A stretch of 64,000 nt of DNA. Source: Rhizobium leguminosarum bv. trifolii WSM1325 (GTDB taxonomy: Bacteria; Pseudomonadota; Alphaproteobacteria; Rhizobiales; Rhizobiaceae). Shown here piece by piece: positions 1 through 64,000 of the stretch. Location of the stretch: contig CP001622.1 of assembly GCA_000023185.1 (NCBI GenBank), positions 4,680,501 through 4,744,500 on the forward strand, written 5' to 3'. The translations under genes and the position numbers were made by a program. Within the stretch, counting starts at the first letter, position 1. Every line of letters starts with the position of its first letter. The notes beneath the pieces were generated by a model. It had not been told where the DNA came from. It saw nothing but the letters and a program-made list of their open reading frames with translations, and ran no database searches.

Positions 1-901
1 TGGCCTCGACGATGCGCCCACCCTCGAAACGTACCTGGATATTGTCGATCAACGTGCCCTGGTGCGAGAGCGGCTTGGTGCTCGACACATGGCCTTCGAC
101 GCGCAGCGCATGCGGCGTGGTGAAGACTTCCTCGGTCGGGATGTTCGGATTGCAGGTAATGCCGTTCTTGGCGGTGGAAGCGCCGCCATGCCATTCATGC
201 CCGTCGGCAAGGCCGATCGTCAGGTCGGTACCCGGTCCCTGGAAATGCAGCGAGGCGAAACGCTCGCCGTTCAGCCAGGCGGATCGCTTGCCAAGATTGG
301 CATTGTGCTCGGCCCAGGCGGCGACGGGATCGCTGACATCGACGCGCGAGGCGGCAAAGATCGCCTTGGCGAGCTTGGCAATCGCAATCGGTTCCGGATC
401 GTCGGGGAAGACCACCTTGGCCCAGGATGGGTTCGGGTAGGAGACGATGTTCCAGTTGATGTCGAAATTCGAGATCTTCTCCAGCGCCGGCTTGTAGGCC
501 GTTGAGTTGGCGCGATTGGCGCGGCCGACCTTGCCGGCATCCTGCTCGGACAGCAGCATCGGATTGTCGCCGGCGACCGCAAGACGGGCCGCCCCGTTGG
601 CATAGGCCTTGGCCATGCCCTCGTAGAGCCAGCCGGAGGCGCGGTCGAAGCTCTCGTCGCTGCCATATTGATAGCGCGCCAGCGTCGTTTCCTCGTCGGA
701 ATAGAAGGCGGAGACCAGTCCGGCGCCGGCCAGATAGGCATGCTTGGTGATCAGGCGAACCAGCGGCAGCGCCACGACAGGCGCGGTGATCACCAGATCC
801 TGACCTTTTTGCAGCTGCAGCCCGACCTTGACGGCGACTTCCGCAAGTTTTTCCAGCTTGACGGGATCAATTGTGTTCTGGCTCTGGGGCATGAAAGTCA
901 T
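1..901 (-). CDS. M29-family aminopeptidase, C-terminus cut off by window edge
   Basis: Metal-dependent aminopeptidase of the AmpS/AmpT (M29, thermophilic metalloprotease) family, expected to be cytosolic and to remove N-terminal residues from peptides. The first 300 residues are visible on the minus strand and the frame is still open at base 1; the family is usually a little over 400 residues, so roughly the last quarter, including the distal metal-binding His and Asp residues, lies outside the window. Seen: the family-typical block FQGPGTDL (about residues 220-227) and PTEEVFTTP (255-263), whose second Glu is the expected first metal ligand. The start at 901 (MTFMPQ) is preferred; an internal Met at 892 is possible. 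It lies 126 bases downstream of the GST gene on the same strand. Confidence 0.85.
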   Translation of the reverse strand, partial: MTFMPQSQNTIDPVKLEKLAEVAVKVGLQLQKGQDLVITAPVVALPLVRLITKHAYLAGAGLVSAFYSDEETTLARYQYGSDESFDRASGWLYEGMAKAYANGAARLAVAGDNPMLLSEQDAGKVGRANRANSTAYKPALEKISNFDINWNIVSYPNPSWAKVVFPDDPEPIAIAKLAKAIFAASRVDVSDPVAAWAEHNANLGKRSAWLNGERFASLHFQGPGTDLTIGLADGHEWHGGASTAKNGITCNPNIPTEEVFTTPHALRVEGHVSSTKPLSHQGTLIDNIQVRFEGGRIVEA

Positions 902-1027
902 GGTTCAACCTGCCTTCTGTCATCGACGGTGCGAGGCTGGAAGATTTAGACCCGTTTGCGGCGAAAATGAAGCGTATCGCCGCCGAATTGCAAGCGGCCG
1001 GATATATGTCCGCCCGCCGGCCGTGCT

Positions 1028-1711
1028 TCAGGCGGCGGCAGGTTGCCTGAGCAGGATCGAGTTATGCTTGTCGAGGAATTCCATCAGCCGCTGCGGGTAG
1101 TCTTCGCCAACGGCGGCCTTGACGCTTGCCCGCTCGGAGAGAGCCTTGCGCCAGCGCTTCACCCGCTCAAGCCCTTCGAAGATGTCGCTGTCGCCGAGCG
1201 TCTCGAAGAGATCGAAATACCGAAAGACCGGCGCGAAGACGGCGTCGACGAGGCTGAAGTCGTTGCCGGCGAAATACGGCCCGTCCGTCAACATCTTCTC
1301 GACAGTTGCGAATTTGGCGATGAGCGCCTTGCGCTTGGCCTCCAACTGCGCGGCATCCTCGGCGGTCTCGTAACCCCAGAGATCGGAAAGCACGGAGGAA
1401 CCGAATTCCATCCAGCCGCGATGGCGGGCACGCGTCAGCGCGTCGTTGGGATGCAGCGCGACACCCGGCTGCGTTTCCTCCAGATATTCGCAGATGACGC
1501 TGCTTTCGAACAGCACCGCCTCGCTGCCGTCCTCCTCCTCGATCCGCAGCAGTGGCACTTTGCCCAGCGGCGAGATCTGCAGGAACCAGTCGGGCTTGTC
1601 GGCAAGATCGATGTTGATGCGCTCGAAGGGCACGCCCTTTTCGAGCAGAGCGATCGCGGCGCGCTGCACATAGGGGCAGAGATGATGGCTGACGAGGGTA
1701 AGCTTGCTCAT
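1028..1711 (-). CDS. Glutathione S-transferase family protein
   Basis: Complete 227-residue cytosolic GST. The N-terminal thioredoxin-like half carries a Cys-Pro-Tyr motif (C12-P13-Y14) after the first beta strand, which points to an omega/beta-etherase-like GST with an active-site Cys rather than a Tyr/Ser enzyme. Glutathione-binding features follow: the cis-Pro segment KVPLL (about 51-55) and ESSVICEYLEE (about 69-79). The helical C-terminal domain fills the rest. It is transcribed away from a MarR-type regulator, and two near-identical 18-base operator-like repeats lie in the short space between them, so inducible repression by that regulator is likely (inference). The substrate cannot be read from the sequence. 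Confidence 0.9.
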   Translation of the reverse strand: MSKLTLVSHHLCPYVQRAAIALLEKGVPFERINIDLADKPDWFLQISPLGKVPLLRIEEEDGSEAVLFESSVICEYLEETQPGVALHPNDALTRARHRGWMEFGSSVLSDLWGYETAEDAAQLEAKRKALIAKFATVEKMLTDGPYFAGNDFSLVDAVFAPVFRYFDLFETLGDSDIFEGLERVKRWRKALSERASVKAAVGEDYPQRLMEFLDKHNSILLRQPAAA

Positions 1712-1731
1712 GGGGGCCTCCTTGGCAATGA

Positions 1732-1749
1732 TAGATGTAAATGCATCTA
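1732..1749. promoter_or_regulatory. Candidate MarR operator, copy 1
   Basis: TAGATG and CATCTA form perfect 6-base arms around a 6-base spacer. The site is 21 bases upstream of the GST start. A near copy lies 43 bases further on (four helical turns), so the two sites would be on the same DNA face. Confidence 0.55.
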
Positions 1750-1774
1750 ATAACGCTTGCGGCGGAATTCAAGA

Positions 1775-1792
1775 TAGATGTAACTGCATTTA
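1775..1792. promoter_or_regulatory. Candidate MarR operator, copy 2
   Basis: The 18-base site begins TAGATGTAACTGCAT and matches copy 1 at 15 of 18 positions, with an imperfect right arm. Its last base is the A of the preferred ATG of the MarR gene, which suggests that bound regulator would block its own expression. Confidence 0.5.
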
Positions 1793-2235
1793 TGTCTGAA
1801 AAGCCGTCGAATCCAAGCGAAGCGGTTACCTCTGCCTGGACGAGCATCATGCGCGCCCGCGAGCGGTTGCTTGGCGCCATCGAAGCCGACCTGAAAACGG
1901 CCGGCATGCCGCCGCTTGCCTGGTATGACGTGCTGTGGGAATTAGCGCGCTCGCAAGACGGCAAACTGCGCCCCTACGAGATCGAAGAGCGGACATTGCT
2001 GGCCCAGTATAATCTCTCTCGCCTGCTCGACCGGCTGGAAAGAGAGGGCTTGGTCCGGCGCGAGGTCTTCGCCGAGGATGGACGCGGCCGCTGGGTGGTG
2101 ATGTCAGATGCCGGCCGAAAGCTTCGCGAGCGCATGTGGATCGTCTATGCCAAATCGATCGAGACCCATATCGGCTGCAAGCTTGCCGAAAACGAGGCGA
2201 AGGCGATCGCCGGCCTGCTCGACCGCTTCCTCTAG
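1792..2235 (+). CDS. MarR family transcriptional regulator
   Basis: 147-residue winged-helix regulator (164 residues if an in-frame ATG at 1741 is used). The recognition region includes LLAQYNLSRLLDRLEREGLV and is followed by the beta wing with EDGRGRWV, both typical of the MarR fold; the flanking helices would form the dimer interface. Start 1792 (MSEKPSN) is preferred because the 1741 start would place both operator-like repeats inside or across coding sequence; neither start has a strong Shine-Dalgarno. The gene diverges from the GST and likely controls it and itself (inference from layout and repeats). The inducer is unknown. Confidence 0.88.
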   Translation: MSEKPSNPSEAVTSAWTSIMRARERLLGAIEADLKTAGMPPLAWYDVLWELARSQDGKLRPYEIEERTLLAQYNLSRLLDRLEREGLVRREVFAEDGRGRWVVMSDAGRKLRERMWIVYAKSIETHIGCKLAENEAKAIAGLLDRFL

Positions 2236-2247
2236 ATTCAATAGTGA

Positions 2248-2295
2248 GAGCATGATGTCGTCCGAAACCCGCTCACACTTTTCGGCATCATGCTC
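2248..2295. repeat. Rhizobial palindromic intergenic repeat (family 1)
   Basis: Outer arms GAGCATGATG and CATCATGCTC are perfect, and inner arms CCGAAA and TTTCGG add a second stem. It fills the space between the convergent MarR and ybaK genes and could work as a bidirectional terminator. I recognise the pattern as a common rhizobial intergenic repeat. Confidence 0.7.
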
Positions 2296-2298
2296 CGA

Positions 2299-2772
2299 TC
2301 AGGCAATCAGCGGCGCGGCGACAGCCTTCAGTGCCTTCAACGCATGCTTCGGATCGAGCCGCACCTGCAGCCCGCGCTGCCCGCCATTGATATAGACCAG
2401 CGGTTCGCCAAGTGCGGCTTCCTCGATCGCCGTCGGCACGGTCTTTTTCTGGCCGAACGGGCTGATGCCGCCGACATGATAACCCGTCAGCCGCTCGGCA
2501 TCGGCAGGCCTCATCATATTGGCCGATTTGCCGTGAAAGGCGCTGGCAAGCTTCTTCATGCTGACCTCGCGGTCCGACGGCACGACGACGCAGACCGGAT
2601 TGCCGTCCACCTCCGCCATCAGCGTCTTCAGCACCCGATGCGGCGCCTCGCCGAGCGCTTCGGCCGCCTGCAGCCCGACGCGCTCGGCATTGGGGTCGTA
2701 GTCATAGGCATGAACGGTGAAGGCGACGCCTGCCTGCGAAAGAAGCTGTGTCGCGCGCGTAGTCTTGGACAT
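2299..2772 (-). CDS. ybaK: Cys-tRNA(Pro) deacylase, YbaK/EbsC family
   Basis: 157-residue trans-editing protein of the YbaK family, which hydrolyses Cys-tRNA(Pro) mischarged by prolyl-tRNA synthetase. Length and sequence fit the family throughout: RVLKTL at 46-51 holds the conserved Lys (K49) needed for editing, followed by VVVPSDREVS, then GGISPFGQKK and VYINGGQRGLQV in the C-terminal half. It is expected to be cytosolic and to act alone or with ProRS. It is convergent with the MarR gene across a palindromic repeat; the ArsC-like gene lies 32 bases upstream on the same strand, so the two may be co-transcribed. Confidence 0.92.
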   Translation of the reverse strand: MSKTTRATQLLSQAGVAFTVHAYDYDPNAERVGLQAAEALGEAPHRVLKTLMAEVDGNPVCVVVPSDREVSMKKLASAFHGKSANMMRPADAERLTGYHVGGISPFGQKKTVPTAIEEAALGEPLVYINGGQRGLQVRLDPKHALKALKAVAAPLIA

Positions 2773-2804
2773 CTCTTTCCCTCGTGAGTTCAGCGGGCCG
2801 CCTG

Positions 2805-3155
2805 TCAGCCTCCGAACGTACCGGCGTAAATCTCCGGCTTGAAGCCGACCAGCAGCTTGCCCTTCACTTCCAGCACCGGCCGCTTGATCATCGACGGCTG
2901 GTCGAGCATCAGGGCGATTGCCTTCTCCCGGGTGAGGTTCTCGCGCTCGGCGTCGGGCAATTTGCGGAAGGTAGTGCCGGCGCGGTTGAGCACAGTATCG
3001 AGGCCGGCCTGGTCGATCCAGGCTTCGAGATGGGCGCGGTCGATACCGAGCGCCTTGTAATCGTGAAACTCATAGGCGACGCTATGTTCTTCCAGCCAGC
3101 TGCGCGCCTTTTTCATCGTGTCGCAATTCTTGATGCCATAGATGGTGACGGCCAT
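2805..3155 (-). CDS. ArsC/Spx-family reductase (YffB type)
   Basis: 116-residue thioredoxin-fold protein of the ArsC/Spx superfamily. GIKNCDTMKKA at the N-terminus places the conserved Cys at residue 11, and KRPVLEV near the C-terminus is the family's Arg-Pro block. The YffB/MgsR subgroup is usually annotated as arsenate reductase by similarity, but there is no ars operon here, so a general thiol reductase role is as likely. Start 3155 is chosen because an upstream GGGAGA lies at good spacing and the protein then begins directly at the first beta strand; the frame stays open further upstream without family similarity. Confidence 0.85.
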   Translation of the reverse strand: MAVTIYGIKNCDTMKKARSWLEEHSVAYEFHDYKALGIDRAHLEAWIDQAGLDTVLNRAGTTFRKLPDAERENLTREKAIALMLDQPSMIKRPVLEVKGKLLVGFKPEIYAGTFGG

Positions 3156-3274
3156 GCCCGATCGATCTCCCTGTGATAGCAGCGAGATAACATGCACGAA
3201 GGCCGGCGCAAACGCCGTGCGACGTTTTATCCCCGAGCGCGTCGACAATCGCAGCCGGACAAAACCGGCCCCGT

Positions 3275-4336
3275 TCAATTCTCCAGCGTGCCGGCCTTGC
3301 GGGAAGCCTTGCTGGGTTCGTCACAGGCGATCTTCATCAGGTCGCCGCGCCGCCGCACCAGCCTGTCGGAGGTTCGGGTCAGGATCAGCCCGTCCTGCGG
3401 CGCGGTGAGCTCGATGCTGCCGCCCGGCTGCCCCGGCCTAGTGACGATCGTCACTAGGCGGTCGCCTTCGGCAACCCTCTCGCCGATGTCGCGATGGAAG
3501 AGCACGGCTCCGCCTTCTGGCGTGCGGATGATCTCGACATTGTCGAGCGGCACGGCCGGACCGGAAAATGGCATTGCCGCGGGCTTTTCGTCGCCAACGG
3601 TCCCCCGTGCCGCGAGGAAGTGCCAGAGCCCATCCGCATCCTTTTTCGCCAGCACCGGATCGACGTCGCGTTTGCCGCGCAGCTCGACGGTGACGGAGAG
3701 TTTGCCGGGCAGACGGGGCCGGCGTTCGCCGGGAACCTCATATTTCCATGCAAAGCCGACGGCCTCCTCGAAGGCCGAGCTTTCGCCATCCGAAAGCAGC
3801 ACGGCCTCCATGCCGAGTGAAGCGGCAAGATCGGCGGCCTCCGGCCAGAAGGCCTCGTCGATATAGGCATATTGCAGGGATTCGTCGTCGCAATGCAGGT
3901 CGAGCACGAGATCGGCGCCAAGCGCCATATGCAGCAGCTGCCTCTTCAATCTGTCGGTAGCCGGGTAATCATCGAGATCTTCGGTCAGCGTGGTGCGATC
4001 GACAATCGAGATCAGCGGAAAATCCCGGTTGAAATTGGTGCGTGAGCCCAGGTCGAAACGGCCCTGCAGCTCGCCGAAATGCGATTGCGCCGCACCGATC
4101 GGATTGGCCTGCGGCACGATGGTGATGTCGCCGGCGATCCCACCTTGGCTTTCCGCCTGCCGCAGCCTTTCGCAGAGGAAATGCAGCAGCACCGTTCCCG
4201 GCAGCTCGCCGGCATGCAGTGCCGCCTGGATATAGGCCTTCGGCGCCTTCGGATCGTGGCCTTTAAAGCGCAGCACCGGCAACCGCCACTCCGTTCCCGG
4301 CGTATCTCCAGGGATGATGATCTCTGAAACGTCCAT
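3275..4336 (-). CDS. Succinylglutamate desuccinylase/aspartoacylase family deacylase
   Basis: 353-residue zinc hydrolase of the AstE/AspA group within the M14 carboxypeptidase fold. Expected zinc ligands are visible: H41 and E44 in ALHAGE, and H148 in DLHCD; NFNRDF (101-106) supplies the substrate-binding Arg. The C-terminal part has the beta-barrel extension seen in this family. It probably removes an acyl group from an N-acyl amino acid or related ligand, substrate unknown; there are no other arginine-degradation genes nearby, so a true AstE role is not supported. Start 4336 is preferred over 4378 because MDVSEIIIP is where family similarity begins. Its end is 120 bases upstream of the ArsC-like start. 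Confidence 0.8.
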   Translation of the reverse strand: MDVSEIIIPGDTPGTEWRLPVLRFKGHDPKAPKAYIQAALHAGELPGTVLLHFLCERLRQAESQGGIAGDITIVPQANPIGAAQSHFGELQGRFDLGSRTNFNRDFPLISIVDRTTLTEDLDDYPATDRLKRQLLHMALGADLVLDLHCDDESLQYAYIDEAFWPEAADLAASLGMEAVLLSDGESSAFEEAVGFAWKYEVPGERRPRLPGKLSVTVELRGKRDVDPVLAKKDADGLWHFLAARGTVGDEKPAAMPFSGPAVPLDNVEIIRTPEGGAVLFHRDIGERVAEGDRLVTIVTRPGQPGGSIELTAPQDGLILTRTSDRLVRRRGDLMKIACDEPSKASRKAGTLEN

Positions 4337-4437
4337 GCTGTCTTCGTTCCCGTTTACAACCAGCGCCCGGTTAGGCATTCCGAGCTATATGAGCGGAAAT
4401 GGGGCAAGCGCAAGCGTGGTCCGAAGACATCATTGCC

Positions 4438-5037
4438 TCAGCCGAGCAGCGGCCAGCGATCGATGATCCGATGTTCGGTTTTTCCGAGAACACTGTGGAT
4501 GAGCAGGAATTCGGACGCGGTCCATGAAACGGGTGTGTCGAGGGTCGTCGGCGGCACGGCTTTGCGGTCATAGAGAAGTGTCATGTGCGGCTTGTAGTCG
4601 CGGCCGACATTGTGCCGCAAGCCGGCATTGTACATGCCGACGCCCAATTGGACGTGCAGCCGTGTCAGTGGTTTCCGTCCGCCTTCGCCGCAAAGCACAA
4701 GCGAACGCGCCTGCGGGAATCGCATGATCCGGTCGAAGCTTATTGCGATCGGGGCACTCTCGACTGTGGCGCCGGCCTGTCGTGCCGCGAAGACCACATC
4801 CTCCGGCAGCCTCGGATAGTCGCCGACCCAGATGATCGACACATGCAATGTCGTCAGGCGCGGCATCCCGGAAAGGGAGAAGGCTCGACGATAGTCATCG
4901 CCGATTGCGGCCGCCTGCTGCTCGACGGCATCAGGAGGGCAGAGCGCAAAGAAAAGTCGGTGTCCGCTGACGTAGCTTTCGTTCCGCCGTCCGCGACCAT
5001 TTTTGTCGTCTCCGAAGTCGAAGGGCATCTGGTTCAT
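4438..5037 (-). CDS. thpR: 2'-5' RNA ligase family protein / RNA 2',3'-cyclic phosphodiesterase
   Basis: 199-residue member of the 2H phosphoesterase superfamily. Both catalytic HxS/T motifs are present: H65-V-S67 in LHVSIIW and H151-M-T153 in HMTLLY, about 86 residues apart as expected for two symmetric lobes. Family members hydrolyse 2',3'-cyclic phosphates or, in vitro, ligate tRNA halves. The first 25 residues are polar and probably disordered. It stands alone between a deacylase on the same strand and the oppositely oriented ogt gene. Family assignment is firm; the physiological substrate is not known. Confidence 0.88.
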   Translation of the reverse strand: MNQMPFDFGDDKNGRGRRNESYVSGHRLFFALCPPDAVEQQAAAIGDDYRRAFSLSGMPRLTTLHVSIIWVGDYPRLPEDVVFAARQAGATVESAPIAISFDRIMRFPQARSLVLCGEGGRKPLTRLHVQLGVGMYNAGLRHNVGRDYKPHMTLLYDRKAVPPTTLDTPVSWTASEFLLIHSVLGKTEHRIIDRWPLLG

Positions 5038-5319
5038 GGAGTTTCAGGTCGTCATGACCCGCCTCGTCGTTTTCAAAACGCGACGAAGATACTCTGCAAG
5101 GAAACAACATCAAGAACAAAAAGAGAACATAATTTCCCGACATGCTCGGGGCCACACTTATCCGAAACGTCGCTCAGGACCGGGTGAAGTGGCTAGTCGG
5201 TCGACAATGCAGGGGCGCATCGCAATATTTCCTGGAAGCCTGGCGCGCGCAAGAAACGGGTTGAAACAGCGGCCGTCCCATACGATTTTGAAGGTCATCG
5301 AAAACGCGGAGGCTGTGTC

Positions 5320-5883
5320 ATGGCTGAGACAACGCACCACTATCTCATCTTCGAAACCGCGGGCGGTTTCTGCGGTATTGCCTGGAGCGACGCCGGCATC
5401 ATCCGTTTCCAACTGCCGACCAAGTCAGCGGAAGCGACGGAACGGTTGCTGTTGCGCCGCCTGCCGGATGCCGAAGCCGGCGCGCCGACGCCTGGCGTGC
5501 TCGAGACGGTCGCCGCCGTGAAACGCTACTTCCAGGGCGAGGAGACGGATTTTTCCGGCGTCGAACTCGATCTTGCCGGCCAGGATGCCTTCTTCCGGGA
5601 TATTTATGCGGCGGCAAGGCGTGTCGGCTGGGGCCGCACCACCACTTACGGCGCGCTGGCCAAGGAGCTCGGCGTCGGGCCGGAAGCCGCCCGCGACGTC
5701 GGCCAGGCGATGGCGAAGAACCCTGTCGCCCTGATCATCCCCTGCCACCGGGTGCTTGCGGCCGGCGGCAAGATCGGGGGCTTCTCCGCGCCCGGCGGTT
5801 CGTCATCGAAGGCCCGCATGCTGGAGCTCGAAGGCGTCAACCTTGCACCGCCGCCGCCCGCCCAGCAGTCGCTGGGTTTTTAG
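5320..5883 (+). CDS. ogt: Methylated-DNA-[protein]-cysteine S-methyltransferase
   Basis: 187-residue suicide DNA repair protein that takes the alkyl group from O6-alkylguanine onto its own Cys. The diagnostic PCHRV motif is present with acceptor Cys at 142, followed by GGKIGGFSAPGG, and preceded by the helix-turn-helix with the Arg finger region (RTTTYGALAKELG). Length matches Ogt rather than Ada, and there is no fused AraC domain. The 282 bases upstream, shared with the divergent thpR, carry no other gene I can support. A palindromic repeat follows the stop codon. Confidence 0.95.
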   Translation: MAETTHHYLIFETAGGFCGIAWSDAGIIRFQLPTKSAEATERLLLRRLPDAEAGAPTPGVLETVAAVKRYFQGEETDFSGVELDLAGQDAFFRDIYAAARRVGWGRTTTYGALAKELGVGPEAARDVGQAMAKNPVALIIPCHRVLAAGGKIGGFSAPGGSSSKARMLELEGVNLAPPPPAQQSLGF

Positions 5884-5907
5884 GCGGCGGAGGCTCTTTC
5901 GTTTTCC

Positions 5908-5972
5908 GCAATTCCCGGCAAAATCGCTTCGCGCTTTGCCTGGCAAAACCGCTCTACACTTTTGCTGGAATT
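5908..5972. repeat. Dispersed palindromic repeat (family 2), copy A
   Basis: Ends AATTCCCGGCAAAA and TTTTGCTGGAATT are inverted. Read on the minus strand, it shares AATTCCAGCAAAA, AGCGGTTTTGC and CGGGAATTGCG in the same order with the copy at 44899-44944. It lies between the convergent ogt and SDR genes. Confidence 0.65.
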
Positions 5973-5995
5973 ACTTTGGCAGCAATCTCAGCGGA

Positions 5996-6730
5996 TCAAT
6001 AGGGGCTGGCTGTCGGTCGGATGATGATCTCGCTGACATCGACATCATCAGGCTGGCTGACGGCGTAGAGGATCGAATTGGCGACGGCCTCGGGGCTGAT
6101 GGTGATCGCCCTGAAAGCCTTCATGGCATCACGCGCCGTCGGATCGGTGATGGTGTCGGCGAGTTCCGATGTCGTCGTGCCCGGAGAGATGACGGTGACG
6201 CGGATACGATCGGACTCCTGCCGCAGTCCGTCCGAGATCGCCCGTACCGCGAATTTCGTCGCGCAATAGACAACCGCCGTCGGAGAGACGCTGTGGCCGC
6301 CGATCGAAGACAGGTTGATGATCTGCCCTGATCCCTGCGCCTTCATGATCGGAAGCGCCGCCGCAACGCCATAGAGAACACCCTTGATATTGACGTCGAC
6401 CATCCGGTCCCATTCGTCGACCTTGAGGGCGTCGAGTAGCGACAGCGGCATGACGCCGGCATTGTTGACGATAACGTCCAGCCGTCCGAATTCGGAGCGG
6501 GCGAAGCCTGCAAAGGCTTCCACCTGGGAACGGTCGGTGACGTCAAGCTGTCGCCGGCGCACCGACCCGCCCTTTGCGGCGATTTCGCCGGCGAGTTCCT
6601 CCAGGCGCTCGGTGCGGCGGGCGCCGATGACGATATGGGCGCCTGCGGCAGCCAGCACCTTTGCCGCGGCCTCTCCGATGCCGCTGCTGGCGCCGGTGAT
6701 GGCAATGACTTTCCCTTTGATATCAGACAT
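5996..6730 (-). CDS. SDR family oxidoreductase
   Basis: 244-residue classical short-chain dehydrogenase. The cofactor motif TGASSGIG is at 12-19, NNAG at 88-91, and the catalytic Ser141, Tyr154 and Lys158 (YCATK) are in place. Arg residues after the second strand (GARR) suggest NADP(H) preference. The start at 6730 has GGAG ten bases upstream, better than the in-frame ATG at 6742. It is the last gene of a likely three-gene operon (Atu4866 protein, a second SDR, this SDR) read away from a LysR gene, with 38 bases between the two SDRs. The substrate cannot be deduced. Confidence 0.9.
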   Translation of the reverse strand: MSDIKGKVIAITGASSGIGEAAAKVLAAAGAHIVIGARRTERLEELAGEIAAKGGSVRRRQLDVTDRSQVEAFAGFARSEFGRLDVIVNNAGVMPLSLLDALKVDEWDRMVDVNIKGVLYGVAAALPIMKAQGSGQIINLSSIGGHSVSPTAVVYCATKFAVRAISDGLRQESDRIRVTVISPGTTTSELADTITDPTARDAMKAFRAITISPEAVANSILYAVSQPDDVDVSEIIIRPTASPY

Positions 6731-6768
6731 TTCAAGCTCCATTTTTGCAGGTGAGATTTTCGTTACGG

Positions 6769-7611
6769 TTAGCTTGGAAAATCGGCGCTGAGCGTCGTCT
6801 CCGCCCAGGCGTCGAAATTTGTGCGCAGCGCATCGAGCCGTTCGCGGGCGATCTTCAGGGCGGGTGCACCGAGCAGCAGGCGCAGCGGCGGCACGTCCGC
6901 TTCGAACGCCGATATGATCGCGGTTGCCGCGCGCGCGGGATCGCCCGGCTGGTTGCCGGAGATCGAGCGGGTGGCCTGGCGCCGCTTGCCTGACGTTTCG
7001 GCGTAGTCTTCGATGATCGTGCTGGATTCGACCATCGACCGGCCGGCCCAATCCGTGCGGAAGGCGCCCGGTTCAAGGATCGTCACATCGATGCCAAGCG
7101 GCCTGACCTCATGCGAAAGCGATTCCGACAAGCCTTCGACCGCGAACTTGGTGGCATGGTAATAGCCGGTTGCGGCAAAAGCGACGAGCCCGCCGAGCGA
7201 AGAGACGTTGAAGATATGCCCTTGCCGGCGTCGGCGCATGCCCGGCAGAACCTGCTTGGTGACGGCGATCAGTCCGAAGACATTGGTCTCGAACTGGGCG
7301 CGTATCTCGGCATCATCGCCCTCTTCGATCGCCGAGAAGTAGCCGTAACCGGCATTGTTGACGAGGACGTCGATCGCACCGAAATGCGTTTCGGCGTCAC
7401 GAACCGCGCCGGCGATGGAGCGGCTGTCCGTCACATCGAGTGCAAGGGCAAGCGCGGGGTCGCCGTGTTGCGCCGTGAGATCTGCCAGGGTCTCGGGTCT
7501 GCGCGCTGTAACAGCGGCGCGCCAGCCACGGGCCAGCACGGCTTCGGCGAGCGCCCGGCCGAGGCCGGACGATGCGCCGGTGATGAACCAGATGGGTGTT
7601 GGGGAAGACAT
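6769..7611 (-). CDS. SDR family oxidoreductase
   Basis: 280-residue short-chain dehydrogenase with TGASSGLG at 11-18, NNAG at 85-88, Ser138 and Tyr151-xxx-Lys155 (YHATK). It is of the longer type usually annotated as oxidoreductase/SDR with a C-terminal extension ending LSADFPS. Start 7611 (MSSPTP) has AAAGGA about eight bases upstream; an ATG at 7620 would leave no spacing. It sits between the Atu4866-like secreted protein and another SDR, all on the minus strand and probably co-transcribed under the divergent LysR regulator. Cofactor is probably NADP(H), from the TARR after beta 2; substrate unknown. Confidence 0.9.
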   Translation of the reverse strand: MSSPTPIWFITGASSGLGRALAEAVLARGWRAAVTARRPETLADLTAQHGDPALALALDVTDSRSIAGAVRDAETHFGAIDVLVNNAGYGYFSAIEEGDDAEIRAQFETNVFGLIAVTKQVLPGMRRRRQGHIFNVSSLGGLVAFAATGYYHATKFAVEGLSESLSHEVRPLGIDVTILEPGAFRTDWAGRSMVESSTIIEDYAETSGKRRQATRSISGNQPGDPARAATAIISAFEADVPPLRLLLGAPALKIARERLDALRTNFDAWAETTLSADFPS

Positions 7612-7676
7612 GATCGTCATCCTTTCCGGCCGGCAAATGCGGCCTTCTTGTGTGGTGTTGCCTTTCGGGCGGCACG

Positions 7677-8048
7677 TCATTTGCGCCGAAGCACCATGCC
7701 ACCGTGATGGAGGGTATTGCCGTCGACGAAATCGCCGTCGGCTGTGAAGCCCGTGTCATCCCAATATTCGATGTGGTTTCCGGTGACGTCGTAGCGTCCT
7801 CGATAGGCGCTTTCTCTGCTGCCACGGGCTTCGTCGTAACGGCCATTCGGCAGAAGCTCGTGGCGGACGCGGCCATCATCCGTAACCCACATGCCGACAT
7901 AGGAATGTTGCTGCATAGCGTTCTCGCTTGTTTGTTGCTGGTGAGATTGGCGGTTCATGGCATCGGCGGCTGACGAACTGATCGCCGTGCCAGCCAGGGT
8001 GATCGCCGTGAAAAACGGCAGGACCGAGCTTTTGAAAAACTTTCGCAT
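7677..8048 (-). CDS. Atu4866-domain small exported protein
   Basis: 123-residue protein with a signal peptide (MRKFFKSS, then a hydrophobic stretch to about residue 27, cleavage near SSA-ADA). The mature part matches the Agrobacterium Atu4866 family as I know it: GMWVTDDGRVRHELLPNGRY and then RGRYDVTG, EYWDDTGF, DGDF. The family forms a small beta barrel of unknown function. In rhizobia this domain is often found beside oxidoreductases, as here, where two SDR genes follow. It is first in a likely operon opposite a LysR gene. The start at 8048 was chosen because it opens the signal peptide. Function unknown; export is inferred from sequence. Confidence 0.85.
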   Translation of the reverse strand: MRKFFKSSVLPFFTAITLAGTAISSSAADAMNRQSHQQQTSENAMQQHSYVGMWVTDDGRVRHELLPNGRYDEARGSRESAYRGRYDVTGNHIEYWDDTGFTADGDFVDGNTLHHGGMVLRRK

Positions 8049-8156
8049 TGCCTTGCCTTTCGAAGAAGATTTGCCGATGAGTGGGTCTTGGCGTTGACCT
8101 CGACCTGAAAGATAGCGCGCCGATCTGCGGCGATTAAGTTGCCAATCCATGATGCC

Positions 8157-8177
8157 TTGGTTAGAAGTGCTAACCAA
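8157..8177. promoter_or_regulatory. Perfect palindrome at the LysR start codon, candidate LysR-type site
   Basis: TTGGTTAG and CTAACCAA are perfect 8-base arms around a 5-base spacer. The last base is the A of the LysR ATG. It contains a T-N11-A core. Placement suggests autorepression and control of the divergent Atu4866-SDR operon. Confidence 0.6.
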
Positions 8178-9073
8178 TGGTCGACGATCTCGAAGGCATT
8201 TCAGTCTTTCTTGCGGTGGCGGAGGCGCGGAACTTCCGGCTTGCCGGCGAGCGGCTTGGCGTCACCCGTTCCGCCGTCAGCCAGGCCCTGCAGCGCCTCG
8301 AGGATCGGGTCGGAGTCGCCCTGGTCCAGCGCACGACGCGCAGCGTCAGCCTGACCGAAGCCGGCGAAGTGTTCTTCGAGGCGGTTCGTCCATCGGTCCG
8401 GCAGGTCAATGATGCGATGCAGACGGTCCGGGAAATGCAGGCGCGCCCGAGCGGCCTGCTGAGGATCACCGTTTCCTCGATCGCCGAGAACTTCCTGTCC
8501 GGCACCTTGCTGGCCGGCTTCATGGAAGCCTGCCCTGACATCAAACTCGATATCACCATCACCGATGACGAATTCGATATCGTCGAGGCCGGGTTCGACG
8601 CGGGCGTCCGGCTGGGCGAGGTGATCGAGCAGGACATGATCGCGATCTCCGTCTCCGAAGAGCAGCGACAATGCGCGGCGGCATCCCGCAGCTATCTCGA
8701 CCGCCGCGGCCATCCCCGCCATCCCCGCGAGTTGCAGAACCACGCCTGCATCGGATGGCGCCCACGCCCGGATACGGCGCCCTATCGCTGGGAGTTCACC
8801 GAAAACGACCGCGACTTCGACGTCTCCGTCGATCCCACTGTTACGACCAACGACATGGGAATGATGATCCGTATGGCCTGCGCGGGGGCAGGCATCACCT
8901 TCGGCATGGCGGAAACCTTCCAGTCCTATATCGACCGCGGCGAACTCGTGCCGCTGCTGGAGGATTTCTGTCCACCCTTTCCGGGCTTCTATCTCTACTA
9001 CCCCAGGCGCCAGAGGCAGCCGCTGAAGTTGCGCGCATTGGTCGATTATGTCCGCAGCTCCGACCGGCGGTAA
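8177..9073 (+). CDS. LysR family transcriptional regulator
   Basis: 298-residue LTTR. The N-terminal winged HTH is clear (FLAVAEARNFRLAGERLGVTRSAVSQALQRLEDRVG split over residues 10-45), followed by the linker helix and a type 2 periplasmic-binding-like effector domain. It belongs to the common group regulating SDR or quinone reductase genes in alphaproteobacteria. It diverges from the Atu4866-SDR-SDR operon across 128 bases, and a 21-base perfect palindrome overlaps its start codon. No clear Shine-Dalgarno precedes the ATG, because the palindrome occupies that position. The inducer is unknown. Confidence 0.93.
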   Translation: MVDDLEGISVFLAVAEARNFRLAGERLGVTRSAVSQALQRLEDRVGVALVQRTTRSVSLTEAGEVFFEAVRPSVRQVNDAMQTVREMQARPSGLLRITVSSIAENFLSGTLLAGFMEACPDIKLDITITDDEFDIVEAGFDAGVRLGEVIEQDMIAISVSEEQRQCAAASRSYLDRRGHPRHPRELQNHACIGWRPRPDTAPYRWEFTENDRDFDVSVDPTVTTNDMGMMIRMACAGAGITFGMAETFQSYIDRGELVPLLEDFCPPFPGFYLYYPRRQRQPLKLRALVDYVRSSDRR

Positions 9074-9271
9074 TGCGGTCTGGGCTTAAGCCGCCGCTGG
9101 TAAGTCTCGACGGCGATTTCAGGCCAGTCGCACGGGCTCAAATCCTGCGGCTTGGGCTGATGTTGCCGCTGGCATCCGGCTTTGATATTCCCGATGATAG
9201 AGGCCAGCGAGGCGGCGCGCGCTCTATAGACGCCACCGCTCGCCGCGCTTCCATCCTTTTGCGGAGAACAT

Positions 9272-10126
9272 ATGCTCGACGACGTCTTTCCTGTTCCGGC
9301 CAGGGCTTTGATCCGTCAGAGTGGGCGGGCCTGTTTTTATCGTCTCGTCAATACGAGCCCCTTGTTGATACAGGTGCAGTCGGGAACCAAGATCGTCATG
9401 GCCGATGATAAGGCTTTGCGCCTCGAAGCCGGCGCTTATGGCTTGCTGCCCGACTATCGACCGTTGACGATGGAGAACATTCCCAAGGCGCCGCAGAAGT
9501 ATCAGACCCTGGCGCTTCCCGTTCCGCGACAGCTGTTCGAGGAAGCCTACAGCAGGATGGGGTCGATTGCCGTCCCATCAAGGCCTGTCCCGGCAGTCAC
9601 CTCGGACCTGCCGGAAGAAGCTGCGGCATTGTTTGACTATTGCTGTCAGCCCGGCAATCTGACGAGGCTTCCCGGCGCCATTGCCAAGGCGCGGTTGCTC
9701 GAACTCATCACTTGGTTTGCGCTCGGCGGAGCGGTGCTGGGCCAATGCCAAAGTCCTCGGCTCGAGGACCGGCTGCGGCAGATGATTGAAAGCGATACGG
9801 CCTTTGATTGGACGCTGGGGCACGCGGCGCGCTCGTTCAACATGAGTGAAGCGACGCTGAGGCGGAAGCTCGCCGCCGAAAGTACCGGCTTTACTGAGAT
9901 CTTGAGCGATACAAGAATGAACCGCGCCTTGGGCCTCATTCAAACCACAACCCTGCCGATGGCGCAGATTGCGCTTGAGGTCGGTTACGACTCTCCTTCT
10001 CAATTCGCGGCGCGTTTCAAAGAGCGGTTCGGCGTCAATCCGCGCCATGTCCGGGGTGGCTCTGAGCGTTTTGAGCGGATCGGGGCAGAAGTTGAGCGTA
10101 GCGGGGCAGATGCGCTTGCGCGGTGA
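9272..10126 (+). CDS. AraC family transcriptional regulator
   Basis: 284-residue regulator with an N-terminal cupin-like sensing part (about 1-165) and a C-terminal double HTH of the AraC/XylS type (about 175-265): the second HTH shows MAQIALEVGYDSPSQFAARF followed by the invariant-type FGVNP. The segment after 265 is a short charged tail. The 198 bases upstream show nothing else I can support. The PEBP gene begins 38 bases downstream on the same strand and could be co-transcribed. Ligand and target are unknown. Confidence 0.9.
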   Translation: MLDDVFPVPARALIRQSGRACFYRLVNTSPLLIQVQSGTKIVMADDKALRLEAGAYGLLPDYRPLTMENIPKAPQKYQTLALPVPRQLFEEAYSRMGSIAVPSRPVPAVTSDLPEEAAALFDYCCQPGNLTRLPGAIAKARLLELITWFALGGAVLGQCQSPRLEDRLRQMIESDTAFDWTLGHAARSFNMSEATLRRKLAAESTGFTEILSDTRMNRALGLIQTTTLPMAQIALEVGYDSPSQFAARFKERFGVNPRHVRGGSERFERIGAEVERSGADALAR

Positions 10127-10164
10127 CGATAGTTTTCCGGCATTATCAACCGCAGGAAAACAGC

Positions 10165-10710
10165 ATGCGTTTCATCACAGCAGTACTTCTCGCTACGTCC
10201 GTCTTCGGCGCGACGGCCGCACAGGCCGAAATGAAGCTCACCTCGAAGGATCTGGTCGCCAGCAAGTCCATGGCCGACGCGCAGATCTTCAACGGCTTCG
10301 GCTGCGCCGGCAAGAACATCTCGCCGGAGCTGACCTGGTCGGGTGCGCCTGAGGCGACCAAGAGCTTCGCCATCATGGCTTACGATCCGGATGCTCCCAC
10401 AGGCTCGGGCTGGTGGCATTGGTCGGTGTTCAACATTCCCGCAAATGCCTCGGAGATTGCCACCGGCGCCAGCGGTGACAAAAAGCTTCCGGCAGGCGCC
10501 GTCGAAGGTCACACGGATTTTGGCATGTCCGGATATGGCGGCGCATGCCCGCCGGCCGGCGATCAGCCGCACCACTACAAGTTCACCGTCTATGCGCTCT
10601 CGGTGGACAAGCTCCCGCTTCCTGAGACCGCCCCGGCTGCCATGGTTGGCTTCTATGTCAGGGCCAATACGCTCGCCAAGGCCTCCGTCGAGGTGACCTA
10701 CGGCCGCTGA
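10165..10710 (+). CDS. YbhB/YbcL-type PEBP (Raf-kinase-inhibitor-like) exported protein
   Basis: 181-residue phosphatidylethanolamine-binding-protein fold member. A signal peptide covers about residues 1-21 (cleavage after AAQA). The ligand-pocket motifs are visible: DPDAPTGSGWWHW and the downstream PPAGDQPHHYKFTVYAL block. The bacterial YbhB/YbcL group binds small ligands and is of unknown physiological role; export to the periplasm is predicted. The start at 10165 follows AGGAAAACAGC; an earlier in-frame start at 10123 would bury the signal peptide. A strong stem-loop follows. Confidence 0.9.
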   Translation: MRFITAVLLATSVFGATAAQAEMKLTSKDLVASKSMADAQIFNGFGCAGKNISPELTWSGAPEATKSFAIMAYDPDAPTGSGWWHWSVFNIPANASEIATGASGDKKLPAGAVEGHTDFGMSGYGGACPPAGDQPHHYKFTVYALSVDKLPLPETAPAAMVGFYVRANTLAKASVEVTYGR

Positions 10711-10750
10711 AGCCGGCTTCGGATCCGCAGTCGTCATTCCCCTCATGACA

Positions 10751-10786
10751 ACGGCCGGCCGAGGTAATTGAACCTTGGCCGGTCGT
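10751..10786. terminator. Bidirectional terminator-like hairpin
   Basis: ACGGCCGGCCGAGG pairs with CCTTGGCCGGTCGT with only two wobble positions and an 8-base loop. It lies between the convergent PEBP and GNAT genes, so it probably ends both transcripts. Confidence 0.6.
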
Positions 10787-10817
10787 TTCCGGTCTGGGGC
10801 TTCCCTGGTCTGCAAAC

Positions 10818-11288
10818 CTAGACGGTCATTGCTTCCCAGCAGATCAACGGACCGTCTTCGGCATCGACACGCTCGCCGATACGGATAAAGCCATTGCGTC
10901 CAAGAACGCGCCGGGACGTGATGTTGTCGACCCCGGTCTCCGCAGAGACTAAGGCCACGCGATGGTCGTTCCGCGCCCACTGAAGCAACTGCCCTATCGC
11001 CCGCGTGGCGCATCCACGGCTTTGGCGGGAAGGCGCAACCCCATAGCCGATATGGATATTGCCATCCCGCGGAACCTTGATGACAGAGCAAAGGCCGACG
11101 ATCTCGTCATCCTCCACGATCATCCAGGCCGACGGTGAAAATTCCGCGCCGATGTCAGCGGCGAGGCGGCTCAACATCGCCAGGACTTCAGGAGGTGCAA
11201 TGGCGCTGTCTTGGACAAGGCGCAGATGAGCAGGGGCGATGCCCTTCAGCAGCGCGTCAAAATCATGAGATGTTAGTTCGATAATCAT
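10818..11288 (-). CDS. GNAT family N-acetyltransferase
   Basis: 156-residue acetyltransferase (163 if the in-frame ATG at 11309 is used). The acetyl-CoA binding segment is recognisable around VAPSRQSRGCATRAI, with an R-x-x-G-x-A variant of the motif A loop, and RRVLGRNGFIRIG is the typical C-terminal strand-helix. It resembles RimJ/RimL-like small-molecule or N-terminal acetylases, but the substrate is not predictable. Start 11288 is favoured by GAGAAG upstream. It is convergent with the PEBP gene and divergent from the AraC-GyrI gene. Confidence 0.82.
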   Translation of the reverse strand: MIIELTSHDFDALLKGIAPAHLRLVQDSAIAPPEVLAMLSRLAADIGAEFSPSAWMIVEDDEIVGLCSVIKVPRDGNIHIGYGVAPSRQSRGCATRAIGQLLQWARNDHRVALVSAETGVDNITSRRVLGRNGFIRIGERVDAEDGPLICWEAMTV

Positions 11289-11584
11289 AGTCTTCTCGAC
11301 ATTAGACATGCGCCGGCATTGGCGCGCGAAAGGCCGAGCGATAGAGCGAGGATCAGCTCTCGGTCACGATGCCGAGCGCCTCTATCCCTACCGCCGCAGC
11401 CGGTGAGTTCTGGATCGTTGCGACGGCAAACAAAGGCATTCTCCTCTAAGACGGAAATGCGAATAACAGTGCCAGGCGAGGATCGCAAGATGCTCCGATC
11501 GGGCGGCACCGGCTAACCGCAAGATCGGTCGAGCGCTGCGTTGCCTGAGGGATCTAGTTTGAGCTGCCACGGAGACCAAGACGA

Positions 11585-12466
11585 ATGACCGCAGCGCTTC
11601 GGAACTATCATGAGCGGATGCAGCGAGTGCTGGATTATGTCGACCGGCACCTCGATGACGATCTCGATCTTGACGTTTTGAGCAGTGTCGCAGCCTTCTC
11701 GAAATTTCATTTCCACCGGCAGTTCACGGCGACCTTCGGATTGTCAGTGTATCGCTATATCCAGCTTGCCCGCATGAAGCGCGCTTCATACCGGCTGGCT
11801 TACAGGGACGAAGAACGCGTCACCGATATAGCGATGGATGCCGGTTACGACGCACCGGATGCCTTTGCCCGCGCCTTTCGGCAACGGTTCGGGCAATCGC
11901 CTTCGTCGTTCCGGAAATCTCCCGAATGGGAGCCGTGGCTTGCCGCCTTCGGGCCTCTCGACAATGCAAGGAGCAAGCTCATGCAGAAGACTTTCATCGC
12001 TGAAGACGTGATAATTCGCAATGTGCCTGCCACGCCGGTGGCGATCATGGAGCATCGGGGCGACCCTGCGTCGCTCGGCGCCACCATCCAGCGGTTCATC
12101 GCCTGGCGCAAGGCCGCTGGCCTGCACCCCAGGACAAGTCCGACCTTCAACGTCTGGCGCTCCGAGCGGCGTCCTCAGTCGCCTGCCGATTATAGCGTCG
12201 ACCTTTGTGTCGGGATCAGCCAACCAATCGAGGCGAACGGCGAAGAGATCAAAGCCGGCGAGATCCCCGGCGGGCGCTGCGCGGTGCTGCGTGTCGTCGG
12301 CAACACCGACAATCTGGAGCCCGCCGCGCTCTACCTTTATCGCGAATGGCTTCCGGCCAGCGGCGAGGAAGCACGCAACTTCCCGATCTATTGCCAACGG
12401 CTGAGCTTCTTCCCGGAGGTGGCGGAGCATGAGGCGGTGGCGGAGCTGTTTCTGCCGCTGAAATAG
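11585..12466 (+). CDS. AraC family regulator with GyrI-like effector domain
   Basis: 293-residue two-domain regulator. The AraC/XylS DNA-binding domain is at the N-terminus (about 8-107, with VTDIAMDAGYDAPDAFARAF and then FGQSPSSFR). A GyrI/Rob-type ligand-binding domain follows (about 135-293), with the typical PVAIMEHRGDP opening and the GGRCAVLRVVG strand. This SbmC/Rob architecture usually binds hydrophobic drugs or toxins and controls efflux or resistance genes. It diverges from a GNAT gene across about 300 bases, which might be its target (inference only). A perfect 14-base stem follows the stop codon. Confidence 0.92.
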   Translation: MTAALRNYHERMQRVLDYVDRHLDDDLDLDVLSSVAAFSKFHFHRQFTATFGLSVYRYIQLARMKRASYRLAYRDEERVTDIAMDAGYDAPDAFARAFRQRFGQSPSSFRKSPEWEPWLAAFGPLDNARSKLMQKTFIAEDVIIRNVPATPVAIMEHRGDPASLGATIQRFIAWRKAAGLHPRTSPTFNVWRSERRPQSPADYSVDLCVGISQPIEANGEEIKAGEIPGGRCAVLRVVGNTDNLEPAALYLYREWLPASGEEARNFPIYCQRLSFFPEVAEHEAVAELFLPLK

Positions 12467-12498
12467 CGTCCTCTGACGGCGGCTTGTCTATGCTGATA

Positions 12499-12532
12499 GC
12501 CTGAGGTGGACAGGTCGTTGTCCACCTCAGGC
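12499..12532 (+). terminator. Strong stem-loop after the AraC-GyrI gene
   Basis: A 14-base perfect stem (GCCTGAGGTGGACA and its complement) with a 6-base loop, 33 bases after the stop codon. There is no long T-run, but the stem is strong enough to be a likely terminator. Confidence 0.55.
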
Positions 12533-12678
12533 CGGCCGGTTGGCGGCCATCGGATCGCGGATCGCTGTGCACTTCAAAAACCAATTACGAAATAAAACCA
12601 GTTGAGCTAACTTCCAACCGATTGCATAATGCAAGCAGGTCTGCGCGCGGATATGCCGTTTTAGGAAAGGAAGTGAAG

Positions 12679-13209
12679 ATGGCTAAGCTTGTGTTCGGAA
12701 TGAACCAGTCCCTGGACGGCTACGTCGATCATATGGCGTTTGCGCCAAGCCCGACACTCTTCCGCCACTTCATCGAAGAGGCTCAGCGGCAGGCGGGTAG
12801 TGTGTACGGTCGTCAGATGTATGAGGTCATGCGCTACTGGGACGACGAACATCCTGAATGGGATGCAGAGCGACAGGCTTTCGCGACGGCGTGGCGGAGC
12901 CAACCGAAATGGGTCGTCTCGCGCTCATTGGCGTCGGTCGGTCCCAAGGCCACGCTTGTTGGGGAAGATCTTGAGGCCGCGATCCGCGAACTGAAGGCGG
13001 AACGCGACGGCGAGATCGAAGTTGCCGGCCCCAATTTGGCGCAAAGCCTGACCGAACTTGGCCTGATCGATGAGTATCGAATCTACCTGCACCCAGTCGT
13101 GCTCGGTCACGGCAAGCCATATTTCGCCGGACCCCGGCCGCCGCTCCACCTGATGGCTCATGACCGGATTGGCGAGGATGTGATCAGGTTGACCTACGTT
13201 CCGGCTTGA
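12679..13209 (+). CDS. Dihydrofolate reductase-like / RibD C-terminal domain protein
   Basis: 176-residue protein of the RibD C-terminal/DHFR-like superfamily (YyaP/YwjB group). Seen: the opening strand MAKLVFGMNQSLDGYV, PKWVVSRSL, the EVAGPNLAQSL nucleotide-binding segment and the IYLHPVVLGHGKPYF C-terminal signature. It probably reduces a substrate with NADPH, but real DHFR activity is not supported, since housekeeping folA is a different subfamily. Start 12679 has GGAAAGGAAG just upstream. It stands alone between an AraC gene and a convergent LysR gene. Confidence 0.88.
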   Translation: MAKLVFGMNQSLDGYVDHMAFAPSPTLFRHFIEEAQRQAGSVYGRQMYEVMRYWDDEHPEWDAERQAFATAWRSQPKWVVSRSLASVGPKATLVGEDLEAAIRELKAERDGEIEVAGPNLAQSLTELGLIDEYRIYLHPVVLGHGKPYFAGPRPPLHLMAHDRIGEDVIRLTYVPA

Positions 13210-13288
13210 TCTCGGGACTCGCTAGATGGAAATCGCAGCTCGGCTTCCGACCGGATGACGGCAAGCGTCGCCGGCGACCTGCCGGGCG

Positions 13289-14185
13289 TCAGTCGCGGGA
13301 TATGGGCAGCCCCGCGAGAAGCGGAGCGTATGCGGAGAGCCTGCGGGATACGAACTCCGTGAAGAGCCGCACGCGCTTCGTCTTGCGTGTCTCCCCTTGT
13401 GTGAGAAGCCAGAGCGTTCCGTACATGTGCAGGTCGGTGCCCGGCACCCTCACCAATAGGGGGTCGGCATCTCCGACGAAGCAGGGCAGTGTCGTGATCC
13501 CGAGCCCTTGCCGTACAGCAACGATCTGCGCCTCGCCGTCCGTGGTCCTGAATGGAACCCCCGTGGTGCGAATCTCACCCTCGCTGGCCCAATCCGGAAT
13601 TCCATGAATGCTTATGACGATCCACCGGATCGGATCAGGCGCACCCGCACGCCAAGCGGCTAGTCGATCGCAGGACATGTAGACGCCGCCGAATATATCC
13701 GGTCCCTTCAGGCCGTGAAGATTGAGCGGCAGGGTTTTGCGGTCGTAAACGACGCGGATCGCCACATCGGCCTCTCGGTTGGTCAGATTTGCCAGCTCGC
13801 CGGACGACACGATTTCCATCTCGATATCAGGATGCAGACGCGCGAAATCGGCGAAGTCAGGCATGAGCAGGTGTGTCGCGAGGGGCGGAGCCAACGTCAC
13901 CCGCAGAAGCCCGCGCACGCTCTGGTCGCGCCCGAAGACGCGCGTCTCCAGTTCGTGCGACGACGCTTCCATCTGGTTCGCGAGCTCGAGGACCTCCTCG
14001 CCCGCAGCCGTCAGGCGGTAGCCCGAAGGCAGCTTTTCGAACATCTGCGCCCCGAGGCGTTCCTCGAGCTGTGCGATGCGTCGCAGCACGGTCGCGTGAT
14101 TCACTCCGAGGCCCTTGGCGGCAGCCCGCACCGAGCCTCCGCGCGCCACGGCCAGAAAGTAGCGAATGTCATCCCAGTCAATCAT
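13289..14185 (-). CDS. LysR family transcriptional regulator
   Basis: 298-residue LTTR starting MIDWDDIRYFLAVARGG. The wHTH (about 6-64) contains VRAAAKGLGVNHATVLRRI and the effector domain has the IDVS-like LLRVTLAPPLATHLL opening. The subgroup is the one with a short linker often found divergent to dehydrogenases. It diverges from the SDR gene at 14449, which is its most likely target. The frame stays open upstream to 14263, but the domain begins at 14185. Its 3' end is convergent with the RibD-like gene. Confidence 0.92.
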   Translation of the reverse strand: MIDWDDIRYFLAVARGGSVRAAAKGLGVNHATVLRRIAQLEERLGAQMFEKLPSGYRLTAAGEEVLELANQMEASSHELETRVFGRDQSVRGLLRVTLAPPLATHLLMPDFADFARLHPDIEMEIVSSGELANLTNREADVAIRVVYDRKTLPLNLHGLKGPDIFGGVYMSCDRLAAWRAGAPDPIRWIVISIHGIPDWASEGEIRTTGVPFRTTDGEAQIVAVRQGLGITTLPCFVGDADPLLVRVPGTDLHMYGTLWLLTQGETRKTKRVRLFTEFVSRRLSAYAPLLAGLPISRD

Positions 14186-14448
14186 GGTGCAATCCGGCAC
14201 CGCGCGGTGCGCCTTCCCAAGCCAGTATCTAACGCGTCGTACAGCAGTGCGGGCGGTCATCATAGCCTATGTAGGCAAGGACGGCCCGATTCCAAACGGC
14301 GCACACCGATCGTCGCGGCTGGCGTCAGTCGTCCGGCCGGATCGATTTTGCACCACCGATGTGCGCGCTTCCGCACTCAACGCCTGACTTTGGCGAACCT
14401 ATTTTGAGGCTCTCGGGGGCGTCCCCGAACGACCAAAGGATGCATGAC

Positions 14449-15183
14449 ATGAACAGACTGAATGGAAAGACCGCCGTGATCACCGGCGGCGCTACGGGCA
14501 TCGGCCGCGCCGCAGCCAAGCGCTTCATCGAGGAGGGCGCTTTCGTCTTCATCTTCGGCCGACGGCAGGAGGCGCTTGACGCCGCTGTGGCGGACCTCGG
14601 GGCCAATGCGCGGGCGGTAAAGGGCTCGGTCTCGGATGAGGCCGACCTTGATCGGCTTTACACCGCGGTGAAGGCAGAGCGCGGAACGCTCGACATCGTC
14701 TTTGCCAATGCCGGGGCCGGAAGCCCGCTTCCGCTCGGCAATATCACCGCCGAGCACATCGATGAGACCTTCGACACCAATGTGAAGGGCACGATCTTCA
14801 CGGTCCAGAAGGCGCTGCCGCTGATGGGCTCAGGCGGTTCGATCATCCTGACCGGATCGAGCGCCGGCACCACGGGCGCACCGGGATTTACGGCCTACAG
14901 CGCAAGCAAGGCGGCAGTGCGCAACCTCGCGCGGACCTGGGCTGAGGACCTGAAGGGCACCGGCATCCGGGTCAACGTGCTGTCACCCGGGGCGACGGCG
15001 ACAGAACTCGCGAAAGAGGCGCTGGGCGAGGAAGGCCAGAAGGCCTACGGCGCGATGACGCCGCTCCAGCGTATGGCCGATCCGGAGGAGATCGGGGCGG
15101 TGGCCGCCTTTCTGGCGTCGTCGGACAGCAGCTTCATGACCGCCAGCGAGATCGCCGTCGACGGCGGCCTGGCGCAACTGTGA
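14449..15183 (+). CDS. SDR family oxidoreductase (FabG-like)
   Basis: 244-residue short-chain dehydrogenase. TGGATGIG at 12-19, the conserved NAG at 87-89, Ser137 and Tyr150-xxx-Lys154 (YSASK) are in place; the C-terminus ends in the usual SEIAVDGGLAQL. GRRQ after beta 2 suggests NADP(H). An ATG at 14440 is also possible, but AAAGGA lies eight bases before 14449. It diverges from a LysR gene and is followed at 118 bases by an F420-reductase-like gene on the same strand. Overall closest to FabG-type reductases, but it is not in a fatty-acid operon, so a detoxifying or secondary role is more likely. Confidence 0.92.
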   Translation: MNRLNGKTAVITGGATGIGRAAAKRFIEEGAFVFIFGRRQEALDAAVADLGANARAVKGSVSDEADLDRLYTAVKAERGTLDIVFANAGAGSPLPLGNITAEHIDETFDTNVKGTIFTVQKALPLMGSGGSIILTGSSAGTTGAPGFTAYSASKAAVRNLARTWAEDLKGTGIRVNVLSPGATATELAKEALGEEGQKAYGAMTPLQRMADPEEIGAVAAFLASSDSSFMTASEIAVDGGLAQL

Positions 15184-15301
15184 CGCGCTGCACCCGGCCG
15201 GGCGCTCCATTCGATTATTCGGAGCTCTGTAGGGCTCGGCAGATAACCCAGCGCCGCTAAGGGTCGGGAAATCAATATCAACACAATATCGGAGAAGCAT
15301 T

Positions 15302-15901
15302 ATGAGCTACGCAATTGTAGGATTCGGCAAGATAGGCCAGGCCCTCGCCCACGCCTTCGCCCGTAAAAACATCGCCGTGACCGTCGCGAGCCGCCGGCCG
15401 TCCGAGGTGTTGGCGCCGCAGGCTCGGGCGATTGGACCCACGGTCGTCGCCAGGTCGCTGCGGGATGCACTCGAGGCCGACACGATCATCCTGGCAGTCC
15501 CGTTCGGCGAGCATCGCGAGGTTGCGAATGCCCTGCCGAGCTGGAAAGGCAAGACGGTCATCGATGCGACGAACGCATTTCCCGTCCCCGAAGAGCTGGA
15601 CGGCCTCCCGTCCTCCGCCTTCGTCGCGAAATCGTTCACCGGCGCCAAGTTCGTGAAAGGGTTCAATCACCTGATTGCGGCCACCCTGGCTGCCGATCCG
15701 ATCGTCGAGGGCGGGCACCGGGTCGTCTTTCTGTCGAGCGACGACGAGGACGCGATCGCTCCCGTGGCGGATTTGGCCAAACAACTGGGGTTCGCACCCG
15801 TCGAGCTGGGAAAGCTCAACGAGGGTGGCGCGCTGGTGCACGCACGCGGCCGCACTTGGGGCCAGCTCATCTTCCAGGATTTGTTCAAGAAGGAGCAGTA
15901 A
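15302..15901 (+). CDS. NADPH-dependent F420 reductase-like NAD(P)-binding protein
   Basis: 199-residue Rossmann protein of the F420-NADP oxidoreductase-like group. G7-F-G-K-I-G12 is the dinucleotide loop, ASRRPSE after beta 2 suggests NADP(H), and DTIILAVPFGEHREV and KTVIDATNAF match the family. Rhizobia do not make F420 in quantity as far as known, so these proteins are better called NADPH-binding reductases of unknown substrate. AUG at 15302 follows GGAGAAGCATT. It probably shares regulation with the SDR gene upstream. Confidence 0.85.
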   Translation: MSYAIVGFGKIGQALAHAFARKNIAVTVASRRPSEVLAPQARAIGPTVVARSLRDALEADTIILAVPFGEHREVANALPSWKGKTVIDATNAFPVPEELDGLPSSAFVAKSFTGAKFVKGFNHLIAATLAADPIVEGGHRVVFLSSDDEDAIAPVADLAKQLGFAPVELGKLNEGGALVHARGRTWGQLIFQDLFKKEQ

Positions 15902-15948
15902 TCGATCTATGATCGTGTGATCGACGCCGAGAACTGGTCGCGCGCGCT

Positions 15949-16018
15949 AGCACGATGCGTAGATTCAAAGTGTTAGAGCGTCCTTCGTGCGTCCGAAAGG
16001 ACTCACGGCGCTCTAACA
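15949..16018. repeat. RIME-like palindromic repeat (family 3), copy A
   Basis: Begins AGCACGATGCG and ends with the stem TGTTAGAGCG / CGCTCTAACA. It matches the element at 25281-25376 over its full length (shared GATTCAAAGTGTTA, AGCGTCCTT, CGGCGCT). Lies between convergent genes. Confidence 0.7.
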
Positions 16019-16097
16019 TCTTCGAGCAGCGCGCGACCGAATATTTGAAGGCCACAAAGTCGTGAAGGTTGGGGTGGGCCCGACGGCGGTACTCCCC

Positions 16098-17660
16098 TCA
16101 CTCCCACTCGATCGTGCCGGGCGGCTTGCTCGTCACATCATAAACCACGCGGTTGATGCCGCGCACTTCGTTGATGATGCGGGTGGCGGCGCGGCCGAGG
16201 AATTCCATGTCGTAGTGGTAGAAGTCCGCCGTCATGCCGTCGACGGAGGTGACGGCGCGCAGCGCACAGACGAATTCGTAGGTGCGCCCATCGCCCATGA
16301 CGCCGACGGTCTGGACGGGGAGCAGCACGGCGAAGGCCTGCCAGATGGCGTCGTAGAGGCCGGCCTTACGGATTTCGTCGAGATAGATCGCATCGGCCTC
16401 GCGCAGGATCTCCAGCTTTTCGCGGGTGATGCCGCCGGGGCAACGGATCGCCAGGCCCGGGCCTGGGAAGGGGTGACGGCCGATGAAGCTGTCGGGCAAG
16501 CCGAGTTCGCGGCCGAGTGCGCGCACCTCGTCCTTGAAGAGCTCGCGCAGCGGCTCGACGAGCTGCATCTTCATGCGCTCCGGCAGACCGCCGACATTGT
16601 GGTGCGACTTGATCGTCACCGACGGGCCGCCGGTGAAGGAAACGCTCTCGATCACGTCGGGATAAAGCGTGCCCTGGCCGAGGAAGTCGGCGCCGCCGAG
16701 CTTCTTTGCCTCTTCCTCGAAGGTCTCGATGAACAGCCGGCCGATGATCTTGCGCTTGGTTTCCGGGTCGCTGACACCCTCGAGTTCGCCGATGAAGCGA
16801 TCGGCCGCATCGACGTGCAACAGGTGCAGATTGTAGTGCTCGCGGAACATGGCGACGACGCCGGCCGCCTCGTCCTTGCGCATCAGCCCGTGGTCGACGA
16901 GGATGCAGGTCAGCTGGTCGCCGACGGCCTCGTGGATCAACAGCGCTGCGACGGAACTGTCGACGCCGCCCGAAAGCGCGCAGATGACGCGCTTGTCGCC
17001 CACCTGTTCGCGGATCTGCTCGACCGCCTTCTGGCGATAGGCTGACATCGACCAGTCGCCCTTGAGGCCGGCAATATTGTGAATGAAGTTGCCGATCAGC
17101 TTGGCGCCATCAGGCGTATGCACGACCTCGGGGTGGAACTGCACGCCGTAATATTTGCGCTTCTCGTCGGCGATGAAGGCATAGGGTGCGTTGGAGGAGG
17201 TGGCGACCACCTCGAAACCATCCGGCAGCGCGGTGACGCGGTCGCCATGGCTCATCCAGACTTGGTGGCGCGAGCCGGAGGACCAGAGGCCCTCGAACAG
17301 CTGGCAGTCCCTGTCGACCTCGAGGAAGGCGCGGCCGAATTCGCGGTGATGGCCGCTCTCGACCTTGCCGCCGAGCTGCATGCACATCGTCTGCTGGCCG
17401 TAGCAGATGCCGAACACCGGCAGGCCGCTCTCGAAGATGATGTTAGGCGCTCGCGGCGATCCCTCGTCCACCGTGGAAGCCGGGCTGCCGGACAGGATCA
17501 CGGCCTTCGGCTGCAGGCGGTGGAAGCCCTCTTCGGCCGATTGGAAGGGAACGATCTCGCAATAGACACCGGCCTCGCGCACGCGTCGTGCGATGAGCTG
17601 GGTCACCTGGCTGCCGAAATCGACGATGAGAACGGAGTCGGGATGTGCTGTCTGGGTCAT
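16098..17660 (-). CDS. guaA: GMP synthase [glutamine-hydrolysing]
   Basis: 520-residue enzyme converting XMP to GMP with ATP and glutamine, the last step of guanine nucleotide synthesis. The N-terminal class I glutamine amidotransferase domain has the nucleophile C86 (GICYGQ) with H177 and E179 (FHPEV). The ATP-pyrophosphatase domain follows with the P-loop SGGVDSS at 231-237, then the GMPS dimerisation domain ending KPPGTIEWE. Length and all motifs are normal. The start ATG at 17660 has no competing upstream ATG with better context. It stands alone, convergent with the reductase gene across a palindromic repeat. Confidence 0.98.
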
Positions 17661-17752
17661 GGCGAGGCTTTAATGAAAAGCGCCTCGCCTGGCAATCCGG
17701 GAAATCGGCGGCATCGGGTTTTTATTGTTCCAATTGTCCCGTATTCAGAGGC

Positions 17753-18391
17753 TCAGAACCAGAAAACCCCATCCTCCAGCGCCGTGAACAGGCTGTCGAC
17801 GCCGTAGGAGAGCTTGCGGTCGACGATGTGCAGATATTCGGTCCAGCCCGAAATATGCTGCAGCTCGACGGCGCCGTCGGAAATGCCGCGAAGGCCGATC
17901 AGCGGCAGCTTGTAGCCCTGGCAGGCGCGCAGCACCGCATAGGTCTCCATGTCGACCATGTCGGCGTCGATGCCGGTATAGGCGGCGCCCGAGATGATGT
18001 TGCCGCCGGTGGAAAGACTTGCTTCGGCAATGCCGGGAATGCGCAGCGGCAGATCGAGCGTTGCTGGCAGGTCGAGGAAGGGTGTCTTGCCCTTTTCGAA
18101 GCCGAGCGGCGAAGCGTCCATGTCGCGGTAGGAAACCGAAGTCACCTGATAGATTTCGGTCTGCTCCAGTTTCGCCGAACCGGCCGAGCCGAGAGACACG
18201 ACGAGATCGGGCAGGTCGTCGACGGCATCCAGCCGCGCCAATGTCTTGCTCAGCGCGATGGCTGCCTCGACCGGGCCGACGCCGGTCATCAAAGGTTCGA
18301 TGCGCGAACGCAGGAAGGGGCCGTATTCGGCCTCCGCCGCCATGACGAAAAGGATGGATTTCCCCGCGACCGATTTCAGTTCGAACTTCAT
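17753..18391 (-). CDS. 5'-methylthioadenosine/S-adenosylhomocysteine nucleosidase-like phosphorylase
   Basis: 212-residue PNP/UDP-superfamily nucleosidase, expected to cleave MTA or SAH to adenine and the thio-sugar. Seen: MTGVGPVEAA near residue 35, VSLGSAGS, and DMVDMETYAVLRAC around residues 145-158 with the ribose-binding Met-Glu. The C-terminal Asp loop (GLRGISDGA) is present. Its start overlaps the thioesterase stop as ATGA, so the two are translationally coupled. I keep the symbol empty because short rhizobial members of this family are not always confirmed MtnN. Confidence 0.85.
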   Translation of the reverse strand: MKFELKSVAGKSILFVMAAEAEYGPFLRSRIEPLMTGVGPVEAAIALSKTLARLDAVDDLPDLVVSLGSAGSAKLEQTEIYQVTSVSYRDMDASPLGFEKGKTPFLDLPATLDLPLRIPGIAEASLSTGGNIISGAAYTGIDADMVDMETYAVLRACQGYKLPLIGLRGISDGAVELQHISGWTEYLHIVDRKLSYGVDSLFTALEDGVFWF

Positions 18392-18837
18392 CCCGTAATG
18401 CCCTCTCTACCGCGGATCACCATCATCGTTCCGGTCATGGAGGCGATGAGTTTCGCCGGCCCGTCGCTGATCGCGTAGCCTCGTCCGTCGGCGACGATGA
18501 TGGTGGAGCCGGGTTTGGTGATTTCCCCGCGAAACAGGAAACGATCGCCCCGCCCCGGCGACATGAGATTGACCTTGAACTCGATCGTCAGGATCGAGGC
18601 TTCCGGGTCGATGACGCTATAGGCGGCAAAGCCGCAGGCCGAATCGAGCGCTGCGGAAATGATGCCCGCATGCAGGATGCCGTGCTGCTGTGTCAGTTTG
18701 ACGTCGAAGGGTAGCTCGATCTCCACGACGCCGTGCTCGACGCGCGTCAGCTCCGCGCCGATCGTTTCCATCGCCGCCTGCCGCGCAAAATTACGGCGGA
18801 TTCGCGCGCGGAAATCGCCCCTGTCAGTCTCGCTCAT
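18388..18837 (-). CDS. PaaI-type hotdog thioesterase
   Basis: 149-residue hotdog-fold thioesterase of the PaaI/YigI group. QHGILHAGI (51-59) followed by D65 (ALDSACGFAA) is the usual active-site helix arrangement; LTIEFKVNLMSPGRG and then the final strands complete the fold. It likely hydrolyses acyl- or aryl-acyl-CoA. The start at 18837 follows AGAGGGGC. The stop overlaps the nucleosidase start by four bases (ATGA), so both proteins are probably made from one transcript, though their functions have no obvious link. Confidence 0.9.
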   Translation of the reverse strand: MSETDRGDFRARIRRNFARQAAMETIGAELTRVEHGVVEIELPFDVKLTQQHGILHAGIISAALDSACGFAAYSVIDPEASILTIEFKVNLMSPGRGDRFLFRGEITKPGSTIIVADGRGYAISDGPAKLIASMTGTMMVIRGREGITG

Positions 18838-19103
18838 GTCTGCCCCTCTTGCAGCCGCGAAATTGGCATGGCGCGCCGCATTCGACAAGCTGGACATTGC
18901 TGAAATCGGTCCGGGCGGCGATGGAAACCCGGGACCGTGTCGCCGAGGCAACCTTTCACCTTTCCGTCGCCGTGCAAGCCGATACAGCTGGTCAGTACCG
19001 CTGGCCAATACCGCTGGATCGTGGCGATCCGATGCGAAGACGATTGCAGCTTCGCGCGGCGCGCGTATTCTCCGCACGCGTCGCGAAATGATGGAGTGCC
19101 GGC

Positions 19104-20180
19104 ATGACGACGATATCGCAATCGGTCCGCAATTTCGAGACCTGGCTGGCCGTCGAACTCGGCGACGATCTCGTCAAGGACGATCTCCGGGAAAAGCACG
19201 AGAAGATGCGAAGTGGCGATTTCGTCTTCCTGCGCGCCACCTACTGGCGCTGGTGCGAGATCATCCTCGATATCTGCCCGGAACTTAAAGGCGCGCCTGA
19301 GATATTGGCGATCGGCGATACGCATCTGGAGAATTTCGGTACCTGGCGCGATATCGAGGGCCGGCTCGTCTGGGGTGTCAATGATTTCGACGACGCGGCG
19401 GTGATGCCCTATGCATTTGATCTCGTTCGCCTTGCGGCAAGCGCTGTCCTGGCCCGCGGCGACGACGGTCCCTCGGTTCGCATGATCGGCGAATTGATCT
19501 TGAGCGGCTATCGCCGGGGCCTTGAAAATCCGTTGCCCGTCATCCTCGAGCGCGACCACAAATGGCTGCGCAAGGCGCTGCTGCTGCCGAATTCCGAACG
19601 CCGAGAATTCTGGGAGAAATACGAGATGTTGCTTCCCGGCAGCAAGCCGCCACCATCAGCCTACACCAAGGCGCTCGCAGACGCGCTGCCGTCCGGGGCA
19701 GGACCCTTCGTGCCGAAGCCGCGCAGCGGCGGCACCGGCAGTCTCGGTCGGCTGCGTTTCGTCGCCTATGCCGAATGGCAGGGTGGGCCGGTGCTGCGCG
19801 AGGCGAAGGCGCTGCTGCCGTCCGCCTGGTCGCTTCGCCACAACCCGCAGGACATGGCGATCCATGCGGAAGAGATCGCCAACGGGCGGGCGCGCTCAGC
19901 CGATCCGCACTACCGGGTCTCCGGCCGCATCCTCGTGCGCCGGCTCTCACCGAACAGCTGCAAGGTCGAAGTCGACCGGCATCCCGAGATCCTGCTTTCG
20001 CCGACGATGCTCGAACTGATGGGCTTCGAGATCGCCAATTGCCATTCCGACGATGCGGCGGCCGTTGCGGCGATCCTGAAGGATTTGGCGGCGCGGGGAA
20101 ACGAATGGCTGCATGAGGCGGCAAGGGCCGCGGCATCGAGCGTCAGCGCCGAGCAGAAAGCCTATTCGCGTGCCAGCTAA
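19104..20180 (+). CDS. DUF2252 family protein
   Basis: 358-residue protein with the family's markers: FLRATYWRW near residue 42, IGDTHLENFGTW (70-81) and VNDFDDAAVMPYAFDL (about 90-105). DUF2252 proteins have a kinase-like/aminoglycoside-phosphotransferase-like pattern (GD-H-x-x-N-x-G and the D-F-D-D), so an ATP-dependent phosphotransferase is plausible but unproved. No signal peptide. It stands alone, opposite in strand to its neighbours; downstream it is convergent with the iron-related DUF1513 gene. Function unknown. Confidence 0.88.
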   Translation: MTTISQSVRNFETWLAVELGDDLVKDDLREKHEKMRSGDFVFLRATYWRWCEIILDICPELKGAPEILAIGDTHLENFGTWRDIEGRLVWGVNDFDDAAVMPYAFDLVRLAASAVLARGDDGPSVRMIGELILSGYRRGLENPLPVILERDHKWLRKALLLPNSERREFWEKYEMLLPGSKPPPSAYTKALADALPSGAGPFVPKPRSGGTGSLGRLRFVAYAEWQGGPVLREAKALLPSAWSLRHNPQDMAIHAEEIANGRARSADPHYRVSGRILVRRLSPNSCKVEVDRHPEILLSPTMLELMGFEIANCHSDDAAAVAAILKDLAARGNEWLHEAARAAASSVSAEQKAYSRAS

Positions 20181-20196
20181 AACTCTGCTTCCGTGA

Positions 20197-21276
20197 TTAG
20201 ATCCGCACGATGTGCTGATCCCAGGCGACGTCACTGCGGGTCGACAGGAAATCGCCGTCATAGGAGGAGACGGCAAAGCCGCTTCTTGCCGGGGCGATGC
20301 CTGCTGCATCGGGAACGGAAGTCTCGGCCAGCATCTTGCCCGTCCTTGCATCGATGGTCACCGAGGCGCCGCCCTTCGGCGAGGCGATGCCGACGAGACC
20401 TTCGCTGCGATTGACGGCGATCGCCCCGACGTAATTGGCAAGCCTGCGCGTGGTCTCCTCCGGCAGGTCGATGAAGGTAAGATCCTCCCCCTTGGCGAAG
20501 TGGCCGACAAGCGGCGGCAAATCCTTGCGGTGGCCTTCATACTGGCAGGCGAACCAGATGCGGCCCGCGCCGTCGAGATCGACATGGCGGGTGGAGAGTT
20601 CTGCCCATTCCGCCGGCAGCACATGTTTTTCGACCAGCGCACCTGTTGCCGCATCGATCAGCGCAAGCGACGGCTGCATCTCTCCGAGATTGAGCTTGGC
20701 GCGGCCGAAATCCGGATGCGTCTCGATGCCGCCATTGGCAACGATGAGCAGGCGTCCGTCGTCGGACACCGTCATGTCGTGCGGACCGATGCCGTAGGTT
20801 TCGAATTCGCCGATGCGGGTGAAGCGGTCGGTGGCGTCGTAGAGGCCGATCATGCCGCGATTGCCGTCGAAGTCGTTCTCGCTGGCGTAGAGCAAACGGC
20901 CGTCAGGAGAGAAGGCGCCGTGACCGTAAAAATGCCGGTCCTCCCTGGAGTTGATGACGATCGGCTCGCTTTTGTTCCAGGGATCGAAGATCATCGCATA
21001 GGTGCCGGGCCGGCGCGCGAAGGCGACCGTCTTGCCGGTACTGGCGCTGAAGGCCATGCCGTGGGCGCGGGCGGGAAGCGCCACCTGATCGACGATCTCG
21101 CCGCGCTCGGTCACGGTCGCAATGGCAAAGGAGCCGTCGGCTGCCCGGATGCCCGAGGCATAGACCGCATCGGTCCTCTCCAGCGCCATCAGCGACCTTG
21201 GCGTCAAGGTGGCAAGGAAGCTGAGCCCCGCCGCCTTGACGAAGCTGCGTCGGTCGATCGCGGCACTTTGCATCAT
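20197..21276 (-). CDS. DUF1513 domain protein with Tat signal
   Basis: 359-residue exported protein predicted to form a seven-bladed beta-propeller. A twin-arginine signal is visible (D-RR-SFVKAAGLSFLATL, RR at 9-10), so it would be folded before export to the periplasm. Repeated blade-like motifs such as ASENDFDGNRG and GPHDMTVSDDGRLL follow. DUF1513 is characteristically the last gene of the imelysin/DUF1111 iron locus, and here its start lies four bases after the preceding imelysin stop. Probably part of an iron-uptake or iron-storage surface machine; the exact role is unknown. An ATG one codon later is equally usable. Confidence 0.88.
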   Translation of the reverse strand: MMQSAAIDRRSFVKAAGLSFLATLTPRSLMALERTDAVYASGIRAADGSFAIATVTERGEIVDQVALPARAHGMAFSASTGKTVAFARRPGTYAMIFDPWNKSEPIVINSREDRHFYGHGAFSPDGRLLYASENDFDGNRGMIGLYDATDRFTRIGEFETYGIGPHDMTVSDDGRLLIVANGGIETHPDFGRAKLNLGEMQPSLALIDAATGALVEKHVLPAEWAELSTRHVDLDGAGRIWFACQYEGHRKDLPPLVGHFAKGEDLTFIDLPEETTRRLANYVGAIAVNRSEGLVGIASPKGGASVTIDARTGKMLAETSVPDAAGIAPARSGFAVSSYDGDFLSTRSDVAWDQHIVRI

Positions 21277-21280
21277 CGTC

Positions 21281-22384
21281 TCAGTCTCCGTCCGAAAAGG
21301 AAAAGCCGGCCGAAAGGCCAATCGCCGCGCCATATTCGTCGCTGATCCGGGTGATCAGGTCGCGGCTTTCGGCAAGCAGCGTATCGAGCTTGGCCTTCTC
21401 CGCATCGCTTGTGGCGACGTCGATGTCGGGATTGAGCTTCGGCACGCTGTCGAGCAGCGATTTGAAGTCCTCGTCGATCGCGGCGGCGATCGGCTGTTTG
21501 TCCGGTGGCAGAAGTTCGGCCATGCCGGCCTTCTGCCAGAGCGTGCGCAGGCCCTCCAGATTGGCGGCCATCGATTTCCAGGTATTTTTGGAGCGCCAGT
21601 AGATCGCCATGCGCGGCCGTGGCGCGGTGTCCTTGCCCTTGTAGAACTGCTCCAGCCGCTGGTCGCGGACATTCTCGGCGCCATGGACCAGAATGCCGAG
21701 CAGCGCGGTCACCGCTTCCTTGTTGTCCATGAAATCGTTGCTCTGCGGGCCCGGATGTTTCCAGCTCGCCTGCACGCCATCGGGCTTTTCCCAGGCGGCG
21801 ACGACTTCGCCGGCCTCACGCTGGATATTGCCGGCGACCGCCTCGCCGTAAAGGCAGCGGAAACTGCCCTTCTGCCCGACGAGATCGTCGGAGCCATTGC
21901 CATAAAGGACGTATTCCAGCGCCGTCAGGCCTTGCAACGCAACACTCTTGCCGGCGATCGCATCGACCGTCGCATCCTTCGGGTCGGCCTTGGCGATCAG
22001 CGCCTGCACCTGCTTGAGGCCGACGCCCTTGCGGTCGGGATAAAACAGGATGTGCTCGAAGAGATTGTCCTGGATAACAGGGCCGGTCTGCACGATCTCG
22101 ATGATCGACCAATAGCGGATCGTGTCGTCGAAGGTGGACTTCGCCTTGTCGAGCGTCTGCTGCGTGCCGTCGGCGCAAAGATCCTTCATCGCCGTAGTCA
22201 GCCGAGCGGCCGATTGTTGCATGTTGCGATAGCCGGGACGGATCACCTCGTCGACGGCGCGCTGCATGACGGCGGGAACGGCATCCTCGTTCAGCCCTGC
22301 CGGGGGAGTGGCCGTCTGGGCGACCGCTGATGTCGCGAGGCCGATCAGAGTAAGGCAGAGCAGGGGGTGCCAAAGGCGCATCAA
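21281..22384 (-). CDS. Imelysin family periplasmic protein (second copy)
   Basis: 367-residue exported protein. The signal peptide is about residues 1-22 (cleavage after AVAQ or nearby). The rest is helical with imelysin-type similarity: RPGYRNMQQSAARL, the ALEYVLYG segment, and KAGMAELLPP near the end. The classical GxHxxE metal-binding motif of imelysins is replaced here by the ALEY sequence (no His), unlike the other imelysin at 23967-25241. Its start overlaps the stop of the DUF1111 gene as ATGA. The pair probably work together, with this copy possibly non-metal-binding (inference). Confidence 0.88.
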   Translation of the reverse strand: MMRLWHPLLCLTLIGLATSAVAQTATPPAGLNEDAVPAVMQRAVDEVIRPGYRNMQQSAARLTTAMKDLCADGTQQTLDKAKSTFDDTIRYWSIIEIVQTGPVIQDNLFEHILFYPDRKGVGLKQVQALIAKADPKDATVDAIAGKSVALQGLTALEYVLYGNGSDDLVGQKGSFRCLYGEAVAGNIQREAGEVVAAWEKPDGVQASWKHPGPQSNDFMDNKEAVTALLGILVHGAENVRDQRLEQFYKGKDTAPRPRMAIYWRSKNTWKSMAANLEGLRTLWQKAGMAELLPPDKQPIAAAIDEDFKSLLDSVPKLNPDIDVATSDAEKAKLDTLLAESRDLITRISDEYGAAIGLSAGFSFSDGD

Positions 22385-23919
22385 AGTGACTCCAGGAATG
22401 TAATCAGGGCCGCCCTGTCGTCTTTCGGCAGGGAGGAGAAAGCGTTGCGGGCCTTTTCAGCTTCGCCGCCATGCCAGAGGATCGCTTCGGTGAGATCACG
22501 CGCACGGCCGTCATGCAGGAAAAAGCTGTGTCCGCTGACAGTTCGGGTCAGTCCTATACCCCATAGCGGCGGCGTGCGCCATTCACGTCCGCTTGCAAGG
22601 CCGACCTGCTGCCCGTCGGCAAGCCCGTCGCCCATGTCGTGCAGAAGAAAGTCGGAATAGGGCCAGATCAGCTGGAAGGACTGTGCCTTGTCCGGCGTAT
22701 CCCGGCGGGTGACGAATTTCGGCAGATGGCAGGAAATACAGCCGCTTTCGTAGAAGATCCGCTTGCCCTGCAGCGTCTCGGGGAAACTCGCCTTGCGCCG
22801 CGCCGGAACGGCAAGATTTCCGGAATAGAAGGTGACGAGGTCGAGAATGGGCCCCGGCGCTTCTTCGGCGCCCAGCCGCTTCTGCACGCCGGTTGGCATA
22901 TCACGGCATTTCTCTTCGGCCCGGGTGCAATCGCCCTGCGCATCCGGGTGATCGGGCGTCGAGATGCCGATATCGTTGGCGAAGGCATCGGCACTCTGGT
23001 CGCGCACCGTGGCGTTCTGTGCCTTCCAGCCGAATCGTCCGAGCGCGATCTTGCCGCTGCGGTGGTCGCGCACGATTGCTGCCTTGCCGGAGATGCCGTC
23101 GCCGTCGGCATCATCAGGATCGGCATGGGCCAGGATATCGGCCTCGGGAATGGCCTCGATCAGTCCGAGGCCGATCATCGCCGAGGCGACACGCGGCGAA
23201 ATCGTCGTCGCGGGGTGGAGTGGTCCATAACCGAGGTTCGTCACCGCATAACTCGGCAGGCGCAGCGATACGGTCTCGCCGTCGCCGAGCGTCACCCTCT
23301 CTTCCTGGTAGCTGATCGCCATCTTTCCTTCTGCAGCAAGGCCGGGAACGGCAAGGTCCTGCAGCTGATGGCCGTAGACCGGATCGGGAAAATTGACGAC
23401 ATCGGCACTTGCGACCGCCTTTTCTTCCTCCGGCGTCGTGGCGGCGCGGGAAAGCCGCAGGAACATCGAGGTGGCGCTCGGGCCTCCCTCCGGTGGTTTG
23501 CCGCGGCCGTCATTGACATGGCAGCTCATGCAGGAGCGGGCGTTGAACAGCGGCCCGAGACCATCGGAAGCCTGCGTCGAGGAGGGAGCGGACACCCAGA
23601 GCTTGCGGAAGAGCGCGTTGCCGAGCTTGAAATTCTGCTCTTCCTCGAAGGGGATATTGGCCGAAATATGCGAGAAGCTGTCTTCGGTGACAGGGTCTAT
23701 CGAGGTCGTAGCCCCTGCCTGCATGGCTTCGTATTGTTCGGCCTTGGAAAAATCCGCTGTCGGCCGGGTGACGGCGGCGACGCGTTTCAGATCGGCCTCG
23801 GAGAGGTCGGTGCGTTTCCGCGGCAGATCGAAACCGGCGGCGATGCTGACGGAAAAACCGGCAATCGTGGCGCAGAGCGCTACGCTGGCGAAAAATCGGC
23901 GGGCCGGGGCATGCGACAT
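22381..23919 (-). CDS. DUF1111 di-haem oxidoreductase-like protein
   Basis: 512-residue exported c-type cytochrome-like protein. The N-terminus is a signal peptide (hydrophobic to about residue 29). Two haem-binding CxxCH motifs are visible: C130-C133-H134 (CMSCH) and C394-C397-H398 (CISCH). DPDDADGDGISG (268-279) looks like a calcium-type acidic loop. This family is annotated as di-haem oxidoreductase or thiol oxidoreductase and is usually found between two imelysin genes in iron loci, as here. It probably handles iron redox state in the periplasm (inference). Coupled to the downstream imelysin by an ATGA overlap. Confidence 0.92.
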   Translation of the reverse strand: MSHAPARRFFASVALCATIAGFSVSIAAGFDLPRKRTDLSEADLKRVAAVTRPTADFSKAEQYEAMQAGATTSIDPVTEDSFSHISANIPFEEEQNFKLGNALFRKLWVSAPSSTQASDGLGPLFNARSCMSCHVNDGRGKPPEGGPSATSMFLRLSRAATTPEEEKAVASADVVNFPDPVYGHQLQDLAVPGLAAEGKMAISYQEERVTLGDGETVSLRLPSYAVTNLGYGPLHPATTISPRVASAMIGLGLIEAIPEADILAHADPDDADGDGISGKAAIVRDHRSGKIALGRFGWKAQNATVRDQSADAFANDIGISTPDHPDAQGDCTRAEEKCRDMPTGVQKRLGAEEAPGPILDLVTFYSGNLAVPARRKASFPETLQGKRIFYESGCISCHLPKFVTRRDTPDKAQSFQLIWPYSDFLLHDMGDGLADGQQVGLASGREWRTPPLWGIGLTRTVSGHSFFLHDGRARDLTEAILWHGGEAEKARNAFSSLPKDDRAALITFLESL

Positions 23920-23966
23920 TTCAGGGTCCGGGCCGCTCCGGCTTTCGAAGCGGCCCGCCTTTTTGC

Positions 23967-25241
23967 TTATTTGAAGACGGCGTTAGGATTATCCAAGCTG
24001 TCGGAACCTTCAAGCTGAACCGTACCGAGATCGAGTGCGGCAATAACGCGCTGCACGGATTTCGTCTGATCGATCAGGCCGTCAATGGCGGCCTGAACGA
24101 CGGCATTGCCTTCCTTGTTGCCTTCGCCGATCATCTGGTCGTACTTCTCGACGGTCTCGCCGCGCTTTGCCATGGCATTCATCGCATCGAGCGTCTTGTT
24201 GAGCTTGCCTTCCACTTCGGCATCGAGCGCCTTGTCCTTGGCGGCCACCAGATCATGCAGCGACGGGCCGCTGAGCTTGGTGCCGTCGACGCGGGTATAG
24301 TTGCCGGTATAGGCAGCAGCGATCCCGATCGCGTCGTTGAGATGCGAGTTGTAGGTATTGTCCGAGAAGCAATCATGCTCTTCCTCGGGATCGTGCAGCA
24401 GCAGGCCGAGCTTCATGCGCTCGCCGGCAAGCTCGCCGTAGGAAAGCGAACCCATGCCCGTCAGGATCGCGACGAGGCCGGCCTTCGGATCGGCTTCGAC
24501 GTTCTTCGTCGCAGCGCCGTCCGGCGTCCAGTTGTCGGTCATTTCCTGCAGGTCGGTAACGAGCAGCGTGGAGGCGGACTTCAGATATTCGGCGCGGCGG
24601 TCGCAATTGCCGTGCGTGCAGTTCTTGAGGTCGTAATCGGTTGCCGGACGGTCGCCGGCGCCGGGACCCGTGCCGTTCAGATCCTGACCCCAGAGCAGGA
24701 ATTCGATGGCGTGATAGCCGGTCGCGACATTGGCTTCGATGCCGCCGGCCTCAGCCAGCGTGCCGGAGAGGAATTCCGGCGTCAGCTTGGAGGCGTCGAC
24801 ATCCTTGCCGTCGATCTTGATCGTCTTGTTGGCGATGACATTTGCCACATAGAGAGAATTTTCGTCGCTCTCGGTGCCGTAGGAAGCATCGACATAGTCG
24901 ATCAGGCCTTCATCGAGCGGCCACGCATTGACCTTGCCTTCCCAGTCGTCGACGATCGGATTGCCGAAGCGATAGACTTCCGTCTGCTGGTAGGGGACGC
25001 GCGCCTTGATCCAGGCCTCCCTGGCGGCCTTGAGCGTCGCATCAGTCGGCGCCTTCAGGAAGGCGTCGATCGCGGCGTCGAGCGCCTTGGCCGTCGTCAG
25101 CGAGTCTTCGTATTTTGCATGCGCCACGTCGGCATAGTGTTTCACCACGCTAGCAGCATCGGTCGCGGCATGCGCAGGAAGGGCGAGCAGGGCGGCGGGG
25201 GCAATCGCCAGCACGGCTGCGCGGAATGTGTTGAGCTTCAT
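23967..25241 (-). CDS. Imelysin family iron-regulated protein (IrpA-like)
   Basis: 424-residue periplasmic protein with a signal peptide of about 25 residues (cleavage near AHA-ATD). The imelysin GxHxxE motif is intact: GYHAIEFLLWG with G175, H177 and E180. ILTGMGSLSYGELAGERM and HDPEEEHDCFSDNT further on also match IrpA-type proteins. Family members bind or move iron at the cell surface. It is the first gene of a four-gene locus (imelysin, DUF1111, imelysin, DUF1513) and its upstream region carries a good ICE/Irr-box candidate with a TTGACA hexamer. Start 25241 follows CAGGAGAGGATC. Confidence 0.92.
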   Translation of the reverse strand: MKLNTFRAAVLAIAPAALLALPAHAATDAASVVKHYADVAHAKYEDSLTTAKALDAAIDAFLKAPTDATLKAAREAWIKARVPYQQTEVYRFGNPIVDDWEGKVNAWPLDEGLIDYVDASYGTESDENSLYVANVIANKTIKIDGKDVDASKLTPEFLSGTLAEAGGIEANVATGYHAIEFLLWGQDLNGTGPGAGDRPATDYDLKNCTHGNCDRRAEYLKSASTLLVTDLQEMTDNWTPDGAATKNVEADPKAGLVAILTGMGSLSYGELAGERMKLGLLLHDPEEEHDCFSDNTYNSHLNDAIGIAAAYTGNYTRVDGTKLSGPSLHDLVAAKDKALDAEVEGKLNKTLDAMNAMAKRGETVEKYDQMIGEGNKEGNAVVQAAIDGLIDQTKSVQRVIAALDLGTVQLEGSDSLDNPNAVFK

Positions 25242-25280
25242 GATCCTCTCCTGTGACGGGATTTTCCGTCTACCGCATCG

Positions 25281-25376
25281 GCCCGAAAATCGGAATCGAT
25301 TTTCGGAAAGCACGATGCGTCGATTCAAAGTGTTACAGCGTCCTTTGCGCGTCTGATAAGACGCGCGGCGCTGTAA
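25281..25376. repeat. RIME-like palindromic repeat (family 3), copy B
   Basis: Two consecutive palindromes: CCGAAAATCG/CGATTTTCGG at 25283-25306, and TTACAGCG/CGCTGTAA at 25333-25376 with inner arms GCGCGTCT/AGACGCGC. Two palindromes in a roughly 100-base element is the architecture reported for rhizobial RIME elements. It lies in the iron-locus leader. Confidence 0.72.
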
Positions 25377-25410
25377 TCGGGCTCCGTCTCTTCGCGCAAA
25401 AGCAAACTGG

Positions 25411-25416
25411 TGTCAA
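25411..25416 (-). promoter_or_regulatory. Candidate -35 hexamer of the iron locus
   Basis: TTGACA on the minus strand, nine bases downstream of the ICE-like box. The matching -10 is weak. A transcript starting here would carry the RIME-like repeat in its leader. Confidence 0.4.
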
Positions 25417-25424
25417 ACACTCTA

Positions 25425-25442
25425 GTTTGGAATGATTTTAAG
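25425..25442. promoter_or_regulatory. Candidate ICE / Irr-binding box
   Basis: GTTTGGAATGATTTTAAG matches an ICE-like pattern GTTTAGAATGATTCTAAA, as I remember it, at 15 of 18 positions. It is placed just upstream of a TTGACA hexamer driving the imelysin locus, a position expected for an activator. Confidence 0.45.
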
Positions 25443-25526
25443 AACGGACAGGCGTGGCTAACCGGTCATTTTTGAACGGCATTTGCTTGAAAAACCGGCA
25501 GTTGCTGAGGCCTCCGCTAAGTCGCG

Positions 25527-26816
25527 TCAGCCCTTCCGCTGCATGCGGCAGAAGAAGAAGCCGTCTGTATCGGTGGAAGCGGGGGTCAAAGTCACCGACA
25601 GGCCGTCGGAAGAGTGCGGACGCGGGGCGTCCTTTCCGAAGAGCTGATCCCAGGCAGGCAGGGCACTGACGATCTGAAAATCAGGATTGTCAGCCGTGAA
25701 GCGGCGCGCCTGTTCCTCGTTCTCTTGGGGCAGGACCGAGCAGGTCACATAGATCAGTTCGCCGCCTGATTTGACGAAGCTGCTCGCCTGCGCCAGCGCG
25801 TCCTGTTGCTGGGCGGTGCGTTCGTCGAGGTTCTTCGCCGTCAGCCGCCATTTCGTATCGGGGCGGCGGCGCCATGTGCCGGTGCCGGTGCAGGGCGCGT
25901 CGACTAACACCTTGTCGCAGCGTCCGGCAAGGGCGGCGAGCGCCCTGGCATCGTCATGCACCTGGACATTGCGTGTGCCCGCCCGCTTCAGCCGCTCGAT
26001 GATCGGCGCCAGCCGTTTGCGGTCGGCGTCATAGGCGTGAACCTGTCCCTTGTTCTGCATGGCCGCGGCCATGGCGAGCGTCTTGCCGCCGCCGCCGGCG
26101 CAATAGTCGAGAACCTGTTCGCCATCATGGGCGAGCACCAGGTCAGCGACGATCTGTGATCCCTCGTCCTGAACTTCGAACCAGCCTTTCTGGAACGAAA
26201 GCTCGGCTGTCACGTTGGGAAGACGCGAGGCGCCTTCGCCAGCGGCAATCCGGATGCCGTAGCGGGCGATCTTCGCAGCATGCGCGTTGGCTCTTTCGAG
26301 CGCCTTGACGACCTTGTCGCGGGACGCCTTGAGGCTGTTGGCGCGCAGATCGAGCGTCGGGCGGGCGGCGAGCGCCTGTGCCTCGGCGAGCCATCCGGCG
26401 CCGAAGGCCTGTTCGAAGGAGGGTTGGACCCATTCGGGAATATCGCCGCGGATATGCGGCGGCGCATCGTCGAGCGAGCGGCTTTGAAAGGCCGCAACAG
26501 CGTCGGCTGAAAGCGGCGCCGGCGCAAATTTGTCATCCGCCAGCTCAGTGGCAAGACGGTCAGGTGTGAAACCCCATTGGCGGAACATGACGGCATGGGC
26601 AATGGCAGCAGGACTGTCGTCATCCATCAGCCATGCATGGGAAAGCCGCATGCGCAGTGCGTCATAGACGATGTTGCCGATCGCAGCACGATCGCCGGAG
26701 CCGGCGAAGCGGTGCGCAAGGCCCCAGTCCTTCAGCGCGTCGGCGACAGGCCGCTTGCGGGCATCGATGTCCGCGAGCACAGAAATCGCCCCTTCGAGGC
26801 GGCCGCCCAGACGCAT
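25527..26816 (-). CDS. RsmB/NOP family rRNA cytosine-C5 methyltransferase
   Basis: 429-residue SAM-dependent RNA methyltransferase. The SAM loop VLDYCAGGGGKT is at about 235-246, and the two catalytic Cys are present: C309 in DAPCTGTGTWRRRP and C359 in YVTCSVLPQENEEQ, which is the order expected for RNA m5C enzymes. The N-terminal half has the NusB-like/PUA-like extension common in alphaproteobacterial members. It probably modifies 16S rRNA; RsmB itself (C967) is the nearest assignment, but a paralogue is possible, so no symbol is given. Its upstream region is shared with the RlpA gene. Confidence 0.93.
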   Translation of the reverse strand: MRLGGRLEGAISVLADIDARKRPVADALKDWGLAHRFAGSGDRAAIGNIVYDALRMRLSHAWLMDDDSPAAIAHAVMFRQWGFTPDRLATELADDKFAPAPLSADAVAAFQSRSLDDAPPHIRGDIPEWVQPSFEQAFGAGWLAEAQALAARPTLDLRANSLKASRDKVVKALERANAHAAKIARYGIRIAAGEGASRLPNVTAELSFQKGWFEVQDEGSQIVADLVLAHDGEQVLDYCAGGGGKTLAMAAAMQNKGQVHAYDADRKRLAPIIERLKRAGTRNVQVHDDARALAALAGRCDKVLVDAPCTGTGTWRRRPDTKWRLTAKNLDERTAQQQDALAQASSFVKSGGELIYVTCSVLPQENEEQARRFTADNPDFQIVSALPAWDQLFGKDAPRPHSSDGLSVTLTPASTDTDGFFFCRMQRKG

Positions 26817-26960
26817 TCACATGTCTCCTGTTGCCGTGGCGTGTGAACGATCAGCGCAAACGCGAGTGTCACGCAGTCGTTTGTTCACAAGTCTCAACCG
26901 GGTGGTAACCGCGATTGACGGCAAGAGCAAGCGCCGCTTCCGGCGCAGTCAGTGGCGGCC

Positions 26961-27323
26961 TCAGCTGACGACCTGGTAGCAGACCTTCGCAGTGCCGGAG
27001 CTCACCATGCCGATATTCTGCGCGGCGGCGCGCGACAGGTCGATCACACGACCACGGATGAACGGACCACGATCGTTGATACGAACGACGACGGTGCGGC
27101 CATTGTTGCGGTTGGTGACCTTCACCTTGGTGCCGAAAGCAAGCGAACGATGTGCGGCAGTCAAGATGGCAGGGTTCATACGTTCCCCGGAAGCAGTTTT
27201 GGAGCGAAGTGCGTACCATGAAGCACCGCCACAACCATTGCCAGCAAAACCTTCCGCCGGAAGCATGGAAGAACAGGCTGCAATAGTTACAGCGGCGACA
27301 ATAGAACGACGTATGTTCTTCAA
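26961..27323 (-). CDS. RlpA-like septal lytic transglycosylase, probable lipoprotein
   Basis: 120-residue envelope protein with a double-psi beta-barrel. After the signal region, [18 protein letters not shown] and then [15 protein letters not shown] and NDRGPF...[10 protein letters not shown] match the RlpA domain, including the catalytic-type Asp of NDRGP. No SPOR domain is present, so this is the short form. IAAC at residues 14-17 is a reasonable lipobox. The start is chosen at a TTG (27323) because GAGGGA sits nine bases upstream; a GTG at 27353 in the same frame is an alternative with poorer spacing. Probable role: peptidoglycan remodelling at the septum or pole. Confidence 0.82.
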
Positions 27324-27729
27324 AACAGAGTATCCCTCAACTATTGAACTCACGCCCTTGCAGGCGGCGGGGCTTAAATCTGCGAAAAAGTGGCGAAAAA
27401 GTGCCGCTACTGTTCACGGAATATTACAGTCGGTAACATTCGTGAGTGTGGTGTCGGGATTCCAGGAATGCGCGCCGCGCCAAAACGTGGAAAAAACCTA
27501 ATAAAATCAGTTAAAATCCGAACGAATTTTCCGAAGGGATAGTTAACGCCATGGCGTTCACGAAAATCGCGAAAATATTTTTCCCATTTCGCCATATTTA
27601 CTGCCACATTTGGGCAAATTCAAAGGCCGTTAACCATAAGATGCGGCGAAAATTGTCCGGCCAAACCGGGAAAGTAGGAATTTCCTACTCATTTTGGGTG
27701 AACATATCCGTCGCAAACAGGACTGAGTT
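27324..27729. other. Gene-free intergenic region upstream of the RlpA gene
   Basis: About 400 bases, clearly more A/T-rich than its neighbours, without a credible gene. It holds TTAACCAT at 27630-27637, which equals the CtrA half-site of alphaproteobacteria, and a second TTAAC at 27543. It probably carries the promoter of the RlpA gene; the far side is the 3' end of the epimerase-like gene. Confidence 0.5.
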
Positions 27730-28602
27730 CTACTCCCCCCACCAGCGTCCATCCCGCCACAATTGCGCAAGCGACATGGGATAGTTCGGGAAGGAGAATG
27801 CGAAGCCGGCGGCCTTCAGTTTCGCATTCGAAACCCGTTTGTTCTCGCCGTAAAAGGTGCGCGCCATCGGCGTCAATTCGGCGGTCTCGAACGCCTGCTC
27901 CGGCGGCGGTTCGACGCCCATCAGGCGGGCTGCCTCAACGATCACATCCTGCGGGGGGCCGGGCCGGTCGTCGGTGACATTATAGATGCCGCCGAGGCCG
28001 CGCTCCGACAGGAAGCGTGTCGAAGCACCAATATCTTCGACGCGGATGCGGTTGAACACCTGGTCCTTCTTGATCAGCCGTCGCGCCGTGCCCTTGTCCA
28101 GATTGCAGAAGGCGTTGCGGCCCGGCCCATAGATGCCGGAAAGGCGCAGCACCGCCGCCGGCACGCCGCGCTCCCGGCCCATCGCCAGCCAGCCCTCTTC
28201 CGCCTCGAGCCGCTCGGTCGACCGTCCGGAAACGGGCAGGCACGGCGTTTCCTCACTCACCCAGGCGCCCTGGTGATCGCCATAGACGCCGACCGTGGAG
28301 AGATAACCGATCCATTCGAGCTTCGGCAGCAGGCGTGCGCCGTCTTTATCAAGCAGCCGCAGCAGCGGGTCGGCTCTTCCAGGGGCGATCGACTGGACCA
28401 GATGCGTTACACCAGTCAAAGCCCGCCGCAGCCCCGCTTCCATGCTCTCGCCGTCGAAAAGGAAAGCTTCGATGCCGTTCCGGCGGAGCGCCTCCATCTT
28501 GTCAGGTGAGCGCGTGGTGCCGGAAACCCGCACGTCGTCGCCGGCAAAGGCCTTGGCGATTGCCGTGCCGGAATAGCCGCAGCCAAAAATCATCACATGC
28601 AT
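27730..28602 (-). CDS. NAD-dependent epimerase/dehydratase-like protein (YeeZ type)
   Basis: 290-residue atypical short-chain dehydrogenase. MIFGCGYSGTAIAKAF at the start gives the dinucleotide loop G7-x-G-x-x-G12; SGTTRSPDK follows beta 2. The middle holds YLSTVGVYGDHQGAWV, where a Tyr-x-x-x-Lys is not preserved in the usual form, so catalysis of the classical type is doubtful. ALRLSGIYGPGRNAF and YNVTDDRPGPPQDV match the YeeZ group. It overlaps the queG stop by one base (TGATG), so the pair is translationally coupled; the link between tRNA queuosine synthesis and this protein is unknown. Confidence 0.85.
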   Translation of the reverse strand: MHVMIFGCGYSGTAIAKAFAGDDVRVSGTTRSPDKMEALRRNGIEAFLFDGESMEAGLRRALTGVTHLVQSIAPGRADPLLRLLDKDGARLLPKLEWIGYLSTVGVYGDHQGAWVSEETPCLPVSGRSTERLEAEEGWLAMGRERGVPAAVLRLSGIYGPGRNAFCNLDKGTARRLIKKDQVFNRIRVEDIGASTRFLSERGLGGIYNVTDDRPGPPQDVIVEAARLMGVEPPPEQAFETAELTPMARTFYGENKRVSNAKLKAAGFAFSFPNYPMSLAQLWRDGRWWGE

Positions 28603-29759
28603 CAACCCACTCCCGCCAATCGCCATTCGTTCAGGACGTCGTCATCTCTCTCATCCGCCCTTTGTGCGGCAAAGGCCGCAAATTCGCCGGCCTCCATCAG
28701 CCGCGAAAGTGCCCAGACCGCCATGCCGCGCACCACGGGTGAGGGATCGTCTGAAAGCCGGCGACATGGCCCGATGAGCGCCTTGTCGCCGGAATTGCCG
28801 GCGGCGATCAGCACGTTGCGGACGAAACGGTCGCGGCCGATCCGCTTCACCGGCGAGCCGCTGAAAAAGGCACGGAAGGCGGCATCGTCAAGCGTCAGCA
28901 GAAAGGCGATCGACGGCTCCTTCAGATCTTCCCGCGCCTGTAGCTTCATCTCGGAGGCGGAGCTTGCGAACTTGTTCCAGGGACAGGCGGCAAGACAGTC
29001 GTCGCAGCCGTAGATGCGATTGCCGATCAATATGCGCAAATCGGCGTCGATCGGTCCCTTGTGCTCGATGGTGAGATAAGAGATGCAGCGCCGCGCGTCG
29101 ATCTGGTAAGGCGCCGGGAAGGCAGCCGTCGGACAGATGTCGAGGCAGGCGCGGCAGGTGCCGCAATGATCGCTCTCCGGCGCGTCGATCACAAGATCGG
29201 CGGTGGTGAACATCGTGCCGAGGAACAACCAGGAGCCGTGCATGCGGCTGACGAGATTGGTATGTTTCCCCTGCCAGCCGAGCCCGGCCGCCGCCGCTAA
29301 GGGCTTTTCCATCACCGGCGCCGTATCGACGAAGACCTTTACATCGGCGCCTGCCCGCGCCGCAAAGCGCGTGGCGATCTCCTTCAGCCGGCCCTTGATG
29401 ACGTCGTGATAATCGCGGTTGCGGGCATAGACTGATATCGCTGCCTTGTCCGGCTTGTCGAGAATGCCGCGGGGATCTTCTTCCGGAGCGTAATTGAGGC
29501 CGAAGACGACGACGGAGCGCACCTCGCTCCAGAGTGCGCGCGGATCGCCGCGCCGGTCGCGCGTCTCCGCCATCCAGTCCATCGTCCCGTGACGCCCGGC
29601 ATCGATGAACTGGCCGAGACGCTCTTTCGCTTCAGGGATCGCGTCCGGTCGCGTGATGCGGCAAAGATCGAAGCCCTTGGCGGCAGATTCCGCCCGAACG
29701 AACTCGGTCAAATTGTCGCGGCGGCGGCGCTCTTTGTCGACATTGTCAGGTTCGGGCAT
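28602..29759 (-). CDS. queG: Epoxyqueuosine reductase
   Basis: 385-residue cobalamin- and iron-sulphur-dependent enzyme that reduces epoxyqueuosine to queuosine in tRNA. Two ferredoxin-like cluster motifs are visible: [12 protein letters not shown] and [10 protein letters not shown], separated by the expected distance. [25 protein letters not shown] precedes them as the family signature region. A HEAT-like tail ends the protein. Length is normal. It lies between a GST gene (upstream, 12 bases) and the epimerase-like gene (one-base overlap), giving a probable three-gene operon. Confidence 0.96.
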
Positions 29760-29771
29760 GAAGAGCCCTCG

Positions 29772-30464
29772 TCAGAAATCCAGATCGGCATAGTGTGAAA
29801 CCGGTGTCAGGCCGCGCACGCGCTCGGTCAGCATCGGCCGGAAGGAGGGACGTGACTTCAGCCGCTGGTACCAGTCCTTGACGACGGGCGAATCCGCCCA
29901 CTCGATCTCGCCGAGATAATCGAGGATCGAGATCGAGGCCGCGGCGGCAAGGTCGGCATAGCTCATCCGCTCGCCCGCCAGCCACTGACGCGAGCCGGCA
30001 AGCCAGGTGAGATAACGCATATGCTGACGGATATTCGCGCGGGCCGTGCGTAAAACCTTCGAATCCGGCGCGCCGCCGCCCTGATCGGCGGTCATCTGCA
30101 ACTTGTAGACACGCTCGCGGGCGAGCGGCTTGGTCACGTCGTTTTCCATCTTCTGCATGAACCATTCGGTCAGCCGGCGGATTTCCGCCCGCTGGAAAGG
30201 GTCTTCGGCGAGCAGCCGCCGGTCGCGCTTCAAGACGCCGTGCGTCTCGTCCAGATATTCGGAAATGACGCTCGCGCCGCAGAGCGCGCGCATGCTGTCG
30301 TCGACATAAACAGGCAGCGTGCCGGCCGGATTGAGCGCCAGGAAATCCCGGCGCTTCTCCCATGTCTGCTCCTCGATCAGATCCGCCTGATAGCCGTATT
30401 CCGCCAGGATCAGCCGGACGAAGCGAGATGCGGATGACATGGGATGATGATAAAGCGTGGGCAT
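29772..30464 (-). CDS. Glutathione S-transferase family protein
   Basis: 230-residue GST. The N-terminal domain starts PTLYHHPMSSASRFVRLILAEYG, where Ser rather than Cys is at the likely active position; NPAGTLPVYVDD holds the cis-Pro and GASVISEYLDE binds glutathione. The C-terminal helical domain (about 90-230) is complete. In many rhizobia this GST gene precedes queG, as here with 12 bases between, so co-transcription is likely. Substrate unknown. Promoter expected in the 232-base divergent region shared with uppP. Confidence 0.9.
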   Translation of the reverse strand: MPTLYHHPMSSASRFVRLILAEYGYQADLIEEQTWEKRRDFLALNPAGTLPVYVDDSMRALCGASVISEYLDETHGVLKRDRRLLAEDPFQRAEIRRLTEWFMQKMENDVTKPLARERVYKLQMTADQGGGAPDSKVLRTARANIRQHMRYLTWLAGSRQWLAGERMSYADLAAAASISILDYLGEIEWADSPVVKDWYQRLKSRPSFRPMLTERVRGLTPVSHYADLDF

Positions 30465-30696
30465 CGATACTCGGGCTTTGTGATTGCTGTTACAGGACTG
30501 TGTGGCAGCTCGATTATAGCGCCCTAGTCATGACTCATTGGTTGAAGCTATAGGAGTTTGGCCCCGCCAATACAAGCGAATCGGATTTTTCAGGCCATCT
30601 GATAATGGCGAAACACGGTCTAACGAACGAATGGAAGCGGCAGCCTGATCGGCCCAAGCGCTCAGGCCCGACCGAACTTTAAACCGGAGACAATGT

Positions 30697-31494
30697 ATGG
30701 ATTATATAAATGCTGCAATTCTCGGTGTCATAGAGGGGATCACCGAATTTCTGCCGATCTCGAGCACCGGCCACCTGATCATTGCCGAGCAATGGCTCGG
30801 ACATCGGTCGGACATGTTCAACATCGTTATTCAGGCGGGCGCCATCCTCGCCGTCACCATCATCTACTGGCGTCGTCTGCTGGATCTGGTGCTTGGCTGG
30901 CGTGATCCCGTCAATCGCGACTATGCCGCCAAGCTGATCGTCGCGTTTCTCATCACCGCAATTCTCGGACTTATCGTCAAGAAGCTCGGCTTTGAACTGC
31001 CGGAGACCGCAACACCGATCGCCTGGGCGCTCATCATCGGCGGTATCTGGATGATCTTTGCCGAATGGGCCGCCGCCCGCAGGCCGCCGCATAAAGAGAT
31101 TACCTGGCTTGTCGCCATCCTGGTCGGCATCGCCCAGATCGTTGCCGGCGTCTTCCCGGGAACCTCGCGCTCCGGCGCCACCATCTTCGTCGCCATGCTG
31201 GCAGGCACGGGCAACCGCGCCGCGGCGACCGAGTTTGCCTTTCTCGTCGGCATACCCACAATGTACGCGGCAAGCGCCTATGAATTGCTGAAGACGTTCA
31301 GGGATGGCGGAGCGGCAGGCGAAGACTGGACGGCGCTCGGCATCGCCTTCGTCGTCTCCACCGTCGTCGCCTTCATCGCGGTCAAATGGCTGCTTGCCTA
31401 TATCAGAAGCAACCGGTTTACCCTGTTTGCCATCTACCGCATCATTCTCGGCGTCTTGCTGCTCGGCATGGCCGCGACCGGCTTGATTGCCTGA
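30697..31494 (+). CDS. uppP: Undecaprenyl-diphosphatase
   Basis: 265-residue membrane enzyme (also called BacA; not the peptide transporter of the same name) that recycles undecaprenyl pyrophosphate to the carrier lipid for peptidoglycan and O-antigen synthesis, and gives bacitracin tolerance. The two catalytic motifs are intact: E13-G-I-T-E-F-L-P-I-S-S-T-G-H26 and GTSRSG at 155-160. About seven or eight hydrophobic segments are visible. The start at 30697 has CCGGAGA six bases upstream. It is alone on the plus strand, divergent from the GST-queG operon, and followed by a perfect 11-base stem. Confidence 0.97.
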   Translation: MDYINAAILGVIEGITEFLPISSTGHLIIAEQWLGHRSDMFNIVIQAGAILAVTIIYWRRLLDLVLGWRDPVNRDYAAKLIVAFLITAILGLIVKKLGFELPETATPIAWALIIGGIWMIFAEWAAARRPPHKEITWLVAILVGIAQIVAGVFPGTSRSGATIFVAMLAGTGNRAAATEFAFLVGIPTMYAASAYELLKTFRDGGAAGEDWTALGIAFVVSTVVAFIAVKWLLAYIRSNRFTLFAIYRIILGVLLLGMAATGLIA

Positions 31495-31510
31495 GGTATC
31501 CGTCCTGCAT

Positions 31511-31542
31511 TGCATTCGCGCAACTCCCGGCGCGCGAATGCA
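31511..31542 (+). terminator. Stem-loop terminator after uppP
   Basis: TGCATTCGCGC and GCGCGAATGCA are perfect 11-base arms with a 10-base loop, 16 bases after the uppP stop codon. No T-run follows. Confidence 0.55.
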
Positions 31543-31599
31543 AATGCCCCGTCGGACCGCACAAACAGGCACTCGATTACCGGCAAGGCGCCGAATTTT

Positions 31600-31737
31600 T
31601 CAGCTAGTCATTGAGGGGATACGCTCCCACCGCCGCTTTGAAGCAGGCGAAACTGAGCGGTGATCTCGAAGCGCCCTGTTTCAGGCGTTCCGATCGACTG
31701 CTTGCTTGAGCAGGATGCCGGCTGAGGGCCGGCTTTT
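31600..31737 (+). ncRNA. Candidate structured small RNA between uppP and a small secreted-peptide gene
   Basis: Four successive stem-loops are visible on the plus strand: CCGCT/AGCGG (31633-31660), CCTG/CAGG (31675-31685), CTGCT/AGCAG (31698-31713) and GCCGGC/GCCGGC (31717-31733), the last followed by TTTT as in a Rho-independent terminator. No plausible protein is encoded here. A separate uppP terminator lies upstream, so this may be an independent transcript; alternatively it is just a 3' untranslated region. The 5' end is a guess. Confidence 0.35.
31717..31737 (+). terminator. Rho-independent terminator, plus strand
   Basis: GCCGGC, five-base loop, GCCGGC, then TTTT. The T-run abuts the stop codon of the minus-strand small gene, so the polarity points to plus-strand transcription. 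Confidence 0.55.
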
Positions 31738-31739
31738 CG

Positions 31740-31892
31740 TCAATGGATGATCGAAGCCGTCGAGCAAGGATCGACGCCGTAGGCCGGCGAGCAATCGCCC
31801 TTTACCGCCGCGACCGAACCGGGCGCAACGAAAGAGCCTGCAAGGATAACCAGCGCCGCACACGCAAACAGGAGCGCGATTGACTTGCCCAT
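31740..31892 (-). CDS. Small exported protein, 50 residues
   Basis: A 50-residue product with a clear signal peptide: MGKSIALLFACAALVILAGSF then cleavage near SVAA-VKG. The mature part is only about 20 residues and has two Cys (GDCSPAYGVDPCSTAS), which could form one disulphide. AAAGGC lies about ten bases before the ATG; a longer frame reaches 31991 but adds no credible sequence. I do not recognise a family. It is antisense in direction to the candidate RNA downstream. Confidence 0.6.
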   Translation of the reverse strand: MGKSIALLFACAALVILAGSFVAPGSVAAVKGDCSPAYGVDPCSTASIIH

Positions 31893-32177
31893 CGAGAATT
31901 GCCTTTCACAGTGATTGCCGCGCGCGACCGCAGGCGTTGAGTCCGTTGGAAGACGCGCGGGTTTGGTAGTCAGTGGAATGGCAAATAGCAATAAACGTTC
32001 CTGCTAAATTTCGCGTTAATTCCACAAAAATTCCGATGCGTCTTTTATGCAACGCAACTCAATGTGGTGGACAGCAAAACACCCCAGGCTTGCGCCGGGC
32101 TTTGCAGGACACGGCAACGCCAAAAGGCCGCCCGCGGGATCCGCAGACGGCCAAATCTGATCGGTTGGAGAAGATGG
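31893..32177. other. Intergenic region with an NDUFA9-side terminator
   Basis: About 285 bases with no credible gene. The left part is A/T-rich and probably holds the promoter of the 50-residue protein; the right part holds a terminator-like stem for the minus-strand NDUFA9-like gene. Confidence 0.5.
32122..32152 (-). terminator. Terminator after the NDUFA9-like gene
   Basis: On the minus strand GGCCG and CGGCC flank a GC-rich inner palindrome (CCGCGG) and TTTT follows. It is about 26 bases beyond the stop codon at 32178. Confidence 0.55.
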
Positions 32178-33158
32178 TCAGGCGGCCTTGCCGGTGCCGG
32201 TATACTGGCCGTGCGGACGATAGTGCACGAGATAGGAGCCAAGCACCGATGCCACCATGGTGGGCGCAATGCCGAGGCCCTTCAGCGTGCGGCCTTCCGC
32301 CTCGGCTTCCTTGGAGACGACATTGTCGCGCTTCAGCATGCGCACCTGATCCGGCGTGATCGGCGGCGTTATGAAGGGGACCAGCGAAGCGATGCTGCCG
32401 ATCATCGAAGCGATGCCGAAGGGCAGGGATACCAGCGGGTTCTTACGGCACGTTACCTTCAGCATCGTCTCGAGACATTCACGGAAGCTGAGCACCTCAG
32501 GCCCGCCAAGCTCATAGACCTTGCCGCCGGCGACCTTGCCGTCGACGGCGCGGGCGACGGCCTCGGCGATATCCTCGACATAGACAGGCTGGAATTTCGT
32601 CTTGCCGCCGCCAATAAGCGGCAGGATCGGCGACATGCGTGCCATCTCGGCAAACTTGTTGAAGAAGCTGTCCTCCGGTCCGAAGACGATCGACGGACGG
32701 AAGATCACCGCATCGGTCTTGACCGACAGGATGGCCGTTTCGGCGCGGCCCTGGGTGCGGCCATAGTCGGAATCGGATTTCGCGTCGGCGCCGATCGCCG
32801 AAATATGCGTCAGCGTCGCACCCGCGCCGCGCGCCGCTTCGGCAACCGCACGGCCGCCGAATTCCTGCACGGCGTCGAATGTGTTGCGGCCGGCCTCGTG
32901 CAGAATGCCGACGCAGTTGACGACATGGCTTGCCCCGTCGACGGCGCGGTCGATCGAGCTGCGGTAGCGCAGGTTCGCCTGCACGAAGGAGATCTGGCCG
33001 ACATTGCCGAGCGGCTGCAGGAAGCCGGCGAGATCGGGACGGCGCACGGCGACGCGGATGTTATAACCGCGCTTGGCCAGCGCCCGAACCACGTGCCTGC
33101 CCACGAAACCGGAGCCTCCGAACACGGTAACGAGCGGCGGCAGGTTGGCAAGGGTCAT
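32178..33158 (-). CDS. Complex I NDUFA9 subunit-like NAD(P)-binding protein
   Basis: 326-residue atypical SDR of the NDUFA9 group, which in mitochondria and alphaproteobacteria is an accessory subunit or assembly partner of NADH dehydrogenase. VFGGSGFVGRHVVRALAKRG is the dinucleotide-binding start; the classical active site is altered, in keeping with a structural role. VFRPSIVFGPEDSFFNKF is the family block. The C-terminus has a hydrophobic stretch (MIGSIASLVPFI) that may touch the membrane. No complex I genes are nearby, as is usual for this gene in rhizobia. It is followed by a terminator-like stem. Confidence 0.88.
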   Translation of the reverse strand: MTLANLPPLVTVFGGSGFVGRHVVRALAKRGYNIRVAVRRPDLAGFLQPLGNVGQISFVQANLRYRSSIDRAVDGASHVVNCVGILHEAGRNTFDAVQEFGGRAVAEAARGAGATLTHISAIGADAKSDSDYGRTQGRAETAILSVKTDAVIFRPSIVFGPEDSFFNKFAEMARMSPILPLIGGGKTKFQPVYVEDIAEAVARAVDGKVAGGKVYELGGPEVLSFRECLETMLKVTCRKNPLVSLPFGIASMIGSIASLVPFITPPITPDQVRMLKRDNVVSKEAEAEGRTLKGLGIAPTMVASVLGSYLVHYRPHGQYTGTGKAA

Positions 33159-33270
33159 GGCAGGCTCCTCGAAAGGCTTTGCGGGATGCTGAATTGGCTC
33201 TCGTCTTAGCCGAATCCCTGCGCGACGGGAAGGCCCATCACGCCGTCAGTTTTTTAAGATGTAACGTCGA

Positions 33271-33558
33271 TCAGACGCCTTCGACGACGACCATTTCCGC
33301 ATCCGCGGCCTCCTGGCGGATTTTCGCGGCGATCTGATATTCCGGCGAATTGTAGCAGTCGACCGCATGCTGCATCGACGGGAATTCAATCACTACGTTG
33401 CGGACGCGCGCCTTGCCCTCGAGTTCGGTAAAGGCGCCGCCGCGCGCCAGGAAATTCGCGCCATATTTTTCGAAGGCCGGCTTGGCGGCCGCCACGTAAT
33501 CCTTGTAGCGCTCGGCATCGCGAACGTCGACGCGGGCGATCCAGTATCCTTTGGCCAT
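33271..33558 (-). CDS. DUF1330 domain protein
   Basis: 95-residue dimeric ferredoxin-like alpha+beta barrel protein. MAKGYWIARVDVRDAERYKDYV and then NVVIEFPSMQHAVDCYNSPEYQ match DUF1330 over the entire length. Function is unknown; similar small proteins bind aromatic or haem-like ligands. It starts 29 bases after pyrF, same strand, so it is probably co-transcribed with pyrF. Confidence 0.93.
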   Translation of the reverse strand: MAKGYWIARVDVRDAERYKDYVAAAKPAFEKYGANFLARGGAFTELEGKARVRNVVIEFPSMQHAVDCYNSPEYQIAAKIRQEAADAEMVVVEGV

Positions 33559-33587
33559 GGTCTTATCCCTTTTGTCGTTGATTGCGG

Positions 33588-34295
33588 TCAGCGATTTGCC
33601 GGCCAGAGCGCGCTCACCATCTCGCTGAGGATCGCGCGGGCGGCATCGCGGGGATCCGGAGCCTTGACGACAGGCCGGCCGACAACGAGATGCGTCGCTC
33701 CCGCCTTCAGCGCGTCGAAAGGCGTCATCACCCGCTTCTGGTCGCCCTTGTCGCTACCATCAGGGCGAATGCCGGGGGTGACGATGGCCATGTCGGGTCC
33801 GACGATTTCGCGCACTGCAGCCGCTTCTTCCGCCGAGCAGACGATACCGCCCATGCCGGCTGCGCGCGCCTGTTCGGCGCGGCGCAGCACCAGGCTGTGC
33901 GGATCCTGGCTGTAGCCCGCCTCGGCAAGGTCGTCGGCATCCATCGAGGTCAGCACGGTCACGCCGAGCAGGCAGAGGCCGGAGCCGGCTGCGGCCTCGA
34001 CCGCTGCCTTCATGGCTTTCGGATAGGCATGCAGCGTCAGCATCGACATGCCCATCTTGGCGATGTTCTCGACGCCGGAGGCGACAGTGTTGTCGATGTC
34101 GAGCAGCTTCATGTCGAGAAAGATCTTCTTGCCGCTTGCGGCAAGATCACGGGCGAATTCCAGGCCGCCGGCAAAGACCAGCTGATAGCCGATCTTGTAG
34201 AAGAGAATGTCGTCGCCGAGCGTGGAAACCAGTCTTTCCGCCTCGCCGATCGTTGGAACATCCAGGCCGACGATCAACCGCTCGCGTGCGTCCAT
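33588..34295 (-). CDS. pyrF: Orotidine 5'-phosphate decarboxylase
   Basis: 235-residue TIM-barrel enzyme that makes UMP from OMP, the last step of pyrimidine synthesis. The catalytic array is intact: K34 (YKIG) and D61-M-K63-L-L-D66 ([10 protein letters not shown]). VTPGIRP and [12 protein letters not shown] are the phosphate-gripping loops. Length is normal for the bacterial group. It starts six bases after the histidine-phosphatase-like stop, so pmtA, the phosphatase-like gene, pyrF and the DUF1330 gene form a compact minus-strand run. Confidence 0.97.
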
Positions 34296-34301
34296 CTGAA
34301 G

Positions 34302-34883
34302 TCACCCCTGCCAGTCTTCGATGGGCGTCCAGTCGCATGCTAGGCGCCGATCCGCAAGACCGAAAGCATAGAGATTGCCGCCGCCGCCGGGCTGGTCGCG
34401 GTCGCGCGCGATCGGGCTGCCCGCCAGATGGCATTTTAGCAGCGTGCCGACGCCGCCATGGCCGACAAAGGCGATCGGCGCCGTCGCATCATGCGTGGCA
34501 AGAACGGCATTAACGGCCTCGACGATGCGGGCCTGCGCGTCGACTGCGCGCTCCCAGCCCTTGAAGCTTTGTTCCGGATGGGCGAAGAACCAGTCGGCCG
34601 CCTCTTCGAATTGCGGCGGCGGCAGGAAGCCGGTGGCCGTGCGGTCGTTCTCGTGCGTCGCGTGGACGATCTCGATCGTCACGCCGGACGCTTCCGCCAG
34701 GATTTCGGCCGTCTCGATCGCCTTCGTCTCGTCGCTGGAGACGATGCGTTGCAATTGCCTCGCCCAGCCGCTCTCTGCCGCTTTGCGCGCCCGCGCCGCG
34801 CCGACATCGGAAAGCCCCCATTTCGGCACCGGCACGTTTGGGTCGATCCTGACCTGCGGATGAGTGATGTAGATCCCGAACAT
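34302..34883 (-). CDS. Histidine phosphatase-like protein with altered RHG motif
   Basis: 193-residue phosphoglycerate-mutase-superfamily protein. The usual N-terminal R-H-G is replaced by T7-H8-P9 (IYITHPQV), so the phospho-accepting His is kept but its partner Arg is lost. The second catalytic His region is present (FVGHGGVGTLL), as is RIVSSDETKAIETAEIL with the conserved Arg-x-x-x-S pattern and E in the middle. The activity may be changed or reduced. It begins one base after the pmtA stop and six bases before pyrF, so it is part of the same transcript. Substrate unknown. Confidence 0.85.
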   Translation of the reverse strand: MFGIYITHPQVRIDPNVPVPKWGLSDVGAARARKAAESGWARQLQRIVSSDETKAIETAEILAEASGVTIEIVHATHENDRTATGFLPPPQFEEAADWFFAHPEQSFKGWERAVDAQARIVEAVNAVLATHDATAPIAFVGHGGVGTLLKCHLAGSPIARDRDQPGGGGNLYAFGLADRRLACDWTPIEDWQG

Positions 34884-34884
34884 C

Positions 34885-35484
34885 TCAGCCGCGCTTATAG
34901 ATCCAGAGCTGCGCCGGCGGAATATTGCGCATGACGAAGTCGAAATGCTGGATATGGTAGCGGTCGGGATTGGCGGCGATCGGCGAGATCGCGCCATAGG
35001 AAATCTGCACCATCGGCCGGCCGGCCGGCAGTCGATCGAGCAGGCTTTCGAGCAGCGAGATGCGCTTCGCCATCGGGAAATTCAGCAGCGGAATACCCGA
35101 GACGACGGAATCGAAGGTGAGACCGCTGAAATTGCCAAGAGTACTCTGAAGATCGAAGGCATCGCCGTTGATGAAGTGCACGCCGGGATAGGTCCGCTGC
35201 AGATGTTTATGAAAATCCGTCGAATATTCGATTGCGACGAGATTTTCCGGACGGACGCCGCGGCCGAGAATGGCCTTGGTGATAGCACCCGTGCCCGGTC
35301 CGAGTTCAAGCACCGGCAGCCCGGAATGGATATCGACGACGCTTGCCATGCGCTTCGCCGTGATCGAGGAGGTCGGCACGATCGAGCCCACCGTCTTCGG
35401 CCCCTGCATCATGCCCCGGAAGAAGCGGATCTCGTCGTCGAACTTCTTGCCCAACCGTTCCTTCACCTTGACCCGTAAGCTCAT
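34885..35484 (-). CDS. pmtA: Phospholipid N-methyltransferase, Sinorhizobium type
   Basis: 199-residue SAM-dependent enzyme that methylates phosphatidylethanolamine three times to phosphatidylcholine, a membrane lipid needed by many rhizobia for symbiosis. KFDDEIRFFRGMMQGPKTVG and VPTSSITAKRMA are typical of the Sinorhizobium-type Pmt group, and E60-L-G-P-G-T-G is the SAM loop. It resembles rRNA adenine dimethylases, which is normal for this group. Length matches. It is first in a likely operon with the histidine-phosphatase-like gene and pyrF. Confidence 0.88.
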   Translation of the reverse strand: MSLRVKVKERLGKKFDDEIRFFRGMMQGPKTVGSIVPTSSITAKRMASVVDIHSGLPVLELGPGTGAITKAILGRGVRPENLVAIEYSTDFHKHLQRTYPGVHFINGDAFDLQSTLGNFSGLTFDSVVSGIPLLNFPMAKRISLLESLLDRLPAGRPMVQISYGAISPIAANPDRYHIQHFDFVMRNIPPAQLWIYKRG

Positions 35485-35579
35485 TCTCCACCCATCCGCA
35501 TGTTGATCGAATGCCTTAATATGCCGCTTGTCGCTTAAGGGACAAGGATTTTCGCAACAAGGACATCGGCATCAACAGT

Positions 35580-36491
35580 TCATGCGGCTTTCGGCGCTGA
35601 ACCGGGCATGAGATCGGCGAGCCTTTCGCTCAATTGATCGGCATCGATAGGCGCGCGCAGCTTCACATCGGTATTGTCGAAATAGAGATAGACGTCACGG
35701 CCTTTGCTGCGCGCCGCTACGGGCGCCAGCACTCGCGTCGCATTCTCAGCTTCTCCACCCGTGGCCCAGGCGCGGATGCGTTGCGCCCATATGTCGAGCG
35801 CTTCGCCCTCGTAGCCGCTGACATAGAGCTTTTCGGAACCATGCAGGCGGCAGTAGATGAAATCGGCGGTGACATCCATCAGCAGTGGCCATTTCACCGT
35901 ATCGGCGCAGACGAGAGCGACCCTGTGCCGCCTGAGCATGTCGATGAAAGCGGGTGAGCGGAAGCTCTCGTGGCGAATCTCCAGCGCATGCCGGATCGGC
36001 TGGTGCCCGTCGCATTTAAGCCAGGCCGGTCCCTTGATATGCCAGTCGTGACGCTTCGCAAGCGCTGTCGCTGCGTCGCGGTCGTGCGGCAGCAGCGACA
36101 AAAAGCTCTCGAAAAGGGATGGGTCGAAGACCATGTTCGGCGGGAATTGCCAGAGGATCGGTCCGAGCTTGGGACCAAGCCGCAAAAGGCCGGAGGCGAG
36201 GAAATTGGCGAGCGCCGTCTGGATATCCTGCAGCCGCAGCATATGGGTGATGAAGCGCGGTCCCTTGACTGCGAAGACGAAATCCTCCGGCGTTTCCTCG
36301 CGCCAGCGGCCGAAGCTTTCGGGCCGCTGCAATCCGTAGAAGGTGCCGTTGATCTCGATCGACCGGAAGTGCCGGGCGGCGTAGGAAAGCTCCTGCTTCT
36401 GCGGCAGGTCCTTCGGGTAGAATTGACCGCGCCAGGGCGCATAGGTCCAGCCGGATATGCCGATGCGCACCGTTCCCGTCTTTTTGGTCAT
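35580..36491 (-). CDS. DUF72 family protein
   Basis: 303-residue TIM-barrel protein of the DUF72/YecE family. GISGWTYAPWRGQFYP at the N-terminus, EINGTFYGLQRPESF, VFAVKGPRFITHMLRL, then LRLGPKLGPILWQFPPN are the typical ordered blocks. FYCRLHG-type and YLYFDN segments end it. Function is unknown; a nuclease or phosphatase-like role has been suggested from fold only. It stands between pmtA and dnaN on the same strand with 54 bases to dnaN. Confidence 0.93.
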   Translation of the reverse strand: MTKKTGTVRIGISGWTYAPWRGQFYPKDLPQKQELSYAARHFRSIEINGTFYGLQRPESFGRWREETPEDFVFAVKGPRFITHMLRLQDIQTALANFLASGLLRLGPKLGPILWQFPPNMVFDPSLFESFLSLLPHDRDAATALAKRHDWHIKGPAWLKCDGHQPIRHALEIRHESFRSPAFIDMLRRHRVALVCADTVKWPLLMDVTADFIYCRLHGSEKLYVSGYEGEALDIWAQRIRAWATGGEAENATRVLAPVAARSKGRDVYLYFDNTDVKLRAPIDADQLSERLADLMPGSAPKAA

Positions 36492-36545
36492 GGGATCCTC
36501 CGTTTTGACAGGAGGAAAAACGGCAATGGGCGGCCTTCGTTCCGG

Positions 36546-37664
36546 TCAGACGCGCATCGGCATCAGCACGTAGAGCGCATCGTCGCCCGCCGTGTCGCGG
36601 ATCAGCGTCGGCGAGCCGGCATCGGCAAGCAGGAAGATCGCTTCCTCGCCGGAAAGCTGGGCGGTGATGTCGAGCAAGTATTTGGCATTAAAGCCGATTT
36701 CCATCGCATCCGTGTCGTAGCCGACGGCAACTTCTTCCGTCGCGCTGCCGGAATCGGGATTGTTGACGGTCAGCATCAACTGCCCCTCGGAAAGCGCCAG
36801 CTTGACGGCGCGGCCGCGCTCGGAGGAGATCGTCGAGACGCGGTCGACGGCCTGTGCGAAACTCGTGCAGTCGACCCGCATTTCCTTGTCGTTGCCGGTG
36901 GGGATGACGCGCTGATAATCCGGGAAGGTGCCGTCGATCAGTTTCGAGGTCATGACGATCGAGCCGATCGTCAGCCGGATCTTGGCGTCGGAGACCTCGA
37001 CGGTCACCATTACCTCGGGATTGTCGACCAGCTTCTGCAGCTCGCCGACCGTCTTGCGCGGAATGATGATGCCGGGCATCCCCTCGGAGCCGGAAGGCGC
37101 ATCGACATCGGCGCGCGCCAGCCGGTGGCCGTCGGTCGCAACCGCCCTGAGCTTCAGCTGGCCGTTGCTCTCGATCGTGTGGAAGAAGATGCCGTTCAGA
37201 TAATAACGCGTCTCTTCCGTCGAAATCGCGAATTGGGTGCGGTCGATCAGCATCTTCAGATCGGCCGCCTTCAGCTTGAAGGAATGCGTGAAGGTGCCGG
37301 CCGTGAGATCAGGGAAGTCCGATTCCGGCAGGCATTGCAGCGAGAATTTCGAGCGGCCGGACTGCACGGTCATCGCGCCGCCATCGGGGCTGGTGGCAAG
37401 CAGCACTTCCGATCCGTCGGAAAGCTTGCGCACGATGTCGTAGAGAAGATGCGCGGGAACGGTGGTGGCGCCGGGCTGCTCGACGCTAGCAGGTGTCGCC
37501 TCGGTGATTTCGAGGTCGAGGTCGGTCGCCTTCATATCGAGCTTCTGGCCGTCGGCTTTGAGCAATACGTTGGACAGGATCGGGATCGTGTTGCGACGTT
37601 CGACCACGCGGTGGACGTGGTTCAGCGATTTCAACAGGTTTGACCGCTCAATAGTAATACGCAT
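36546..37664 (-). CDS. dnaN: DNA polymerase III subunit beta (sliding clamp)
   Basis: 372-residue clamp made of three repeated domains, about 1-120, 121-250 and 251-372. It rings DNA and tethers polymerase III and repair enzymes. The sequence is complete and normal: MRITIERSNLLKSLNHVHRV at the start, YYLNGIFFH in the second domain and the C-terminal LMPMRV that forms the partner-binding groove. As often in alphaproteobacteria, dnaN is not beside dnaA here. It is divergent from rsmI. Confidence 0.97.
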   Translation of the reverse strand: MRITIERSNLLKSLNHVHRVVERRNTIPILSNVLLKADGQKLDMKATDLDLEITEATPASVEQPGATTVPAHLLYDIVRKLSDGSEVLLATSPDGGAMTVQSGRSKFSLQCLPESDFPDLTAGTFTHSFKLKAADLKMLIDRTQFAISTEETRYYLNGIFFHTIESNGQLKLRAVATDGHRLARADVDAPSGSEGMPGIIIPRKTVGELQKLVDNPEVMVTVEVSDAKIRLTIGSIVMTSKLIDGTFPDYQRVIPTGNDKEMRVDCTSFAQAVDRVSTISSERGRAVKLALSEGQLMLTVNNPDSGSATEEVAVGYDTDAMEIGFNAKYLLDITAQLSGEEAIFLLADAGSPTLIRDTAGDDALYVLMPMRV

Positions 37665-37923
37665 GGGATGCTACCGCTTTCGACCGTGACTGTCCGGGCG
37701 CGTCGAGCACCCGAAGAATGCTGTCCCGGCTTGAGGCCGGGGGAGTGGACGGGCAAAATGGCAGACTTCAGCATTGCTTTGCAAGAGGCATGGACGTCGG
37801 CACCCCTGCATTTGCGGTTTTCCAGAGCAATGCTCACAGAAATCCGAACCCTTGCCGAAGCGGTGCGGCTCGCCCATAAGGGTTCGATGCCGGCGACGAG
37901 CCGGCGGGACGAAAGCAAATGGC

Positions 37924-38841
37924 ATGAATGAGGAAACCACAGCGGACGCCGCCAGCCGGCGAAGCTTCCGCCTGCACAATGCAACGGTGCCGGCGCGGCC
38001 GCTGGAGCCGGCGCTCTATCTCGTCGCCACTCCCATCGGCAATCTCGGCGATATCACGCTGCGGGCGCTCGAAACGCTGGCCGGCGCCGATGTGCTTGCC
38101 TGCGAAGATACACGCGTCACCCGCGTGCTGCTCGACCGCTACGGCATCCAGAACCGCCCCTTTGCCTATCACGAGCACAATGCCGACGAGGCCGGTCCAA
38201 GGCTGCTGCAGGCGCTCGAAGCCGGGCGCTCGGTGGCGCTGGTTTCCGATGCCGGCACGCCGCTGGTCTCCGATCCCGGCTATCGGCTGGCGCAGCAGGC
38301 GATAGCGGCAGGTTACCGCGTCATTCCCATTCCCGGCGCCTCCGCGCCGCTCGCAGCCCTTGTCGGCTCCGGCCTGCCGAACGATGCCTTTCTTTTCGCC
38401 GGTTTCCTGCCGGCCAAGGACAAGGCCCGCCGCGACCGGCTGGGTGAACTTGCCGCAGCACCCGCGACGCTGATCTTCTTTGAATCGCCGCATCGGATCG
38501 GCGCAACGCTTCTGGCCGCCGCCGATGTGCTGGGCCCCATGCGGCCCGCCTCCGTCTGCCGCGAGCTGACCAAGACCTATGAGGAGTTCCGTCGCGGCAC
38601 GCTTGCCGACCTTGCCGCGCATTATCAGCAGGTGGAAAACGTCAAGGGCGAGATCGTCCTCGTGATCGGTCCGCCGGAGCCGGTCGAGACCGATGAGGCC
38701 GATGTCGAAGCCATGCTGGCCGACCTGTCGAAGTCGATGCCGACGGCAGGGGCCGCGACCGAGGCTGCCCGCCTCACCGGCCTGCCGCGCAAGGTGCTCT
38801 ATCAGCGCCTGCTGGAGATCAAGAACGCCGATGGGCGATAA
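37924..38841 (+). CDS. rsmI: 16S rRNA (cytidine(1402)-2'-O)-methyltransferase
   Basis: 305-residue SAM enzyme that methylates the ribose of C1402 in 16S rRNA. LYLVATPIGNLGDITLRALE near residue 35 is the SAM-pocket opening, followed by CEDTRVTRVLL, ALVSDAGTPLVSDPGY and FFESPHRI, all in the expected order. An upstream in-frame extension to 37774 has no family sequence, so 37924 is used although its Shine-Dalgarno is weak. The stop overlaps yraN by eleven bases. The neighbouring order rsmI-yraN is conserved in alphaproteobacteria. Confidence 0.95.
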   Translation: MNEETTADAASRRSFRLHNATVPARPLEPALYLVATPIGNLGDITLRALETLAGADVLACEDTRVTRVLLDRYGIQNRPFAYHEHNADEAGPRLLQALEAGRSVALVSDAGTPLVSDPGYRLAQQAIAAGYRVIPIPGASAPLAALVGSGLPNDAFLFAGFLPAKDKARRDRLGELAAAPATLIFFESPHRIGATLLAAADVLGPMRPASVCRELTKTYEEFRRGTLADLAAHYQQVENVKGEIVLVIGPPEPVETDEADVEAMLADLSKSMPTAGAATEAARLTGLPRKVLYQRLLEIKNADGR

Positions 38842-39199
38842 CGATCTCACCGCCATCAGGAGGAGGGCACTGCGCCGGGGCCGCATGTCGGAATATGTCG
38901 CGGCCGTCTTCCTGATGCTGAAGGGCTATCGCATCCTGGCGCTGCGCCACCGCACTAGGCTCGGCGAGATCGACATCATCGCCCGTAAGGGCGATCTTGC
39001 CGTCTTCGTTGAGGTCAAGGCCCGCCATGGCGAGGCCGCGGCGGTCGACGCCGTCTCTGTCGCCGCGCAGAAGCGGATACGGGCGGCAAGCGATCTCTGG
39101 CTCGCCCGCCAGGCGGATCAGGCCCGCCTTTCCCAGCGCTATGATATCGTCGCGATCATGCCGGGCCGGCTGCCGCGGCACTTTATTGATGCCTTCTGA
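38831..39199 (+). CDS. YraN family endonuclease-fold protein (UPF0102)
   Basis: 122-residue protein of the YraN family, with a restriction-endonuclease-like core. E46-I-D48 and E61-V-K63 (GEIDII and FVEVKAR) are the expected metal and catalytic residues. The physiological substrate is unknown; a role in recombination or nucleic acid repair has been proposed. It overlaps the rsmI stop by eleven bases, so it is co-translated. In many alphaproteobacteria gshB follows directly; here about 5.8 kb separates them, filled by a cupin gene and the LacI/ABC unit. Confidence 0.93.
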   Translation: MGDNDLTAIRRRALRRGRMSEYVAAVFLMLKGYRILALRHRTRLGEIDIIARKGDLAVFVEVKARHGEAAAVDAVSVAAQKRIRAASDLWLARQADQARLSQRYDIVAIMPGRLPRHFIDAF

Positions 39200-39313
39200 G
39201 CCCCGTTCGACCCATCGGATTTCCGGATCGTTAAACTTTTAGTTCCCGCGTGAACCGGGTTCTTACGACTCTCTGCTATCGACTCGGTAGGGATAACAAT
39301 TGGGGGTTGTTTC

Positions 39314-39820
39314 ATGGCCTGGAAGCTAATGCTTGCAAGTGCGGTCGCCATGGCCGCGCGCTCGGTGCCGTATGCTGCCGTGGCGAAGCCGGCCGGAAAA
39401 TCCTTCGTCGCGCATGCGAGCGGTCTGCTGCCGCTGAAATCCACGCCGATCAATCCGGACTGGGTTATCAGCGGCAATCCGCAGGCCCGCACCGCCGAAC
39501 ATTCGCGCGGCCATGACGAGGCATCGCTGACGGCGATCTGGGATTGCACGGCGGGCGAATTCCGCTGGCGTTTCGGCTGGGACGAGACAGTGATGATCCT
39601 CGAAGGCGAGGTTCATATCACCGCCGAGGACGGCACGGAACGAACCCTGCGTGCCGGCGACGTCGCCTTTTTCGCCGGCGGAACCTGGGCAAGCTGGCGG
39701 GTCGACAATTACGTCCGCAAGGTCGCCTTCCTGCGCAAGCCCTTCCCGAAGCCCTTGGCGATCGCCTACCGCCTCCGCAACATGCTGCGCAACAGCGGCA
39801 ACCAGGGCATCGCCGCCTGA
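39314..39820 (+). CDS. Cupin domain protein
   Basis: 168-residue protein with an RmlC-like cupin core in the C-terminal half: WRFGWDETVMILEGEVHITAEDG split over two motifs, then LRAGDVAFFAGGTWASW. Its motif 1 lacks the usual paired His, so metal binding is uncertain; this resembles the DUF861/cupin_3 type. The first 25 residues (MAWKLMLASAVAMAARS) could be a weak signal or membrane anchor. The gene stands alone between yraN and a convergent LacI-type regulator. Role unknown; possibly a sugar-related protein in view of its neighbours. Confidence 0.83.
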   Translation: MAWKLMLASAVAMAARSVPYAAVAKPAGKSFVAHASGLLPLKSTPINPDWVISGNPQARTAEHSRGHDEASLTAIWDCTAGEFRWRFGWDETVMILEGEVHITAEDGTERTLRAGDVAFFAGGTWASWRVDNYVRKVAFLRKPFPKPLAIAYRLRNMLRNSGNQGIAA

Positions 39821-39844
39821 CGACTTCGATGTTCGCGCCATGCG

Positions 39845-40867
39845 CTAATCGGGCTGAGGCGGGGCGGTTGTTTCGCCCTTCAAGATCTCGCAGCCGAATA
39901 GGATCGGATTGTCGAGGTCAGGCGCGGTTTGCTTGTTCAACAGAACGGCCACCGCTGCTGCGGCTATGTCTTGAATCGGCTGTTTCACGGTCGTCAGCCG
40001 TGGCGTTGTCATGCTTGCGAGCGGGATGCCGTCGAAGCCGAGGATCGAAAGGGCTGCGGGTATCGGAATTCCCAGATCATGCGCTGCCCGCATGCAGCCG
40101 ATGGCCTGCTGGTCCGAACTTGCAAAGATCGCCGTCGGCCGCTCGTTTCGTGCGCGTGCCAGCAGATAATTTCCCGCGGCACGGCCGCTCTCGTAGTCGA
40201 AGGCCGCCTCGGCGATCAGCGGTCGTCCCGCCATTCGTCTGCTGTCGTCCGCCTGCTCCCCCGCCTGCTCGATTGCATCGAGATAACCTCTGAGGCGATC
40301 GTTGGCGGGGACGGAGTGGCCAGGCCCCGAGATGAAGCCGATGCGGCGATGACCGAGCTGCAAAAGATGTTCGACGCCGAGGCGAACGCCATTGCGGTGA
40401 TCGGCGGCAATGCCGGAATATCCTGGCATAAGGCGGTCGACGACGACGATCGGCAATCCGTTCGGCAGCTGGAGTGTGTGGAAATCATTGCTGGGAACCA
40501 GCATGATGCCGTCGACCTTTCGGCTTGTCAGCTGTTTGATGCGGTCAGCCTCCTTGGCCGCATGATCAAACGACGTCATGACGATGATATTATAGCCGTG
40601 ATTTGCCGCCGCTTGTTCCGCCGATTGGACAAGTTCCGCGAAGAAGGGATTGGTCAGATCCGGAATGACGATGCCGATGAGGCGGCTGACCTTGCCGCGC
40701 ATGCTTCGCGCCGACGGGTCGGGTGTATAGCCGAGGTCTTTGATGATCGCTGTGACGCGCGCCCGCAATTCCTTCGTCACGGAGGGATGATCATTCAAAA
40801 CCCGCGAAACGGTCCCGGTGGAAACTCCCGCAAGCTTGGCAACCTCTCGAATCCCGACCTTTGACAT
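39845..40867 (-). CDS. LacI family transcriptional regulator
   Basis: 340-residue repressor with an N-terminal HTH (IREVAKLAGVSTGTVSRVLN about 6-25, then hinge helix) and a periplasmic-binding-like sugar-sensing domain (about 60-335). It is divergent from the sugar ABC operon at 41202, and two copies of a 15-base sequence with a LacI-type core lie between them, so it almost certainly controls that operon and perhaps itself. The ligand is likely the transported sugar. No PTS or HPr features. Confidence 0.95.
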   Translation of the reverse strand: MSKVGIREVAKLAGVSTGTVSRVLNDHPSVTKELRARVTAIIKDLGYTPDPSARSMRGKVSRLIGIVIPDLTNPFFAELVQSAEQAAANHGYNIIVMTSFDHAAKEADRIKQLTSRKVDGIMLVPSNDFHTLQLPNGLPIVVVDRLMPGYSGIAADHRNGVRLGVEHLLQLGHRRIGFISGPGHSVPANDRLRGYLDAIEQAGEQADDSRRMAGRPLIAEAAFDYESGRAAGNYLLARARNERPTAIFASSDQQAIGCMRAAHDLGIPIPAALSILGFDGIPLASMTTPRLTTVKQPIQDIAAAAVAVLLNKQTAPDLDNPILFGCEILKGETTAPPQPD

Positions 40868-41021
40868 AACGGAAACAGTGGCCCTTTCTCTGCGCCCTCG
40901 GAAGACACCGAAGCGCGCCTGATCGAAGCTTCCAGCTAATGGTCTTTACCGCCCTCGTCAAAGGGCTGCATCTCAATTTTGACCGCCAGTCTGCATAGCA
41001 CGAGCGTGGGCCAATGCTCAA

Positions 41022-41036
41022 TGGAAACGGTTCATT
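41022..41036. promoter_or_regulatory. LacI-type operator, copy 1
   Basis: TGGAAACGGTTCATT, with a GAAACGGTTC core that is nearly palindromic around CG, as for LacI/GalR family sites. It is 115 bases (eleven helical turns) upstream of an identical copy, compatible with looping. Confidence 0.65.
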
Positions 41037-41136
41037 ACATGCGCACCGATACAGGCCAAACCTGGGAGTCAAAGCTGACGTTTGGCTCAATTTCGGCAGC
41101 TTGACAATTTCTAAGGGCGTGCTACCCAGATGACGT

Positions 41137-41151
41137 TGGAAACGGTTCATT
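41137..41151. promoter_or_regulatory. LacI-type operator, copy 2
   Basis: Identical 15 bases to copy 1, located just downstream of the candidate -10 of the ABC operon, where repressor would block transcription start. Confidence 0.65.
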
Positions 41152-41201
41152 GCCGCCGGCAACTCAGGTGGAGCTGAGCCCAGGACCGTTCGGGAGGAAA
41201 A

Positions 41202-42188
41202 ATGTCCAATTTTTTGAAGCGTGAATCCGTCTTGATCAATGCGCCGCGCCGTGCGGCATTGAAGCTTGGACTTGCCGGCACCTTGGTGCTTGCGCTGTCC
41301 TGTGGCGTGTCGCCCGCCTTTGCGGCCGGCAAGCCGAAGGTCGGCCTGATCATGAAATCCTTGTCCAATGAGTTCTTCAAGCAGATGAAGGCCGGCGCCG
41401 ACAAATATGCGGCCGAAAACAAGGACAAGTTCGACTTCAAGGCCGTCGGCATGAAGGATGAGCGTGATTTCGCGTCCCAGGTCGATGCCGTCGAAAACTT
41501 CGTCACGCAGAAATACGATATCATCGTTGTTGCGCCGGCCGATTCAAAGGCCATGGCAACCCCGCTGGCAAAGGCAGTCAAGGCTGGCGTCAAGGTCATC
41601 AACATCGATGTGCCGCTCGATGCCGATGCGAAGAAGAAAGCCGGTATCGATCTCGCTTTCTTCGGGCCTGACAATAAGGGCGGGGCGACGCTTGCGGGCG
41701 ACGCGCTTGCCAAGGATCTGGGGCCTGGCGCCAAGGTCGTCATCCTCGAGGGTAACCCCGAGGCCGACAATGCCAAGGAGCGCAAGGAAGGCTTCATGGA
41801 CTCCGTCAAGTCTGGCAAGCTTGAGCTTCTCGACAGCAAGACGGCCCATTGGGAGACGGAGGAAGCCAATACCGTCATGACGAATTTCCTGACGAAGTAT
41901 AAGGATATTCAGGGCGTTATGGCAGCCAACGACTCGATGGCTCTCGGCGTTGTCAAGGCGCTCGATGCGGCCGGCCAGAGTGGCAAGATCAAGGTTGTCG
42001 GCTTCGATAACATTCCGCCGGTTCAGCCGCTGATCAAGGATGGCAAGATGCTTGCCACTGTCGAACAGTATGGCGCGCAGATGGCGGTCCTCGGCATCCA
42101 GTATGGCATGCGTGAACTTGCCGGCGAGAAATTCACCGGCTGGGTCAAGACCGACATCAAGCTGGTCACCGCAGCGGATCTCAAATAG
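41202..42188 (+). CDS. Sugar ABC transporter substrate-binding protein
   Basis: 328-residue periplasmic binding protein of the RbsB/ribose-galactose type. The Sec signal is long (residues 1-41, hydrophobic LGLAGTLVLALSC, cleavage near AFA-AGK). PKVGLIMKSLSNEFFKQM, KYDIIVVAPADS, GVMAANDSMALGVVKAL and VVGFDNIPP are the expected blocks. GGGAGGAAAA precedes the start. First gene of a CUT2-type importer operon under the divergent LacI regulator. The sugar cannot be read from the sequence. Confidence 0.95.
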   Translation: MSNFLKRESVLINAPRRAALKLGLAGTLVLALSCGVSPAFAAGKPKVGLIMKSLSNEFFKQMKAGADKYAAENKDKFDFKAVGMKDERDFASQVDAVENFVTQKYDIIVVAPADSKAMATPLAKAVKAGVKVINIDVPLDADAKKKAGIDLAFFGPDNKGGATLAGDALAKDLGPGAKVVILEGNPEADNAKERKEGFMDSVKSGKLELLDSKTAHWETEEANTVMTNFLTKYKDIQGVMAANDSMALGVVKALDAAGQSGKIKVVGFDNIPPVQPLIKDGKMLATVEQYGAQMAVLGIQYGMRELAGEKFTGWVKTDIKLVTAADLK

Positions 42189-42205
42189 TCGGGATCGCCC
42201 GCATC

Positions 42206-42234
42206 GCGCGTCTGACAAGATGCGCGGCACTGTA
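42206..42234. repeat. Partial RIME-like repeat (family 3), copy C
   Basis: GCGCGTCTGACAAGATGCGC, followed by GGCACTGTA, matches the second palindrome of copy B (25347-25375) with few differences. It lies between the binding-protein and ATPase genes and could attenuate read-through within the operon. Confidence 0.55.
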
Positions 42235-42368
42235 CAGGAAGCGTCGGCTGCGGCCGGCGCTCACCGCTACCAACCGATTGACGCGTTGACCGCTTCAGGT
42301 GAGGCTCGTTTCCGAGCCGCTGGGATGCGTGCTGCGCGGAGTTCGAACAGAGCGTGCATGAGGTCGCC

Positions 42369-43889
42369 ATGTCAGACGCAGCAGATGACGGCATTTTGAG
42401 GCTGGAAGGGATCGGCAAGCGCTTCCCGGGCGTCGTGGCGCTCAAGGATGTCTCCATGCGGATCGGCCGCGGCAAGGGGCACGTTCTTCTCGGCGAAAAC
42501 GGTGCTGGAAAGTCGACCCTGATCAACCTGCTCGGCGGTGTCTTCAGGCCGGATGACGGTCACATTCTGTTCGACGGCAAGCAATACCATCCGGCCTCGC
42601 CGTTGGAGGCCTTCAAGGCGGGCATCCGGGTCATTCACCAGGAACTGCACTCCCTTTCCAACCTGACGGTGGCGGAAAACCTGCTGTTCGAGCATCTACC
42701 GCGCCGCTACGGCCTGGTGAACTACAAGGAAATGAACGGCAGAGCGGCCGAACTCCTGGAAGAGGTCGGTCTGGATGTCGCCCCGACGACACTGGCGAGC
42801 CGCCTCAGCGTCGCCCAGCTTCAACTGGTCGAGATCGCCAAGGCGCTTTGTTATGAAAGCAAGCTTCTCGTTCTCGACGAACCGACGGCAACCCTGACCT
42901 CCAAGGAGGTCGATCGCCTCTTCGAGATTCTCAAGCGGCTGAAGCGGCGTGGTGTGACCACGCTCTACATCTCGCACAGGCTGGAAGAGATCTTTGACGT
43001 CGGCGACGATGTGACGGTGCTGCGCGACGGCCAGCACGTGATCACGCGTCCGCTGGCCGGACTTGCTATTCCTGACATCGTCGAACTCATGGTCGGACGG
43101 AAGCTTGCGGATCATGGCATTTTTCGCAGCGACAGCACCGTGTCCGGCGAGGCGCTCGGCGTGTCCGGCCTGAAGGTGACGCGCAATAGCCCGGAACTGT
43201 CATTTTCCGTGGCAAAGGGGGAAATCGTCGGCATTGCCGGCCTTGTCGGCAGCGGGCGGACCGAGGCGGTTCGCGCCATATTCGGCGCCGATGCCAAAGC
43301 CGCCGGCGAAATTCGGGTGAATGGCGATCCGGTTGAGATCCATTCGCCGAAGGATGCCGTTGCTGCCGGCCTCTGCCTGGCAACCGAAGACCGCAAGACG
43401 CAGGGCTTGATGCTCGATATGAACTGCGCTGAAAATGCCACCATAACCGATCTCGCCAAGATCTCCCGCAACGGTTTGATCATGCGAAGGGCGCAGGACG
43501 ATCATTCGCAGCGCCTCGTGCGCGAACTGCGCATCAAGACCCCGTCCATCCATCAGGCGGTCAGGACCTTTTCCGGCGGCAACCAGCAAAAGGTCGTCAT
43601 TGCAAAATGGCTGTTCCGCGGCCCTAAAGTTCTGATTTTCGATGAGCCGACCCGTGGAATCGACGTCGGTGCGAAGGCCGAGATTTACGAGCTTCTGTGG
43701 AAGTTTGCGGCCGAAGGAAAAGGCGTTCTGGTCGTATCGTCGGATCTGCCGGAGCTCATCGGCATTTGCCATCGCATCATCGTCTTCTCCGACGGCAAGA
43801 TATCGGGCGAAATAGTTCGGGAACAGTTTGACGAGAGCAGGATCCTTTCGCTCGCCTACAAGGAGTACAGTCGTGTCCGCCAACATTGA
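42369..43889 (+). CDS. Sugar ABC transporter ATP-binding protein (two ATPase domains)
   Basis: 506-residue duplicated ATPase of the RbsA/MglA type. The first domain has Walker A GENGAGKST, SVAQLQLVEIAKAL as signature and LLVLDEPTATLT as Walker B; the second has GLVGSGRTE in the degenerate Walker A, FSGGNQQKVVIAKWL as signature and LIFDEPTRGIDV as Walker B. This asymmetry is normal for the group. The start at 42369 is preferred (GAGGTCGCC before it); an ATG at 42354 is in frame. Its end overlaps the permease start by 17 bases. Confidence 0.95.
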   Translation: MSDAADDGILRLEGIGKRFPGVVALKDVSMRIGRGKGHVLLGENGAGKSTLINLLGGVFRPDDGHILFDGKQYHPASPLEAFKAGIRVIHQELHSLSNLTVAENLLFEHLPRRYGLVNYKEMNGRAAELLEEVGLDVAPTTLASRLSVAQLQLVEIAKALCYESKLLVLDEPTATLTSKEVDRLFEILKRLKRRGVTTLYISHRLEEIFDVGDDVTVLRDGQHVITRPLAGLAIPDIVELMVGRKLADHGIFRSDSTVSGEALGVSGLKVTRNSPELSFSVAKGEIVGIAGLVGSGRTEAVRAIFGADAKAAGEIRVNGDPVEIHSPKDAVAAGLCLATEDRKTQGLMLDMNCAENATITDLAKISRNGLIMRRAQDDHSQRLVRELRIKTPSIHQAVRTFSGGNQQKVVIAKWLFRGPKVLIFDEPTRGIDVGAKAEIYELLWKFAAEGKGVLVVSSDLPELIGICHRIIVFSDGKISGEIVREQFDESRILSLAYKEYSRVRQH

Positions 43890-44895
43890 AAAACAGACCG
43901 AGGCGAAAGAGGTGAGCGTCTGGGACAAGCTTGTCCGGATCTCGCTGAAGGAGGCAGGCGTCGCCATTGCCCTCATTCTGATCCTGGCGTTTTTCTCGGC
44001 GACGGCGCCCTATTTCGCAACGCCGGAGAACTTCCTGAAGATCTTCGTGCAGATTGCCATCAACACCGTGCTTGCTGCCGGCATGACCTTCGTCATCCTC
44101 GTTGGCGGCATCGATCTCTCGGTCGGGTCGCTGCTTGCCCTTTGCACCGTGATCGGTGCGACGATCATGATCAATCCGGCGTTTTCGCCATGGCAGGCGA
44201 TTGTTCTCGCATGTCTTGCGTCGATGGGCACGGGTGCCATCCTTGGCGCCGTCAACGGCTGGATTTGCGAGAAGTGGAAGCTTCCTTCCTTTATCGTCAC
44301 TCTTGGCATGCTGAACGTCGCCAGCGGCCTGGCGCGTGTGGTCAGCGACAATTCCACGATCACCGGCCTGCCTCAGCCTTTCGTCGATTTCGGCAACCTG
44401 ATCTTCTGGGGCATATTTCCCTCGATCTTCCTGATTGCGATCGTCGTCGTCCTCATCGGCTGGTTCGTGTTGCGCTACACCGTCTTCGGGCGCTTCGTCT
44501 TCGCGATCGGCACCAATGAAGAGGCTGTCCGGCTGTCGGGGCATGAGCCGAAACGGTACAAGATTGCGGTCTTCACGATCTCAGGGCTGACGGCCGGCAT
44601 TGCCGCCATGGTCTATCTGCTCCGTCTCAATGTCGGCAGCCCGGTTGCGGGCATCGGCTACGAGTTGAATGCCATCGCCGCCGTTATTATCGGCGGAACC
44701 AGCCTTTCGGGCGGCAAAGGCTCGATTGTCGGCACGCTGGTCGGCGCCTGCATTCTGCAGGTGCTGTCGACGGGATTGCAGCTCTTGGGCGCTGACGACA
44801 ATATCAAGCCGATCGTCATCGGCGCCGTCATCGTGCTCGCCGTCATTCTCGACAGCTATCGCGGCCGGTTGATGCGGAAACTCGAAACGCGGTGA
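43873..44895 (+). CDS. Sugar ABC transporter permease
   Basis: 340-residue membrane protein of the RbsC/branched-chain type, with about eight to ten hydrophobic helices. The loop with NEEAVRLSGHEPKRYKIAVF is the EAA-like contact with the ATPase, and AAVIIGGTSLSGGKGSI is the family block. It starts at a GTG (43873) preceded by AAGGAG with seven bases spacing, inside the end of the ATPase gene, so the two are translationally coupled. Third and last gene of the importer; a palindromic repeat follows. Confidence 0.95.
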   Translation: MSANIEKQTEAKEVSVWDKLVRISLKEAGVAIALILILAFFSATAPYFATPENFLKIFVQIAINTVLAAGMTFVILVGGIDLSVGSLLALCTVIGATIMINPAFSPWQAIVLACLASMGTGAILGAVNGWICEKWKLPSFIVTLGMLNVASGLARVVSDNSTITGLPQPFVDFGNLIFWGIFPSIFLIAIVVVLIGWFVLRYTVFGRFVFAIGTNEEAVRLSGHEPKRYKIAVFTISGLTAGIAAMVYLLRLNVGSPVAGIGYELNAIAAVIIGGTSLSGGKGSIVGTLVGACILQVLSTGLQLLGADDNIKPIVIGAVIVLAVILDSYRGRLMRKLETR

Positions 44896-44898
44896 AAA

Positions 44899-44944
44899 GC
44901 AATTCCAGCAAAACTTTGCAGCGGTTTTGCGCCCGGAATTGCGC
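44899..44944. repeat. Dispersed palindromic repeat (family 2), copy B
   Basis: GCAATTCCAGCAAAA at one end and CCGGAATTGC at the other are inverted. It matches copy A in reverse orientation. It lies just after the permease stop and may end the sugar operon transcript. Confidence 0.65.
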
Positions 44945-45041
44945 AAAAACAAAAATGCTCCGGGGCCGGAAGCCCTTGATTGCCCGTTGCGTTTGATATC
45001 TGGCCGACCTACATCTGTCCGGCATTCAGCGAGGGATGGAA

Positions 45042-45989
45042 ATGGCCAAGATCACCAATGTAGCGGTCCAGATGGACCATGTCGCAGGCATTAATATCGC
45101 AGGTGATTCCACCTTCGCCATGAGCCTGGAAGCCCAGGCGCGCGGCTACAAGCTCTTCCATTATACCCCCGACCGCCTGAGCTTCCGTGACGGCAAGCTC
45201 TATGCCAGCGTCGAGCCGATGGTGCTGCGCGACGTCAAGGGCGATCACTACGAGCTTGGCGCGCCGGAGCGCGTCGATCTCGCGACCATGGATGTCGTGC
45301 TGCTGCGCCAGGACCCGCCCTTCGACATGGCCTACATCACCTCGACGCATCTGCTCGAGCGCATCCATCCGAAGACGCTCGTCGTCAACGATCCCGCCTG
45401 GGTGCGCAATTCGCCGGAGAAGATCTTCGTCACCGAATTCTCCGACCTGATGCCGAAGACGCTGATCACCAAGGATGCCGCCGAGATCCGCCGTTTCCGC
45501 GACGAGATGGGCGATATCATCCTGAAGCCGCTTTACGGCAATGGCGGCGCCGGCGTCTTCCATTCGACCCGCGACGACCGCAATCTCTCTTCGCTGCTGG
45601 AAATGTTCGGCCAGCTTTTCCGCGAGCCCTTCATCGCCCAGCAATATCTGCCCGACGTGCGCAAGGGTGACAAACGCATCATCCTGGTCGACGGTGAATT
45701 CGCCGGCGCCATCAACCGCGTGCCGGCCGAACACGACAGCCGCTCCAACATGCATGTCGGCGGCCGCGCCGAGGCGACCGAGCTGACGGCGCGTGAACAG
45801 GAAATCTGCGCCCGCATCGGCCCGGCGCTGCGGGAGCGCGGCTTCCTGCTCGTCGGCATCGACGTGATCGGCGATTACATGACCGAGATCAACGTCACCT
45901 CTCCCACCGGCATCCGCGAGGTGAAGAAGTTCGGCGGCGCCGATATAGCAGCCCTGCTTTGGGATGCGATCGAGCGCAAGCGCGGCTGA
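45042..45989 (+). CDS. gshB: Glutathione synthase
   Basis: 315-residue ATP-grasp enzyme joining glycine to gamma-glutamylcysteine. [20 protein letters not shown] is the known rhizobial start; [40 protein letters not shown] (the glycine-rich ATP loop) and [13 protein letters not shown] follow in order. The start 45042 is preferred to 45036 because GAGGGA gives good spacing only for it. In relatives gshB usually follows yraN; here a sugar-uptake unit lies between. It is upstream of comM on the same strand. The three GSTs of the window depend on its product. Confidence 0.97.
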
Positions 45990-46167
45990 GCCAGCCGGCC
46001 ATGACCGTTCTGGTCCCGCGACCGAGCACAACCAAGGTCACAGCGGATGCCTGACTCCGTTCTTTGATTGTTCTTGTTTTATTCCTTCGTCCATGCCAAA
46101 TTGCAACCGCTGGCCTTCAAAGGCAGCAGGGCGGTATGGTAGAGTTTGCGGGACAAGGGATGGGCTT

Positions 46168-47700
46168 ATGGTCGCGCGTGTCAGTACGGTTGCATTTCAG
46201 GGTATCGAAGGTGTACCGGTCGAGGTCCAGGTCATGGTCGCTCCCGGTAAGGTCGGCATGCAGATCGTCGGCCTGCCTGACAAGGCGGTTGCCGAAAGCC
46301 GCGAGCGCGTACAGGCCGCCCTCCACGCCTCCGGCCTGGCGCTGCCGGCGAAGCGCGTGACGGTCAATCTGGCGCCTGCTGACCTGCCGAAAGAGGGCTC
46401 GCATTTCGATCTGCCGATCGCGCTCGCCCTGATGGCCGCCCTCGGCGCCATTCCCGCCGATGCGCTGTCGGATTTTGTCGTCGTCGGCGAGCTCAACCTC
46501 GATGGAACGATCGCCGCCATATCCGGCGCGTTGCCGGCTGCGATCGGCGCCAATGCGCTCGGCAAGGGGCTGATCTGCCCGGCCGAAAGCGGCGCCGAAG
46601 CCGCCTGGGCGGGCGCGGACGTCGATATCCTCGCACCCCGCAGCCTGATCGCCCTTGCCAATCATTTCCGCGGCACGCAGGTCCTGTCCCGGCCGGAAGC
46701 GTCGATCCGCGCCAATGCCGCAAACCTGCCTGATCTTGCCGAGATCAAGGGCCAGGAAAGCGCCAAGCGGGCGCTGGAGGTCGCAGCCGCCGGCGGTCAT
46801 AACCTTCTGATGGTCGGTCCTCCGGGCTCCGGCAAGTCGATGCTGGCGGCCAGGCTGCCGTCGATCCTGCCGCCGCTTTCGGCCGCCGAGCTGCTTGAGG
46901 TGTCGATGGTTCATTCGATCGCCGGCCAGCTCTCCGGCGGCAAGCTTTCCGATCGAAGGCCCTTCCGTACCCCGCATCATTCCGCCACCATGGCAGCCCT
47001 CGTCGGCGGCGGTCTGCGCGCCCGTCCGGGCGAAGCCTCGCTTGCCCATCACGGCGTGCTCTTTCTCGACGAGTTTCCCGAATTCACGCCGCAGGCGCTC
47101 GATGCGCTGCGCCAGCCGCTCGAAGGCGGTGAATGCGTTATTGCGCGCGCCAATCACCGCGTCTCCTATCCGGCGAAATTCCAGCTGATCGCGGCGATGA
47201 ACCCCTGCCGCTGCGGCATGGCGGGAGAGCCTGGCCATAGCTGCGCCCGTGGCCCGCGCTGCATGAGCGATTACCAGGCCCGCATCTCCGGCCCGCTGAT
47301 GGACCGCATCGATATCCGTATCGACGTGCCGGCCGTCTCCGCCGCCGATCTGATCCGGCCGATGGCGGCTGAAACCAGTGCCGACGTCGCCCGCCGCGTC
47401 GCCCGCGCCCGCGAGATCCAGCAGGAGCGCTTCGAAAGCACCGGCGCAAAGGGCATCGGCACCAATGCCCGCTGCTCCACCGCGATGATCGAGAAACTGG
47501 CCGAGCCCGATGCCCCTGGCCTGCAGCTGCTGCGCGACGCCGCCGAAAAAATGAAATTCTCCGCCCGCGGTTACCACCGCGTCCTGAAGGTCGCCCGCAC
47601 GCTGGCCGATCTCGACGGCAAGCCCACGGTCGGCCGCATCCATCTCGCTGAGGCGATCTCCTACAGGATCGCGGGTGAGAGGTTGACGGCGGCGGCGTAA
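46168..47700 (+). CDS. comM: ComM/YifB family Mg-chelatase-like AAA+ ATPase
   Basis: 510-residue protein with an N-terminal Lon-like domain, a central AAA+ ATPase (GPPGSGKS at 217-224; Walker B LFLDEFPEF) and a C-terminal Mg-chelatase domain. In naturally competent bacteria ComM is a branch-migration helicase used in DNA uptake recombination; in rhizobia its role is unproved. It appears complete and intact. AAGGGATGGGCTT precedes the start. Directly after its stop, a second partial copy of its own 5' part begins (see next entries), so the locus has been rearranged. Confidence 0.95.
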   Translation: MVARVSTVAFQGIEGVPVEVQVMVAPGKVGMQIVGLPDKAVAESRERVQAALHASGLALPAKRVTVNLAPADLPKEGSHFDLPIALALMAALGAIPADALSDFVVVGELNLDGTIAAISGALPAAIGANALGKGLICPAESGAEAAWAGADVDILAPRSLIALANHFRGTQVLSRPEASIRANAANLPDLAEIKGQESAKRALEVAAAGGHNLLMVGPPGSGKSMLAARLPSILPPLSAAELLEVSMVHSIAGQLSGGKLSDRRPFRTPHHSATMAALVGGGLRARPGEASLAHHGVLFLDEFPEFTPQALDALRQPLEGGECVIARANHRVSYPAKFQLIAAMNPCRCGMAGEPGHSCARGPRCMSDYQARISGPLMDRIDIRIDVPAVSAADLIRPMAAETSADVARRVARAREIQQERFESTGAKGIGTNARCSTAMIEKLAEPDAPGLQLLRDAAEKMKFSARGYHRVLKVARTLADLDGKPTVGRIHLAEAISYRIAGERLTAAA

Positions 47701-47711
47701 GAAAAGGGGCA

Positions 47712-48010
47712 ATTGTCGGACTGTTTGACAAGGCGGTTGCCGAAAGCCGCGAGCGCGTGCAGGCCGCCCTCCACGCCTCCGGCCTGGCGCTGCCGGCGAA
47801 GCGGGTGACGGTCAATCTGGCGCCTGCCGACCTGCCGAAGAAAGGCTCGCATTTCGACCTGCCGATCGCCCTTGCCCTGATGGCTGCCCTCGGCGCTATT
47901 CCCGCCGATGCACTGTCGGATTTTGTCGTCGTCGGCGAGCTCAACCTCGACGGAAGGATCGCCGCCATATGAGGCGCAATGCCAGGCTGCGATCGGCGCC
48001 AATGCGCTCG
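47712..48010 (+). pseudogene. comM: Tandem fragment of comM, codons about 33-132
   Basis: About 299 bases that repeat comM positions 46264-46561 almost base for base (I estimate about nine in ten bases equal). It begins at GTCGGACTGTTTGACAAGG, equivalent to GTCGGCCTGCCTGACAAGG in comM, and ends at GGCGCCAATGCGCTCG. An in-frame TGA lies at 47970-47972, and some bases are lost or changed near the right end. It cannot make a working protein. The lower-GC unrecognised gene follows directly. A recent duplication, or DNA brought in by recombination at comM, would explain it. Confidence 0.85.
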
Positions 48011-48117
48011 TGGTTAGTTAGCCCAGAACGTGCAGGTCGCCGATCTATCAATTTGAGCGTTCAGAATTTATGGATGTGGGTCGCCGTCACCGGTCGTTTC
48101 GCGGCGAGATAATTTGT

Positions 48118-49116
48118 ATGCGGAGATTCAGTGTGGAACCCGAGGAATATGAACTGCTCAAAGCGGCATGCGAAGCCACGGCAGCCAGTCACCCTGATTT
48201 ACAAAGGAGCCAACGAGAATCCCCAGACGAGAGTGCAAAATCAATTGAAGATGAGATATCGGGTTTCCTCGGAGCGATATGGCAGGATCGTAAAACCGTC
48301 TATGATTCCGCTGAACAAGCGCTACAGCCCCTGTGCCTCCTATATGATTTGGCGCTGTTGCAGGTCTGCGACCTGTCACACTTTGGGCTGAAGAATGCAC
48401 ATCATCGAAGCCGAGTGATATGGCCAGAAGCCCAATTACCAGTCCAGCCATCTCCTAATGCCGTTTTCTATGTTTTGGCCTCCAACCTAGCCCAATCCAT
48501 GCAGGCCTTTCGTCTACTGGTTCTTCATGGATTCGAAGGGCAGGCCCGAGCAACCTTCAGAGGAGTGATCGAGACTGCGGACTTGCTGATTATGGTCTTG
48601 GCAAGTGAAGCGACGTATCGAGAATTCATAAAATCCTTTGAAGACCCTAGCGAGAGCTACAAACACTGGAGAAGCCATCTATCTCCATCGAAAATTAGGG
48701 CTGCCGTTTCGCTGCTGGAAGACGACGATCCGCTTTCCATCCCAATCGATCAGACGCCGAACGAAGTCAGAAAGGATATGTATCAGTGGCTTTCCAACTT
48801 CGTTCATGTGAATTTTGTTGCTCACATTGTTGCAGCTCATCCAGAAGATTTTGCTGGAAACTCTCGACCGCTCGCGATGCTCGGAGACGTAGGTGAGGCG
48901 TCGAGGGCGACACTTGCCCACGGCCTGCTATACCTTTGGATTACCTTGCTGAGGATTGAGAAATTGCTTTGGGAACAGCATTGCTGGAAAGGTTTCCGGG
49001 GAAAGCGCTCCCGAAAATGGTTCAAATATCGCTGCCGTGCATTGGACGAACTGTTCCTGTCCTATCTGCCGACGTATTGGGAAAAGAACCCTGTAGCTGG
49101 CACGCAGTCCATATAG
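48118..49116 (+). CDS. Unrecognised protein in the comM insertion
   Basis: 333 residues if started at 48118 (349 from 48070; neither has a clear Shine-Dalgarno). I do not recognise a family. The sequence is mostly helical-looking and acidic at first (PEEYELLKAACEAT, SIEDEISGFLG), then holds QARATFRGVIETADLL, DMYQWLSNFVHVNFVAHI and LAHGLLYLWITLLRIEKLLWEQ, ending in a basic patch (GKRSRKWFKYRC). No signal peptide; one or two weakly hydrophobic helices. Codon use is plainly different from the neighbours, with many AGA, AGG, ATA and CTA codons and lower GC, so recent transfer is likely. A helical HEPN/DUF5677-like fold is a loose guess from pattern only. It is flanked by comM remnants. Confidence 0.65.
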   Translation: MRRFSVEPEEYELLKAACEATAASHPDLQRSQRESPDESAKSIEDEISGFLGAIWQDRKTVYDSAEQALQPLCLLYDLALLQVCDLSHFGLKNAHHRSRVIWPEAQLPVQPSPNAVFYVLASNLAQSMQAFRLLVLHGFEGQARATFRGVIETADLLIMVLASEATYREFIKSFEDPSESYKHWRSHLSPSKIRAAVSLLEDDDPLSIPIDQTPNEVRKDMYQWLSNFVHVNFVAHIVAAHPEDFAGNSRPLAMLGDVGEASRATLAHGLLYLWITLLRIEKLLWEQHCWKGFRGKRSRKWFKYRCRALDELFLSYLPTYWEKNPVAGTQSI

Positions 49117-49376
49117 GCGGCCCGGGACGATTTCATCGAGAACCCTCCGGTGGACCCCTCCATGATCGGGGAGGCCAAAACGCGGATGAGCAGGCCGAGA
49201 TTTGCCAAGCGGCGAGCGATGCGAGGTATGCAATCAAGGCTATCATCTACTTCACCGCGTCCGAGCTGGTGAGGGTGAAGGCCATCCTCAACAGGCTTGG
49301 TTTGGAGGATAATACGGATGTGGTTTTGCTCGATGCACGACGTGACAATAAGCCATCCGTCTCCAAGGCCGCATGA
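49117..49376 (+). pseudogene. Possible remnant coding segment of the insertion
   Basis: The region reads in fragments that look protein-like but in different frames: DDFIENPPVDPSMIGEAKTR in one frame near the beginning, then YAIKAIIYFTASELVRVKAI and NTDVVLLDARRD in another (ending at 49376). No start codon with a ribosome site opens the second part. This suggests a decayed gene, but chance open frames cannot be excluded. It is also low in GC compared with the backbone. Confidence 0.3.
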
Positions 49377-49436
49377 CAGAAGCGGTCACCTACCGCATCG
49401 CCGGCGATACAGACTGACGGCTGTGGCGTAGCAAAT
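49377..49436 (+). pseudogene. comM: 3'-terminal comM-like fragment
   Basis: About 55 bases that align with the last codons and the stop of comM (47648-47705): GAAGCGGTCACCTACCGCAT against GAGGCGATCTCCTACAGGAT, then TGACGGCTGTGGCGTAG against TGACGGCGGCGGCGTAA, and both then run into an AGGGGC sequence. Identity is clearly lower than for the 5' fragment. It marks the right end of the insertion. Confidence 0.6.
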
Positions 49437-49456
49437 AGGGGCGCCAAAGCGCCCCT
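49437..49456 (-). terminator. Terminator after cysK
   Basis: AGGGGCGC and GCGCCCCT, perfect arms with a 4-base loop, followed on the minus strand by ATTT. It is placed 48 bases after the cysK stop. Confidence 0.55.
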
Positions 49457-49503
49457 AGACTCTGCGAAGATGAACGTCCGGGACCCCCAGCCAAAACCCT
49501 GCC

Positions 49504-50466
<963 letters not shown>

Positions 50467-50610
50467 GGGTGCCTCCCTTTGAAATCCTGTCCTTGAAATC
50501 GAGGAGGAGAATAGGGTCAAAGACCGGTCTAGGCCAGCCCGCCTTCATCCCGGGGAGGCGGTCCTCGGAGAAAATAACCTTTGAAAACCGTTTCTTGCCG
50601 AATGTTTATT

Positions 50611-51228
50611 TCAGGCCGCCCGCGTGGCGATGAAGGCAGCCGTGCCGGCAAGGATGCCGGCGGCAACCCGGTTTAGCGCCTGCAAGGCCCGCGGCTCTCT
50701 CAGCATCGTGCGGGCCCGCGAGGCAAGCAGCATATAGGGCACGAGCACGACGATCAGCACCACGAAGGTGGCGGTGAGCAGGAGCGCATAGTCTCGCAGG
50801 CCGATATTGCCGATATCGATCAGCGTCGGCACCAGCGCGACATAGAAGAGCATCGTCTTCGGATTGCCGAGCGTCACCAGCAGGCCGGAGAGGAAGGATA
50901 GGCCGATATTGGTGGATTTCCGCGCCGCGATATCCTGCGGCAACAGCCCCGCCGTCCAGAGTTTCCAGGCGATGTAGCCGAGATAGAGGACGCCGGCGAT
51001 CTTGATTGTTATGAACACCTCGGTGAAGGTTTGCGCCACGAAGGCAAGGCCGAGAATGACCGCTGTCAGATAGGCCATGTCGCCGAGCACCAGGCCGAGG
51101 CCCATGAAGAAGGTCTCGCGGAAATTCGAGCCGAGCGCACGCGCAACGATCGCGGTGATCCCGGGTCCCGGAATGGCCGCGGCGATGAACAGCGCTCCGG
51201 CATAGGTGATCAGGACGGTGAGGCTCAT
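50611..51228 (-). CDS. LysE family amino-acid exporter
   Basis: 205-residue inner-membrane exporter with six predicted helices. IPGPGITAIVARALGSNFRETFFMGLGLVLGD, split over helix 1 and loop, is the RhtB/LysE start signature, and LVTLGNPKTMLFYVALVPTLI is the central block. The start at 51228 is chosen because the first helix begins there; the frame stays open upstream. Probable export of an amino acid such as homoserine, threonine or cysteine; the substrate is unproved. It lies upstream of cysK on the same strand, gap 144 bases. Confidence 0.92.
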   Translation of the reverse strand: MSLTVLITYAGALFIAAAIPGPGITAIVARALGSNFRETFFMGLGLVLGDMAYLTAVILGLAFVAQTFTEVFITIKIAGVLYLGYIAWKLWTAGLLPQDIAARKSTNIGLSFLSGLLVTLGNPKTMLFYVALVPTLIDIGNIGLRDYALLLTATFVVLIVVLVPYMLLASRARTMLREPRALQALNRVAAGILAGTAAFIATRAA

Positions 51229-51460
51229 CTTCTTAACCCTCAGGGCTTCCACCGCCCATCTATAGGCAAGCGCCGCTTCCTCATCAATGCTTTGGCGCTG
51301 ATCGGTCCATAACCACAAGGAATAGGTCTGCTGGACCATGATCCACTTGGAAAGCGACCCGGCCTTGCTATTTCTCTCTCTGCAAATGCGCGATCAGCGC
51401 GGCCCGCCGCGTTTTCCCGGCCGGTGGCGCTAGAGATTTTCATCACCAAGGAGAGATTAA

Positions 51461-51979
51461 ATGTCCCATACGCCAGCCGAAACCCGCAGGCTTTCGCCAC
51501 TCAAGACGCCGTCCAGCCTGTCGACCAACGCCACTACCGATATTTCGGCAGCGCTGACGGCGCTGCTCGCCGATGTCTTTACGCTTTATGTGAAGACCAA
51601 GAATTTCCATTGGCACATGTCCGGCCCGCATTTTCGCGACTATCATCTGCTGCTCGACGAACAGGCGGAACAGATCTTCGCCATGACCGACGACATTGCC
51701 GAGCGTGCCCGCAAGATCGGCGGCACGACGCTGCGCTCCATCGGCCAGATCGCCCGCCAGCAACGCCTTTCGGACAATGACGCGGATTTCGTCACGCCCG
51801 AGGACATGTTGTCGGAACTGCGCGAGGACAACGCCCAGCTCGTTTCGCTGCTGCGCGAGGTGCATGGCCTTTGCGACGAGCATAATGATGTCGCAACCGC
51901 CAGCCTGATCGAGAACTGGATCGACGAGGGCGAGCGCCGCACCTGGTTCCTGTTCGAAACGACGCGCCCGCAGAGGTAA
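51461..51979 (+). CDS. dps: Dps family DNA-binding ferritin-like protein
   Basis: 172-residue mini-ferritin that oxidises and stores iron in a 12-mer and protects DNA under starvation or oxidative stress. Ferroxidase ligands at the dimer interface are visible: H50, H62, D77 and E81 (KNFHWHMSGPHF...YH...DDIAERA). The N-terminal tail (MSHTPAETRRLSPLKTP) has few Lys/Arg, so DNA binding may be weak. AAGGAGAG is eight bases before the ATG. Upstream is the divergent LysE gene. OxyR or iron regulation is usual for the family but no site is evident. Confidence 0.93.
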   Translation: MSHTPAETRRLSPLKTPSSLSTNATTDISAALTALLADVFTLYVKTKNFHWHMSGPHFRDYHLLLDEQAEQIFAMTDDIAERARKIGGTTLRSIGQIARQQRLSDNDADFVTPEDMLSELREDNAQLVSLLREVHGLCDEHNDVATASLIENWIDEGERRTWFLFETTRPQR

Positions 51980-52026
51980 TGTCGGCAACCGGGCGTCTCA
52001 GCCACCTGTGCCGGAACGCCCGGTTC

Positions 52027-52929
52027 TCAGCCCTCGATCGCCCGCGGCCGCAGCCAACGCGGCGTCCAGCCGAGATTCATGCCGGCGGCGGCAAGGAGAA
52101 TGATCGCCGCGCCTGCGATCTGCATCGGCTGCAGCGCGTGGCCGAAGGCGAGCCGATCGACGAGGATCGCGGCGATCGGATAGATGAAGGACAGAGCGCC
52201 TGTGAGATGCGTCGGCAGCCTCTGGATCGCGCCGTAGAGCAGCACATACATCAGCCCGGTATGGACGACGCCGACGGTCACCAGAATCGCCCAGGACCCA
52301 ACATCCCCCGGCGGGTGGGAAAAATCCGTCATCGGCGCCAGCATCAGCATGCCGGTTGCGACCTGGATGAGCGCGATCAGATGCGGCGGCGTGCCCTTCA
52401 GCCATTTCGCGGCAAGGGCTGCGAGCGCGTAGAAGAAGGCAGCCCCCAGCGCCATCAGAATGCCGAGGCCGTAGCCGTCGAACGCAGCGCCGCCCGCACC
52501 GGGTTTTGCCTGGACGATCGCCACCATGCCGGCGAAGGCGAGCGCCAGCCAGAACAGCTTGGTCGCGGTGATCTTCTCGCCGAGAAAGAGCGCGCCGAGC
52601 ACGAGCAGCATGAAAGGCTGGGTGTTATAGACAGTCGTCGCGATCGAGATCGTCGCATGCGAGTAGGAGGCAAACAGCAGTAGCCAGTTCAAGACGATGG
52701 CGACGCCGCCGAAAATGGCGATGCCGAAGGCGCGCAGCGTGATGATGCCGGGCCGCAGCAGCCCGAGAGCGCCGCAGATGACCAGCAAAGTGAGCGCGCC
52801 GAACAGGCAGCGCCAGAAGACCACGCCGCTGACCGGTTGTCCCGACATGACGACGAACCAGCCGATCGTCCCCGAGATCAGCATCGCTGCCGTCATTTCC
52901 GCCGTGCCTCTTTTGATGTCGCTGCCCAT
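52027..52929 (-). CDS. EamA/DMT family transporter
   Basis: 300-residue membrane transporter with ten predicted helices, formed by two EamA repeats (about 12-140 and 155-295). MLISGTIGWFVVMSGQPVSG is in the first repeat and SWAILVTVGVVHTGLMYVLL in the second. It probably exports an amino acid or other metabolite. The start at 52929 (MGSDIKRG) has GGAGGC five bases upstream; a longer start at 52941 is possible. It is divergent from an Lrp-type regulator with three ATAAGA-type repeats between them, so it is probably regulated by it. Confidence 0.92.
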   Translation of the reverse strand: MGSDIKRGTAEMTAAMLISGTIGWFVVMSGQPVSGVVFWRCLFGALTLLVICGALGLLRPGIITLRAFGIAIFGGVAIVLNWLLLFASYSHATISIATTVYNTQPFMLLVLGALFLGEKITATKLFWLALAFAGMVAIVQAKPGAGGAAFDGYGLGILMALGAAFFYALAALAAKWLKGTPPHLIALIQVATGMLMLAPMTDFSHPPGDVGSWAILVTVGVVHTGLMYVLLYGAIQRLPTHLTGALSFIYPIAAILVDRLAFGHALQPMQIAGAAIILLAAAGMNLGWTPRWLRPRAIEG

Positions 52930-52950
52930 GATTGCCTCCATTTCGATGGC

Positions 52951-53037
52951 ATAAGAATATTGCGACGAGAGGCGATTTTATATAATGATAAGAAGGAAAA
53001 TGACCGGAATTGCCTAATCATAAGAGGAGAATGACTC
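52951..53037. promoter_or_regulatory. Direct repeats between the EamA transporter and Lrp regulator
   Basis: ATAAGA begins at 52951, 52988 and 53020. The last two extend to ATAAGAAGGAAAATGACC and ATAAGAGGAGAATGACTC, 32 bases apart (three helical turns). Spaced repeats on one face fit an Lrp/AsnC octamer. Confidence 0.4.
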
Positions 53038-53040
53038 GCC

Positions 53041-53505
53041 GTGGCTAATGATGTGCAATCGCTCGACGAAATCGATCAGGCCATTCTGGAGGCGCTGGCC
53101 GGCAATGCGCGGATCTCGCTGAAGGAACTGGCGCAGCAGGTCGGCCTGTCTTCGCCCAGTGCCGCCGAGCGCCTGCGCCGGCTGGAGGAGCGCGGCGTCA
53201 TCAAGGCCTTCACCATCGATCTCGATCCCGCCGCCGTCGGTTATCCCCTGCAGGCCATCGTGCGCGTGCGTCCGCTGCCAGGGCAGCTGCACATCGTCGA
53301 GCGGATCATCCAGGAAATTCCCGAAATCATCGAATGCGACAAGGTGACGGGTGATGATTGTTTTATCGCTCGCCTGGTCATCCGCTCGATGGCCGACCTC
53401 GACGGCATTCTCGACCGGGTCGCCGAAAGGGCGGAGACCAACACCGCGATGATCAAAGCCTCGCCCGTCAAGCGCCGCCTGCCGCCGCTTTCACGCCGGA
53501 AATAG
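53041..53505 (+). CDS. Lrp/AsnC family transcriptional regulator
   Basis: 154-residue regulator with an N-terminal HTH (LAQQVGLSSPSAAERLRRLEERGVI, split over helix-turn-helix 28-55) and a RAM-type ligand domain (about 70-145, VTGDDCFIARLVIRS). It begins with GTG at 53041, preceded by AGGAG at a rather long 12 bases. It is divergent from an EamA transporter, a common pair in which Lrp-type proteins control amino acid export. Convergent with the GNAT gene. Confidence 0.93.
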   Translation: MANDVQSLDEIDQAILEALAGNARISLKELAQQVGLSSPSAAERLRRLEERGVIKAFTIDLDPAAVGYPLQAIVRVRPLPGQLHIVERIIQEIPEIIECDKVTGDDCFIARLVIRSMADLDGILDRVAERAETNTAMIKASPVKRRLPPLSRRK

Positions 53506-53511
53506 AGGGAT

Positions 53512-54411
53512 CTAGAATTCCGCCATCGGCGACAGCATCGCCGGAAAATCCAGGGTGGCATCGCCGAGCCCGCGCAGCATCAGCCTCGTGCCGCTTTCCA
53601 ACTGATGTGGAACACCCTCCCAGCCGAGCTTGTCGGGACGGAACAGCACCTCGACGGAGGCGGGCACGATCTCCAGTCCGCCAAGGATCGCGGCAAGCGA
53701 GGGCATCTCCGCCGCCACGACGTCGAGAAGGCTGAAGCGGCCCGCCTCATCGATCTTCCAGGCAATCACCGCCTGTTTGTCTTCCAGGAAGCTGATGCGG
53801 ACATCCGGATCGAGCTGGGTGTTGATCAGAAACATCGCCGCATTGACCGTGACCGCCAGCGAGGTCGAAACCGGGCTTCGTCCTTTCAACAGCGATTGCA
53901 GCAGGGCAAGATCATCCGCATTCGTCGGTAAAAGCGGCCGGGCGGGTGCGGCGGAAGACGAAGGGGCGGGTGCCGCTCCCTCATATCGGTGCAGGGGTAT
54001 CGCGTGGAAACCGTAGGCTTCGTAGAGCGACGGCTTGTCGGTATAGAGGATGACGGCTTCAAAGCCTTGCTGCTCGCACCAGTCGAGCGCTTTCACCGTG
54101 ACGTCGCGATAGAGCCCGCGGCCGCGCCATGGCGGCCGCACGGCGCCCGATTGCAGCCCGGCAGCATGGACGATCCTGCCGTTGAGGACGAAGGGCAGCG
54201 CAAAGGCCGAGATATTGGCCGCAAGCTTACCTTCGGCATCGAACCAGCCGAAGGGCATGCTCGTCGGATCGGGTCCGCCAAGCTGTTGCAGCGGCCCGAT
54301 ATCGATGCCGAAAATATCCTTGAGCAGGCAGACCAGGGCCGCCCAGCCGGCAGGGTCGCCGAAATAATCCTGCCGGAAGGTCAGGCCCGCGCTGTCGAGG
54401 CGCTCTGCCAT
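53512..54411 (-). CDS. GNAT family N-acetyltransferase (two-domain)
   Basis: 299-residue protein whose N-terminal half is a GNAT domain: AVRPPWRGRGLYRDVTVKALDW (motif A with R-G-R-G-L) and AVILYTDKPSLYEAYGF (motif B). The C-terminal half (about 160-299) is less typical and may be a second degenerate acetyltransferase or a sterol-carrier-like domain as in Eis-type proteins. Its start overlaps the dut stop by one base (TGATG), which suggests co-translation. Substrate unknown. Confidence 0.85.
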   Translation of the reverse strand: MAERLDSAGLTFRQDYFGDPAGWAALVCLLKDIFGIDIGPLQQLGGPDPTSMPFGWFDAEGKLAANISAFALPFVLNGRIVHAAGLQSGAVRPPWRGRGLYRDVTVKALDWCEQQGFEAVILYTDKPSLYEAYGFHAIPLHRYEGAAPAPSSSAAPARPLLPTNADDLALLQSLLKGRSPVSTSLAVTVNAAMFLINTQLDPDVRISFLEDKQAVIAWKIDEAGRFSLLDVVAAEMPSLAAILGGLEIVPASVEVLFRPDKLGWEGVPHQLESGTRLMLRGLGDATLDFPAMLSPMAEF

Positions 54412-54881
54412 CAGACGCCGGTGGAGCCGAAGCCGCCTGCGCCGCGCATCGTTTCGCTTGCCTCGGTGATCTCCGCCACCCGCGCCTGGGTCACCGGCGC
54501 GATCACCATCTGGGCGATGCGCATGCCGCGCGAGATGACGAAGGCTTCGTCGCCGAGATTGGCGAGCAGCACCTTCACTTCGCCGCGATAGTCGCTGTCG
54601 ACGGTGCCTGGTGAATTCAGGCAGGTGATGCCGTTTTTGAAGGCCAGGCCGGAGCGTGGCCGCACCTGTCCCTCGAAACCTTCGGGGATCTCGAAGATGA
54701 AGCCGGTCGGCACCAGCGCCCGCTTGCCGGGCAGAAGCGTCAGCGGTGTTGCCTCGTCGACGGCGGCACGCAGGTCCATGCCTGCCGCTCCCTTGCTTTC
54801 ATAGGCGGGAAGGTCGAGGCCTTCGCCATTGGCCAAGCGGATGAGGTTCAGCGTCGGGCGCGTATCGTGATGAATGGTCAT
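54411..54881 (-). CDS. dut: dUTP diphosphatase
   Basis: 156-residue trimeric enzyme that hydrolyses dUTP to dUMP, keeping uracil out of DNA and feeding thymidylate synthesis. All five motifs are visible: [18 protein letters not shown], then [16 protein letters not shown] split across motif 3, RIAQMV, and the C-terminal [10 protein letters not shown] that closes over the site. Normal length. Divergent from prfC; overlaps the GNAT gene by one base. Confidence 0.97.
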
Positions 54882-54972
54882 AGCCCATTACTTTGCGTCC
54901 GAGGGCCTCAGGTCAATTGCATTGCCGGGCTTTAATCGCTAGATACGCGGCAATTCCACAGGATTCACAAGC

Positions 54973-56556
54973 ATGGCCGAAAGTCTCGCCGAGGCGGTCT
55001 CCCGCCGCCGCACATTCGCTATTATCGCCCACCCGGACGCGGGTAAGACGACGCTCACCGAAAAGCTGCTGCTGTTCGGTGGCGCCATTCAGCTTGCCGG
55101 CGAAGTCAAGGCGAAGAAGGATCGCATGCAGACGCGCTCCGACTGGATGAAGATCGAGCGCGAACGCGGCATCTCCGTCGTCACCTCGGTGATGACCTTC
55201 GAATATAACGATAATGTCTTCAACATCCTCGACACGCCGGGTCACGAGGACTTCGCCGACGACACCTATCGCACACTGACCGCCGTCGACGCCGCCGTCA
55301 TGGTCATCGATGCCGCCAAGGGTATCGAGCCGCGCACGCTGAAGCTCTTCGAAGTCTGCCGCATGCGCGATATCCCGATCATCACCTTCATCAACAAGAT
55401 GGACCGCGAAAGCCGCGATCCCTTCGAGATCCTCGATGAGGTGGAAGAGAAGCTGGCGCTGGATACGGCGCCGATCACCTGGCCGATCGGCCGCTCGAAG
55501 ACCTTCTGCGGCTCGTACAATATCGCCGCCAACACGGTGCGCGGTTCGGATACCGAAATCGAGGGAACGCCGGTCAACGGTCCGCAAAGCGTGGCCGGCA
55601 GGCTGCCGGAAAACGAGCGCCAGGTCTTCGTCGAGGAGACCGAGCTCGCGATCGAGGCCTGCCGTCCGTTCGACCGCCAGGCCTTCCTCGAAGGCCATAT
55701 GACGCCGGTTTTCTTCGGCTCGGCGCTGCGCAATTACGGCGTTCGCGACCTCATCAACGCGCTCGGCGATTTTGCGCCGCCACCGCGGGACCAGGTCGCC
55801 GATACCAGGATCGTGCACGCGACCGACGACAAGATGACGGCCTTCGTCTTCAAGATCCAGGCCAACATGGACCCCAACCACCGCGACCGCATCGCCTTTG
55901 CCCGCATCTGCTCCGGCAAGCTCGAGCGCGGCATGAAGGCAAGGCTTGCCCGCACCGGCAAGCAGCTCGGCCTGACGGCGCCGCAATTCTTCTTCGCCTC
56001 GCAGCGCCAGCTCGCCGACACCGCCTATGCCGGCGACGTCGTCGGCATTCCCAACCACGGCACGCTCCGGATCGGCGATACGCTGACCGAAGGTGAATCG
56101 CTGGTCTTCCAGGGCGTGCCGAACTTCTCGCCGGAGATCCTGCGCCGCGTGCGCCTGGAAGACGCAATGAAGGCGAAGAAGCTGAAGGAAGCCCTGCAGC
56201 AGATGGCCGAAGAAGGCGTCGTCCAGCTGTTTTCGCCGGAAGACGGCTCGCCGGCGATCGTCGGCGTCGTCGGTGCCCTGCAGCTCGACGTCCTGAAGGA
56301 GCGGCTGATGGCCGAATACGGCCTGCCGGTCTCCTTCGAAATGTCGCGTTTCTCCGTCTGCCGCTGGATCTCGGCCGAGCAGCCGGCCGATCTGGAAAAA
56401 TTCCTCACCGTCAAGCGGGGCGATATCGCCCGCGATCTCGACGGCGACCCGGTCTTCCTCGCCCAGGATGGTTTCTCGCTGCGCTACGAGTCAGAGCGCC
56501 ATCCGGCGATCAAGATGGTCGCCATCAAGGAATATCACGCCGCCAAGGCGGCGTGA
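54973..56556 (+). CDS. prfC: Peptide chain release factor 3
   Basis: 527-residue translational GTPase that recycles RF1/RF2 after termination. The G domain has HPDAGKTT at 20-27, the G2 region RGISVVTSV, DTPGHEDF (G3) and NKMDRE (G4); later domains match RF3 to the end (FSVCRWISAE, LAQDGFSLRYESERHP). Length is normal. The 91 bases shared with dut hold both promoters. The downstream LysR gene is convergent with only three bases between the stops, so a terminator must be inside a coding end or absent. Confidence 0.97.
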   Translation: MAESLAEAVSRRRTFAIIAHPDAGKTTLTEKLLLFGGAIQLAGEVKAKKDRMQTRSDWMKIERERGISVVTSVMTFEYNDNVFNILDTPGHEDFADDTYRTLTAVDAAVMVIDAAKGIEPRTLKLFEVCRMRDIPIITFINKMDRESRDPFEILDEVEEKLALDTAPITWPIGRSKTFCGSYNIAANTVRGSDTEIEGTPVNGPQSVAGRLPENERQVFVEETELAIEACRPFDRQAFLEGHMTPVFFGSALRNYGVRDLINALGDFAPPPRDQVADTRIVHATDDKMTAFVFKIQANMDPNHRDRIAFARICSGKLERGMKARLARTGKQLGLTAPQFFFASQRQLADTAYAGDVVGIPNHGTLRIGDTLTEGESLVFQGVPNFSPEILRRVRLEDAMKAKKLKEALQQMAEEGVVQLFSPEDGSPAIVGVVGALQLDVLKERLMAEYGLPVSFEMSRFSVCRWISAEQPADLEKFLTVKRGDIARDLDGDPVFLAQDGFSLRYESERHPAIKMVAIKEYHAAKAA

Positions 56557-56559
56557 TCA

Positions 56560-57450
56560 TCATCCCGCAAGCCGCTCGGCCAGGAAGTCGACGACGGCGC
56601 GCACTGCCGGCAGCTGGCCGCGTCGGTGCGGCATCAGGATCGTCGTTTCGATGCTGCCGGCCGTCCATTCCGGCAGCACCCGCACCAGCCGCCCGTCCGC
56701 CAGCGCCTTGCGGCAGACGGATGTCGGCAGGCAGGTAATGCCGAGCCCCGACATGGCCATTTCCATCAAGACATAGGGCTCATCCGCCGCCATGACGGAA
56801 TGCAGCCTGACGAGAGCCTCGTCGCCGCCCGAATAAAGCCGCCACTGGTCCTCCGTCAGGCTGGTCATGATCGTCGCATGCTCTGCCAGCTCCTCCGGCC
56901 GGCGCGGTTCGCCATGGGCACCCACATAATCCGGCGAGGCGAGGATGAAGAAGGGGTGGCTGGCGAGCTTCCGCTGCACCAGCGCCGAATCCGGCAGCGG
57001 CCCACGGTGGCTGCGCAGCGCGATGTCGAAGCCTTCCTGGACGATATCGACGAAGCGGTCCGTCACGTGCACGGAAAGCCGCAGCTTCGGATAGCGTGCC
57101 GCCAGCGCCGGCAGATGCTCCGTCAAGGTAAACTGCGCCGTCGGCACCGAGGCGGTCAGGCGAACGCTGCCGGCGGGTTCGGCCAGATGCCGCCGCACGA
57201 TGCCCTCGGCCATCTCCGCCTCGATGATCGAGGCCTGGGCATGCTGAAAGAATTCCCGGCCGAGCTCGGTCAGCGCGAAGCTTCGCGACGTGCGCTGGAT
57301 CAGCCGCACGCCAAGCCGCCTCTCCAACTCCGCAACCCGCTTGCTCACCGTCGATTTCGGAATGCCGAGATGTCTGGCGGCGGCGGTAAAGCTGCCGCTG
57401 TCGACGGCCTGCACGAAGAGATGGAGGTCGTTGAGGTTGAAGAGCGTCAT
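56560..57450 (-). CDS. LysR family transcriptional regulator
   Basis: 296-residue LTTR with the wHTH at about 3-60 (LHLFVQAVDSGSFTAAARHL then IPKSTVSKRVAELERRLG) and an effector domain with the usual GSVRLTASVPTAQF start. The start 57450 is used because the HTH begins there. It is divergent from the GST at 57565 over 114 bases and so probably controls it. Its group is often paired with GST or oxidoreductase genes. Inducer unknown. Confidence 0.93.
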   Translation of the reverse strand: MTLFNLNDLHLFVQAVDSGSFTAAARHLGIPKSTVSKRVAELERRLGVRLIQRTSRSFALTELGREFFQHAQASIIEAEMAEGIVRRHLAEPAGSVRLTASVPTAQFTLTEHLPALAARYPKLRLSVHVTDRFVDIVQEGFDIALRSHRGPLPDSALVQRKLASHPFFILASPDYVGAHGEPRRPEELAEHATIMTSLTEDQWRLYSGGDEALVRLHSVMAADEPYVLMEMAMSGLGITCLPTSVCRKALADGRLVRVLPEWTAGSIETTILMPHRRGQLPAVRAVVDFLAERLAG

Positions 57451-57564
57451 CGTCAGCTTCCGGATATGTGGACATTGCGATGCATTTATAGCCTCTACCG
57501 CATGATCGTCCACATCTTCACATTGATCGCGTCCAAACGGGTTCAATTCTGAAAGGAACGATTG

Positions 57565-58272
57565 ATGTCACCCATATTATTTTACGGCGTGCCGGAAGGC
57601 TGCTCCTTCGGCTCGATCGTCGCGCTGGAATGGTCCGGCCTGCCTTATCGGCTCTGCCGCGTCGAGATGCCGGAAATGGTCTCCACCGATGACTACGCCA
57701 AGATCAATGCGGTCGGCGAAACGCCGTCGCTGCTGCTCGAAGATGGCAGGACGATCAGCGAAAGCATGGCGATCCTCCACCATATCGGCGCCGGCGCGAT
57801 TGGCAAAGGTCTGGGTTTTGTGCAGGGGTCGGCGGATTTCGATCGCCTGAACCAGATGCTCTCCTTTCTCAACACCACCTTCTTCAAGGCCTTCGGCCCG
57901 CTCTGGTATGCGATCGAGCATCCAATGGAGCCGGAAGAGAAACAGGTCCTCACCGCCTATGGAATCGCGGCGGTCGAAAAGGCGCATCATACGCTGGAGC
58001 GTCTGCTCGAAGGTCGCGAATGGCTTCTCGGCAATGGGCCGAGCCTGGCGGATGCCTATTTCGTCGGCATCGCCCGCTGGAACGACTTTCACCAGGTCGT
58101 CGACCGCCGGCAGTTTCCCGGCCTGCATCGCCTCTATGAGCGCATGCAGCAGGAACCGGCCGTGCGTTTTGCCCATGCGATCGAGCATCGGCAGGAGGCG
58201 AAAAGCAGCGGCGGTTTCCGCGGCGAGGTCGATCTGGCCGAGGCACTCGGCCTGTTGAGACAGGCGGCCTGA
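57565..58272 (+). CDS. Glutathione S-transferase family protein
   Basis: 235-residue GST. LFYGVPEGCSFGSIVALEW places a Ser/Cys pair (C12, S13) at the expected position of the active site; VGETPSLLLEDG holds the cis-Pro and ISESMAILHHIG the glutathione-binding Glu-Ser. The C-terminal helical domain is complete. AAAGGAACGATTG precedes the ATG. It is divergent from a LysR gene, its probable regulator, and convergent with ridA, with a perfect ten-base stem between. Substrate unknown. Confidence 0.9.
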   Translation: MSPILFYGVPEGCSFGSIVALEWSGLPYRLCRVEMPEMVSTDDYAKINAVGETPSLLLEDGRTISESMAILHHIGAGAIGKGLGFVQGSADFDRLNQMLSFLNTTFFKAFGPLWYAIEHPMEPEEKQVLTAYGIAAVEKAHHTLERLLEGREWLLGNGPSLADAYFVGIARWNDFHQVVDRRQFPGLHRLYERMQQEPAVRFAHAIEHRQEAKSSGGFRGEVDLAEALGLLRQAA

Positions 58273-58280
58273 TCGCCGCA

Positions 58281-58307
58281 GCCGTCGCACCTTTGCGGTG
58301 CGACGGC
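58281..58307. terminator. Bidirectional terminator-like hairpin
   Basis: GCCGTCGCAC and GTGCGACGGC, perfect ten-base arms with a 7-base loop, between the convergent GST and RidA genes. Confidence 0.6.
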
Positions 58308-58317
58308 CGATCTGCCG

Positions 58318-58704
58318 TCAGCCGGCGGCGACGATCTCGATCTCGACGAGCCAGTCGTCGCGCAGCGTTTCGACGATGATCGCCGTGGTCGGCACGGCGC
58401 GGCCGCCAAGTGCCCGAAGACGGGCATTCTGGTTCGCCTCCATAAAGGCGCCGTCGCTGAGATAGCTCGTCAGCCGCACGATATTGTCCACCGTCATATC
58501 AGCGGACGTGAGGATGGCGCGCAGATTGGACCAGATGAGCTCCAATTGCCCATCCAGATCGGCGGCGGCCATTCCCCGTTGATCGAGACCCATGGTGCCG
58601 CTGACGAAGAGCAGCCGGGACGATTGCCTGACCTCCAGCGCATGGATGTAATCAGGGCTGGCCGCATAGATCCCGTTTGCTGGATTGTGCGCGATCATCT
58701 CCAT
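58318..58704 (-). CDS. RidA family protein
   Basis: 128-residue member of the RidA/YjgF/UK114 family. RidA itself hydrolyses reactive enamine/imine intermediates released by PLP enzymes. RLLFVSGTMGLDQRG and NLRAILTSADMTVDNIVRLTSYLSD are typical blocks; VPTTAIIVETLRDDWLVEIEIVA is the C-terminal strand. The Arg usual for RidA activity (near RVEVD) is changed here to ETLRDDWLVEIE, so it may belong to a Rid2-7 type with a different substrate. GGAGGAGG precedes the ATG. Divergent from an Lrp regulator. Confidence 0.88.
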   Translation of the reverse strand: MEMIAHNPANGIYAASPDYIHALEVRQSSRLLFVSGTMGLDQRGMAAADLDGQLELIWSNLRAILTSADMTVDNIVRLTSYLSDGAFMEANQNARLRALGGRAVPTTAIIVETLRDDWLVEIEIVAAG

Positions 58705-58733
58705 GAGATTCCTCCTCCTCCGAATATCCTATT

Positions 58734-58763
58734 GAAGAATGCCAGTATCGGCGATTATTCTTC
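58734..58763. promoter_or_regulatory. Inverted repeat between ridA-like and Lrp genes
   Basis: GAAGAAT, 16 bases, ATTCTTC. It lies in the 81-base divergent space, so it is a good candidate operator of the Lrp-type regulator. Confidence 0.5.
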
Positions 58764-58785
58764 GGCAGAAAGGGGAGTTTGCGGA

Positions 58786-59313
58786 ATGGCGAAAAATACA
58801 GACGATCTTCGGCAGGGACGCAGGCAGCAGCCGGTCATCGATGCCTTCGACCGAAGAATATTAGCCGCGCTCGCCGCCGACAGCAGCCAGAGTTATGCCA
58901 GGCTTGGTGAAGCGGTCGGCCTGTCGGCGCCGGCCGTGCATGAGCGGGTGCGCCGCCTGAGACAATCCGGCGCCATCAAGGGCGTGCATGCCGCGCTGGA
59001 TGGCGCAGCGCTCGGCAAACCGCTGCTTGCCTTCGTACATGTGGAGGCGGCCGGTTGGGGCAAGAGCGAGCGGCTGATGCAGGTGCTGCAGTTTCCCGAG
59101 GTCGAGGAGATGCATTCGGTCGCCGGCGACGCCAGCGTTCTCTTCAAGGTCCGCACCACCAGCCCGCAGGCCTTGGAGGCTTTTCTCGCCCAGATCCATG
59201 CCGTTCCCGGCGTCACCGGCACCCGCAGCTATATCGCGCTTTCCACTTATCTGGAGCGTCCGGTCCAGGCCGGCTTCACCGACAACTGGCCGGATATGCC
59301 CCCGCCGGAATAG
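58786..59313 (+). CDS. Lrp/AsnC family transcriptional regulator
   Basis: 175-residue regulator. After a 20-residue polar N-terminal tail, the HTH is visible (YARLGEAVGLSAPAVHERVRRLRQ over about 38-61) followed by the ligand-binding RAM domain (about 75-155). GGGGAG is nine bases before the ATG at 58786. It is divergent from the RidA-like gene, a pair common in proteobacteria where Lrp-type proteins control amino-acid catabolism with RidA or PLP enzymes. An inverted repeat lies between them. Confidence 0.92.
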   Translation: MAKNTDDLRQGRRQQPVIDAFDRRILAALAADSSQSYARLGEAVGLSAPAVHERVRRLRQSGAIKGVHAALDGAALGKPLLAFVHVEAAGWGKSERLMQVLQFPEVEEMHSVAGDASVLFKVRTTSPQALEAFLAQIHAVPGVTGTRSYIALSTYLERPVQAGFTDNWPDMPPPE

Positions 59314-59405
59314 GCTCGTGGCAAGCGTTATCGACGAGATGTTCCATGAAATATAACGCCATGGCATAGTCCCGGCCGATTTTGCGGTTTGAATGAGGAA
59401 AAGCC

Positions 59406-59897
59406 ATGGTCCGTGAAAATGAAATCCGCGACAACGAAGTGGCGATCGAGCCGCCGGAGCCGACCGATGCAGGCCTCGTTTTCATCGGCCGCATCGCCAC
59501 GCCGTGGACGTCACGGCCGGAAACGCCGCGTCAAGGCCGTCATGATGGCCCGCTTTGCCGGATCCAGATCTTTGAGCCCTGGGTGCCGGCACTACAGGGC
59601 GTCGAGGCTTTCGAGCGGCTGGAAGTTCTCTACTGGCTCGATCGGTCTCGCCGCGACTTGCTCCTGCAAAGCCCGGCGCGGACCGGCAAGACCCACGGGA
59701 CCTTTTCGCTTCGCTCGCCGGTCCGGCCCAATCCGATCGGCACCTCGATCGTCCGGCTCGAAGCCGTCGAAGGCGCGGTTCTGCTTGTGCGCGGTCTCGA
59801 TTGTCTCGACGGTACGCCGCTTCTCGACCTGAAGCCGGACCGCACGCTCTTTACGCCGATCGCACCGCCGCAGCCGGGTGATTTTGAGACCGGCTGA
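59406..59897 (+). CDS. trmO: tRNA (N6-threonylcarbamoyladenosine(37)-N6)-methyltransferase
   Basis: 163-residue TrmO/YaeB (UPF0066) beta-barrel SAM enzyme, which methylates t6A37 in some tRNAs for Thr. [12 protein letters not shown] is the N-terminal strand, [24 protein letters not shown] the SAM-binding block (split at RSPVRPNP), and [17 protein letters not shown] the C-terminal signature. The Agrobacterium homologue VirR belongs to the same family. Length fits the short form without C-terminal extension. It stands alone after the Lrp gene with 92 bases between. Confidence 0.93.
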
Positions 59898-59998
59898 CGA
59901 CTGGCCGATGATCGTCAGTCGACCGCTACCATGACATCCGAGTTCCTATCCGCCAGCCTGACTGCTGTCCCCGATCCGCCCGTCAAGCCGGCGCCAGC

Positions 59999-60400
59999 CT
60001 AATCCTCGCCCTCGAAGCGCGGAAGCGTTTCGATATTCTCCACTCCTGAGAGGGCCGAGCGGCACCAAATCTGCTTTTTCGGCGCCAGTTCCCGCCGCTG
60101 GTCGATGCCGCCGACGCGGATGCCGATCGCGCCGCCGTCGCCGTCCGTGCGGTAGAGCGGCGATCCGCAATTGGGGCAGAAGAATTGCCGGCTGAGACCA
60201 CCGCTGTCGCCATATTTTGCGTAGCCTCTTGGCTCACCTGAAGTGAGTGTGAAACTTCCCGACCGTGCTGGTGCTGTGATGCGATAGGCCGAGCCCGTCA
60301 ACCGCTGGCAATCGGTGCAATGGCAAATCGACACCCGCTCCGGATCGATCTCCGCCTGATAGCGGATCGCCCCGCAGTGGCATCCTCCGGTGATATGCAT
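59999..60400 (-). CDS. GFA family (glutathione-dependent formaldehyde-activating enzyme-like) protein
   Basis: 133-residue zinc-binding protein of the GFA/CENP-V fold. Zinc ligand pairs are clear: C7 and C9 (GGCHCGAIRY), C28-x-C-type in CHCTDCQR, and FCPNCGSPLY. Most GFA-fold proteins in rhizobia are not true S-hydroxymethylglutathione synthases, so only the fold is asserted. The start at 60400 is an ATG (MHITGG); the extended frame would use a TTG. A palindromic repeat lies upstream. Confidence 0.9.
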   Translation of the reverse strand: MHITGGCHCGAIRYQAEIDPERVSICHCTDCQRLTGSAYRITAPARSGSFTLTSGEPRGYAKYGDSGGLSRQFFCPNCGSPLYRTDGDGGAIGIRVGGIDQRRELAPKKQIWCRSALSGVENIETLPRFEGED

Positions 60401-60412
60401 CGGCAAGTCCCC

Positions 60413-60469
60413 AAAGCGTGTTGCGCAAAACTGTCCAGCGGTTTAGCGACAAAGACATCGCCACGCTTT
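60413..60469. repeat. Dispersed palindromic repeat, related to family 2
   Basis: AAAGCGTG and CACGCTTT arms enclose a 41-base middle with GCGCAAAA...CAGCGGTTTAGCG, which resembles the AGCAAAA...AGCGGTTTTGC part of family 2. Its right arm overlaps the stop codon (60468-60470, minus strand) of the S10 peptidase gene. Confidence 0.6.
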
Positions 60470-62003
60470 AGTCCGCCGGCTGAGCGACCGGATGTGTGGC
60501 GTAGAGGGCCTTCGCATCCGCCGTGAAGGCGGCCCGTTGATCTGCTTTCGTATAGAACATATGGCCGCCGCGATAAAGCTTCAGCCCGACGCGGCCGCCA
60601 GCGAGCGAGGGCGGCAGATGGTCGACCACGTAACGGCTGACGCCATAAGGCGTCACCAGATCGCTGTAGCCATGCGCAATCAGCAGATGGAAGGCCGGGT
60701 TTGCGGCGAGCAACTGCCGGATGTCGTCGGTGGCGCTGGCCTGGAATCGCGATCCGCCGCCGCGCCCGCCGCCCCATTCCCAGCGTCGGCTGATATCGCC
60801 GTCGAGCAGCGAATAGGTCATCTCGGTCTTGAAGCCGAGCTCGTTGCGGGCGTAGTCGGCAAAGGCGCCGCCATAGGCGCGGGTGAAGCCGTCGAGGATG
60901 GCGTCGTCGCCGCGGTCGTAATCCGATTCCGGATAGGGATCGGGTGCTGCAAAGGAGGCGTCGTATGAGCTCATCACCTCGCCGCTGCCCGCGTCCGAAT
61001 GTTTGACGAAGGAACTGCCGAGGAAGCCGCGGTTGCGGGTGACGATATCCTCGGGAATGCCGGTCAATGCGGCGATCCTGCCATAAAAGGCGGCGGCGGC
61101 GGCACCCGTCGGCGGCGGCCCGGCCAGCGTCGTCAGATAGTCCCCGAGCGCGAAGCTCTCGGCCTCCTTCTGCTGCTCTTCGTCAAAGGCCTTGTGCCGG
61201 TCGAGTTCGGCTGCCGCCAGAGACGGCAGCTCCAGCGCGGCGCCGAGCGGGAACTGATCGGCATTGAACATCAGCTGGCCCTCGAGCAGGGGGGAGAGCA
61301 TCACCGCACCGGCGACGATGATGCCCTGGCTTTCCTGCAGCGCCGAGGCGACCTTGGCGGCGCGGAAGCCGCCATAACTTTCGCCGAGAAGATATTTCGG
61401 CGAGTTGGAACGGTTGTTGTGCGCGACATAGAGCGCGATCGCCTTGGCGATGCTCTCAGCATCGGCACTGACGTTGTAATAGTTGGAGGCGTCGTCGGCC
61501 TTTGCCGTCCGGCTCCAGCCGGTGCCGATCGGATCGATCAGCACGAGGTCGGTGAAATCGAGCCAGCTCTGCGGGTTGTCGACGAGTTTCGCATTGGCGC
61601 CGTCGCGTCCGTCCGGCCCGAAATCGAGCACCTTCGGCCCGACCAGCCCGAGATGCAGGAAGGCGGAAGCAGCACCCGGCCCGCCGTTGAACGCAAAGGT
61701 CAGAGGCCGGTTCGCCCCGCTATCCCTTGCGACATAGGCGGTGTAGAAGATCGCGCCGGTCTGCGCCCCGTCCTGGCCGAAGAGATCCAGCGTGCCGGCG
61801 GTGGCGGTATAGGCGAGCTTCCGGCCGCCGATCGTCAGCGCGTGCTCTGTAACGGAGTCGGTCGGCAGCAGCTTCAGCACGCCGTCGCGCGTGCTGCCAC
61901 TCTGGACATTCGCCCTCGGTGGATCGCTTTCCTGCGCATGGGAAAGGGCAGGCGCCAGCGACGCCATAAATGCGGTGAGCAGAAACAGGGTTCGTATGCG
62001 CAA
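60468..62003 (-). CDS. S10 serine carboxypeptidase family protein, exported
   Basis: 511-residue protein with a Sec signal peptide (MRIRTLFLLTAFMASLAPALSHA, cut after HAQ or nearby). It is an alpha/beta hydrolase of family S10: the nucleophile is in YLLGESYGGFRAAK, the acid in LLIAHGYSDLVTP and the His in YRGGHMFY, in the expected order. FAFNGGPGAASAFLHLGL is the oxyanion/cap region. It probably cleaves C-terminal residues or esters in the periplasm. It begins 100 bases after the MFS gene stop and ends inside a palindromic repeat. Confidence 0.92.
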   Translation of the reverse strand: MRIRTLFLLTAFMASLAPALSHAQESDPPRANVQSGSTRDGVLKLLPTDSVTEHALTIGGRKLAYTATAGTLDLFGQDGAQTGAIFYTAYVARDSGANRPLTFAFNGGPGAASAFLHLGLVGPKVLDFGPDGRDGANAKLVDNPQSWLDFTDLVLIDPIGTGWSRTAKADDASNYYNVSADAESIAKAIALYVAHNNRSNSPKYLLGESYGGFRAAKVASALQESQGIIVAGAVMLSPLLEGQLMFNADQFPLGAALELPSLAAAELDRHKAFDEEQQKEAESFALGDYLTTLAGPPPTGAAAAAFYGRIAALTGIPEDIVTRNRGFLGSSFVKHSDAGSGEVMSSYDASFAAPDPYPESDYDRGDDAILDGFTRAYGGAFADYARNELGFKTEMTYSLLDGDISRRWEWGGGRGGGSRFQASATDDIRQLLAANPAFHLLIAHGYSDLVTPYGVSRYVVDHLPPSLAGGRVGLKLYRGGHMFYTKADQRAAFTADAKALYATHPVAQPAD

Positions 62004-62103
62004 GATATCTCCTCCGGCGGTCGGGATGAGAGGCTGAGATAGCGTAGCATCCGCTGCCGACGACCGGCATCAAGAGATGGTGATGGATAGGTGAGCGAAC
62101 GGC

Positions 62104-63396
62104 TCAGCCGTCTTTTTCGACCGCATGGACATTGATCTCCACCGCCCGGCCGGCCTTCCAGCCGTTGATCGCCGCGCCCAGCCCGAGCGCGACGAAGAGG
62201 GCCGCGCACCAGGAAAAACTTCCGGTCCAGCCGCGGATGAGGCCGACGATGAGCGGGCCGATGGCGGCGAGCAAGTAACCGACACATTGCGCCATGCCGG
62301 AAAGATGGGCGGCGACATCGGGATCGCGTGAGCGCAGCACGATCGTCGTCATGGCCGCCGCGATCAGCCCACCCTGGCCGATGCCCTGCAGCACCGCCCA
62401 CAGCCAGACCGTCGAAAGCGGCGCGAAGAGCAGGCCGAGCAGGGCAATGACGGCGACGCCGCAGAGGCTCGCATTGATCAGCCGCTGGTCCCGTCCGCGC
62501 ACGGCGATATGCGGCACGATCAGGCAGGATGCCGCCTGCACCATCACCGACAGGGAAACGATCGCCCCGGCGGTGACGCCGTCGAGCCCGCGTTCGCGCA
62601 AGATCGGAACCAGCCAGCCGAAGACGCAATAGGCAAGTGCCGATTGCAGCCCCATGAACAGCGTCACCTGCCAAGCGAGCCGGTCGCGCCAGAGGCCTTT
62701 GACGTGGAAGCCGTTTCGTCTTGCCTGGCTGCCGCTGCGAAGAACCTCAGGCAGCCAGAGCAGGCTGACGGCGAGCGCCGGCAGCGCCCAGACGGCGAGG
62801 GCGCCCTCGAGAGAGCCGCCGAGCCCATGCTCGATCGGCAGCGTCAGCCCGGCGGCACTTGCCGCCCCGGCGCAGAGCGCCATCGTATAGAAGCCGGTCA
62901 TCAGCGCCGCGCGCCCGGCGAAATCCCGCTTCACCAGCCCCGGCAGCAGCACGTTGCCGACGGCGATGCAGGCGCCCGCAAGGGCAGTGCCGATGAAGAG
63001 CAGCGGCACGGAAGAAAGCCCGCGCAATGCGGTGCCGAGGGCCAGAAGCAGGAGAACGCCGAGCAGCGTGCGTTCGGTGCCGAAGCGCTGGGCAAGACGA
63101 GGCGCAAGCGGCGAGAAGGCGCCCAGGCAGACAACCGGCAGCGTCGTCAGCAGGCTGGCGCCAAGCGCACTGAGGCCGAGCTCCGAGCGGATTTCCGGCA
63201 GCAGCGCCGAGGCGCTGGAGAAGACCGGGCGCAGGTTGAAGGCGATCAGCACCAGGCTTGCACCCAGCAGAAAACGATCCACAACTCCCCGCACCGGCGT
63301 TGCCTGCGGCGGCGGAAGGCTGCCGGCCTCGGCGTCTACAAGCAGTTCGTCGGCCGCCTCAAGCGTGCTGACGGCATGGTTGGTAGGGGTGTTCAT
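62104..63396 (-). CDS. MFS transporter, CynX/NimT type
   Basis: 430-residue membrane protein of the major facilitator superfamily with twelve predicted helices. FNLRPVFSSASALLPEIRSELGLS is the start of helix 1 typical of the CynX group (cyanate/2-nitroimidazole transporter-like), and LAPRLAQRFGTERTLLG is the cytoplasmic motif-A-like loop. A 37-residue hydrophilic N-terminal extension is unusual but uninterrupted. It overlaps the GntR gene by four bases (ATGA), so the regulator and transporter form one transcript. Substrate unknown; drug or small anion are common guesses. Confidence 0.92.
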   Translation of the reverse strand: MNTPTNHAVSTLEAADELLVDAEAGSLPPPQATPVRGVVDRFLLGASLVLIAFNLRPVFSSASALLPEIRSELGLSALGASLLTTLPVVCLGAFSPLAPRLAQRFGTERTLLGVLLLLALGTALRGLSSVPLLFIGTALAGACIAVGNVLLPGLVKRDFAGRAALMTGFYTMALCAGAASAAGLTLPIEHGLGGSLEGALAVWALPALAVSLLWLPEVLRSGSQARRNGFHVKGLWRDRLAWQVTLFMGLQSALAYCVFGWLVPILRERGLDGVTAGAIVSLSVMVQAASCLIVPHIAVRGRDQRLINASLCGVAVIALLGLLFAPLSTVWLWAVLQGIGQGGLIAAAMTTIVLRSRDPDVAAHLSGMAQCVGYLLAAIGPLIVGLIRGWTGSFSWCAALFVALGLGAAINGWKAGRAVEINVHAVEKDG

Positions 63397-64000
63397 GACA
63401 GGATCATCCGCTCGAGTGCGGCAAGAACGGGCGCCATGAAACGGCGCACCGCTGCATCCGCCTTGTCGGGATCGCCGGTTTCGATGGCGTCGACGATATC
63501 GGCATGCGCCTGCATGTCGGGTTCCGGAATATCCTTGCCGAGCGTCGCCGCGATGGTATCGGCGATCGAGGCCGAGAAGAAATCATAGATCTCGATCATC
63601 GCCCGGTTGCCCGAAGCGGCGATGACAGCCTTGTGGAAGGCCAGGTCGCTTTCGATGAAGGCGGCCTGGTTGCCGCCGTCGTAATTGCCGCGTTCAACAA
63701 GCAGCCTGCGAAGCCCGGCAGCCGTCTCCGGCGTCTTGCGGATCGCCGTCAGCCGGGCGGCCTCGACGTCGAGCGCCAGGCGCGCCTCGAACTGGTCGCG
63801 CAGGCTGGCGCGCCGCGCCATCGTCAGCGGCCGGCCGGCATCGCTGGTGGCGCGGACATAGGTGCCCGAACCCTGCCTTGTTTCGAGATAACCCTGGGAG
63901 ACAAGAACGCGCACCGCCTCGCGCACCGTGCCGCGGCTGACGGAAAGCATGGTCGACAGCGAGGCTTCATTCGGCAATTTCTCGCCGACCGCCCAGCGTT
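63393..64000 (-). CDS. GntR family (FadR subgroup) regulator, N-terminus cut off by window edge
   Basis: The last 202 residues are visible on the minus strand; the first part, about 30 residues, is beyond base 64000. The wHTH is recognisable (PNEASLSTMLSVSRGTVREAVRVL, split, then GYLETRQGSGTYVRA), followed by a FadR/FCD all-helical ligand domain with ESDLAFHKAVIAASGN and AHADIVDAIETGDPDKADAAV, which hold the metal-binding Asp/His set. It overlaps the MFS gene as ATGA and probably controls that transporter. Confidence 0.92.
   Translation of the reverse strand, partial: RWAVGEKLPNEASLSTMLSVSRGTVREAVRVLVSQGYLETRQGSGTYVRATSDAGRPLTMARRASLRDQFEARLALDVEAARLTAIRKTPETAAGLRRLLVERGNYDGGNQAAFIESDLAFHKAVIAASGNRAMIEIYDFFSASIADTIAATLGKDIPEPDMQAHADIVDAIETGDPDKADAAVRRFMAPVLAALERMILS

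What the first reader, a model, noticed from the sequence alone, without database searches (positions are those of the whole stretch)
47712..49436. Lower-GC insertion framed by two comM remnants next to intact comM
Seen: downstream of complete comM there is (1) a near-copy of comM codons about 33-132 with an internal stop, (2) about 1.4 kb of visibly lower-GC DNA with an unknown 333-residue gene and a decayed segment, and (3) a fragment matching the last comM codons and stop. So the insertion sits where the middle of a second comM would be. No transposase or integrase is present. Known: comM is a repeated insertion target for AbaR-type islands in Acinetobacter; whether it is a hotspot in rhizobia I cannot say. 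Inference: an islet acquired at comM by recombination, leaving a rebuilt intact comM.
Basis: partly seen in the sequence, partly recalled or inferred. Interest (0 to 1): 0.8.

Follow-up and report, generated by a model that had tools for sequence, protein, structure and literature searches.

The report
Mobile-DNA islet beside fossil comM copy
In rhizobia the DNA-recombination gene comM is a repeated landing site for mobile DNA, and this stretch looks like the scar of one such landing: a working comM stands next to the leftovers of an older, broken comM that still holds one foreign gene.

Summary
After intact comM (46168-47700) come a 299-nt near-copy of comM codons ~33-132 (92%, one stop), ~1.37 kb of ~50% GC DNA, a decayed comM C-terminus, the terminator and cysK. 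G069, a sister species, has the same layout. Where the comM copy ends, a match (86.5%) to a mobilizable element of Rhizobium tropici begins; it carries one gene under purifying selection (weakly DUF5677-like, function unknown).

comM is a hotspot in this genus. Of 148 genomes, 6 have comM split at codons ~207-217 (Walker A); 5 of these 6 inserts carry a large serine recombinase. Two more are split near codon 77. Among 42 genomes of the window's group (window included) with full comM and cysK in hand, 31 hold at least 700 bp between the two, in 13 cargo clusters. G017 is a little-decayed intermediate; G011 shows three comM generations.

Best reading: an element broke comM; a working comM later stood upstream as an extra copy; old comM and element decayed to one cargo gene. 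It is not an AbaR/Tn7-type island. How the extra comM arrived (one-sided recombination, or duplication plus allele replacement) is unsettled.

The parts
46168..47700 (+). intact comM (510 aa), the working copy
   Evidence: TIGR00368, 522 bits; ORF
47701..47711 (+). 11-nt stub between comM stop and old comM; resembles the start of the native terminator flank, but too short to score
   Evidence: window score 29, shuffle 30
47712..48010 (+). remnant of older comM, codons ~33-132, TGA at codon 119
48010..49092 (+). DNA shared (86.5%) with a mobilizable element of R. tropici PTD1 (L114)
48070..49116 (+). cargo gene, 348 aa from the first start (332 aa from 48118), weakly DUF5677-like, all-helical model
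49124..49178 (+). scrap matching L114 next to its Rep-like gene (85%)
49211..49372 (+). scrap matching the 3' end of a 512-aa ORF beside an MmeI-like gene (pWSM1274_1, 71.6%)
49377..49436 (+). decayed comM C-terminal codons (~494-510) and stop region
49437..49456 (.). terminator-like hairpin GGGGCGCC/GCGCCCC that follows comM directly in short-gap species
49504..50469 (-). cysK, right flank of the hotspot
   Evidence: PALP domain

Best explanation
comM of Rhizobium is an insertion gene for site-specific mobile elements. In the lineage of this window element DNA entered comM and broke it (inferred). A working comM then stood upstream as an extra copy, running from the normal comM start to 11 nt past its stop and joined to old comM near codon 32 (structure shown, route inferred). 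The old copy decayed around the element until codons ~33-132, one cargo gene under purifying selection, two scraps and the comM tail were left (anatomy shown, order inferred). The unit is 99.4% identical in two sister species whose flanking comM and cysK are 96-97% identical, so it was exchanged more recently than its flanks (shown). The cargo may be an anti-invader gene, judged only by what sits at this place in relatives (weak inference).
For: Element homology starts where the comM copy ends. comM is split at codons ~207-217 in 6 and near codon 77 in 2 of 148 genomes; junctions; serine recombinases in 5 of the 6 (Pfam in G025, G110, G130, G144; G162 by tblastn). G017 shows intact comM, then old comM to nt 638 ending on an element end, 5.3 kb of cargo, and more old comM. 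G011 has an intact comM and two fossils. Third-position bias between fossil and intact copy: 16/22, 18/25, 40/51, 13/15. Native 3' flank repeated after the upstream comM, running 44 nt into cysK in G068. Islet 9 differences in 1,622 nt against 58 in 1,533 (comM) and 31 in 966 (cysK), window vs G069.
Against: No element ends or recombinase in the window islet. Window break points differ from the known insertion sites. The tree cannot tell whether the window's fossil is foreign to its own comM (p-AU 0.48 and 0.50). The L114 relative of the cargo is in a tyrosine-integrase element, not a serine-recombinase one. In one search, of 35 loci plus one internal fossil, only about 8 show native flank clearly above shuffles; the window does not.
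Confidence: 0.6

Rival explanations
1. Duplication first: comM was duplicated in tandem (second copy from codon ~32), and DNA later landed harmlessly in the spare copy, which acts as a decoy; ordinary recombination then replaced the working comM by other alleles.
For: By eye, G000, G069, G011, G113 and G017, and perhaps the G012 group, share a similar junction just after the stop, which suggests one old event. Window and G069 fossils are not rejected as kin of their own comM.
Against: Decay in place without allele replacement does not fit the third-position bias (P 0.01, 0.008, 2e-6, 0.001 against a rough expectation of 46% that I made). Eight genomes have the single comM itself broken, so the spare is not where insertion usually starts. 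G068 has another junction.
Confidence: 0.27
2. The mobile element itself carried a comM piece or whole comM that mended the gene on entry, as some islands do with their target gene.
For: Structure of intact gene, cargo, displaced 3' end resembles such islands in G026, G082 and G119.
Against: The inserts that split comM in G016, G025, G110, G130, G144 and G162 leave both halves broken; no comM match inside the fetched inserts was seen (those of G025 and G144 were read in two pieces each). Upstream copies carry native terminator and even cysK sequence, which an element would not need.
Confidence: 0.08
3. Chance mosaic: unrelated insertions and deletions in a loose intergenic gap, comM pieces being incidental.
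For: 13 cargo clusters in 31 gaps, many without a detectable comM fossil.
Against: Tails in native order before the terminator in 7 loci, 0 of 46 in shuffles, 1 of 46 on the opposite strand; G017 joins fossil comM to an element end.
Confidence: 0.05

Closest known systems
AbaR/AbGRI and other islands in comM of Acinetobacter baumannii (PMC11472951, passages read)
   Same: comM interrupted in its Mg-chelatase domain by mobile DNA, often with defence systems such as CBASS; recovery of comM by recombination discussed there
   Different: AbaR is Tn7-like and leaves comM broken; here comM is intact with a fossil copy, no tni-type genes were matched, and relatives use large serine recombinases
Elements in comM of Aggregatibacter, Mannheimia, Francisella, Pseudomonas syringae (PMC4774983, passages read)
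   Same: integrase-driven insertion at an orthologous comM position
   Different: integrase related to CF65_00446 there; I did not compare that protein; no fossil second comM is described in the passages I read
Cassette elements moved by large serine recombinases (SCC/Ccr type)
   Same: G110 recombinase has weak hits to CcrB, CcrC and CcrA (47.8, 35.1, 35.4 bits)
   Different: far below the curated cut-offs (700-900 bits); different target gene; none in the window islet
DUF5677 (PF18928)
   Same: residues 115-171 of the cargo protein resemble the start of the profile
   Different: 20.2 bits, below the 27.1 cut-off; function unknown

Membership tests
AbaR/Tn7-like comM island | comM interrupted by the island | tested here: not met
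   window comM is a full 510-aa frame
AbaR/Tn7-like comM island | tni transposition genes at the island ends (set recalled; tniA, tniC and orf4 named in PMC11472951) | tested here: not met
   islet ORFs have no transposase match; no search with tni proteins was made
AbaR/Tn7-like comM island | 5-bp target duplication (recalled) | not tested
   shortest repeat searched was 14 nt
Serine-recombinase element in comM (as in G025, G110, G130, G144, G162) | junction at comM codons ~207-217 with the element end motif | tested here: not met
   window breaks at codons ~132 and ~494; no convincing end motif
Serine-recombinase element in comM (as in G025, G110, G130, G144, G162) | large serine recombinase gene | tested here: not met
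   none among the two main islet ORFs; present in relatives
Remnant of a mobilizable element (R. tropici L114 type) | homologous cargo DNA plus backbone | tested here: inconclusive
   cargo 86.5% and a 55-nt scrap 85%; relaxase, Rep-like gene and integrase absent from the islet
DUF5677 | Pfam gathering score | tested here: not met
   20.2 against 27.1 bits
Known anti-phage defence protein | match to a PADLOC model | tested here: not met
   0 families up to E 1

The most novel reading that the evidence does not exclude
Rhizobia run a repeating break-and-add cycle at comM. Elements target the ATP-binding codons of the gene that helps cells recombine foreign DNA; the cell regains comM by taking in another lineage's comM through one-sided recombination upstream, keeping the broken copy with its cargo. 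Repeated rounds stack fossil comM copies and single, often defence-like, genes between comM and cysK, a readable record of the conflict between mobile elements and recombination.
Probability: 0.36. Interest if true: 0.78.

Novelty: new variant of a known kind. Interest (0 to 1): 0.56.

Why it matters
comM interruption is known from several bacteria, and recovery of comM by recombination has been raised as a possibility (PMC11472951, PMC4774983, passages read). Here recovery seems to leave fossils, so the order and number of break and repair events can be read from sequence in many species. That would make the idea of element-against-transformation conflict directly testable in rhizobia. The comM-cysK gap is also a short, easily amplified place to look for new single-gene cargo.

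Full report
WHAT IS THERE. The window is G000:C1:4680501-4744500 of a 7.4 Mb genome; the closest named relative of the cargo protein is from Rhizobium leguminosarum bv. viciae (98%). comM (46168-47700) is complete: TIGR00368, 522 bits. After its stop come 11 nt, then a copy of comM codons ~33-132 at 92% with a TGA at codon 119. Then comes DNA of about 50% GC with one ORF (48070-49116), two scraps, a decayed comM end (49377-49436), a terminator-like hairpin and cysK. The tail is weak inside the window: it beats 500 shuffles, but 1 of 1,237 other pieces ties it. It is firmer across relatives (controls 0 of 46 shuffled, 1 of 46 on the opposite strand).

ORIGIN OF THE CARGO. The protein has 42 database relatives at E <= 0.001 but occurs in only 3 of 148 genomes of the genus: the window's, G069 at the same place, and G167 elsewhere. 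Its 88% relative in R. tropici PTD1 (L114) lies among a relaxase with weak Mob_Pre and MobV matches, an HNH gene, a gene with a weak Rep_1 match and a tyrosine integrase. The DNA match to L114 begins at window 48010, where the comM copy ends, and a 55-nt scrap (49124-49178) matches beside the Rep-like gene. Over 326 codons dN is 0.073 and dS 0.528, so the protein has been kept working. Function unknown: DUF5677 below cut-off, no PADLOC match, generic helical fold.

comM AS A HOTSPOT. My count from the capped listing of 148 genomes: 117 with comM full length or nearly so (G113 and G006 lose frame or match near the end); 6 split by 3.6-37 kb at codons ~207-217 (G016, G025, G110, G130, G144, G162); 2 split near codon 77 across contigs (G005, G010); 5 with abutting fragments; G089 lacking codons 1-30; 2 truncated (G111 at a contig end, G084); 5 with scattered fragments; 10 without a match. 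A TIGR00368 search of 17 of them (the 10, the 5, G089 and G000) passed the cut-off only in G000 and G089. Junctions at codons 207-217 show two end families: left ACGTTGTGCTACATTAAT with right ATTAATGTAG (G025, G162; left end only in G017 and, with a few changes, in G016), and left ACAAAAGACCC with right ends like GGGTCTTTTGT (G144; G130 and G110 with changes). Pfam finds Resolvase and Recombinase domains in the right-end genes of G110, G025, G144 and G130; G162 has a homolog by tblastn. The 3.6-kb insert of G016 shows one large ORF, with STAND NTPase and HTH matches. The first family's junction also occurs in two other genera (3 of 297 genomes, G017 among them; control 0); the second family's in 0 of 297. 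On the G005 contig that holds comM codons 1-77, a CBASS cyclase and phospholipase lie about 8-11 kb from the junction; that they belong to the same element is inferred.

THE comM-cysK GAP. In short-gap species such as G149, G157 and G136 a terminator follows comM directly and the gap is 55-67 nt. Of 42 genomes in hand with comM at 95% or more to the window's, full comM and cysK (G000 and G069 included; G071, G089, G111, G086, G144, G084, G104 and G005 left out for lack of one or the other), 31 have at least 700 bp there and 11 under 400. The 31 fall into 13 clusters linked by matches of 300 bp or more. Cargo proteins that I chose to scan include two bSEFIR proteins (G034, G119), reverse transcriptases with retron-type matches (G005, G068), an NPHP3_N/NACHT-like protein (G113), PIN and PLD proteins (G017), DUF4037 (G026) and, below cut-off, Abi_alpha (G112); no Pfam match for those of G103, G082, G122 and G012. 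Several gaps hold comM fossils, many hold none that I could detect.

INTERMEDIATES. G017: intact comM, old comM nt 112-638 ending on the first family's element end, 5.3 kb, old comM nt 625-725, then cysK. G011: intact comM; a first fossil (nt 103-220, 1145-1239, 1462-1532) with its own terminator-like flank; a segment 96% identical to G026's with the DUF4037 gene; a second fossil (nt 667-719 and the stop). That is three comM generations and, by inference, at least two rounds.

HOW THE SECOND comM CAME. Fossil and intact copies differ mostly at third codon positions: 16 of 22 (G000), 18 of 25 (G069), 40 of 51 (G017), 13 of 15 (G068). If a dead copy had simply decayed beside its parent, about 46% would be expected by a rough calculation of mine; P is 0.01, 0.008, 2e-6 and 0.001. 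Older fossils (G012, G085, G007, G120) show a weaker bias and more indels. In the tree G017's fossil goes with G074/G113 and not with its own comM (support 96/51); held with its own comM the fit is worse (p-AU 0.035 for the pair, 0.067 with G023 and G120; groups chosen after seeing the tree), and for the window nothing is rejected (0.48, 0.50). Native 3' flank is repeated after the upstream comM in some loci: of 35 loci and one internal fossil tested, clear cases are G068 (99 of 113 nt, running 44 nt into cysK), G119 (43/48), G082 (34/39), G064 (25/29), G026 (27/29), G011's first fossil (32/38), and, shorter or offset, G122 and G112; most others, the window among them, do not exceed shuffles, of which only three were made per locus. 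G088 and G090 score high on a stretch away from the comM end. One homologous and one ragged edge is what homology-assisted illegitimate recombination gives (recalled); tandem duplication followed by allele replacement would look the same.

MOVEMENT OF THE UNIT. Window and G069 differ at 9 of 1,622 islet positions counted (remnant, cargo, scraps, tail), at 58 of 1,533 in comM and at 31 of 966 in cysK, so the islet was exchanged more recently than its flanks.

KNOWN AND NEW. comM as an element target is known, and comM recovery by recombination is discussed (PMC11472951, PMC4774983; passages read). I found no report for rhizobia; some searches were too noisy to count. New, as far as these searches go, are the rhizobial hotspot, its serine recombinases at the Walker A codons, and the fossil second comM. 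I file it as a new variant of a known kind.

Noticed in passing
G087, G074, G121, G140, G142, G126 and others, comM-cysK gap: In 10 loci the gap holds 3 to 15 copies of a 7-bp repeat (GAATAGC/GCTATTC), several of them without the usual terminator.
   Followed up: partly
L111 (G089): About 10 kb of IS-like DNA lies between gshB and comM, and comM starts at codon 31, close to where the fossil copies of other species start.
   Followed up: partly
G024, G075, G076, G078, G092, G001, G100, G123, G003, G165: No comM match and none over the TIGR00368 cut-off: comM seems lost in about 10 of 148 genomes.
   Followed up: partly
L087 (G144) 230-1954: A second serine-recombinase-like ORF lies inside the 37-kb insert, as if elements were nested (by eye).
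   Followed up: no
L042 (G005) 6302-7517: A reverse transcriptase with a retron-type VI match and an HTH ORF just upstream lie between comM and cysK; the HTH was read by eye.
   Followed up: partly
G012, G007, G009, G066, G067, G085, G120: Seven species share a related gap segment with a ~160-250-aa ORF; the G012 one has no Pfam match.
   Followed up: partly
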